Source: Clostridia bacterium
GTDB taxonomy: Bacteria; Bacillota; Clostridia; DSM-8532; SZUA-474
NCBI GenBank assembly: GCA_003251775.1
Contig: QKEK01000308.1
Coordinates: 1-37,293, forward strand
Direction: 5' to 3'
Length of the DNA stretch: 37,293 nt
Shown one piece after another: positions 1 through 37,293 of this stretch. Position 1 is the first letter of the stretch. Each line of letters starts with the position of its first letter. Both the position numbers and the translations under genes were made by a program. The notes beneath the pieces are model-generated. The model saw nothing but the letters and a program-made list of their open reading frames with translations, was not told the DNA's origin and made no database searches.

Positions 1-111
1 GAGGAATGTGGTTTTGAGTTGTTTGAGAAACGAACGTCAATCGGTCATAAACAACCAAACATGGAAAGTGACTGCTATTTCTGTTTTAGAAGGTATAGAA
101 ATATATCATAG
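1..111 (+). CDS. C-terminal end of an unidentified protein (partial)
   Basis: Frame 1 is open from the first base to a TAG at 109-111 and gives 36 residues, ending in an aromatic and cysteine-rich stretch (ESDCYFCFRRY). The CGFE...R pattern is reminiscent of the last strands of small methyltransferases, but this is too short to assign. The start lies outside the window. The next 109 bases have no gene; they are A/T-rich and lead to the ribosome binding site of the following gene. Confidence 0.45.
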   Translation, partial: EECGFELFEKRTSIGHKQPNMESDCYFCFRRYRNIS

Positions 112-220
112 CCATTAGTTCATTTGTTTCACAAAATAAACAAATTGCGTAGCACAAAAATTGTATTATTATAATACTAAATGTTAATATAATTTACGTA
201 CTCAGATAGGAGAAAAAATT

Positions 221-766
221 ATGAAACCAAATTATCCGTATCGGATAGACGAAGCAAATGGCACAGTTTACGCTTGGTTTATAAAAATGGAGTATCGAGG
301 TGGGGCTGTCACTTCGGATTTAGAGCCGAGGTTGATTTTATATGAAGACAAATATTACGAATTATATCAAAAGGTAGGAAATGATATTTTCGCCGATTAA
401 TTTCACAAATTACACAGCAATATACGTCAATTTTTCCCATTAGATGAAGTTCAAAAACGTGAAACTTATCTTTGGTTCGAAAACGATGAGCTTGTCGGAA
501 GCATTCGAATTTATCACAACAAGGATGAAAACTGATATGAAATCAAGAGGGTGATGGTTGTTCCGCAGTCTCAGGGCAAAGGATACGGGACTAAGTTATT
601 GAATTTTATTGTATCAAAACTTCAGCAAACTAATCGTACACCCATTCTTTTGACGGTTGCCGCTTGCAACGACAAAGCAGTTAAAATGTACGAAAAAATG
701 GGGTTTGTTCCAGTTAGCGAGGAAATGGACGAATGGAAAATCGGCGTTACAGTACCAGTATTATAA
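221..766 (+). pseudogene. GNAT-family N-acetyltransferase, interrupted by two in-frame stop codons
   Basis: ATG 221 follows a good ribosome binding site (AGGAGA, 9 bases upstream). The same reading frame runs to the TAA ending at 766 and would give about 181 residues, a normal GNAT size. It is broken by TAA at 398-400 and TGA at 533-535, with no frameshift. The part after the second stop contains the acetyl-CoA-binding motif A (VVPQSQGKGYGTKLL) and a typical end (AVKMYEKMGF). The part before it has the ENDELVGSIRIY strand expected just ahead of motif A. Other genes here use TGG for tryptophan and TGA as stop, so recoding is unlikely. The 59-residue N-terminal piece and a 71-residue piece from ATG 551 could still be translated, but neither is a complete fold. 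Confidence 0.8.
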
Positions 767-860
767 GAAGGTGTTTAGCTTCATAATATTAATAAGTGCA
801 TATCAGATAAAGATTTTCAGGTAAGATTATTAATATTTGATATGGGAGGAGTGTTATAAT

Positions 861-1427
861 TTGAGTAAGAATCCATATGAACAATTTCCACGTATTGTAG
901 CAGATGAAATAATATTAAGAAAAATAGTAGATTCGGACATTGACAGCCTTTATGAAATATATAGCAATGAAAAGCTGTTTCAATATTCTCCAGTAATGCT
1001 TAAAAAGAATAAAGATACTGTTGCAAATATGATAGGACATTTTGAAAGGGATTTTAATAAAAGAAAAGAGATATTTCTTGGAATTTGCTTGAATAGTGAT
1101 CCAGATAATATTGTTGGAGTAGCTGAAATGTTTGACTACTCAAAAGATGTTAATATGATAACAATTGGTTATAGATTAAATGACCGATTTTGGGCTAAGG
1201 GAATTGCCACAAGAACTGTTAAGGCAATGACGAATTACCTCTTTGAATATATTGGAATTAACCGCATACAAGCCTTTGTCATGCCAGAAAACATAAAATC
1301 GCATAATGTTTTACAAAGAAATGGTTTTATTAAAGAGGGAATAATTCGGCAAGGGTATGTTTGGAAGGGACATGGTGTTGTTGATTTAGTATTATATGCT
1401 TTGTTAAAGTCTGACACTACAAAATGA
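861..1427 (+). CDS. GNAT-family N-acetyltransferase, RimJ/RimL-like
   Basis: This 188-residue protein belongs to the acetyltransferase group that includes RimJ/RimL and spermidine or antibiotic acetyltransferases. It moves acetyl from acetyl-CoA to an amine; the substrate cannot be told from sequence. Visible features are the opening strand (IILRKIVDSDIDSLYEIY), the central RLNDRFWAKGIATRTVKAM motif A, and the C-terminal NVLQRNGFIKEGIIRQGY block, typical of this subgroup. The TTG at 861 is chosen because GGGAGGAG (844-851) sits 9 bases upstream; an earlier in-frame TTG at 837 has no such site. It lies 94 bases after the dead GNAT gene, but the two belong to different subfamilies, so they are not a recent duplication. 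It is probably intact. Confidence 0.85.
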   Translation: MSKNPYEQFPRIVADEIILRKIVDSDIDSLYEIYSNEKLFQYSPVMLKKNKDTVANMIGHFERDFNKRKEIFLGICLNSDPDNIVGVAEMFDYSKDVNMITIGYRLNDRFWAKGIATRTVKAMTNYLFEYIGINRIQAFVMPENIKSHNVLQRNGFIKEGIIRQGYVWKGHGVVDLVLYALLKSDTTK

Positions 1428-1831
1428 GTATAGGGAGGAGTGAGGAGTATACAGTCACAATATTAATTAACACTCCTATAGGTATACAGTTAAAAAATAT
1501 ATATTTTTTCTATATATTCACAATATAATGTTGAATATAGTAAATATATGGTGTATAATGTCTATAATTGAAATAAAATATGCTGAGTTGCAGGAAATTT
1601 AGTAACATAAATATGAGAATTTTAGTAATTAAAAATAAATAAGATTCTTATAATCCAAAAAAATATAGACATTTTAAGAATACAGATAAAAGTTATAATA
1701 AGAACCCTAAGTTGTCGACGCTATCAGAGATAGCGGACAACTTAAGAACCTTGTTGTTTGCACGATAAGAAAACTCATAATAAGAAAGGGGAATATACTA
1801 GAGCGTTTCGTTTTTAGTATAAAATATTCAG
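1428..1831. other. 404-bp intergenic region before the AOR gene
   Basis: No open frame with a start and ribosome binding site was seen. The region is very A/T-rich. AGGAGTG (about 1436) and CACTCCT (about 1472) form loosely spaced inverted arms soon after the GNAT stop and could be a poor terminator. The only strong structure is the hairpin element at 1700-1769. AAGAAAGGGG (about 1784-1793) would make a ribosome binding site but is about 40 bases from the next ATG, too far to serve it directly. Confidence 0.6.
1700..1769. repeat. Hairpin repeat element, copy 1 (partner at 28500-28566)
   Basis: An 8-bp stem AAGTTGTC/GACAACTT (1709-1716 with 1736-1743) encloses a GA bulge and a 7-bp stem CGCTATC/GATAGCG with loop AGA. 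It is followed by AAGAACCTTGTTGTTTGCAC. A second copy at 28500 has the same flanks, and its arms read GCTGTC/GACAGC, so a T-A pair here is a C-G pair there. It lies about 60 bp before the AOR start. The type is not one I recognise. Confidence 0.7.
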
Positions 1832-3880
1832 ATGGAAAAAACATGTTACGGTTATATGGGTAAAATTCTTTGGGTTGATTTAGACAACCATGAAATTACT
1901 GAGAGAGAAATTGATGAAAACGTATATCGTGAGTACCTTACAGGGTATGGTCTTGGAGTCAAAATAGTATATGACAATCAAAGACCAGGACTGTCCCCCT
2001 TGGACAAAGATAATGTTTTAGGTTTTATGAGTGGTATATTGACGGGCACAAAGGCATTTTTTTCAGGTCGATATTGTGTTGTCGGAAAGAGTCCCCTTAC
2101 TGGAACATGGGGAGATGCAAATAGTGGCGGACACTTTGCTCCTGGGATTAAAACAGCAGGTTTTGACGGCATATTTTTCGTCGGAAAAAGTGAATTGCCA
2201 GTATACTTACTTATTGATGGAGGAAGTATACGGTTGGAAAGCACGAAACAGTCAGACGGTTATGATTTGTGGGGAAAGACAACCCTTGAAACAGAAAATT
2301 ACTTATTGGCAAAGCATGGTGAAGGATTTAAGGTTTCGTGTATCGGACCTTCAGGTGAGAATCAGTCATTAATATCAGGAATCGTAACTGAAAGTGGTCG
2401 TTTAGCAGCTAGAAGCGGACTAGGTGCTCTTATGGGGTCAAAAAACTTAAAGGCATTATGTATTAACGGAACGAAAGACGTTAAGGTTTTTGATCAAGCA
2501 ACGATTATTAATAATAACAAAAAATTTGCAAAATCATTTAAAAAATTCAAAACACCACTTATTGATTATGTAGAATCTATGGCACCAACGTCTCCTTTTG
2601 GTTCTAAGGTTTTACACTTCCTTTTAGAAAATAATCTAATGAAGCCAACGGCTGAAGCTGATCGCTATGTGATGACCCACTGGGGAACAGCTGGTGTTGT
2701 TTCTTACAGTGCTGAGACAAATGATTCTCCTGTAAAGAATTGGATTGGCGACGGCATGAAAGATTTTCCTGCCAAAAAGTCAGGGAAGATTTCAAATAAT
2801 TCCGTAACCAAGCTACAACAGAAAAAGTACGGTTGTTATTGTTGCCCCATGAGATGCGGTGGTTATATGAAAAATAATGAAAATATAGATATTCATAAGC
2901 CCGAGTACGAAACCTTATGTGGATTTGGCACCTTAATAGAAGCGGATAACCTTGATAATATTATAGAAATCAACCATTTACTAAACTGTGCAGGCATGGA
3001 TACTATCAGTGCGGCAACGACGGTAGCTTGGGTATATGAGTTAGTTCAGCAAAACTTAATTGAGAAAGACAAATTCTTTGATTCAACCATTCAATGGTCT
3101 AATAACGATGGTGCCCTTAATCTAGTTAAACTAATGATTTCTGCAGAAGGTATAGGCAATTATCTTCGCCACGGTATCCGAGTTGGGGCAGAAGAATTAA
3201 TTAAGAACGGATACATAAAAGAAAGCAATAGAGTACAAGCTTTGTCTTGCGGTATGGTAATTCAAGGTCAGGAACTTCCAATGCACGATCCTCGAAAGGT
3301 CAGTACTATTGGTGCTGGCTTAGGTGTTGGTTATGAGGCAGAACCTACTCCTGGAAGACATACTTCTACTTTAAGCGGAGCAGACTACTATAAGGAGCAG
3401 GAAGCCAAGAAGAAAACATATCACTTACATCCTTTAAGAAATCAAACCAATCTACCTCAGAAAGACAATATAGGAGAGAGCTTAAAAACCGACAGTTGCT
3501 TTATGGACTTAATTAACGGATTAGGTATGTGTGCTTTTGGCTTTGGTGGTGATGTTAATTTACCACTTATAGAATACATAAATTCCGCTACTGGATGGGA
3601 CTATGACTTTGACTACTATATGACTTGTGCTCAGAGAATCAAAACACTAAGGCATTCTTTTAATATAAGAGAAGGAATTGATGTGAAAAACATCAGATTA
3701 CCTGAAAGAATACGTGCGGGTATTGAGGATTATGAAAACATGTCATTCCAAGAGGTTAAAGATTCCTATTTTGATGCTATGTCTTATGATCCTGACACTT
3801 TAAAGCCAACAATCAGCATCTTAAAGGAATTAAATCTTGACTATATTATTAAAGATTTATATGGAGAAGAGGTTCAATGA
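1832..3880 (+). CDS. Aldehyde:ferredoxin oxidoreductase (tungsten/molybdenum pterin enzyme)
   Basis: This 682-residue cytoplasmic enzyme belongs to the AOR family, which oxidises aldehydes to carboxylic acids and passes electrons to ferredoxin, using a tungsto- or molybdo-bispterin and one [4Fe-4S] cluster. The N-terminus has the family opening (GYMGKILWVDL, then GYGLGVKIVYD). The pterin-binding region ends in MGSKNLKAL. Cluster ligands are C335-x2-C338-x3-C342 (CYCCPMRC), with the fourth cysteine probably C567 (GLGMCAFG). It is slightly longer than the roughly 610 residues of classical AORs. The ATG at 1832 fits the family N-terminus, but no strong ribosome binding site precedes it. The stop overlaps the next start by 4 bases (ATGA), so translation is coupled to the lysoplasmalogenase gene. 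The exact aldehyde is unknown; the partner suggests a fatty aldehyde. No cofactor-synthesis or tungstate-transport genes are seen nearby. Confidence 0.9.
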   Translation: MEKTCYGYMGKILWVDLDNHEITEREIDENVYREYLTGYGLGVKIVYDNQRPGLSPLDKDNVLGFMSGILTGTKAFFSGRYCVVGKSPLTGTWGDANSGGHFAPGIKTAGFDGIFFVGKSELPVYLLIDGGSIRLESTKQSDGYDLWGKTTLETENYLLAKHGEGFKVSCIGPSGENQSLISGIVTESGRLAARSGLGALMGSKNLKALCINGTKDVKVFDQATIINNNKKFAKSFKKFKTPLIDYVESMAPTSPFGSKVLHFLLENNLMKPTAEADRYVMTHWGTAGVVSYSAETNDSPVKNWIGDGMKDFPAKKSGKISNNSVTKLQQKKYGCYCCPMRCGGYMKNNENIDIHKPEYETLCGFGTLIEADNLDNIIEINHLLNCAGMDTISAATTVAWVYELVQQNLIEKDKFFDSTIQWSNNDGALNLVKLMISAEGIGNYLRHGIRVGAEELIKNGYIKESNRVQALSCGMVIQGQELPMHDPRKVSTIGAGLGVGYEAEPTPGRHTSTLSGADYYKEQEAKKKTYHLHPLRNQTNLPQKDNIGESLKTDSCFMDLINGLGMCAFGFGGDVNLPLIEYINSATGWDYDFDYYMTCAQRIKTLRHSFNIREGIDVKNIRLPERIRAGIEDYENMSFQEVKDSYFDAMSYDPDTLKPTISILKELNLDYIIKDLYGEEVQ

Positions 3881-4617
3881 AGTATATCCTTGTTGTAATT
3901 TTTATTGTTATATCTATTTTGAATATTTATAGCCAAAAGGTATCATCAAAAAGTGATAGTGTAATCAAATATTGGATTAGAGAGATTACAAAACCACTGA
4001 TTATGCCACTGCTTACACTTATTTATATTAGTTTTGCAAAGGTCATTCAGCCTTTATTGATTCTTGCTTTCATATTTGGATGGCTAGGGGATAATGCCTT
4101 AATGCTTCATATCAAAAAGTACAAGAAGGCTTTATTATCTTCGACAGATGTAGACGATACACTCCCTATGGTTCTAGGTATGTTATTTTTTGCATGTGGG
4201 CATATCTCATACATAATTTTATTCTTACAGGATGTGAAACTGGCATCAATATCGGTCTTGGATATAAGCGTTTATGGGATTTATATTGTATTTGCTTTAA
4301 TAATGTTTAGATATTTAACTTCTCACGGTTTATTAAAAGCGGGAAATAATATCTCTGATAAGCTTCGATTAGTAATGAAAATCGGAGTAGTCATTTATAT
4401 GATAGCCCTTACATTAATGAGCTATACATCTTTTTTAAGATACATAAATATTAAGAGTAGCCTGACATTAATCGGTTATATCGGAACAATCTTGTTTGTT
4501 TCATCAGACACAACGCTGTCTATTAAGATGCTAGGGCAGAATGACAAAATGTCTGAACGCTATATTATGGCTAGTTATATCGTTGCTCAAACTTTTATTA
4601 TGATGAGTTATCTTTAA
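3877..4617 (+). CDS. YhhN/TMEM86-family membrane protein, probable lysoplasmalogenase
   Basis: This 246-residue protein has about eight hydrophobic segments and matches the YhhN/TMEM86 family, whose studied members hydrolyse the vinyl-ether bond of lysoplasmalogens to a fatty aldehyde and a glycerophospho-head group. Family signatures are TKPLIMPLL near residue 40, the acidic motif FGWLGDNALM (about residues 67-76), and FFACGHISYIILF (about 109-121). The aspartate in GWLGD is a conserved residue of the family. The start ATG overlaps the AOR stop (ATGA), giving a two-gene operon in which an aldehyde-producing enzyme is coupled to an aldehyde-oxidising one. The family call is firm; the substrate is inferred from the family. 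A weak GC stem (CCCCT...AGGGG, about 4632-4657) follows the gene. Confidence 0.82.
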   Translation: MKYILVVIFIVISILNIYSQKVSSKSDSVIKYWIREITKPLIMPLLTLIYISFAKVIQPLLILAFIFGWLGDNALMLHIKKYKKALLSSTDVDDTLPMVLGMLFFACGHISYIILFLQDVKLASISVLDISVYGIYIVFALIMFRYLTSHGLLKAGNNISDKLRLVMKIGVVIYMIALTLMSYTSFLRYINIKSSLTLIGYIGTILFVSSDTTLSIKMLGQNDKMSERYIMASYIVAQTFIMMSYL

Positions 4618-4703
4618 GGTTATCTAAAAGCCCCTGCATCATTTTAAAATAAGGGGAAATCAATAGTATGATTTATAAATAGCAAAATAAGGCAGAATAA
4701 TTA

Positions 4704-4732
4704 TTGACACATTATATTCTATTATATAAAAT
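4704..4732 (+). promoter_or_regulatory. Sigma-A type promoter before the helicase remnant
   Basis: TTGACA (4704-4709), a 17-base spacer and TAAAAT (4727-4732), about 75 bases before the ATG at 4809. The match to the consensus is good. Confidence 0.6.
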
Positions 4733-4808
4733 AAATTCATGTCTTTATTTGTAATTATAATGAGTAAAATAAACTGATGTTTAGATAACAAAAAGGTATT
4801 GGTGATAT

Positions 4809-5135
4809 ATGAATAATAAAACAGTTGAAATTACTAAATATTTGAGAAGTACAGTAGCTGCTAGAGTAAATAAAAGTATTGAATTTAAAGATAAGAGCTT
4901 CTTTAATATAACATATAGTGATATGCTTAGTGGGAATATAGATACTTCTATATTTGATGAATTAGAAAAAGATATAAATACTAGTAAAGATATTGATTGC
5001 ATAGAGGTTATTATAATAGGAAAAACCATTAGAATGCTCTTTGATGCTCAAGAAAAAGTAAGTAGTGATTTTGACGATTTATCTGGGATTTATTATATTC
5101 CTGCTAAGCTCTCTAAAGAAGGTAAATTATATTAA
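4809..5135 (+). pseudogene. N-terminal fragment of a superfamily 1 helicase-like protein
   Basis: This 108-residue frame (ATG 4809, weak GGTGAT site upstream) stops at TAA 5133-5135. The end (GIYYIPAKLSKEGKL) resembles a linker that should lead into more protein. The C-terminal helicase portion begins 20 bases later in another frame, which is open from 5126. No helicase motif is present. IIIGKT near residues 69-74 is not a Walker A because the leading glycine is missing. I read this piece and the next as the two ends of one gene that lost the segment with motifs I and Ia. A free-standing small gene coupled to the next one is the alternative. Confidence 0.55.
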
Positions 5136-5155
5136 ATATAGACCAATGTAAATCT

Positions 5156-6853
5156 TTGTTACATGAAAGACTACTAAAAGTTAATACGCTAAGGATTGAG
5201 ATTTTAGATTTATCTAGCAAATTAGTTAAATTAAACTTAAATGGAACGAGTATAGAAAACCATATAAATAATATTGAGATAGATATGAGTAAGCTAGTAA
5301 AAGAGAAAAATACAAAATCTAAGAGAGTAGAGGAATGGTTAACCCACTTTAAGTCTTTACCAATATTGTATAAAATATTTAGATTTATTAAATTTATAAA
5401 AAGAAAAATAAGAGCGAAAAATAGAATATTTATGAATTTAGAGGAGTTTAAATATATTAAGGAATCTATGACATATGAAGAAATTGAGGAAGTTTATAGT
5501 TTAATAATAAAGCAAATATTAGTAGATTACTACGAATTAGAAGAGAAGCTTAATAATGTTAAAGAAATATATAGACAGTATAATGAGTATGATAAGGTAT
5601 TAAGAGCGTTTAATATTGACATAAGGGAAAAAATGAATATTGCTTTAACCTCAGATAGAACTTTAGATGAAATGAATAAACTCATTGATACAACTCTTAG
5701 GTATATTGAATTTTGGTTGGCTGTACATTATTATGAGTGTAGATGGCTTACTGGAGAAGAACAATTAACCGAAGAGCAAAAAGGGAAAAATTACAAAAAC
5801 GTAATTGACCAATTATTTAATCGATTAAGTATGATAACACCGTGTTACGTAATGACATTTTATAAAATGCCTTACGAGTTTAAATATTACATAAAAGACA
5901 AAGGGAATAGCTTTCTATATAACAAGATTGATCTTCTTATTGTTGATGAAGCGGGACAGGTATCTCCTGAGGTTGCGGCTTGTTCATTTTCACTTGCAAA
6001 AAAAGCTTTAGTGGTTGGAGATGTACATCAGGTTGAACCAGTATGGGGTGTTAATTCTGCTTTAGATATAGCCTTAGCTATTGAGAATAAGGTTATTAGT
6101 AATATTTATGAATTTAAACAGTTAGAAGATTGTGGTCTTAATGCCTCTGAATCATGTGTAATGAAAGTAGCCTCAAAAAGGTGTAAATATAGCAAATATG
6201 AGGATGGCGGATTATTCTTATGTGAGCATAGAAGATGCTATAACGAAATAATAGATTATTGCAATAAATTAGTTTGCAAATTAAGATTAGATCCAAGGAG
6301 AGGTATGGGCATTTCAGATAAAGCTTATTTATTAAAAGATATACCACATATGGGGCATATGCAGATAAGCACTATGAACTCACAGCAAAGAGGCACTAGT
6401 CGGTATAACATAAATGAGGTAAGAGCAATAGCAGAATGGATTAATAGTAATTACAATAAAATTAGAAGTGCTTATTCTAATGAAGACGAGAAAAATCTAA
6501 TTGGAATTATAACTCCATTTAAAGCACAAGAAAACTTAATGAGAAAAGAATTTAGTCAGCTTCTACATAATGACATAAGAAAAAATATTAGTTTTGGTAC
6601 TATACATACATTTCAAGGGGCTGAAAGACGTATTATTATAATGTCAACGGTATATGGCAGTTTAGATGGATGCTATTTTATTAATATGAATAAGAGCTTA
6701 TTAAATGTAGCTGTTTCTCGTGCAAAAGATAGTTTCCTAGTTTTTGGTGATATGAATTGTATGGATAAAACTGTAAATTCTCCAAGTGGATTGTTGCGGG
6801 AGCTTGTAGTAGGTAATCGGATTGATAATAATATAGAACAATACATACAGTGA
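5156..6853 (+). pseudogene. C-terminal part of a UPF1-like superfamily 1 helicase, P-loop missing
   Basis: The frame gives 565 residues from TTG 5156 (no clear ribosome binding site; the frame is open from 5126). Residues 1-150 look like a coiled coil. Then come motif II (VDEAGQ, D264), motif III-like VVGDVHQVEP, the CEHRRC block, motif V region GTIHTFQGAERR, and motif VI (LLNVAVSRAKDSFLVFGD). These are the nucleic-acid helicase motifs of the UPF1/DNA2-like group. Motif I (GxxGxGKT), which binds ATP phosphate, is absent here and in the preceding 108-residue frame, so the protein cannot be a normal ATPase. An internal deletion of a longer gene is the simplest explanation. All remaining motifs are well kept, so the deletion is recent or the product has another use. 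Confidence 0.7.
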
Positions 6854-6942
6854 TAAGAGGTTGTGATAAAGATATTGAAAATTTTAAGAGACCGCATTTT
6901 TGCAATCCTTTTTTATCTCTTTATTTCGTAGACTAACTTAAA

Positions 6943-6973
6943 AAACCGTCTAAGAATTATTCTAAGACGGTTT
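6943..6973 (-). terminator. Terminator between convergent genes
   Basis: Nine-bp arms AAACCGTCT/AGACGGTTT, extended inward by AGAA/TTCT across one mismatch. Read on the minus strand the stem runs into TTTTTT, so it best serves the secreted-protein gene. It may also stop the helicase transcript. Confidence 0.8.
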
Positions 6974-6998
6974 ATCATACGTTATACATTGCCAATAT

Positions 6999-7340
6999 TT
7001 ACCTATCAGGACAGTCAGGATTTGAATGGCTTTCCCATGTGCCTGAGTTACTAATTCTTAAATTACCACATTTAGTGCAGTTATGACGATATTCTGTCCA
7101 TCTTGTATAAATATAACATGAATTACTTACACGTACCGGTATATATTCTGGTGGATTTGTGTCTGGAATTAATCTCCACTCGTAAGTATCAAAATGATGA
7201 CAACTTTTAAGCTCAGAATGTTCTATTATTTGATTTGGTAGTGTAGGGTAGGTATGGTCGCAGAATGTTGCATATGATGTAGAACACATACCTAGCACAA
7301 AGGTCAATGTTAAAGCAAGAATAATAATTTTCTTTTTCAT
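6999..7340 (-). CDS. Small secreted cysteine/histidine-containing protein of unknown function
   Basis: A 113-residue protein with a clear signal peptide (KKK, then about 17 hydrophobic residues, then TSYA before the likely cleavage near residue 24). The mature part has six cysteines and several histidines (CDH, SCHHF, NCTKCGN, DCPD), including one C-x2-C pair that could bind zinc or form a disulfide. ATG 7340 is preferred over ATG 7358 because AAAGGAGG lies 7 bases before it. It is transcribed toward the terminator at 6943-6973. Another short secreted peptide gene lies just upstream on the same strand. I do not recognise a named family. Confidence 0.75.
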   Translation of the reverse strand: MKKKIIILALTLTFVLGMCSTSYATFCDHTYPTLPNQIIEHSELKSCHHFDTYEWRLIPDTNPPEYIPVRVSNSCYIYTRWTEYRHNCTKCGNLRISNSGTWESHSNPDCPDR

Positions 7341-7441
7341 GCCAGTGCCTCCTTTCATAAATACTTTTCACTAGAAACCACATGCATATAGTTACTAGAA
7401 TATATAAAATTAATTTTATAACTGTAAAACATATTAATTCA

Positions 7442-7573
7442 CTAGATGTATAATGTATTAACCGTAACTGTAGCAGGATGTGCTAAGCCTGTTGCATTTG
7501 ATATAGTACAATAAAAAACAAGCGTAAGAAGTACCATAATAGTCAAAATTCTTAGACATATAGATTTTTTCAT
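7442..7573 (-). CDS. Short secreted peptide, 43 residues
   Basis: ATG 7573 is preceded by AAAAGGA about 9 bases upstream and opens a 43-residue frame ending with TAG at 7442-7444. It begins MKKS, has a strongly hydrophobic core (ILTIMVLLTLVFYC), then a likely signal-peptidase site (SNATG), leaving only about 15 residues of mature peptide. It resembles the start of the neighbouring secreted-protein gene in layout. It could be a genuine tiny exported peptide or the surviving 5' end of a longer gene cut off by rearrangement. Confidence 0.5.
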   Translation of the reverse strand: MKKSICLRILTIMVLLTLVFYCTISNATGLAHPATVTVNTLYI

Positions 7574-7627
7574 ATAAACACGGTCCTTTTATATAGTTAT
7601 TTTAATTATAATTCAAAAATTGAGATT

Positions 7628-7656
7628 GAGAAGGTCTAAAAAAATTAGACCTTCTC
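7628..7656. terminator. Perfect 12-bp inverted repeat, probable terminator
   Basis: GAGAAGGTCTAA (7628-7639) and TTAGACCTTCTC (7645-7656) are separated by five A. On the minus strand the loop is U-rich, but no strong U tract follows the stem. It overlaps the stop codon of the IS66 scrap, so it may be the natural end of that transposase transcript. Confidence 0.6.
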
Positions 7657-7774
7657 AAAAATAATTCATAGGGTTAAGTCCATTTTCTTTTGCTGTCTCA
7701 ACAATACTATAAATAATGGCACTAGCTTGTGCTCCACGCAATGTATCAGTAAATAAAGAGTTTTTTCTGCTTCA
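7655..7774 (-). pseudogene. IS66-family transposase (TnpC), C-terminal scrap
   Basis: One minus-strand frame, ending with TGA at 7655-7657, encodes about 38 residues matching the conserved end of IS66 TnpC: RKN-LFTDT followed by RGAQASAIIYSIVETAKENG and LNP. The frame is closed by a stop just upstream, so no further transposase remains. The last residues (MNYF) break off where IS66 proteins normally continue for some tens of residues. It shows that an IS66 element was once here. Confidence 0.75.
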
Positions 7775-7916
7775 AGAATAGAAAGCACATCAAAGGTAAT
7801 TAGCCTTTGGTGTGTAAATGTATTTTTGAGAAATTGATAAATATTAATAAACATTAATAAACATGTACGTTATAGGACAAACCGTATTATCAATATACTT
7901 TAGTGGGGTGGTTTTT

Positions 7917-8078
7917 TTGATTAAGTTAACGCGTAACGCAACCGATACACATGAAAAAGAGAATGAGTACAAAAATGGCTCAGTTACATTCATAATTCAA
8001 AGAGAGTATTCAGGAGACAAAAAGCTAGGAGATATTATTGGGGACATGGTTCTTAAAAAAGTAGTCACATATCAGTAA
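7917..8078 (+). CDS. Small protein upstream of the serine recombinase
   Basis: A 53-residue, charged protein without a signal peptide. TTG 7917 is preferred because GGGGTGG lies 6 bases upstream; the frame is also open from ATG 7863, which has no such site. The central strand-like part (GSVTFIIQREYSGDKKLGDII) recalls small transposon-encoded proteins (TnpW-like) found beside clostridial serine recombinases. That resemblance is weak and partly rests on position, 128 bases before the recombinase gene. It may regulate or accompany the recombinase. Confidence 0.5.
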   Translation: MIKLTRNATDTHEKENEYKNGSVTFIIQREYSGDKKLGDIIGDMVLKKVVTYQ

Positions 8079-8105
8079 ACATATGTAGAGTTAATTGCGT
8101 TATTG

Positions 8106-8177
8106 CATAACTGCTTACTTGTACTATTTGTTTTCGTTAAGTATAATAATAGGAGTATTTACGAGCAGGCAGTTATG
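8106..8177. repeat. Inverted repeat flanking the recombinase promoter
   Basis: CATAACTGC (8106-8114) and GCAGTTATG (8169-8177) are perfect 9-bp inverted arms around the promoter at 8119-8147. The left arm is also part of a small palindrome (GTTAT-TGC-ATAAC). It could be an operator or a recombinase-binding site. Confidence 0.5.
8119..8147 (+). promoter_or_regulatory. Promoter of the serine recombinase gene
   Basis: TTGTAC (8119-8124), a 17-base spacer and TATAAT (8142-8147), 60 bases before the recombinase TTG start. The -10 box is perfect; the -35 box matches four of six positions. Confidence 0.5.
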
Positions 8178-8206
8178 TTGTTTCATGATAGTGGGAGGGA
8201 AGCATC

Positions 8207-9802
8207 TTGAAGCAGCATGATAGGCATATTGTTGGCATATATTGCAGACTATCAAGGGATGATGATAATGATTCAGAGAGTGAAAGCATTGCCAACCAAA
8301 AAAAAATGATTACTAGATATGTTAGAGAAAGAGGGTGGAGTATACACGATTTCTATGTAGATGACGGCGTAAGTGGTACAACCTTTAATAGACCTGAGTT
8401 TATGAGAATGATAAAGGACATTGATGATAACAAGCTAAATACTGTTATTACAAAAGATTTATCCAGATTAGGCAGGGATTATATACTTACTGGTCACTAT
8501 ATTGAAATATACTTTCCCGAAAAAAACATCAGGTATATTGCTATTAATGATGGCATAGATACTGATAATAGTGATAATGACATAGCACCGTTCAAGAACA
8601 TACTAAATGAAATGTATGCAAAGGATATATCTAAAAAGGTTCGTGCAGCTTTTAAAACAAAGGCGGAGAATGGTGAATTCATTGGAGCTTTTGCACCGTA
8701 TGGATATATGAAGCATCCAGAGGATAAGAACAAGCTTGTAGTCAATAAAGATACTGTTGGTATTGTAAAGAGGATATTCTCCATGGCGGCACAGGGCTAT
8801 GGACTTAATCGAATATCTAGAGTGCTTAATTTAGAGGAAATACCTAATCCAACTATGTATGCTAGAGAAAGTGGTTTAAATTACGTTAATAACCTTAGGA
8901 TGAATAAGACATATTACTGGACAAACACAACAATCAGAAAAATGCTAAACAACAAGGTATATATTGGTGTACTAGCTCAAGGGAAACAGAGAACCAAGTC
9001 CTTCAAATGCAAAAAGAAGGTGAACAGGGACGAAAAGGACTGGATAGAAGTTGAGAATTGCCACGAGCCCATTATAAATAAAGAGCTTTGGGAAACAGTA
9101 CAGAAAAAGCTAAAGGTAAGAAAACGCTCGATGAGTAATGGTATGACTCACCTTTTTTCAGGGCTTATAAAGTGTGAAGATTGTGGAAGATTCATGGCTT
9201 TGGGAAGAAAGAGTAATGGGTATATGTATTTTGTTTGTGGCACATACAAAAACTATGGACCTGATCACTGCTCAAGGCATGGCATAAACTATGAATTCCT
9301 TTATAATATAGTTATGGAGGACATAAGATATCATGCTAGACTAGCAGAGTGTAATGAAGATGCTATTGTTCAGAAGCTCATGTCAGTAACAAAAACGAGT
9401 AGAGAGAGCCTGAGAGATTCCATTAAGAAGGAATACCAAGCACTTGACAAACGAAACATAGAGATAGACAATATATATAAGCAGATGTATGAAGACAGGA
9501 TACGGGGAAAGCTTACTGACGCAAGATTTGACCAGCTTTGTATTAAGTATGATGAAGAGCAGCAGAGGCTGACTACCAAGCTATGCAGGCTGAATGAAAA
9601 GCTTGAAGAGCTTGAGCTTACATCAAATGATATAGACTACTGGATAGATACAGTTAGAAACTATACTGAAATTGCTGAGCTGGATAAAACAATTGTCAAT
9701 GAGTTAATTGATAAAATTACAATAGGTGAAAAGAAAGAAGTAGATGGAAATATGGTTCAAGAAATCAATATTTCATACAAATTTGTGGGTTGTATAGGCT
9801 GA
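8207..9802 (+). CDS. Large serine recombinase (TnpX/integrase type)
   Basis: This 531-residue site-specific recombinase cuts and rejoins att sites of an integrative element through a serine nucleophile. The resolvase domain occupies about residues 8-155: S16 in YCRLSRDDD is the catalytic serine, followed by the typical DDGVSGTTFNRPEF and KDLSRLGRDY arginine motifs. The recombinase domain follows (PYGYMKHP, TTIRKMLNNKVYIGV), then a zinc ribbon (KCEDCGRFM...YFVCGTY....HCSRH) and a long charged coiled coil (about residues 400-475). TTG 8207 has GGGAGGGA 7 bases upstream. The length is typical of clostridial transposon recombinases such as TnpX of Tn4451. The gene looks intact. It stops just before a 5'-truncated deacetylase gene, the usual place for a recombinase at one end of its element. 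Confidence 0.93.
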   Translation: MKQHDRHIVGIYCRLSRDDDNDSESESIANQKKMITRYVRERGWSIHDFYVDDGVSGTTFNRPEFMRMIKDIDDNKLNTVITKDLSRLGRDYILTGHYIEIYFPEKNIRYIAINDGIDTDNSDNDIAPFKNILNEMYAKDISKKVRAAFKTKAENGEFIGAFAPYGYMKHPEDKNKLVVNKDTVGIVKRIFSMAAQGYGLNRISRVLNLEEIPNPTMYARESGLNYVNNLRMNKTYYWTNTTIRKMLNNKVYIGVLAQGKQRTKSFKCKKKVNRDEKDWIEVENCHEPIINKELWETVQKKLKVRKRSMSNGMTHLFSGLIKCEDCGRFMALGRKSNGYMYFVCGTYKNYGPDHCSRHGINYEFLYNIVMEDIRYHARLAECNEDAIVQKLMSVTKTSRESLRDSIKKEYQALDKRNIEIDNIYKQMYEDRIRGKLTDARFDQLCIKYDEEQQRLTTKLCRLNEKLEELELTSNDIDYWIDTVRNYTEIAELDKTIVNELIDKITIGEKKEVDGNMVQEINISYKFVGCIG

Positions 9803-9815
9803 CAGAGTAAGCTGA

Positions 9816-10457
9816 CAAAGCTATATATATAACAATGCAATACACTCAAACCAAAAGTATCCTTACATCAATGCACACTGGGGGGCTGATGATATACCAG
9901 ATATTATTAATACCCTAAACGAAAACCAAGTAAAGGCAAGCTTCTTTTTACAGGGTGTATGGGCTGAAAAATTCCCTGAAGCAGTAAAATTAATCTCTGA
10001 AAATGGTCATGATCTTGCTAATCATTCATATTCACATTTCAGAATGAATAGTTTAGGGTTAGATAAAATAAAAGACGAAATTATTAGATGTGATGAGGTT
10101 TTACAAAAATATACCGATAAGAAGATAGAGCTATTCAGACCTCCATATGGTGAGTACAATAATAATGTTGTATCAGTAGCAGAACAAAATGGAAAATATG
10201 TAATTCAGTGGGACGTTGATAGCCTTGACTGGAAACCAGGTATTACTCAGCAGACAATAATGGAGCGGATAATGAAGCGAGTAAAATCAGGGTCAATACT
10301 ATTATTTCACAATGATACACCACATACCGCAAAGATGTTGCCTACAATTATATTAGCATTAAAAGAACAGGGATACTCTTTTACCCCTGTTTCAGAATTA
10401 ATATTGAGAGAGGGTTATACAATTGATGTTGAAGGGAGGCAAAAGCATAAGGAATAG
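9816..10457 (+). pseudogene. Polysaccharide deacetylase (NodB domain), 5' truncated
   Basis: The frame is open from 9816 and clearly homologous from about 9870 on. GADDIPDIINTL is followed by ASFFLQG, the metal-binding HSYSH, the RPPYGEY motif, WDVDSLDWKPG and the catalytic-histidine block SILLFHNDTPHT. These are NodB-domain motifs of peptidoglycan or chitin-type deacetylases such as the PdaB group, which normally carry an N-terminal membrane anchor. Here everything before the first metal-binding motif is missing. Where SFDAAW-like sequence is expected, the text reads YINAHW, so the first catalytic aspartate is an asparagine. There is no in-frame start with a ribosome binding site; the first ATG (10044) would drop the first motif. 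It is best read as the right half of a gene split by insertion of the recombinase-bearing element. Confidence 0.8.
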
Positions 10458-11210
10458 TCAAGTAATGCTTGTTCCCCAGATAGCTACCGATTGATCCTGA
10501 TTAAGAGCTATAAAGCTTTGACCATTCCATGTCAAAGTAGTTTGAGCTAGCCCCAAAGAGTCCGCACTGTATTTTCCAGTTATTCTTTGTAGTGCAAATA
10601 ATTCATATACTCCATCTCGTTGAATATCAATGGGGTATAGGGTGTTTAATCCAGATACGTACCCTTTTGTAGGATTTTTTAATTTGCCATTTTCACTATA
10701 AAGCTCTGATAAATAGGATTGGTCTCTATTCTTGATGTCAATGACAAATAATTTGCCTAGGGTTTTGTTTATTACTTCAACCTGATAGTTATCAATATAT
10801 GTAGCATCATAATTGTAGTATTTATTGAAAAGTTCGTAGTCAAATAGTTTCTGGGCTTTATTATTTAAAAAAGAAAAAATATAATAATACCCAAAACCAC
10901 CACTTCCACCAGAGTCAATACTGACTAAAATGTCATTAACCTTATTTCCAGTGAAATCTCCAAGAAAAACAGTTGGATTATACCCCGCATTAGCTGTAAT
11001 TTGAATTTTATAGCTGTAATGTGTTGCACCGTCATTTATTATAAGCATTATATTATCTGAAAAGGGACTTTGTACCCCAAAGGGTTTATTACCAACTAGA
11101 TAAATGTTATCGGGAATTTTATCACCGTTAACATCACCACTAATAGAGTATAAAACATAGGTTTTGTTATTTGCTTGAGGACTCATACTATCAATAGAAG
11201 ATATATACAT
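10458..11210 (-). CDS. VCBS/FG-GAP-like repeat protein of unknown function
   Basis: A 250-residue protein with calcium-loop-like repeats: GDVNGDKIPDNIYL near residue 25, LGDFTGNKVNDILVSIDSGG near residue 83, and DIQRDGVYELFAL near residue 205. These are characteristic of a small Firmicutes family of FG-GAP/VCBS-type beta-propeller proteins. There is no signal peptide or membrane segment, so it is probably cytoplasmic or spore-associated; the function is not known. ATG 11210 has AGGAGG about 6 bases upstream. Its stop directly abuts the stop of the deacetylase fragment (10457/10458), so the genes converge with no room for a separate terminator. The gene is complete, placing it on the chromosomal side of the element boundary. 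Confidence 0.8.
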   Translation of the reverse strand: MYISSIDSMSPQANNKTYVLYSISGDVNGDKIPDNIYLVGNKPFGVQSPFSDNIMLIINDGATHYSYKIQITANAGYNPTVFLGDFTGNKVNDILVSIDSGGSGGFGYYYIFSFLNNKAQKLFDYELFNKYYNYDATYIDNYQVEVINKTLGKLFVIDIKNRDQSYLSELYSENGKLKNPTKGYVSGLNTLYPIDIQRDGVYELFALQRITGKYSADSLGLAQTTLTWNGQSFIALNQDQSVAIWGTSIT

Positions 11211-11449
11211 AAAAGCCTCCTAGTTTTTTATATCCTAAATATATTTGTAATTCTGCTACATTATATGATTGACAATAAATTTTTGCGAATAGCAATAATC
11301 ACTGCTGTAATATAGATAATATAAAATATAAAATAAAAAGTATTTATATTAATCTATTAATGGTGTATAATTTTTTTAGGTAAGGTAATGTGTACTTCAT
11401 AGTACATAGTATATATTACTAATAAAGAATAGATTAGTGGGTGAAAAGT

Positions 11450-11779
11450 ATGAAAATGGTAATTGCGGTTGTTAGTGACGACGATGGCGTAGCTTTAATG
11501 GATGCTCTTAATAATGAGGGCTTTGGAGCAACAAAGCTTTGCTCAACTGGGGGGTTTCTAAAGGCAGGGAATACTACTGTATTAGTAGGAACAGAAGATG
11601 AAAAGGTAGATAAGGTATTGGAAATTATAAAAAAATCATCTTCCTCACATTCCAAATTAATATCAACAGCACAAATGCCAGGGTATACTGGTGCGGCAAA
11701 CTTGGCAATGCCTGTTGAGGTTAAGGTTGGGGGGGCAACTGTTTTTGTACTGGATGTTGAGAGATTTGAAAAATACTAG
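11450..11779 (+). CDS. darA: Cyclic-di-AMP receptor DarA (PstA, PII-like)
   Basis: A 109-residue cytoplasmic signal protein of the PII-like DarA/PstA (YaaQ) family, which binds c-di-AMP as a trimer. The N-terminus (KMVIAVVSDDDGVALMDAL), the ligand-loop motif TGGFLKAGNTTVLVG (about residues 32-46), and the C-terminal strand (VEVKVGGATVFVLDV) match the family along its whole length. ATG 11450 gives the usual start; the frame also allows GTG 11441, three codons earlier. A TATAAT at 11366-11371 lies upstream with a poor -35 (TTTATA, 17-base spacer). In Bacillus the gene sits near tmk and holB; here it is followed after 62 bases by an MFS permease gene on the same strand. Its downstream target is unknown in the family. 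Confidence 0.92.
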   Translation: MKMVIAVVSDDDGVALMDALNNEGFGATKLCSTGGFLKAGNTTVLVGTEDEKVDKVLEIIKKSSSSHSKLISTAQMPGYTGAANLAMPVEVKVGGATVFVLDVERFEKY

Positions 11780-11841
11780 TATCTAAGCGATATACAAAAG
11801 AACAAGACAATAAAATTTACATAGGGAAGAAGTGTGGGGGA

Positions 11842-13146
11842 ATGGACACTGGACAAAAATCATCCGACAATAAATCTACAATGAGCGTAAGGGAGAAGAA
11901 TCGTTTATATTCAATTTATGAGGGGTGCTCTGGTAGGGCTATATTTAATCTAACTAGTGGTGCTTTTTTTGTTGGTTTTCTAAAATATATAGGTGCAAGT
12001 GATGCACTCTGCGGGAAGATTGCAGCAATTCCAGTATTAACAGCTATGATACAGTTTATTTCACCAATTTTTATAGAAAGATTAAGCTGGAAATTGACTT
12101 TGATTACTATTGGAAGTTTTTTTCATAGATTTTTACTATTCTCAATGATAATAATACCATTGCTACCGATAAGTGTAAATTCAAAGCTGGTAGTTGTTTC
12201 AATTATATATTTTATTTCATATTTGCTAATAGGTTTCATTATGCCAGCAATTTCTAATCTAATTGTAAGCTCTGTTCCACAGAATATCCGGGGTAAGTAT
12301 TTTGGAATAAGGGAGTCATATATACTTTTGTATTCAACGGTGGTTACATTAATATTAGGAAAGGTATTAGATGTTTTTAAGGATAACGGAAATCAATATA
12401 CAGGGTATATTATTATATTTATTATTATTTTATTTAATAATATAATTAATACTTGGGCATTTGCAAAAACTAAAGAGGTTAGAATACGCCCAAATCCTAA
12501 TATTATTAAGCTAAAGGATGTATTCACCATTCCTGTTAAGGATAAAAGGTTTAGGAAAATAATTATAATGTTCACGCTATGGAGCGTTGGTTTACAATTC
12601 GGTGCACAGTTTTTTGGTATATATCAGGTGTCTACACTTGAGCTATCCTACACCTATATAAGTACAAATACAATGATTTTCTCCATTTCCTATTGGTTTG
12701 CAACCAGAATATGGGGAAAGCTTGCAGATAAAAGGTCATGGATGTATACCTCTTTGCTTTCAATTGGGTTATTAGGTGTAGTTCATTTTTCATGGCTGTT
12801 TGTATTTAAAGGGACAATGCTTATTTATATACTAGTACCATTCCTGCATATTTTGGCTGGTATTGCTTGGGGTGGTATTAATATTTCTATATTTAACATT
12901 CAATTTGATTATACTCCAAATGAAGGGCGTACGCTTTACCTTGGCTTTAATGCAGCCTTCAGTGGAGCAATTGGGTATATTGCTGCATATTTTTCATCAG
13001 AATTGGTTGGAGCTTTTGAGGGTTTTAAAACATATATGTTAGGAGTCCCCATTACTATTACACAAATAGTTTTATCTGGTTCAGGTGTTATTATTAGCTT
13101 ATGTGCCATATATATATTTGTTTTTCTTAAAGAGAAAAGTGCATAG
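11842..13146 (+). CDS. Major facilitator superfamily transporter
   Basis: A 434-residue integral membrane protein with about eleven or twelve hydrophobic segments and a charged cytoplasmic N-terminus of roughly 25 residues. It has MFS-like architecture: two six-helix halves joined by a loop rich in basic residues around residues 205-235. The loop after helix 2 (IFIERLSWKLT) and the ADKRSW segment in the second half are MFS-type turns. The start ATG 11842 follows GTGGGGGA. No substrate-specific motif was recognised. It lies 62 bases downstream of darA and may share its transcript. It is followed by a short GTTGCT/AGCGAC stem near 13180, too weak to call a terminator. Confidence 0.8.
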   Translation: MDTGQKSSDNKSTMSVREKNRLYSIYEGCSGRAIFNLTSGAFFVGFLKYIGASDALCGKIAAIPVLTAMIQFISPIFIERLSWKLTLITIGSFFHRFLLFSMIIIPLLPISVNSKLVVVSIIYFISYLLIGFIMPAISNLIVSSVPQNIRGKYFGIRESYILLYSTVVTLILGKVLDVFKDNGNQYTGYIIIFIIILFNNIINTWAFAKTKEVRIRPNPNIIKLKDVFTIPVKDKRFRKIIIMFTLWSVGLQFGAQFFGIYQVSTLELSYTYISTNTMIFSISYWFATRIWGKLADKRSWMYTSLLSIGLLGVVHFSWLFVFKGTMLIYILVPFLHILAGIAWGGINISIFNIQFDYTPNEGRTLYLGFNAAFSGAIGYIAAYFSSELVGAFEGFKTYMLGVPITITQIVLSGSGVIISLCAIYIFVFLKEKSA

Positions 13147-13273
13147 ATTAAGGGAAATATAAGCAAATATAGGGAAATGTGTTGCTCGTAGCGACAAAAA
13201 ATAATATAATTCGTGTATTAAGAAAAAGTATTCTTTTAAGTTTATTGAGAGTATATATTTTAAGGAGCGAATT

Positions 13274-14806
13274 ATGTTAAGTAATATTAAAAGCTGTGCA
13301 ATTAGTGGTATTGAGGGTAGCTTAATAGAAGTAGAGACCGACATATCAAAAGGGATTCCTGCCTTTGATATTGTTGGACTTGCTGGCACAGCAGTAAAAG
13401 AAGCTAAGGAGCGAGTGCGAGCTGCAATTCGAAATACTGGTAGGGAATTTCCAGTTAAGAGAGTAACCATTAATTTGGCACCTGCGTATGTCAGAAAAGA
13501 AGGCACTGAATTTGATTTACCAATAGCAATCGGTATACTTACTGCGTTCCAACAAATTGATTCTATTAAGGCTCGAGGCTGTATGTTTCTTGGTGAATTA
13601 GCACTTGATGGAGAAATCCGACCAGTAAGAGGTGCACTCTCGGCGGCAGTATGTGCATTGGAGAACAATATTAGTACTCTTGTTTTACCAACTGAAAACT
13701 GTATTGAGGCATCTATAATTGAAGGAATACAGATCATTCCTGTAGCAAATCTTAGGGAAGTTATTGATTTTTTAAATGGACTTTCCGAGAAAGTAGCTGT
13801 TAAGACAAATTTTAATGACATAAAAAATGATTTTGCTATTGAACAGTCGAATGATTTTTCTGATATAAAAGGTCAATACGTTGCGAAAAGAGCATTGGAG
13901 GTAGCAGCCTCAGGGGCACATAATATTATTATGACAGGCTCACCTGGGTGTGGTAAGACTATGCTTGCAAAAAGGCTACCTACAATACTACCGTCTTTAA
14001 GCTTTGATGAAGCAATGGAGGTAACTAAAATATATAGTGTAGCAGGTCTACTTAATAAAAACCAAAGAATAATGACACAAAGACCCTTCAGAAATCCACA
14101 TCATACTATTACAATACCAGGCTTAATTGGTGGAGGTGCTATACCAAAACCCGGCGAGGTAAGTCTAGCACATTACGGTGTTCTCTTTCTTGATGAAATG
14201 CCAGAATTCTCAAAAAATGCATTAGAGGTTTTAAGACAGCCCTTAGAGGATGGATATGCAACAATATCTAGGCTGAATTCAACTGTAAAATTCCCATCAA
14301 AAAACATGCTGGTGGCAGCATGTAACCCTTGTATATGTGGAAACTATTTTGATGAAAAAAGGGAATGTAGCTGTACACCCTTACAAATAAAGAACTATCA
14401 AGGTAGGATATCAGGTCCCTTGCTCTCAAGGCTTGATATTCAAATAGATGTACCTTCGATTGATTATACTGATATAGAGAGTAATGAGCTAGGTGAAAGC
14501 TCATATGAAATAAAACAGAGGGTAGAAAGAGTCAGAGAAATACAAAAGGGGAGATATAAGGGCTATAATATACTTACTAATTCTGAGCTATCAGCAGCTT
14601 ATATAAAAAAATTCTGCGAATTAGAATCTGAGGCTAGAAAGCTACTTAAAAGCTCATTTGAACGATTAGGACTAAGTGCAAGAACCTATGACAGAATAAT
14701 GAAGGTAAGCAGGACAATAGCTGATATGGCTGATAGCAATCTGATCAGAGTAGAGCATATAGCTGAGGCTATACAATATAGAAGCCTTGATAGAAGAGGG
14801 GGATAG
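13274..14806 (+). CDS. comM: YifB/ComM-family Mg-chelatase-like AAA+ ATPase
   Basis: A 510-residue AAA+ protein. The N-terminal third (to about residue 175) is the Lon-protease-like fold of the family (ETDISKGIPAFDIVGLAGTAVKEAKERVRAA). The ATPase core has Walker A GSPGCGKT (residues 222-229) and Walker B VLFLDEMPEF, then the cysteine motif ACNPCICGNY and the C-terminal Mg-chelatase helical domain. ComM of other bacteria is a branch-migration helicase that helps integrate single-stranded DNA during natural transformation. dprA follows after 3 bases, so the two form a DNA-uptake/recombination pair, an arrangement common in Clostridia. ATG 13274 has AAGGAGCG about 8 bases upstream. Confidence 0.93.
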   Translation: MLSNIKSCAISGIEGSLIEVETDISKGIPAFDIVGLAGTAVKEAKERVRAAIRNTGREFPVKRVTINLAPAYVRKEGTEFDLPIAIGILTAFQQIDSIKARGCMFLGELALDGEIRPVRGALSAAVCALENNISTLVLPTENCIEASIIEGIQIIPVANLREVIDFLNGLSEKVAVKTNFNDIKNDFAIEQSNDFSDIKGQYVAKRALEVAASGAHNIIMTGSPGCGKTMLAKRLPTILPSLSFDEAMEVTKIYSVAGLLNKNQRIMTQRPFRNPHHTITIPGLIGGGAIPKPGEVSLAHYGVLFLDEMPEFSKNALEVLRQPLEDGYATISRLNSTVKFPSKNMLVAACNPCICGNYFDEKRECSCTPLQIKNYQGRISGPLLSRLDIQIDVPSIDYTDIESNELGESSYEIKQRVERVREIQKGRYKGYNILTNSELSAAYIKKFCELESEARKLLKSSFERLGLSARTYDRIMKVSRTIADMADSNLIRVEHIAEAIQYRSLDRRGG

Positions 14807-14809
14807 CTT

Positions 14810-15913
14810 ATGAGTGATATAAAGAATAAACTATATTGGGTTTGGATATCAGGATTATTTTCCTTGAGCCTAAGAGAAAAAGTTGATATATTAAAGCATT
14901 TTAAAACCCCAGAAGAGCTGTGGAGAGCAGATAAAATAGAGCTAGCAGCTTTATCTTGGATGACTCCAAAGAAATTGGGTGAAATATTAGATAAAGCAAG
15001 AAGAGACAGTGCAAAATACTATCTTGAAATAATCGAACAGGAGAAAATGGATATTATATCTATTCAGGATAGTAGATATCCTGTTATGTTAAGGAATATA
15101 TATGATCCTCCCGTTGTAGTATATGTCAAAGGGACATTATACGAGGAGCAGGTGGCAATATCCATCGTTGGCTCAAGAAAAGCTTCCAGATACGGGCTTG
15201 AGGTGGCAGAAAAGCTAGCCTATGAGCTTTCAGAAAGGGGAGTCGCTATTGTTAGTGGCATGGCAAGAGGAATAGATACAGCCGCACATAAAGGGGCTTT
15301 GAAACGTAAGGGGAGAACTATAGCTGTTTTAGGATGTGGATTAGACATAGTATATCCTCCTGAGAATAAGCTATTAAAGCAAGAAATTGAGGAAACAGGG
15401 GCAGTTATTACTGAGTATCTCCCTGGTGTACCTCCTTTGGCATTTAATTTTCCTGTACGAAACAGGATAATAAGTGGTTTGTCCGTAGGAGTTGTTATAG
15501 TTGAGGCGAAAGAAAAAAGTGGTTCGCTAATTACTGCTAATCTTGCTCTTGAGCAAAACAGGGATGTGTTTGCAATACCTGGGAATATTAATTTAATGAA
15601 CAGTAGAGGAACCAATAAGCTTTTAAAGGAGGGTGCAAAGCTAGTATTATCTGTTTCAGATATTTTGGAGGATTATCAATTTACAAGCTATGTACAAAAG
15701 GCACGTAAAACTAAGCATTCATATATAAATGATATATTAGACGAAAAGGAGCATACGGTTTTAAGTATTGTAGAAATAGAAGAAAGTTGTATAGATATAA
15801 TTTCTGAAAAAAGTGGTATTTCTTTAAACGAGTTAAATTATATAATGCTCAATTTAGAGATTAAGGGCTTGCTAACAAAGCTTCCAGGTAACAGGTATGT
15901 AAGTAGATTGTAA
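14810..15913 (+). CDS. dprA: DNA-processing protein DprA (Smf)
   Basis: A 367-residue protein that binds incoming single-stranded DNA and loads RecA onto it. The N-terminal helical (SAM/HhH-like) part covers about residues 1-75. The Rossmann-like core carries SIVGSRKASRYG, GVAIVSGMARGIDTAAH and AVLGCGLDIVYPPEN, the diagnostic DprA blocks, then FPVRNRIISGLS and SGSLITANLALEQNRDVFAIPGN. The last 60 residues are a winged helix. It starts 3 bases after comM. topA and trmFO follow after a 419-bp gap, the dprA-topA-trmFO order known from Bacillus. No truncation is seen. Confidence 0.95.
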   Translation: MSDIKNKLYWVWISGLFSLSLREKVDILKHFKTPEELWRADKIELAALSWMTPKKLGEILDKARRDSAKYYLEIIEQEKMDIISIQDSRYPVMLRNIYDPPVVVYVKGTLYEEQVAISIVGSRKASRYGLEVAEKLAYELSERGVAIVSGMARGIDTAAHKGALKRKGRTIAVLGCGLDIVYPPENKLLKQEIEETGAVITEYLPGVPPLAFNFPVRNRIISGLSVGVVIVEAKEKSGSLITANLALEQNRDVFAIPGNINLMNSRGTNKLLKEGAKLVLSVSDILEDYQFTSYVQKARKTKHSYINDILDEKEHTVLSIVEIEESCIDIISEKSGISLNELNYIMLNLEIKGLLTKLPGNRYVSRL

Positions 15914-15993
15914 TATAATAAAACTTCCATGTAGTAGCTATTTTCAAGCATTTTTAGTTGTTACATATTTATACATAATTACACACAATAGGG

Positions 15994-16025
15994 GCACTGT
16001 TTTTGTATTTTACTCAAAACAGTGC
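15994..16025. terminator. Hairpin after dprA, possible terminator
   Basis: GCACTGTTTT (15994-16003) and AAAACAGTGC (16016-16025) form a perfect 10-bp stem. No U tract follows on the plus strand, so efficient intrinsic termination is uncertain. Confidence 0.5.
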
Positions 16026-16078
16026 ATAATAGCGTATAAATATACTAGAACGCAATCTCCTCATTTTTAAAAAAAATA

Positions 16079-16107
16079 TTTACAAATTGATATTTGCATG
16101 GTAATAT
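16079..16107 (+). promoter_or_regulatory. Possible topA promoter
   Basis: TTTACA (16079-16084), a 17-base spacer and TAATAT (16102-16107). Both boxes deviate from consensus, and in such A/T-rich DNA this could be chance. Confidence 0.35.
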
Positions 16108-16332
16108 TAAAACTGTTTTAGTGTATAAGTATAAAGTATTATTAGGAACATATTAATAAATAACTTAGACTTATATTGTTTGAAGATAATCATATTTAAT
16201 GTAAGACACTTGTCTTGTCTGTTATCTTTAATAATGTTGTTAACACAAAGTTATAATTGTGAGAATAACAAGGTTCTTTATATAATATAAGGAGTTATAA
16301 ATGTTCTATATGTAGTATGCGGAGGAAAAGTT

Positions 16333-18459
16333 ATGTCAAAGTACTTGGTTGTAGTTGAGTCACCTGCAAAGGCTAATACCATTAAAAAGTTTCTTGGAAG
16401 TCAATACAAAATAAAAGCTTCAATGGGACACATTAGGGATTTGCCCAAGAGTAGAATGGGAGTAGATTTAGAGAATAATTTTGAACCACAGTATATCAAC
16501 ATTAGGGGAAAGGCTGACTTGATTAATGAATTAAAAAAGGAAGCAAAGGCTGCAAAAAAAGTGTTTTTAGCAACTGACCCTGACCGTGAGGGAGAGGCAA
16601 TATCATGGCATTTAGCATTTTTATTCGGTATTAAGGATGATGAAAAATGTAGAATTACCTTTAATGAAATAACAAAAAATGCTGTAAAAAATGCTATAAA
16701 AGAGCCACGAGTAATTAACTCAGCGTTGGTAGATGCTCAACAGGCAAGAAGAGTACTTGATAGAATTGTAGGTTATAAAATAAGTCCTATACTTTGGAAA
16801 AAGGTTAAGAAGGGGCTAAGTGCTGGTAGGGTACAATCAGTTGCTACTAAAATGATATGTGATAGGGAATATGAAATAGAAGGCTTTATTCCAGAAGAAT
16901 ACTGGCATATTGAAGCTGTTTTATCTAAAAGTAAATCAGCCAAAAGCTTTGTTGCCAGATTTTATGGTAGTAATAATAAAAAGATAGAGCTTACTAATAA
17001 AGAACAAGTTAATGTAATATTAAAAGCCATTGAGGGTAAAGAATATATAGTTAATAAAATTAAAAAGGGAGAAAAGAAAAGGTCACCAGCAGCACCTTTT
17101 ACTACAAGCACATTACAGCAGGAGGCCTCTAGAAAATTAGGGTATTCAACAAAGAAAACGATGATGCTTGCACAGCAATTATATGAAGGTGTTAATATTA
17201 AGGATGAGGGATCAGTAGGTCTTGTTTCCTATATCCGTACCGACTCAACTAGAATTTCAGAAGAGGCTCAAAATGAGGCAAAAGAGTTTATATTACAGAA
17301 ATATGGACAAGACTATTTACCGCAAAAATCAAGAGTATATAAGAATAAATCGAAATCTCAGGATGCACACGAGGCAATCCGTCCTACACATGTAAATTTT
17401 ACTCCTGATAGCATTAAGGAGTCATTAAGCAGAGATTTATATAGGCTATATAAATTAATATGGGAGAGATTTATTGCAAGCCAAATGGAGAATGCTTTAT
17501 ATAACACTCTTAGTGTTGATATAAGTGCAGGAGAGTATCTATTTAAGGCTTCAGGCTCAGAGATTAAGTTTAAGGGATTTATGGCTTTGTATGTTGAGGG
17601 AAAGGATGAAGATAACCATAACGATGAAGATAAAGAAGCGGCTCTTGGCAATATGCCACTATTGGAAGAAGGGGAAAAGCTAGTAAAGAATAAGCTTGAG
17701 GCGAATCAGAATTTTACTCAGCCTCCATCAAGGTATACTGAAGCTACATTAGTAAGAGCTCTTGAGGAAAAGGGGATTGGAAGACCTAGTACCTATGCAC
17801 CTACGATATCAACCATTATTTCAAGAGGATATGTGGATCGTGAAAAAAAACAGCTATATCCTACTGAATTGGGTAAAATAATTAACGAATTAATAACGCA
17901 TCATTTTGATAAAATAGTTAATGAGAATTTTACAGCTGATTTAGAAAATCAATTGGATGAGATAGAGGGTGGCTCTACAGTATGGAAGCAGATTATTAAA
18001 GACTTTTATGATAATTTTGAGCCTGTTTTGGAAAAAGCAGAAAATGAAATAGGGAATGTAGAGCTTCCAGTTGAGGTCTCAGATGTAATTTGTGAGAAAT
18101 GCGGAAGAAATATGGTGGTGAAAACTGGACGTTATGGAAAATTTTTAGCGTGTCCTGGTTTCCCGGATTGTAGAAATGCAAAGCCCATAGTTGAAGAAGC
18201 AGGTGTTAATTGTCCTAAGTGTGGCAATAAGGTAATTATAAGAAAGACTAAAAAAGGCAAGATGTATCTTGGATGCGAGAAATATCCAGAATGTGATTAT
18301 ATGTCATGGGATAAGGCTTCGGATATTAAGTGTGAAAAATGCGGAAACTTTATGACAATGAAAAATAAGGGAAAAAATATAGAATATAAATGTAGTTCAG
18401 AGGCATGTGGACATACGATAGAAAAAGAAAGAAAAAAGCAAGAGGATAAAGATGAGTAA
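16333..18459 (+). CDS. topA: DNA topoisomerase I (type IA)
   Basis: A 708-residue enzyme that relaxes negative supercoils through a transient 5'-phosphotyrosine link. The Toprim domain begins at once ([16 protein letters not shown]; metal-binding [12 protein letters not shown] near residue 80). The catalytic tyrosine is Y300 in [21 protein letters not shown] is also conserved in the family. Three C-terminal zinc ribbons follow (CEKCGRNM..., CPKCGNKV..., CEKCGNFM...), then a lysine-rich tail. ATG 16333 has GCGGAGGA about 6 bases upstream. The last 8 bases overlap the start of trmFO, so the two are translationally coupled. Confidence 0.97.
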
Positions 18460-19780
18460 TAATACACGCATAAATGTAATTGGTGCAGGACTAGCAGGGA
18501 GCGAGGCGGCATGGCAAATCGCTGAAAGAGGAGTAAAAGTAGACTTGTATGAGATGAAGCCTGACAAGAAATCGCCTGCTCATCATGAGGATAGCTTTGC
18601 TGAGTTGGTTTGTAGTAACTCATTACGTTCGGACCAGTTAGAAAATGCTGTAGGACTGTTAAAGGAAGAATTACGGCAGCTAAATTCTCTTATTATGATG
18701 TGTGCAGATAATAATAGAGTACCAGCAGGAGGAGCACTAGCTGTAGATAGGAAGGGCTTTTCTGAAGATGTAACAAAAAGGATTCTCAATCACCCAAACA
18801 TAAATATTATTAACAGAGAAGTAGTATTATTAAGTGAGCTTTCTAAGGAAAATGATATTACAGTTATTGCTACGGGACCTTTGACGTCAGATTCATTATC
18901 GGAAGAAATAGCACGACTTACAGGTGATGAACATCTATATTTTTATGATGCAGCAGCACCTATTGTACAGTTGGATACTATTGATATGGATATTGCCTAT
19001 AAAGCAGCTAGATACGACAAAGGAACAGCGGATTATATTAACTGTCCCATGGATAGAGAACAGTATGAGTCTTTCAGAGAAGAATTAATCAATGCTGAGC
19101 TTGCTCCTTTAAAGGAATTTGAAAATCTGAAGGTATTTGAAGGCTGTATGCCTATAGAGGAAATGGCTAGAAGGGGAATAGATACAATGCGATTTGGTCC
19201 ACTTAAGCCTGTTGGCTTAGCTGACCCCAGAACTGGTAAGGAGGCATATGCGGTAGTACAGTTACGACAGGATAATATGGAAGGCACTTTATTCAATATA
19301 GTGGGGTTTCAGACTCACTTGAAGTGGGGGGAGCAAAAAAGGGTATTTAGTATGATACCAGGCTTGAGTAACGCCGAATTTTTAAGATATGGGGTTATGC
19401 ATAGAAATACTTATATTAATTCGCCTAAGCTATTGGATGCAACTTATAATCTAAAAAGTGACAAACACATATACTTTGCTGGTCAAATCACTGGGGTTGA
19501 AGGCTATATAGAGTCAACTGCCTCTGGGTTTGTAGCAGGAGTCAATGCAGTAAGGCAAGCTCATAGTCTTAATAGAATAATTTTTCCTTCTACAACCGCA
19601 ATAGGAGGGTTGTCGTCATATGTTTCTTCTTATGTGGGTGGGAATTTCCAGCCCATGAATGTCAATTTTGGTATTATTGATTCATTAGGAAAGAAAATCA
19701 GAAACAAAAAGGAAAAGAATACACTGCTTGCAGAAAGAGCTTTGAATCATATACAAGATATAGTCAATACTCTTAAATAA
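18452..19780 (+). CDS. trmFO: tRNA m5U54 methyltransferase TrmFO (folate/FAD dependent)
   Basis: A 442-residue flavoprotein that makes ribothymidine at position 54 of tRNA using methylene-tetrahydrofolate. The FAD-binding [11 protein letters not shown] is at residues 6-16, followed by [13 protein letters not shown], the conserved CSNSLRSD block, and GGALAVDR. The C-terminal half has [29 protein letters not shown] and [14 protein letters not shown]. The length equals the family norm. It overlaps topA by 8 bases. In Bacillus, xerC/codV-hslVU-codY follow; here the next gene is a convergent VanW-family gene, so that part of the cluster is elsewhere or missing. No terminator hairpin is obvious in the 37 bases between them. 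Confidence 0.97.
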
Positions 19781-19817
19781 AGAATTAGTTGGATTTATCA
19801 GTGTTTTTAATTTAGGA

Positions 19818-21695
19818 CTATACATAAGGTGTGTGTGTCATTTCAGAGGATTCTGTAGCTGGTGTAGGACTAGGCTCAGGTGTCGATGATGGAGTAGGAA
19901 CGTCTGTAGGACTAGGCTCAGGTGTTAAGGTAGGCGTAGGAGCAGGAATATCTGTAGGCATAGGCTCAGGTGTTATGGTAGGTGTAGGAATATCTGTAGG
20001 ACTAGCCTCAGGAGTTATGGTAGGCGTAGGAGCAGGAATATCTGTAGGTGTAGGCGTAGGTGCTAGTAACGGATTATGCTTAATCAGCTTATTATGTGGA
20101 TTATATACGCTAGTATAGAGCTTTTCATATGAGATAACCCTTCCGTTAACCGTAACCTGCTTATAAGTATCAATTTTATATCCCTTTGAACCATTTTCTA
20201 CAATTATCTCAGAACCAGGTGCTAGAGTAGGGTCTACTTCATATTCTGTTCCAATTTCATAAGTATCAATAGTTTTATTAATTATACTTACCTTTACATC
20301 GTCCTGTGACTTTGTTCCATATACCTTATATATCACCTTATTGTTTTTTACTTGACCTTCAATTTTTATTGGAAAGTCAGTGTTATTTTTAAACTTAAAG
20401 TCTACAGTACCATATGATACAGTAGCATCCTGTCCAAAAGGAACATATCCTACAGTAAATTGATGATTTAGTCGTTCTGTGATTTGTAGATTAGAGTAAA
20501 GAACTGCATTATACAGGGTTGTTGACGTCTGGCATAAGCCACCGCCTATTCCTTGTATTACCTTGCCGGCATAATAAACATTTGCTGTTTGATATCCTCT
20601 TTCAGCAGTTCTTGGACCAACAACCTTATTAAAGGAAAATTCATCGCCTGGTAGTAGAATAAGTCCATTTATACTCTCAGTTGAAAGCTTAATATTGATG
20701 CTTCTATTATAATTATTCTGTGTTTCAGTACTAAATGAAGTCTGGTAGGTATATAAAATATCTTTGAATAGGCTTTCCTTCAGTAGCTCAGTAGTTTTAT
20801 CTGGAAGAGTTGTTTTTATAGGAACGGTTATTGTAGCTATTTTTTCCTGATTATCTGATAAGCTCATAAGCTTTGAAACTGAGCTTGAAATATCATCAAT
20901 AGTGACAACCCTTCCTACAACGTGTGGAATTATTTCTATTTGATTGTCAATAAGAGTGTATTGTGCATTTTTGTATTCCTTATTCAGCATTGCTATTTTA
21001 CTATCGTATATTTTTTCAGGGTCTATAGCTGCTGAATTAGTTCTCTTAATAGATATTTCTATAACCCCATCACTATTAATATCATTTATTTCTTCAGATA
21101 TTAGATTAAGTAATTCTTCTTTGTTAAACTCATATCCATGCTGTCCTGAAGAAATAATAATCTGATTGTCATTAATTTCTGCTTGAGGGTGAATAGCTGG
21201 TTGACAGTGCTTTTTATATAGTGATTCTATAATAGTATTTGCTTTTTCTTTATCTATTGAAGGAGTATATATATAATCAAAACCCGAAAAAAAAGCAGCC
21301 AACACCTTGGAGGTTCTTGCAAAAGGGTTTTCATTTCTTCCAAGAGAGTAGATTTGATTAGTCAGTAGTAGTGGGTCAATTTTATCAGTAATATCTGGGT
21401 ACTTATAGGTTTCAGTTACTCCATTAACCATAATAGAAACCTCACGATTTTCTATCTGTGGTATAAAAGTATTTATTATATAATCTTCTATTTGTATTGT
21501 TGAATAACCGCTTATATCATAACCGTTAAGAGATATACCTCGATATACCTTGTCATATGTAAATAGCATAATAGCTAGGTATGAACAAACAATGGAAATT
21601 ACAAGCAGAACAACTATTAAAACTACAATTAATTTGCTTTTTTTCTTTTGATTACTAGGTTCGTTATCAATCTGAACCTCAATGTTGGAAGACAT
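19818..21695 (-). CDS. VanW-family cell-wall protein with Pro/Thr-rich C-terminal repeats
   Basis: A 625-residue protein anchored by one N-terminal membrane helix (about residues 20-45 after a lysine-rich stretch), with the rest outside. Two peptidoglycan-binding-4-type segments (about residues 60-290) precede the VanW domain ([22 protein letters not shown]...[20 protein letters not shown]). A beta-rich stretch like a G5 domain follows, and the last 80 residues are Pro/Thr/Glu/Ser-rich imperfect repeats ([20 protein letters not shown] types). The tail would be flexible and wall-spanning. ATG 21695 has GGAGG 8 bases upstream; an earlier in-frame ATG at 21716 lacks a site. VanW proteins are named for a vancomycin cluster but most have no resistance role. 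The structured repeats at 21717-21937 lie immediately upstream of this gene. Confidence 0.9.
19838..20065 (-). repeat. Imperfect tandem repeat coding for the Pro/Thr-rich tail
   Basis: On the plus strand, units of about 50 to 60 bases built from GTAGGAGCAGGAATATCTGT- and GGCTCAGGTGTTATGGTAGG-like blocks recur four to five times with small changes. The units keep frame (multiples of three). Such DNA is prone to slippage, so the tail length likely varies between strains. Confidence 0.7.
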
Positions 21696-21716
21696 AAATT
21701 TAACCTCCAGAAACAT

Positions 21717-21816
21717 AACATTTTGTGCACATAATATCCAAAGACATTTTGTCTTGGAGATTTTTAAAACTTAAATGATTTTTTATCAAATCTGAAGTTT
21801 TAAAAACGCTTACATA
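21717..21816. repeat. Structured intergenic repeat, copy A (degenerate)
   Basis: It shares the order of parts with copies B and C: a TTTTGTGCAC-like edge, a small hairpin (AGAC ATTTT GTCT), long arms TTTTTAAAACTT / AAGTTTTAAAAA, and CGCTTACATAT at the end. About 15 bases, including the left outer-stem half, are missing. The arms differ from copy B at four positions, and every change is matched on the other arm. It begins about 24 bases upstream of the vanW-like start. Confidence 0.75.
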
Positions 21817-21827
21817 TTAACTCCGCC

Positions 21828-21937
21828 ATGCATTTGGCACAAATAACGCCTGTAAGCGGTCTTCAAGACATTTCGTCTTGGCGATTTAACGAACTTCATT
21901 AGAATTTCTATCAAATTTGAAGTTCGTTAAACGCTTA
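21828..21937. repeat. Structured intergenic repeat, copy B
   Basis: The outer stem is TAAGCG (21853-21858) with CGCTTA (21932-21937). It encloses hairpin 1 (CAAGAC-ATTTC-GTCTTG, 21864-21880) and hairpin 2, a perfect 14-bp stem TTTAACGAACTTCA/TGAAGTTCGTTAAA (21885-21898 with 21918-21931). The whole folds as a three-way junction. It is tandem with copy A and about 80% identical by eye to copy C at 33516. Confidence 0.8.
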
Positions 21938-21983
21938 GAAGGGGTATAGGAAAACCCCTAAGCCCCTCTTAAAACACATTCTA

Positions 21984-22451
21984 TTAATTAGAATTATTCT
22001 GAACTAATTTTTTCAATGAGTCTGTATCCTCTATAGATAAAACTTTGGTTAAATCAAGTAACAGAACAAGCTTTTTGTCTAGCTTAGCTATACCAGTTAT
22101 ATATTTTTTGTCTATAGAAACAATAGAGGGTGGTGTTGATTCTATATCCTCTGTGTCAACCCTTACTATTTCATTAACCTCATCAACAATAAATCCAACC
22201 ATTAAACCCTGTACACTAACAATGATAATCTTTGTATTATCATCAAAAGTGTGGTCACTCATAGAAAACCTCTTTTTAAGATTATATACAGTATGAACCT
22301 TACCTCTAAGATTAATCAAGCCTTCAATAAATTCAGGTGCATTTGGTATCTTAAATATTTCCTGAGGACGAATTATTTCTCTTACCTGTGTAATCTCAAC
22401 ACCAAAATCCTCTTTATCAATCCTAAATATTACTAATTGTTGAACAGCCAT
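21984..22451 (-). CDS. cheW: CheW-domain chemotaxis/signalling adaptor
   Basis: A 155-residue single-domain CheW protein, a scaffold that links chemoreceptors to the CheA kinase. It shows the family pattern from residue 1 (AVQQLVIFRIDKEDFGVEITQVREI), the central NAPEFIEGLINLRGKVHTVYNL, and VGFIVDEVNEIVRV, ending with the ITGIAKLDKKLVLLLDL block. ATG 22451 is chosen because GGGGG sits 9 bases upstream; the frame is open further 5'. No other chemotaxis or flagellar gene is in the window. It may serve a distant che cluster or a CheV-like role, but it lacks a receiver domain. Confidence 0.92.
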   Translation of the reverse strand: MAVQQLVIFRIDKEDFGVEITQVREIIRPQEIFKIPNAPEFIEGLINLRGKVHTVYNLKKRFSMSDHTFDDNTKIIIVSVQGLMVGFIVDEVNEIVRVDTEDIESTPPSIVSIDKKYITGIAKLDKKLVLLLDLTKVLSIEDTDSLKKLVQNNSN

Positions 22452-22550
22452 ACTCATTAACCCCCATCTATTATTTGTACATAATTTAATCATATCAATA
22501 TTTACCCGTAAATTCAACAATTTAAAAAAAAATATTGAGTCTGAGACAAA

Positions 22551-23753
22551 TTATGTTCTATATGAGCCGTTTATTTTTACATAATCATATGAAAAATCGC
22601 ATGTCCACATAATATCTGAAATATTCCCAGATTTCAAATCAATTAGAACCTTAATCTCGGATTCCTTCAGTATCTCTAGTGCCTGCTCTTCATCAAAGCC
22701 AACAGCTTTACCATCCTTACAGAAAATCATATCTCCAATATATACATCTATCTTATCAGGATTAAAGCTAGCTCCTGAGTAGCCTGCTGCGGTTAGGATT
22801 CTTCCCCAATTAGCATCCTGTCCAAAAAAAGCAGTCTTTACAAGGGGAGATTTGGCTATAGATGTAACAATTTTGTATGCTGTATCTTGTGAATCGGCAT
22901 TAATAGCTTTTATTTCTATCAGCTTTGTTGCTCCCTCTCCATCCTTTACTAAGAGCTTTGATAGATACACACAAACTGATTCTAACGCTTGAATAAATAT
23001 CTCATAATATTCATTCTCAGAATCTATCCTGATGTTGTTTGCTTTTCCGTTTGCTAAAGACACAACCATGTCACATACACTTGTGTCCCCATCTATTGAA
23101 ACTCTGTTAAAAGAACGGTTTACACAGGTCTTCAAAGCTTTGCTCAATAACTCTTGGGAGATGTTTGCATCTGTAGTGATAATACCAATCATGGTTGCCA
23201 TGTTTGGATGAATCATACCAGAACCCTTTGCAATACCTCCTATAGTAACTGTTGTACCATCTATATCAAACTGTACTGCATGTTCCTTTGGAAAGGTATC
23301 TGTTGTCATTATTGCTTTGGCAGCTAAATTTGAGCCAGATGAGGATAAACTTTGAGAGGCTGTTAAGATTCCCTTATTTACTGCGTCCATTTTCAAAGGA
23401 TGACCAATAACTCCAGTTGAACCTACAATGACATCTTCAGGAAGACAATCTAAAACTTCAGCGGTTTTTGAGGCTATATATAAAGCGTCATTGTAGCCAC
23501 TGTCGCCAATACAGGCGTTTGCGTTTCCACTATTTATAACTATTGCCTGTGCCTTCCCATTTTCCATGTTTTTCATTGTAAGCTGTAAAGAGTGTCCCTT
23601 AACAACATTTGTTGTGTATACCCCAGCTGTATTGGCAACACAATCAGACTTTATCATAGCAAAGTCAAAATTACCATTCTTTTTTATTCCACAAGCACAC
23701 CCTGTAGCAGTAAATCCAGTTGGTGCGGTTATTCCATTATTAATAACCTTCAT
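22551..23753 (-). CDS. argJ: Bifunctional ornithine acetyltransferase / N-acetylglutamate synthase
   Basis: A 400-residue arginine-biosynthesis enzyme that moves the acetyl group from N-acetylornithine to glutamate and, in bifunctional forms, also makes N-acetylglutamate from acetyl-CoA. The precursor is self-cleaved before the threonine of MATMIG (T187), which becomes the catalytic N-terminal residue. The motif KGSGMIHPNMATMIG is intact. Other signatures are INSGNANACIG near residue 75, VSIDGDTSVCDM, and FGQDANWGRI. ATG 23753 follows GGAGG by 8 bases. No other arg genes (argC, argB, argD, argF) are in the window, so it stands apart from the usual cluster. The cyclophilin gene ends 26 bases upstream and may share its transcript. 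Confidence 0.95.
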   Translation of the reverse strand: MKVINNGITAPTGFTATGCACGIKKNGNFDFAMIKSDCVANTAGVYTTNVVKGHSLQLTMKNMENGKAQAIVINSGNANACIGDSGYNDALYIASKTAEVLDCLPEDVIVGSTGVIGHPLKMDAVNKGILTASQSLSSSGSNLAAKAIMTTDTFPKEHAVQFDIDGTTVTIGGIAKGSGMIHPNMATMIGIITTDANISQELLSKALKTCVNRSFNRVSIDGDTSVCDMVVSLANGKANNIRIDSENEYYEIFIQALESVCVYLSKLLVKDGEGATKLIEIKAINADSQDTAYKIVTSIAKSPLVKTAFFGQDANWGRILTAAGYSGASFNPDKIDVYIGDMIFCKDGKAVGFDEEQALEILKESEIKVLIDLKSGNISDIMWTCDFSYDYVKINGSYRT

Positions 23754-23779
23754 TATCTCATTCCTCCAAATAGCATTTT

Positions 23780-24541
23780 TTAAGGCTTATATGATTCAAT
23801 TATTTCAATTGACTTAATCTTAATATCATTAATTGGCTTACTAGTATCTGTATCTACTTTTGTTGCAGCTATTTTATCAACAACATCCATACCCTTAAAT
23901 ACTTGTCCAAATACTGTATGAGTGTTATCAAGATGCATTGTTCCGCCTACTTTGGAATAGTTGTCGATAACTGGCTGTGGATAGTTGAAGTATTCTAAAC
24001 CCTGCTTTTCTGAATCCTCTAGGTTGCTTTTTTGAACAATGAAAAACTGGCTACCATTAGTATAAGAACGTACTTGGGGGTTAGATATAGTGCCACTGTT
24101 AGCCATAGAGAGTGCACCCCTATAGTGGTATAGCTTTGGATGGTATTCATCCTTAAATGGAGTACCCCAGATGCTTTCTCCGCCAGTGCCAGTGCCGTTT
24201 GGGTCACCACCCTGTATCATAAAATTGTTCATAACCCTATGAAAGATTACGTCATTGTAATACCCGTCTTTTGCGTGGGTTACAAAGTTTTCAACAGCTA
24301 AAGGGGTTTCTGATGGAAATAGCTTAATGTGTATATCGCCTTCTGTCGTTTTCATGATTGCCACTAAATCACCTTCAACTGGTGGGGATAGTTGATAATC
24401 ATACCCGATAGTTGCATTATTTTGATTATTTCCATTGTCACTTGTTGGATTTGTATTCGTTGATATTTTTGAACATGCACTTAGCATAGATAATATCAAA
24501 ACTAATATAACAGGGATTAACTTTAATTTTATGTTCTTCAT
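23780..24541 (-). CDS. Cyclophilin-type peptidyl-prolyl isomerase lipoprotein
   Basis: A 253-residue exported lipoprotein. The signal sequence ends in the lipobox LSAC, with C23 the likely lipidated residue, followed by a Ser/Thr/Asn-rich linker. The cyclophilin domain (about residues 65-250) catalyses cis-trans isomerisation at proline: GDIHIKLFPSETPLAVENF, the active-site FHRVMNNFMIQGGDP block, GALSMANSG, GSQFFIV, and HTVFGQVFKGMDVVDKI. The active-site arginine of FHRV is present. It would help fold secreted proteins at the outer face of the membrane. ATG 24541 has GGAGGAAAAG about 8 bases upstream. It is the first gene of a likely two-gene unit with argJ. Confidence 0.95.
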   Translation of the reverse strand: MKNIKLKLIPVILVLILSMLSACSKISTNTNPTSDNGNNQNNATIGYDYQLSPPVEGDLVAIMKTTEGDIHIKLFPSETPLAVENFVTHAKDGYYNDVIFHRVMNNFMIQGGDPNGTGTGGESIWGTPFKDEYHPKLYHYRGALSMANSGTISNPQVRSYTNGSQFFIVQKSNLEDSEKQGLEYFNYPQPVIDNYSKVGGTMHLDNTHTVFGQVFKGMDVVDKIAATKVDTDTSKPINDIKIKSIEIIESYKP

Positions 24542-24761
24542 TTTAATTCTTTTCCTCCATTCAGCATGTCGCTTATATATTATATTGGAATATTATAGCT
24601 TAAATATACCTAATAGTAAAGGTATATTTACTTCAATTTGAGTGGCAAGGAGAAGTAGCACCCTATGCAGTTGGAGAAGTTGTATTTAATGCTTGTCATG
24701 ACACTAGGTAGAATTTAAAAGAAGCAACCAGAAAAAATGAGTAATCTAATTTCAAAAGTGC

Positions 24762-24790
24762 TTGACAAATCCTGAATATTAAACTAGAAT
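24762..24790 (+). promoter_or_regulatory. Promoter of the ylxM-ffh operon
   Basis: TTGACA (24762-24767), a 17-base spacer and TAGAAT (24785-24790), 50 bases before ATG 24841. This is a near-consensus housekeeping promoter in the 299-bp gap between the divergent cyclophilin and ylxM genes. The rest of the gap holds no gene; a 35-codon open stretch at about 24604-24711 lacks a start. Confidence 0.75.
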
Positions 24791-24840
24791 AGTATAAGTG
24801 TAAAGCATAAATGCTTGACATATGAAATGGTGAAGAGCAT

Positions 24841-25197
24841 ATGGATGATGTATATGAAATAACCCTGTTGATGGATTTTTATGGTCAACTGCTAACTGAA
24901 AGACAATTTCAAATTATAGATATGCATTACAATAACGATTTATCACTAGGTGAAATAGCTGATAACTTAAATATAAGTAGGCAGGGCGTACATGATAGCA
25001 TAAAAAAGGGTAAAATACAGCTAAATAAGCTTGAGCAGGAATTGGGTTTGGTTAGTCGTTTTACTAAGCATACAAAAAAGCTAGAAGGTATTTATGACAT
25101 AATAAGAGAGATAAAGCGAGAAGGACTAACTAATGAACAGAATGAAAAGCTAGACGTGGTTGAAAGTAGTGTTAAGGAATTAATAAAGGATTTATAG
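24841..25197 (+). CDS. ylxM: YlxM/p13-like helix-turn-helix protein
   Basis: A 118-residue protein of the UPF0122 family, a sigma-70 region-4-like helix-turn-helix: LTERQFQIIDMHYNNDLSLGEIADNLNISRQGVHDSIKKGK is diagnostic. In streptococci and Bacillus the gene is always beside ffh, and its product stimulates the signal recognition particle pathway. Here ffh starts 14 bases later. The start ATG 24841 follows GGTGAAGAG. The C-terminal third is charged and probably helical. It heads the operon ylxM-ffh-rpsP-khpA-rimM-trmD. Confidence 0.95.
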   Translation: MDDVYEITLLMDFYGQLLTERQFQIIDMHYNNDLSLGEIADNLNISRQGVHDSIKKGKIQLNKLEQELGLVSRFTKHTKKLEGIYDIIREIKREGLTNEQNEKLDVVESSVKELIKDL

Positions 25198-25211
25198 CTT
25201 AAGGAGAAATT

Positions 25212-26552
25212 ATGGTATTTGAAGGGTTGTCGGAAAAACTTCAGCAAACAATGAAAAAGCTACGCGGAGCAGGAAGAGTTACTGAAAAAGATGTTAAAGC
25301 AATGATGCGTGAGATAAAGCTGGCACTTTTGGAGGCTGATGTTAATTTTAAGGTAGTTAAGCAGTTTATTGAAAGTGTATCAGAAAGAGCTGTAGGCACA
25401 GATGTATTAGAAAGCTTGACACCTGGGCAACAGGTAGTCAAAATAGTGCATGAAGAGTTGATTTCTTTAATGGGAAGTGTGCCAGCCAAGATTACATTCT
25501 CTTCAAAGCCTCCAACGGTATATATGATGGTAGGGCTTCAAGGTGCTGGTAAGACAACCTTTACAGGTAAGCTTGCATCTTACTTAAGGAAAGAGGGTAA
25601 AAAGCCTTTAATGACCGCATGTGATGTATATAGACCTGCTGCGATTCAACAGCTTCAAGTGTTAGGAAAGCAATTAGATATACCAGTATTTGCAATGGGT
25701 GATAAACAAAGCCCTGTAGATATTGCAAAGGCGGCAATCAAGCATGCAAGCTTGAATCAGAATGATGTTGTATTAATTGATACTGCAGGTAGATTACATA
25801 TTGACGATGACCTTATGAATGAGCTTGAAAATATAAAGAATGCAGTTGGACCACAGGAAATATTATTGGTTGTTGACTCAATGACGGGTCAGGATGCAGT
25901 TAATGTAGCAAAGAGCTTTAATGAGAAGCTCAGTATAGATGGTATTATTTTGACTAAGCTGGACGGTGATACACGTGGTGGTGCAGCGTTGTCAACAAAA
26001 GCAGTTACAGGTAAGCCAATAAAATTCATTGGTATAGGTGAAAAGCTGAATGAATTAGAGGTATTTTATCCTGACAGAATGGCATCAAGAATTCTGGGTA
26101 TGGGAGATGTCTTAAGTCTTATTGAAAAAGCTCAGCAAAGCTTTGATGAAAAAAAGGCAATTGAGTTAGAAAAGAAAATGAGAACAATGCAGTTTACGCT
26201 TGATGATTTTCTTGAACAGATGCAGCAGCTGAAAAAAATGGGACCATTAAATCAGATAATGGGAATGATACCAGGAATGGATAATAAGATGCTTAAGGAT
26301 ATGGATGTAGATGAGAAAAAGATGGCTCACACTGAGGCAATAATACAGTCGATGACTAAAAAGGAAAGAGTGAATCCATCTATACTTAATGCTAGTAGAA
26401 GAAAGAGAATAGCAGCAGGCAGTGGAACCTCAATACAGGAAATTAATCAACTACTAAAGCAGTTTGAGCAGTTGAAAAAAATGATGAAAACCATGACTAG
26501 CATGGGTAAAAAAGGAAGAAAGTCGCTTGGGAAGTTTGGATTACCGTTTTAA
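25212..26552 (+). CDS. ffh: Signal recognition particle protein Ffh
   Basis: The 446-residue GTPase subunit of the signal recognition particle, which binds signal peptides and SRP RNA and delivers ribosomes to FtsY at the membrane. The N domain (residues 1-85) precedes the G domain with G1 GLQGAGKTT, VDTAGR-type G3 (IDTAGRLHIDDDL), G4 TKLDGDTRGG, and the IGIGEKLNELEVF end. The methionine-rich M domain (about residues 300-435) contains MGPLNQIMGMIPGM and the RNA-binding helix SRRKRIAAGSG. ATG 25212 follows AAGGAGAAATT. No SRP RNA gene was recognised in the window. Confidence 0.97.
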   Translation: MVFEGLSEKLQQTMKKLRGAGRVTEKDVKAMMREIKLALLEADVNFKVVKQFIESVSERAVGTDVLESLTPGQQVVKIVHEELISLMGSVPAKITFSSKPPTVYMMVGLQGAGKTTFTGKLASYLRKEGKKPLMTACDVYRPAAIQQLQVLGKQLDIPVFAMGDKQSPVDIAKAAIKHASLNQNDVVLIDTAGRLHIDDDLMNELENIKNAVGPQEILLVVDSMTGQDAVNVAKSFNEKLSIDGIILTKLDGDTRGGAALSTKAVTGKPIKFIGIGEKLNELEVFYPDRMASRILGMGDVLSLIEKAQQSFDEKKAIELEKKMRTMQFTLDDFLEQMQQLKKMGPLNQIMGMIPGMDNKMLKDMDVDEKKMAHTEAIIQSMTKKERVNPSILNASRRKRIAAGSGTSIQEINQLLKQFEQLKKMMKTMTSMGKKGRKSLGKFGLPF

Positions 26553-26602
26553 CGATAATACCAAATTCACATAAATATTTTAGAATACGGAGGTGAACAA
26601 AA

Positions 26603-26845
26603 ATGGTAAAAATGAGATTAAGAAGAATGGGTGCTAAAAAGAAGCCATTCTACAGAGTTGTAGTTGCAGATGCAAGAGCTCCTCGTGATGGTAGATTTAT
26701 AGAAGAAATAGGAACATATAATCCTATGGTAGATCCTTCTGAAATAAATATCAATGCTGAATTGGCTAAAAAATGGTTAGGCAATGGAGCACAACCTACT
26801 GATACAGTTAAAAAGCTATTGAAGGTTGCTGGTATAGTTGAATAA
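26603..26845 (+). CDS. rpsP: 30S ribosomal protein S16
   Basis: An 80-residue ribosomal protein of the small-subunit body, needed for 30S assembly. [20 protein letters not shown] and [13 protein letters not shown] are the universal S16 motifs. ATG 26603 has GGAGGTG 7 bases upstream. It follows ffh by 50 bases and precedes khpA by 57. Confidence 0.98.
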
Positions 26846-26902
26846 TTTTAGGTAGGATAAAACTAAATATGTTGTAAAACAGATTTTACTGGAGGTAATG
26901 AA

Positions 26903-27133
26903 ATGAAAGAACTTCTCGAGATGATAGCAAAATCACTAGTAGATAGCCCAGAGGATGTTGAAGTAAATGAGGTTGAAGGCGAAAAGTCAATTATTCTTGA
27001 ATTGAAGGTAGCAGAAAACGATATGGGCAAGGTAATAGGGAAGCAAGGGAGAATCGCAAAAGCGATCAGAGTGGTTATGAAAGCTGCTGCAATAAAGGAC
27101 AATAAAAGAGTAGTAGTTGAAATTATCCAGTAA
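26903..27133 (+). CDS. khpA: KH-domain RNA-binding protein KhpA (YlqC)
   Basis: A 76-residue single KH-domain protein. The GxxG loop lies in GKVIGKQGRIAKAIR (about residues 41-55). In Firmicutes KhpA pairs with KhpB/Jag and binds RNA, with roles in division and translation. ATG 26903 follows TGGAGG. The position between rpsP and rimM is the classical one. A stem-loop at 27144-27173 follows. Confidence 0.95.
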   Translation: MKELLEMIAKSLVDSPEDVEVNEVEGEKSIILELKVAENDMGKVIGKQGRIAKAIRVVMKAAAIKDNKRVVVEIIQ

Positions 27134-27143
27134 GTTATACAGT

Positions 27144-27180
27144 AGTGAGATGAGATTATGGTTTCATCTCACTATTTTAT
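27144..27180 (+). terminator. Stem-loop between khpA and rimM
   Basis: AGTGAGATGA (27144-27153) and TCATCTCACT (27164-27173) form a perfect 10-bp stem with a 10-base loop, followed by ATTTTAT. The short U-rich tail suggests partial termination or a processing site inside the operon. Confidence 0.55.
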
Positions 27181-27253
27181 AGCTAAGAAAAATCATAAAG
27201 TAGTGAGTAGACATAACAATGCAAAAAGCTTAGAGACACATAGGAGAACATAG

Positions 27254-27799
27254 ATGGAAGAGTATTTAATTATTGGAGTGATAACCAATACACACGGTGT
27301 AAAAGGAGAAATAAAGGTAGTTCCTCAGACAAATGACATTAATAGATTTGATTTACTGAATGATGTGTTTATTGGCAGTGAAGAGGAAGATAACGTTATT
27401 TCCGAGTATACTGTTCAAGCAGTACGCTATCAGCAGAAGTTTGTTTTGCTCAAGCTAAAAGGCATTAATAATATGAATGAGGCTTTAGAGTTAAAAGGTA
27501 AGTTTATTAAAGTAAGAAAAAAGGATGCAATAAAGCTTGATAGTGATGAATTTTTCATATGTGATTTAATTGGCTGCAAGGTATTTGAAAATGGACAATT
27601 TTTAGGAACAGTAATAGATGTTATACAAACTGGAAGCAATGATGTTTATGTTGTTAAAAATGAATCATCGCATCTTAAAATAAAGAATAATATGGACATT
27701 CTTATACCAGCATTAAAGGATGTTATAAAAAGAGTATGTATAAATGAAAAAGTAATAGAGGTTGTTTTACCAGAGGGGCTAATTGACAATGAGATTTGA
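27254..27799 (+). CDS. rimM: Ribosome maturation factor RimM
   Basis: A 181-residue 30S assembly factor that binds S19 and helps mature the 16S head. The N-terminal barrel (GVITNTHGVKGEIKVVPQTN) and PRC-barrel end (IPALKDVIKRVCINEKVIEVVLPEGL) are characteristic, as is DLIGCKVFENGQFLGTVIDV. ATG 27254 follows AGGAGA. It overlaps trmD by 11 bases, indicating translational coupling. The 120-base gap before it holds the khpA stem-loop and one copy of the AACAAYRCAAAAAGCTT motif. Confidence 0.95.
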   Translation: MEEYLIIGVITNTHGVKGEIKVVPQTNDINRFDLLNDVFIGSEEEDNVISEYTVQAVRYQQKFVLLKLKGINNMNEALELKGKFIKVRKKDAIKLDSDEFFICDLIGCKVFENGQFLGTVIDVIQTGSNDVYVVKNESSHLKIKNNMDILIPALKDVIKRVCINEKVIEVVLPEGLIDNEI

Positions 27800-28487
27800 T
27801 ATTCTAACACTATTTCCTGATAGTGTGAACCTTTTTTTGAATGAAAGTATAATTGGAAGGGCAAGAAAGAATGGTTTACTAGACATAAGAACATATAACA
27901 TAAGAGACTTTTCAAAGAATAAGCATAAAAAGGTTGATGACTATCCATATGGTGGTGGAACTGGGTTAGTTATGACTGTCCAGCCTATATATGATGCATA
28001 TAAGCATATTACTGATGAATTGTCATATAAGCCTAGAGTTGTATATATGAGTCCCCAAGGAAGAGTTCTGGAGCAAAAGCTAGCAATAGAGCTAATTCAG
28101 GAGGAGCATATAATAGTTTTGTGTGGGCATTATGAAGGAATTGATGAACGTATAATTGATGAGATAGTAGATGATGAAATATCAATTGGTGACTATGTGT
28201 TAACAGGTGGAGAGCTTCCTGCTATGGTACTAGTTGACTGTATAGGAAGAATGGTTCCAGGGGTATTACCAGCAGAGGATGCCTATATACATGAATCTCA
28301 TTTTAACGGTCTGCTAGAATATCCACACTATACAAGACCGACTAATATATTAGATAGAAGTGTTCCAGAGATATTGCTATCTGGACATCATAAAAATATT
28401 GAAAAATGGAGATTAGAGGAGTCTATTGAAAGAACAAAGAATAAAAGACCAGATTTGTATAAAAAGTATACTGAAAATAAGAAATAA
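27789..28487 (+). CDS. trmD: tRNA (guanine-37-N1)-methyltransferase TrmD
   Basis: A 232-residue SPOUT methyltransferase that makes m1G37 next to the anticodon and so prevents +1 frameshifts. It opens MRFDILTLFP and carries PYGGGTGLVM, YMSPQGR, LCGHYEGIDERI, SIGDYVLTGGELPAMV, and HYTRP. The trefoil-knot SAM-binding region spans about residues 80-150. ATG 27789 is preferred to the in-frame TTG 27783 because the GAGGGG site is 10 bases from it rather than 4. The usual next gene, rplS, is not here. The stop codon lies inside a short tandem repeat of AAATAAG-type heptamers. Confidence 0.97.
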   Translation: MRFDILTLFPDSVNLFLNESIIGRARKNGLLDIRTYNIRDFSKNKHKKVDDYPYGGGTGLVMTVQPIYDAYKHITDELSYKPRVVYMSPQGRVLEQKLAIELIQEEHIIVLCGHYEGIDERIIDEIVDDEISIGDYVLTGGELPAMVLVDCIGRMVPGVLPAEDAYIHESHFNGLLEYPHYTRPTNILDRSVPEILLSGHHKNIEKWRLEESIERTKNKRPDLYKKYTENKK

Positions 28488-28506
28488 GAAATAAGAAATA
28501 AGAACT
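28477..28506. repeat. Tandem heptamer repeat at the trmD stop
   Basis: About four copies of a 7-base unit (AAATAAG) run from the last codons of trmD into the hairpin element. The TAA stop is inside the first units, so a change in copy number would not alter the protein. It may mark an insertion or slippage site. Confidence 0.6.
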
Positions 28507-28566
28507 CTAAGCTGTCGACTATCGTATATAGCGGACAGCATAAGAGCCTTGTTGTTAGCACAATAA
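28500..28566. repeat. Hairpin repeat element, copy 2 (partner at 1700-1769)
   Basis: Stem GCTGTC/GACAGC with an inner CTAT/ATAG stem, flanked by AAGAACTCTAA on the left and AAGAGCCTTGTTGTTAGCAC on the right, as in the copy at 1700. It follows trmD directly, where rplS is expected. The remaining 210 bases to the protease gene are A/T-rich with no gene, and include two copies of the AAAAAGCTT motif. Confidence 0.7.
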
Positions 28567-28779
28567 AAATATACGCAAATAATACTTTTATCCAATATAG
28601 TCTTGTTTAAACGTGTATAACGTAAAAAGCTTAGTAAAATATGGTATTGAAATATTTGTTGTTTTTTGATAGTATTAAAGAAAAGATACAAAAAAAGCTG
28701 GTATTTTGTATTATTAATAAATATGTAACAACGCAAAAAGCTTATATTAGCATTTTGATTTATAAGCAGGAGGTATGAA

Positions 28780-30270
28780 ATGAAAAGAGGCATATTAGTT
28801 TTATTAGTAATAATGATGTTATTTTCTCAGAACGTTTTAGCACAGGATACAACTACAAATCTATCACCCGATGATACGATAGATGTACAGAATTATTTAG
28901 AAAACTATATGGATTTTCTAATTAATAAGTATAATGGAGAGATTACCAAGGAAGAGCTTATGCAGGCGGCATTAAAAGGAATGATGAGCTCTATGGACAA
29001 GTATACAACCTATTTTACAAAGGAAGAACAGCAAAGCTTTATGGAGAGCTTAGACGGTTCATATTCAGGTATAGGGGTTCAAATGACTGATGGAGACGAG
29101 TACATAGTAATTAACAAAGTATTTAATGGTTCTCCTGCAGAAAAGGCAGGCTTAATGGCAGGTGACGAAATGATATCTGTCAATGGAGAAAGTCTTAAGA
29201 AGGTGTCTTTAGAACAAGTTGCTACAAAAATAAAAGGTCCTACTGGAACAACTATAAAAATGACATTTAGAAGAAACAAAAAGGAACTTTTTGAAAGAGA
29301 GATAATCAGAGAAACTATAATCATAAGTCCTGTTACATATAAGATTGACAATAATGTTGGATATATAAAAATAGATTCATTTAATAGTAATACAAGTGAG
29401 TTTTTTGATGAAGCATTGGTTTACATGGATAGTCATAATATCTCTAAATTAATCTTAGATTTAAGAGACAATCCAGGTGGAGAGGTACAACAGGCTGTAA
29501 ATGTAGCGAGAAAGCTTACTAAAAAGGGACTTATAACAAAGCTTGATTTTAAGGATGAAACCACTGCTGATATTGAATATTATTCATATAACAATACTCT
29601 CAAGTATACCACAGCGGTACTTGTTAATGAATGGACTGCAAGTGCGTCGGAAATACTTGCGGCGGCTATTCAGGAGCTGGGCGGAGGCTTTTTAGTAGGT
29701 ACAAATACCTTTGGAAAGGGTGTTGTACAAAGCCTTTATCCAATGCTTTCTAGAGAGGCTTATGAGAAATATAGTAAGCAGGTTGGTGCAGAGGTAATTG
29801 ATGCTAATTCCTTGTTTTATAATTATGGTATTATGGCTTTGGATTCTGAAATATCTGGATGGAGCAAGATGACTACTGGTCATTATTTAACCCCAAAGGG
29901 AAGATATATACATGGAATAGGTCTAAAGCCTAATCTTATAGTTGAGCCCTTAAGCCTAAATGGTGTTAGCATTTCATCGCTAATGCCAGTAACTGGCTCA
30001 GTGGAATATAGGCTTGACACTGAGTCTGACGAAATAAAAAATGTAGAAAGTATATTAAAGTTCCTAGGGTATGAGGTAGATGAGCCGGATAATTATTTTG
30101 ATAAGAAGACAAACGAAGCTATAGTATTGTTTCAAAGAGAGAATTCTTTAAAAAGTGATGGTGTTATAAGACAGGATACTAGAGAGCTAATAAATAATAA
30201 GCTACAGGATATTGTTAATGAAAATGGTGACTTGGTCTATAAAAAAGCACATTGGATTATTACCCACTAA
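28780..30270 (+). CDS. S41-family C-terminal processing protease with peptidoglycan-binding domain
   Basis: A 496-residue exported serine protease of the CtpA/CtpB type. The signal peptide covers residues 1-22 (hydrophobic core, then VLAQD). A PDZ domain (about residues 90-175; GIGVQM, GSPAEKAGLMAGDEMISVNG) precedes the S41 core: IDSFN, LDLRDNPGG, the nucleophile in WTASASEILAAA and the general-base lysine in TFGKGVVQ. A PG_binding_1 domain (about residues 425-485: LGYEVDEPDNYFDKKTNEAI, FQRENSLKSDG) ends it, so it is probably held at the wall. This layout is typical of Clostridia. ATG 28780 has AGGAGG 5 bases upstream. The DUF5711-like gene follows after 24 bases. The substrate is unknown. 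Confidence 0.93.
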   Translation: MKRGILVLLVIMMLFSQNVLAQDTTTNLSPDDTIDVQNYLENYMDFLINKYNGEITKEELMQAALKGMMSSMDKYTTYFTKEEQQSFMESLDGSYSGIGVQMTDGDEYIVINKVFNGSPAEKAGLMAGDEMISVNGESLKKVSLEQVATKIKGPTGTTIKMTFRRNKKELFEREIIRETIIISPVTYKIDNNVGYIKIDSFNSNTSEFFDEALVYMDSHNISKLILDLRDNPGGEVQQAVNVARKLTKKGLITKLDFKDETTADIEYYSYNNTLKYTTAVLVNEWTASASEILAAAIQELGGGFLVGTNTFGKGVVQSLYPMLSREAYEKYSKQVGAEVIDANSLFYNYGIMALDSEISGWSKMTTGHYLTPKGRYIHGIGLKPNLIVEPLSLNGVSISSLMPVTGSVEYRLDTESDEIKNVESILKFLGYEVDEPDNYFDKKTNEAIVLFQRENSLKSDGVIRQDTRELINNKLQDIVNENGDLVYKKAHWIITH

Positions 30271-30294
30271 AGAGAATGGGTGTAGATAACTGTA

Positions 30295-31500
30295 TTGGAG
30301 TTGGTTATTATACGAAAGATAAATGTATTGTTTTTTATTTTTATGGTTTGTTTAATTGCTTTTGCTACGGTTCTTGCATATAGTGTTAGTGGAAACAGGA
30401 GCTTGTTTGATGATATTCCATTTTTTAGTACATTTTTTCAGAATACAAATTCAAATGTACAGACAGTTGAGGCAAATGGTGGAACTGAAAATGAGGTCGG
30501 CGATATTGTTATAAACTATAACTCAACAGAACACCCATCATTTGAGTTGTACAACAATATTTTATACAAGTGTACTAAGGATTTTTTGACTGCGTTTGAT
30601 GAAAGTGGCTATCAGATGTGGCATCTCCCTTTGAACTTTAAAATGCAACCTATACTCAAAGCTAACAAGAGTATAGTAGTAGCAATAGAGCTCAAAGGAA
30701 GAGAAATAGTACTAGTAAAGGATAGTAAATTGTTAACCAGTATCATTACACAAAACGATATTATAAACGTATCTCTGTCAGAGGAATACATTACTGTAAC
30801 CACAGATAATGAAGAAAAAGGCATGAAGGGTGCTGTAGAAGTATACACAATAACAGGTGAGCCTGCGTTTAATATATACATAGAGGAATATTTCCCATAC
30901 GCTGCATATTCTTTTAATTATAACGGTGAATACAAGCTCATGGTACTTGGTCTGGAGATTAGTAAAATTAAGTCTACTGGTATAATAGCAACTTATAATT
31001 ATGGAAGTGAGTTTTCAGACTTCCTAAAGGAGTATGAAGACTCATTACTAGTAAATATTAATATAACTAAGAACAATAATATTTTTATCGCTGGTAATGA
31101 TTTAGCTATGATGATGAACGAAGAAAATAATATAATATGTGAAATAACTTCAGAAGAAAAAGAGGAATTCATTTCTTTTGGCTTATGTGAGGAAACCTAC
31201 CCAATTATTGTATCTAGGTATGGTGAAAAGCGTAATGATACTATATATAAGATTAAAGTATACAATCCAAATGGTTCAGTGCTTAATCAGTTTGATTTTG
31301 AAGAGAACTTTTTTAATATGAGAACATTCCATGATTTAACAGCTATTAATACTGGCAGAGAGATATTTTTTATAAACAAGGAAGGTAAATTACAGTTTAC
31401 CTATACTTCTAAATCAGACATTTTAGATGTAAGATTTTTTCATAAAAGAAAATATGCAATAATAACAGATAGAAGTGTGATTATTACTGAGTTTGATTAG
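30295..31500 (+). CDS. DUF5711-like membrane-anchored beta-propeller protein
   Basis: A 401-residue protein with one membrane helix near the N-terminus (about residues 9-30, cytoplasmic Arg/Lys before it) and a large extracellular part of repeating beta strands such as ILYKCTKDFLTAFDESGYQMWHLPL and TIYKIKVYNPNGSVLNQFDF, the pattern of a PQQ-like propeller. This corresponds to the clostridial DUF5711 family, of unknown function. The start is uncertain: TTG 30295 is the first candidate, with GGGTG about 12 bases upstream, and TTG 30301 is also possible. It follows the S41 protease by 24 bases and is likely co-transcribed with it. It could be a wall sensor or an adaptor for the protease. Confidence 0.72.
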   Translation: MELVIIRKINVLFFIFMVCLIAFATVLAYSVSGNRSLFDDIPFFSTFFQNTNSNVQTVEANGGTENEVGDIVINYNSTEHPSFELYNNILYKCTKDFLTAFDESGYQMWHLPLNFKMQPILKANKSIVVAIELKGREIVLVKDSKLLTSIITQNDIINVSLSEEYITVTTDNEEKGMKGAVEVYTITGEPAFNIYIEEYFPYAAYSFNYNGEYKLMVLGLEISKIKSTGIIATYNYGSEFSDFLKEYEDSLLVNINITKNNNIFIAGNDLAMMMNEENNIICEITSEEKEEFISFGLCEETYPIIVSRYGEKRNDTIYKIKVYNPNGSVLNQFDFEENFFNMRTFHDLTAINTGREIFFINKEGKLQFTYTSKSDILDVRFFHKRKYAIITDRSVIITEFD

Positions 31501-31513
31501 AGGAAAGCTAATA

Positions 31514-32077
31514 CTAAAAGAACATATGCTCAATGAATATTTTTAATCCTATAATTATAAGTATAGAACCTCCAAAAATATCTAGCTTGCCTCTTATTTT
31601 ACTACTATTACTCATCCTACAACCAATATAAACACCAATAAAACAAAGGACAAATGTAATGAATCCAATACTTAAGGATGGAAGTAGAATTTTTATTTTT
31701 AGTGATGAAAATGTAATTCCAGCAGCAAGGGCGTCAATACTGGTTGCAATTGAAAGTACAAGTAGTACCTTTAGATTGTTTAAGTCAATTGATTCATTGT
31801 TTTCCTCAAAAGCCTCTTTAATCATTTTAACCCCAATAAATCCAAGTAGAACTAAAGCTACCCAGTGATCTATATTCTGAATATATCTCTGAAAGGTTGA
31901 ACCAAATAACCAGCCAAGAGCAGTCATGATTCCTTGAAATAATCCAAAAGAAATACCAGCCTTTAGTGCAGTATTTATTAATTTTCTCTTGATTGTGCAT
32001 AATCCGCATGAAACTGAAACCGCAAAGGCATCCATGGCTAATGCTAGGGACACAATAAAAATTTCTATAGTGTTCAT
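31514..32077 (-). CDS. mntP: Manganese efflux pump MntP
   Basis: A 187-residue membrane protein with six predicted helices that exports Mn2+. The two inverted halves carry the aspartate motifs ALAMDAFAVSVSCGL (residues 13-27) and TSIDALAAGITF (about residues 112-123). Conserved GLFQGIMTALGW is also seen. ATG 32077 follows GGAGGTAG. Many mntP genes are controlled by a yybP-ykoY manganese riboswitch, but no such leader was seen in the 237 bases between it and the divergent HU gene. It converges with the DUF5711-like gene, 13 bases apart. Confidence 0.95.
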   Translation of the reverse strand: MNTIEIFIVSLALAMDAFAVSVSCGLCTIKRKLINTALKAGISFGLFQGIMTALGWLFGSTFQRYIQNIDHWVALVLLGFIGVKMIKEAFEENNESIDLNNLKVLLVLSIATSIDALAAGITFSSLKIKILLPSLSIGFITFVLCFIGVYIGCRMSNSSKIRGKLDIFGGSILIIIGLKIFIEHMFF

Positions 32078-32253
32078 ATCTACCTCCTAAACAATGAAAA
32101 TATTATACTTTCTTTTTGTTTAATCGTCAACCTATAGTTTTCTAAATGATGCAAAAAATATAGTAATTAATAACAGTAAATCAAATAAATGTACATGTAG
32201 TATTGTAATTTTTATTTAAATTACTATTTTTAAAAAAAATTTTGCTTAAAACC

Positions 32254-32282
32254 TTGACTTTGAGCGACTTTCATTATAAAAT
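32254..32282 (+). promoter_or_regulatory. Promoter of the HU gene
   Basis: TTGACT (32254-32259), a 17-base spacer and TAAAAT (32277-32282), 32 bases before ATG 32315. Confidence 0.6.
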
Positions 32283-32314
32283 GAGGACGAACTAATTATT
32301 GGGAGGTTATCTTT

Positions 32315-32590
32315 ATGAACAAAACAGATTTAATTAATGCAATTGCTTCTAAATCAGGCTTAAGCAAGAAGAATAGTGAAGCAGCATTAAATGCTTTGGT
32401 TTCTTCAGTAGAAGAAGCATTAGTTGAAGGAGATAAGGTAGTGTTGGTTGGCTTCGGTACTTTTGAAGTAAGACAAAGAGCAGAAAGAAAAGGAAGAAAT
32501 CCACAAACTAAAGAAGAAATAACTATTCCTTCTTCAAAGGCTCCTGTTTTCAAAGCAGGTAAAGGATTAAAAGACAAAGTAAATGGCTAA
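32315..32590 (+). CDS. hup: DNA-binding protein HU
   Basis: A 91-residue histone-like protein that bends and compacts DNA as a homodimer. [28 protein letters not shown] and the arm region [20 protein letters not shown] are universal HU signatures, including the RNPQ tip proline that inserts into DNA. ATG 32315 has GGGAGG about 9 bases upstream. It is a single-gene unit with its own promoter and a strong terminator. There is no lysine-rich extension. Confidence 0.98.
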
Positions 32591-32602
32591 TGTTAACTAA
32601 AT

Positions 32603-32635
32603 AAAGCTACCCAAAAGTGTTTTGGGTAGCTTTTT
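32603..32635 (+). terminator. Rho-independent terminator after HU
   Basis: Arms AAAGCTACCCAAAA/TTTTGGGTAGCTTT (14 bp) with loop GTG, followed by TT. The A/U-rich ends make it able to stop transcription in both directions, including the convergent proB transcript. Confidence 0.93.
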
Positions 32636-32665
32636 GTCATATATAGGCTTAAAGTGTAAAGCTAA

Positions 32666-33481
32666 CTATAATAAATCTTTGCAGAACAAAGTCCCAATTT
32701 CATTACCTGAAAGAACATCTAGAATAATATCAGGATCACTACCATTCACAAGTACCATATCAGCTCCAGAGCTAGTAACAATTTTGGCTGCATTAATCTT
32801 GGTTTTCATACCACCAGTACCTCTGTTTGTGCCAGCACCGCCAGCATACGCCTCTAATTCAGGAGTAATCCTTTCTACTAAAGATATTAGACTAGAAGAT
32901 GTATTTTCTCTTGGATCACAATCATAAAATCCATCAATATCCGATAAAATAATTAAAAGGTCAGAACCAGTTATAGTTGTAACTACTGCTGATAAGGTGT
33001 CGTTATCTCCAAAAGAATCCATAGATTTAATCTCTTCAGTTGAGACAGAGTCATTTTCGTTTACTATAGGAATAACTCCATAAGCAAAAAGGTGTTGAAA
33101 TGTATTTAAAATATTATTTTTCCTGTTCTGCTCTTGCACAGCAGTTTGAGTCAACAATATCTGACCTACTGTATAATTGTAGTCTGAAAAAAACTTACTA
33201 TACATATGCATTAGTTCGCATTGACCTACCGCAGCTACGGCTTGCTTTTCGCCAAGTAATACAGGTTTCTTATTAAGATTTAGCTTCCCACACCCGACAC
33301 CTATGGCACCAGAAGAAACAAGAATTACTTCTTTTCCTCTGTTTGATAGCTCTGAAATAACTCTAGCAAGCTTATCCATGATTAAAAAGTTCATTTTACC
33401 AGTAGAGTGTGTCAGGGTAGATGTACCAACCTTTACTACAATACGCTTTGCTTCTTTTATTCTTTCTCTGTTATGATTCAT
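32666..33481 (-). CDS. proB: Glutamate 5-kinase, short form without PUA domain
   Basis: A 271-residue enzyme that phosphorylates glutamate in the first step of proline synthesis. It contains the amino-acid-kinase fold: VVKVGTSTLT, VILVSSGAIGVG, NENDSVSTEE, FGDNDTLSA and SDIDGFYDCDPR. The C-terminal PUA domain (about 100 residues) found in E. coli ProB is absent; short forms exist in many Firmicutes. ATG 33481 is preferred because AAGGGG is 8 bases upstream; ATG 33487 is too close to it. The partner proA is not in the window. A copy of the structured repeat (33516-33629) lies 35 bases upstream, so the gene may be under its control. Confidence 0.93.
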   Translation of the reverse strand: MNHNRERIKEAKRIVVKVGTSTLTHSTGKMNFLIMDKLARVISELSNRGKEVILVSSGAIGVGCGKLNLNKKPVLLGEKQAVAAVGQCELMHMYSKFFSDYNYTVGQILLTQTAVQEQNRKNNILNTFQHLFAYGVIPIVNENDSVSTEEIKSMDSFGDNDTLSAVVTTITGSDLLIILSDIDGFYDCDPRENTSSSLISLVERITPELEAYAGGAGTNRGTGGMKTKINAAKIVTSSGADMVLVNGSDPDIILDVLSGNEIGTLFCKDLL

Positions 33482-33515
33482 AATCATAGCCCCTTAATCC
33501 GCATATTACTCATCT

Positions 33516-33629
33516 ATGCATTTTGCACAAATAACGCCTGTAAGCGGTCCCCAAGACATTTCATCTTGGCGATTTAACAAGCTTCATTTAAATTTTTGTT
33601 AAATTTGAAGTTCATTAACGCTTACATAT
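33516..33629. repeat. Structured intergenic repeat, copy C
   Basis: Same plan as copy B at 21828: outer stem GTAAGCG (33540-33546) with CGCTTAC (33619-33625), hairpin 1 CCAAGA/TCTTGG, and hairpin 2 TTTAACAAGCTTCA with TGAAGTTCATTAA. In hairpin 2 one A-U became G-U and two central pairs are lost, so copy C is slightly decayed there. It is oriented as copies A and B and lies just upstream of proB on the minus strand. Confidence 0.8.
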
Positions 33630-33639
33630 AAAATAAAAT

Positions 33640-33880
33640 TAATACTATATAGATTGCAAATGTATTATACATCAACATAAAGGTTTAATCAAGATAAATA
33701 TACGTGTAGTTTTTATATGGTTTTTATATTACAAAAGTGAGGAAGGTCACTACTAATGTTGTGACCTTAGGGTACTTTACAGAAAAGCGGGCATGTATTA
33801 TCATACTTACAAGCAAGTAAATTTAAGAGTGGTTAAGTCTATTTAATGCCCCCCAAAGACTTGGCCTTTTTTTTTGCAGA
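33640..33880 (+). ncRNA. Possible small RNA before glyA, ended by a terminator
   Basis: The stretch has no gene but holds a hairpin AAGGTCAC/GTGACCTT (33743-33750 with 33761-33768) and ends in a strong terminator (33831-33875). A fresh promoter for glyA begins only after that terminator, so something upstream must be transcribed separately. A loose promoter-like pair, TTGAAG (33605-33610)/TATAAA (33627-33632), lies in the end of repeat copy C. No known RNA family was recognised. A terminator left over from a lost gene is the alternative. Confidence 0.35.
33831..33875 (+). terminator. Intrinsic terminator upstream of the glyA promoter
   Basis: GGTTAAGTCT (33831-33840) pairs with AGACTTGGCC (33857-33866) over 10 bp, including two G-U pairs, followed by nine T (33867-33875). 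Confidence 0.75.
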
Positions 33881-33897
33881 AAAACAGTATTATATAA

Positions 33898-33926
33898 TTG
33901 ACAGTAGGGGATTTTACTATTATAAT
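33898..33926 (+). promoter_or_regulatory. Consensus promoter of glyA
   Basis: TTGACA (33898-33903), a 17-base spacer and TATAAT (33921-33926); both boxes are perfect. The start codon is 38 bases downstream. Confidence 0.85.
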
Positions 33927-33963
33927 GTAAAAGTTAGAGCATACATAGTTTGAATGGAGGTTA

Positions 33964-35205
33964 ATGATTTTGTATAATTTGGACAGGCTGTCGCAGTTCG
34001 ATAAGGATGTAACAGATGCAATAAAAAATGAGATTAGTAGACAAAGAGAAAAGATTGAGTTAATCGCTTCTGAAAATTTTGTGAGCGAAAATGTAATAGA
34101 GGCTATGGGGACTCCACTTACAAACAAATATGCTGAAGGATACCCTGGTAAAAGGTATTATGGCGGTTGCGAATATGTTGATATTATCGAACAAATAGCT
34201 ATAGATAGAGCAAAAGAGTTATTTGGAGCAGAGCATGCAAATGTACAGCCCCATTCTGGTGCTCAGGCAAATATGGCAGTTTTTTATGCTATGCTAAAGC
34301 CAGGTGATACATTTATGGGAATGAATTTAGCACATGGTGGACACTTAAGCCACGGTATGGCATTAAACATGTCAGGTAAGTATTTTAATGTAGTTCCATA
34401 TGGAGTACGAGAAACTGATTGTAAGATAGATTATGATGAAGTCAGAAAAATAGCAAAAGAGTGTACGCCCAAGATGATTATAGCGGGAGCTAGTGCTTAT
34501 TCCAGACATATTGATTTTAAAGCCTTCAGAGACATTGCTGATGAGGTTGGAGCGTATCTAATGGTTGACATGGCTCATATAGCAGGCTTAGTAGCAACTG
34601 GCTTACATCCTGATCCAGTTCCATATGCACATTTTGTTACAACAACAACTCATAAAACATTAAGAGGACCAAGAGGTGGAATGATTTTATGTAAGGAAGA
34701 ATTTGCAAAGGATATAGATAGAGCTGTTTTTCCTGGAATTCAAGGCGGACCACTAATGCACGTTATAGCAGCAAAAGCAGTAAGCTTTAAAGAGGCTTTA
34801 AGTGATGAGTTTAAGGGCTATCAAAAGCAGGTAATAAATAATGCAAAGGTGCTTTCGGATTCTCTTACAGAAAAAGGATTTAGTATAGTTTCTGGAGGAA
34901 CGGATAATCATTTAATGCTTGTTGACTTAACTAACAAAGAAATAACTGGAAAAGAAGCACAATACAAGTTGGATGAGGTTTACATTACTGTTAACAAAAA
35001 CGGTATACCTTATGATAAATTAAGTCCGTTTGTTACTAGTGGTATAAGAGTAGGAACGCCAGCAGTTACCTCAAGGGGTATGAAAGAGTCAGAAATGGTA
35101 GAAATAGCTGAGCTAATTTCTATGACCATAAGTGATTATGATGAAAAGCAAGAAGAGATTAAGGAAAGAGTAAAATTGCTGACGTCAAGATTCCCATTAT
35201 ATTAA
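33964..35205 (+). CDS. glyA: Serine hydroxymethyltransferase
   Basis: A 413-residue PLP enzyme that interconverts serine and glycine and feeds one-carbon units to tetrahydrofolate. Signatures are [13 protein letters not shown], the [18 protein letters not shown] block, [22 protein letters not shown], and the PLP lysine in [14 protein letters not shown] (K231). The length is normal. The start is between ATG 33964, only 3 bases after GGAGG, and TTG 33970, at a more usual 9 bases; the protein differs by two residues. It is a single-gene unit with a perfect promoter. The downstream 219-bp gap holds no terminator that I trust. Confidence 0.97.
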
Positions 35206-35332
35206 GATATGAAAAACTAGTGAAAAGCTTTTAGAGTATATTTCGATGTTGTATATTTATACGTTATTTAGCGTTGTTTTGGATAAATATACATGAAAAT
35301 TTCACTTATTGAGTGTGATTTTGCAAAAATGT

Positions 35333-35349
35333 AACAACACAAAAAGCTT
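35333..35349 (+). repeat. Short intergenic motif AACAACACAAAAAGCTT
   Basis: The same 17-base pattern (AACAAYRCAAAAAGCTT) occurs at 27215-27231 (before rimM), 28727-28743 (before the S41 protease gene) and here, directly upstream of the yceD -35 box. A shorter relative (AACGTAAAAAGCTT) is at 28619-28632. All are on the plus strand in gaps. Confidence 0.5.
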
Positions 35350-35364
35350 TTTTAAATTTGCTGG

Positions 35365-35393
35365 TTGACAAAAATTGTGTAACTTAGTATAAT
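35365..35393 (+). promoter_or_regulatory. Consensus promoter of yceD-rpmF
   Basis: TTGACA (35365-35370), a 17-base spacer and TATAAT (35388-35393), 32 bases before ATG 35425. Confidence 0.85.
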
Positions 35394-35424
35394 TGAATCT
35401 GTCGGCTTTTTAGGAGAGACAATT

Positions 35425-35940
35425 ATGAAAATTGATATTTCCTCTGTGGTTAAATCTATAAAAGATAGGATAGATTTAGACCTAAGTGTAAATAAGGATG
35501 AGCTTTCAGAAATAACGCCTTTTAAGGATCTTCGGATAGAGTTGGTTACTCCAATGGTGTTTGTTGGAGCATTAACTAATATTGATGGGGCAATTAAGCT
35601 GTCTGGGGAAGCAAATGTAAAATATACTACCTTATGTGCCAGATGTGGTGTTGACGTAAGTAGTGTAATGAAGTTTACAATTGATGAAAAGCTTATGAAT
35701 GAAGCTGATCTTAAAGAAGATGAAAGGGAGGATTTTTTCTATTATAGCGGGAATGACCTTGATATTGGAAAGATTCTTTCAGAGTATTTTTATCTTAATT
35801 TGCCAATGAGAGAGATATGCAGTGAAGCCTGCAAGGGAAGATGTAGTAAATGTGGAGTGAATCTTAATAAAGAAGCTTGTGCCTGTATGAGTATAAATGC
35901 AAATAGTCAGTTTGAGGCATTAAAGGACTTTTTTAAGTAG
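35425..35940 (+). CDS. yceD: YceD/DUF177-family protein
   Basis: A 171-residue protein of the DUF177 family, found almost always just before rpmF and linked to 23S rRNA processing or L32 supply. The family pattern includes [22 protein letters not shown] in the middle and the cysteine-rich end ([29 protein letters not shown]), which may bind zinc. ATG 35425 has AGGAGAG about 7 bases upstream. rpmF follows after 49 bases, as in most bacteria. Confidence 0.92.
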
Positions 35941-35989
35941 CTATACAAAATATCGGATATTCCGGTTAGTGAAATGGAGGTGTAATGAG

Positions 35990-36169
35990 ATGGCAGTACC
36001 AAAGCGTAAGACTTCAAAGCAAAGAAAGCATAAAAGAAGAACACATTATAAGCTTGCTGTTCCAGGATTAGTTGCTTGTTCACAGTGTCATTCATTAAAA
36101 ATGCCACATAGAGTTTGTAAAGAGTGTGGTTATTATGACGGCAAGGAAGTAGTTAAGGTAGAAAATTAA
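35990..36169 (+). CDS. rpmF: 50S ribosomal protein L32
   Basis: A 59-residue large-subunit protein. [17 protein letters not shown] and the zinc-ribbon cysteines C-x2-C...C-x2-C (CSQC, CKEC) are typical, so this is the zinc-binding form. ATG 35990 has GGAGGTG 7 bases upstream; the frame is open further 5' but without a plausible start. A terminator follows 8 bases after the stop. Confidence 0.97.
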
Positions 36170-36177
36170 TTTCTTTA

Positions 36178-36207
36178 GCGGCAGTTTAAATAAACTGCCG
36201 CTTTTCG
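36178..36207 (+). terminator. Rho-independent terminator after rpmF
   Basis: GCGGCAGTTT/AAACTGCCGC (10 bp) with a 4-base loop, followed by TTTT. It lies only about 20 bases before the next gene's start, so that gene must be expressed by read-through or from a promoter inside this unit. Confidence 0.9.
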
Positions 36208-36227
36208 TTATAGTGGAGTTGAGACAA

Positions 36228-37293
36228 TTGAGAAATTCTTTAATTATTAAAAGTGTGCTTGATGATAGCATTGCAAAAGATAGTGGTATAGTATCAGGGG
36301 ATAGGCTAATAAGCATTAATGGTAATGAAATACAAGATGTTTTTGATTATCGTTTTATAATAGCTGATGAAAATATATTGCTCGTGGTACAAAAAACTAG
36401 TGGAGAGCTATGGGAAATAGATATAGAGAAAGATATTTATGAGGATTTGGGATTAGAATTTGAGAGTGACCTAATGTCAGAACCTAAAAATTGCAGAAAC
36501 AAATGTATATTTTGTTTCATCGAGCAATTACCAAAGGGTATGCGAAAGACATTATACTTTAAGGATGATGATACTAGATTGTCATTCTTGTCTGGAAACT
36601 ATGTTACCCTAACAAATGTATCTCAATTTGATCTTGAAAGAATAGTTAAATATAGAATGTCGCCTATAAATGTTTCAGTTCATACAACGAATCCTGATTT
36701 AAGAAGTTTTATGCTAAATAATAAATCGTCAGGAGATATATTGAACAAAATCTACTATCTAACAGATAATGGTATTCAAGTTAATGCACAGATTGTATTA
36801 TGCAGGGAAGTTAACGATAAATCAGAATTAAATAAAACCATAAATGACCTCAGTAAGCTTTACCCAAGGCTAAACAGCATATCAGTTGTGCCAGCTGGTT
36901 TAACAAAGTACAGAAAAAAATTATTTAAATTAATTCCCTATGATAGGGAGAGCTCAGCACAGGTTATTCAGCAGGTAGAGCTTTTGCAAGGAGATAATTT
37001 AAAAAAATATGGCTCACGTATTGTATTTCTTGCTGATGAGTTTTATATTATGTCACAAAAGGATACACCTATGTATGAAGAATATGAAGAATTTCCTCAA
37101 ATAGAAAACGGTGTTGGCTTAATGGCTTCTCTTGGGCATGAAATAGATGTAGCATTAAAGACAATTAAGACAAAGCTGAATTCGTGTCAAAATCTACAAA
37201 GAGAAGTTAGTATAGCTACAGGAGTTAGTGCATATAGTTTTGTTAAAACTCAAGCTGAAAAAATAATGGAAAAACAAAGTAGCTTAAGAATTC
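36228..37293 (+). CDS. DUF512 radical-SAM protein with N-terminal PDZ domain (partial)
   Basis: The frame is open from TTG 36228 to the window end (355 residues; the family is about 430-450 long). GGAG lies about 9 bases upstream. The N-terminal PDZ-like domain (IIKSVLDDSIAKDSGIVSGDRLISINGNEI) is followed by the radical-SAM cysteines C89-x3-C93-x2-C96 (CRNKCIFC) and the family blocks EQLPKGMRKTLYFKDDDTRLSFLSGNYVTLTN and SVHTTNPDLR. Members are common in Clostridia beside der/engA or ribosome genes; the function is unknown. The fragment end (ATGVSAYSF...) is in the C-terminal DUF512 domain. It is cut by the window, not broken. Confidence 0.9.
   Translation, partial: MRNSLIIKSVLDDSIAKDSGIVSGDRLISINGNEIQDVFDYRFIIADENILLVVQKTSGELWEIDIEKDIYEDLGLEFESDLMSEPKNCRNKCIFCFIEQLPKGMRKTLYFKDDDTRLSFLSGNYVTLTNVSQFDLERIVKYRMSPINVSVHTTNPDLRSFMLNNKSSGDILNKIYYLTDNGIQVNAQIVLCREVNDKSELNKTINDLSKLYPRLNSISVVPAGLTKYRKKLFKLIPYDRESSAQVIQQVELLQGDNLKKYGSRIVFLADEFYIMSQKDTPMYEEYEEFPQIENGVGLMASLGHEIDVALKTIKTKLNSCQNLQREVSIATGVSAYSFVKTQAEKIMEKQSSLRI

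Follow-up and report, generated by a model that had tools for sequence, protein, structure and literature searches.

The window, by which we mean the whole 37,293-nt stretch of DNA analysed, carries three copies of a structured repeat, all on the minus strand (Table 1), as the initial annotation had proposed. Copies A and B lie between a cheW-like and a vanW-like gene, and copy C lies in front of proB. The plan put forward for all three, with an outer stem GTAAGCG/CGCTTAC (P1), a small CAAGAC hairpin (CCAAGAC here), and a long hairpin, was found again in each of its parts, except that copy A lacks the element's 3' portion. As described, exactly four positions distinguish the long-hairpin arms of A from those of B, and within each copy the two arms pair perfectly. 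Compared with dinucleotide shuffles, the fold is strongest in B (z = -5.1) and C (z = -4.6) and weaker in A (z = -2.3). Because the left flank of copy B is without the target heptamer described below (CCCCTT runs directly into CTAAGCG), we read its left junction as altered.

Copy A had been placed 24 bases upstream of a start codon; the distance is more likely ~43 nt, with the probable start of the vanW-like gene at 21695 and that gene's own GGAGG just 5' of it. proB has an AAGGGG of its own, and the stop codon of the six-codon frame opened by copy C (MRIKGL) overlaps its start (ATGA), which makes this frame a possible candidate for weak coupling to proB. All three window copies fall outside the class of start-codon copies treated below, and they are no evidence that wall and proline genes are regulated together. 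Database matches to the VanW-like protein come mostly from Clostridia relatives, at 30–60% identity; its C-terminal Pro/Thr-rich repeat region is encoded by 42/48-nt direct repeats (window 19863–20065).

Table 1. Repeat copies in the window and their features; the element reads on the minus strand
Feature	Position	Strand	Description	Basis
Copy C	33503..33625	-	Full-length; right end GATGAG-TAATATG just 5' of proB	Sequence; CM match 33503-33628, 125 bits
Target heptamer before copy C	33626..33632	-	Minus-strand TTTATAT, consensus TTAATAT	Sequence; motif from 58 copies
Copy B	21814..21938	-	Full-length	Sequence; CM match 21814-21941, 144 bits
Copy A	~21738..21813	-	3'-truncated, profile positions ~2-79; head-to-tail with B, no spacer	
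TTAATAT at B/A junction	21814..21820	-	Serves B as right end and A as target	
P1 5' arm GTAAGCG, copy C	33619..33625	-	Outer stem	
P1 3' arm CGCTTAC, copy C	33540..33546	-	Outer stem	
Six-codon ORF ATG CGG ATT AAG GGG CTA TGA (MRIKGL)	33487..33505	-	Opens at ATG of copy C right end	

The scale of the family is far larger than three: the window copies are 3 of the ~110–130 copies and fragments in the genome. The element is ~125 bp long and has no coding capacity, and near-identical copies, ~110 in all, are dispersed over the genome. A blastn search of the element against its own 3.42 Mb draft genome gave 56 matches, pattern searches found 93 left ends (pattern control 1) and, at up to three mismatches, 83 right ends (pattern control 0), and a profile search retrieved 130 copies and fragments. 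When the surroundings of the ends were fetched, ~53 left ends proved to be joined to a right end in one unit at the same strictness, leaving ~40 left and 21 right ends unpaired, several of which belong to full but diverged copies. Truncated copies abound in both polarities, and of the 111 arrays, 18 contain two or more copies in seamless head-to-tail tandem. The element was not found in 60 relatives, in 391 genomes of the class, or in viral contigs, phages, and plasmids, which, as the searched set included no further member of its family, says only that it is confined to a narrow lineage.

Read from the left, the consensus begins after a flanking TTAATAT and runs GTAAGCG, long hairpin, TCG, the small hairpin CCAAGAC GAAAT GTCTTGG, AAAC, CGCTTAC, AGGCG, TTATTTGTGC NNNA NGCATGG, NGGAG, and a terminal TTAATAT; the two ends of the element are GTAAGCG and GTTAATAT. 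It folds as a three-way junction in which P1 closes around the long hairpin (12–14 bp) and the small hairpin; beyond the junction lie a third, short hairpin and a tail resembling a ribosome-binding site (RBS), GGGGGAG-TTAATAT. Terminal inverted repeats are absent: the outer stem pairs the left end with an internal position, and the last ~40 nt lie outside it. Over 42 distinct copies this structure is 90.6% paired, compared with 27–42% for slid versions, and the consensus fold is no less distinct with DNA parameters (z = -7.7) than with RNA parameters (z = -5.9). Cells changed on both sides of a pair number 75, against 24.4 +/- 6.3 in shuffles, although they count few evolutionary events because the arm types are inherited. 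Among the long hairpins four main arm types can be told apart, TTTAACGAACTT, TTAATCAAGCTT, TTTTTAAAACTT, and TTAAAAAAGCTT, and all of them are perfectly paired. C6 and C245, whose near-identical flanks mark them as one locus in two versions, differ in long-hairpin type, which suggests exchange of modules by gene conversion rather than stepwise compensation. At L052:380-766 and L162:3830-4218, two contigs agree in their flanks but carry tandem copies of different long-hairpin types; the assembly may contain versions from two strains here, or the locus may be duplicated, and gene conversion seems to have taken place.

In 58 copies, a sample that leaves out obvious tandem junctions, the left flank is TTAATAT at -7 to -1 (74–95% per base), with no signal beyond -8. 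The right end of the element is the same heptamer, and head-to-tail stacking takes place exactly there, since a right end that regenerates TTAATAT allows copies to stack. Because the heptamer stands on both sides and is itself the right end of the element, a short target duplication (a few bases) would look the same as none. Empty sites are supplied by a second repeat family, R2, of ~100 nt, which contains ATAAATATGTAACAACGC and into which the element inserts between ATAAATATG and TAACAACG. In at least five elements (L036, L037, L042, L047, and L053) the right end is immediately followed by the right-hand part of R2, TAACAAYG...AAAGCTT; two of these, L042 and L053, also have the R2 left half before their left end, and many R2 copies are uninterrupted at this point.

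The right end can also form the beginning of a translation start. When the next base is G it reads GGNGGAG-TTAAT-ATG, and at gene starts it takes the form GGGGGAG-N5-ATG. In 18 of 89 right ends an ATG at this spacing, or up to two bases off it, opens a frame of 107–609 codons, and the diverged copies L212 and L055 likewise open a long frame, giving 20 in total; the remaining right-end frames are short (at most 53 codons). Pfam matches were obtained for 17 of the 20 proteins and share no common theme: they include an amino-acid kinase (ArgB-like), a glycosyltransferase, GNAT, AraC, and TetR proteins, a histidine kinase, an HD response regulator, a solute-binding protein, NUDIX and MazG-like proteins, and a cell-wall hydrolase, among others, and a nucleotidyltransferase in the set begins MYSVILAGGFGTRL. 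Some 20 copies appear now to act as the translation start of ordinary genes that are unrelated to one another.

These copies differ from the rest in two ways. Their RBS is stronger: the duplex energy averages -8.6 kcal/mol, compared with -5.5 at other non-tandem right ends (P = 3e-7), and a strong RBS motif is present at 16 of 18 start-codon right ends against 10 of 53 others (P = 2e-7), which we take as signs of selection on the RBS. In addition, their left flank tends to hold an RBS-like sequence and an ATG (-6.2 vs -1.9, P = 1e-4), as in AAAGGAGGTTAGTATG at L172 and AGGGGAGTGAGTATG at L212, so that a former RBS-ATG apparently stands beside them, the old start now usually reading ATG-TAA. 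Insertions at start codons account for 25%, against the 13% of intergenic AATATG sites that open frames of at least 100 codons, an excess that is only about twofold (P = 0.026) and therefore needs no active targeting of start codons; sequence targeting together with survival explains it.

We consider it very likely that the element is a non-autonomous, MITE- or REP-like mobile repeat of ~125 bp that has been partly domesticated as a translation-initiation region. The initial annotation had offered a REP/MITE-like repeat as its second choice, and this choice is borne out by the high copy number in one genome only, the sharp TTAATAT target, the recurrent insertion in another repeat, the truncations, the tandems, and the occurrence in every orientation. 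Mixed orientation and placement between convergent genes had been named as marks of a mobile repeat, and both are seen: of 79 arrays flanked by genes on both sides, 46 sit between co-directional genes in the sense orientation, 16 are antisense, 11 are divergent, and 6 are convergent. A copy would insert immediately 3' of TTAATAT, and its own right end would restore TTAATAT for the next copy. The fold would serve mobilisation as single-stranded DNA, and an IS200/IS605-type (HUH) or other hairpin-recognising enzyme may act in trans. Single-strand transposition of the IS200/IS605 type yields elements that contain hairpins, follow a fixed 5' target, have a right end that matches it, and are without terminal inverted repeats. 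In the simplest history, a copy inserted at an old start codon would leave that start reading ATG-TAA while the element tail took over initiation; the carried RBS would make such insertions tolerable, and these copies would persist and be kept by selection.

A more ambitious reading, which we regard as unlikely though worth stating, makes the element a specialist for start codons. TTAATAT, often followed by G, would then fit an RBS-spaced ATG, the RBS-ATG carried by the element would keep the gene translated, and the old start, turned into ATG-TAA before a folded leader, would bring unrelated genes under a common translational control (e.g. through 30S access or ribosome reinitiation).

That the element is a dedicated cis-acting leader RNA, a riboswitch or attenuator controlling a set of genes, was the first proposal of the initial annotation, and we now hold it to be improbable. 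The strong fold, the compensated stem, a 46:16 bias towards the sense of the downstream gene, and the ~20 copies that form a gene start region all speak for it. However, the genes that follow have unrelated functions, with no common theme; antisense, divergent, convergent, and truncated copies are numerous; and once the 18 start-codon copies are set aside the bias falls to 28:16, which is not significant (P = 0.10). If the RNA were kept copy by copy, broken pairs should favour G.U, but A.C breaks are as common: G.U and A.C number 21 and 19 in P1, and 30 and 40 in the long hairpin, the short 3' hairpin being an exception with three U.G or G.U pairs in its consensus. On this evidence the copies, taken one by one, do not have the look of RNAs under selection, and we infer that the fold is needed for spreading, not for the life of each copy. 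A leader RNA is also at odds with the lack of any counterpart in the 60 relatives, the 391 class genomes, and Rfam. The earlier failure to match a known riboswitch was repeated here: Rfam gave no match to a known RNA family at gathering thresholds, and permissive searching returned chance-level matches only. What stands of the leader proposal is its weaker sense, in that ~20 copies end a gene's leader and provide its RBS and start codon.

Target-primed reverse transcription is a further route, and a rather implausible one. Here the 3' UUAAUAU of a transcript would anneal to nicked TTAATAT, and early termination would leave 5'-truncated copies; the identity of right end and target, the ~20 right ends without a left end (the break mostly falls between positions 52 and 85), and the presence of a group II-type reverse transcriptase agree with this. 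Yet 3'-truncated copies are at least as common (~30–40 solo left ends), so that truncation is not polar, and neither of the two reverse transcriptase loci carries a copy of the element. It is very improbable that the repeat as a whole serves functions of the chromosome or of mRNA ends (RNase III sites, terminators, supercoiling) and that the start-codon copies are by-products of this. The hairpins are stable and numerous intergenic copies lie in every orientation, but RBS strength at the start-codon copies points to use at 5' ends and the copies elsewhere are heavily truncated and decayed.

Candidate mobilising enzymes, Y1 transposases and reverse transcriptases, were sought in the same genome. 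It encodes a RAYT-like tyrosine transposase (C302:13303-14082; L157:4304-5083, 259 aa) and has decayed Y1 transposase genes on C244 and C186. No element copy was found around the RAYT-like gene, and none of the Y1 loci has the element at its ends or shows a parent. RAYT, an IS200-like transposase, and reverse transcriptase were accordingly each rejected as a linked mobiliser, the genes being present but none flanked by the element. An R2-like 3' fragment lies a few hundred bases 5' of the RAYT-like gene. At L223, an unpaired left end and an unpaired right end, both diverged, enclose ~600 nt, a candidate by eye for a long parent.

Several known systems resemble the element in part. REP/GTAG repeats have subfamilies with alternative complementary stem residues and form tandem clusters (PMC3733652). 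They and the BIMEs, linked to RAYT and IS200/IS605-like enzymes, share with the element an intergenic location, high copy number, hairpins, subfamilies, and tandem clusters, and a RAYT-like gene is present in the genome. REP units are, however, 20–40-nt palindromes with GTAG, whereas the element is ~125 nt, starts with GTAAG, and forms a three-way junction plus an extra hairpin; moreover, a RAYT gene is flanked by its repeat, while here the RAYT-like gene is unflanked and the right end is an RBS and start codon. Palindrome-associated or non-autonomous derivatives of IS200/IS605 have subterminal hairpins, insert 3' of a short fixed target, and have a target-like right end and no clear duplication. 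The element shares these traits, but no intact parent with the same ends was found at the Y1 loci of the genome. BOX and RUP of Streptococcus pneumoniae are structured repeats of ~100 bp with more than 100 mostly intergenic copies in the 5' and 3' regions of operons, and boxC can hold the start codon of an ORF (PMC3049150, PMC2229807). The likeness thus extends to size, copy number, structure, and a possible start codon, but BOX/RUP have paired terminal inverted repeats, whereas the 3' third of the element lies outside the outer stem, its site is TTAATAT, and its RBS-ATG sits precisely at the end. Rickettsia palindromic elements are small mobile repeats whose insertions in genes are tolerated through their coding properties (PMC10969869); they add an in-frame peptide inside ORFs, whereas the element re-supplies a translation start in front of them. 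The same review of MITEs makes no mention of start codons or ribosome-binding sites, and we found no described family in the open-access literature that combines such an architecture with a terminal RBS-ATG.

Short bacterial repeats are usually regarded either as neutral or as a supply of promoters, terminators, and RNase sites; the tail of this element is a ready-made translation start. The ~20 apparently refitted genes offer a natural set of insertions in which to study how mobile DNA persists at a gene's few most sensitive bases, and the start-codon copies also bear on the evolutionary replacement of start sites and leaders.

Some further observations concern R2 and the other repeats. R2, a recurrent host for the element, has the pattern TGTATATTTATACGCTATTTTGCGTTGTTTTGAATAAATAT...TTGCATAAATATGTAACAACGCAAAAAGCTT, is often 5'-truncated, and gave 40 profile matches in 635 kb of fetched sequence; it occurs in the window at 15947–16045, 28683–28743, and 35251–35348, and elsewhere at L034:6244-6343 and L058:4194-4293. 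Mosaics at L203:620-760 and L213:2005-2150, in which the left half of the element (long hairpin) is fused to R2, suggest recombination between the repeat families. At L176, L212, and L041 the right-end tail departs from the consensus and matches the left flank instead (at L176, for example, GAGATAATATG stands on either side), which looks like copying from the target or conversion. Short repeats seem unusually abundant in this genome. A third family, of ~100–170 nt, is present in many loci (L215:1868-2038, L055:4370-4575, L162:2137-2352, and L173:7383-7550), and a fourth repeat, of ~160 nt, is up to 97% identical between loci (L206:1-161, L170:5701-5861, and L187:3915-4075).
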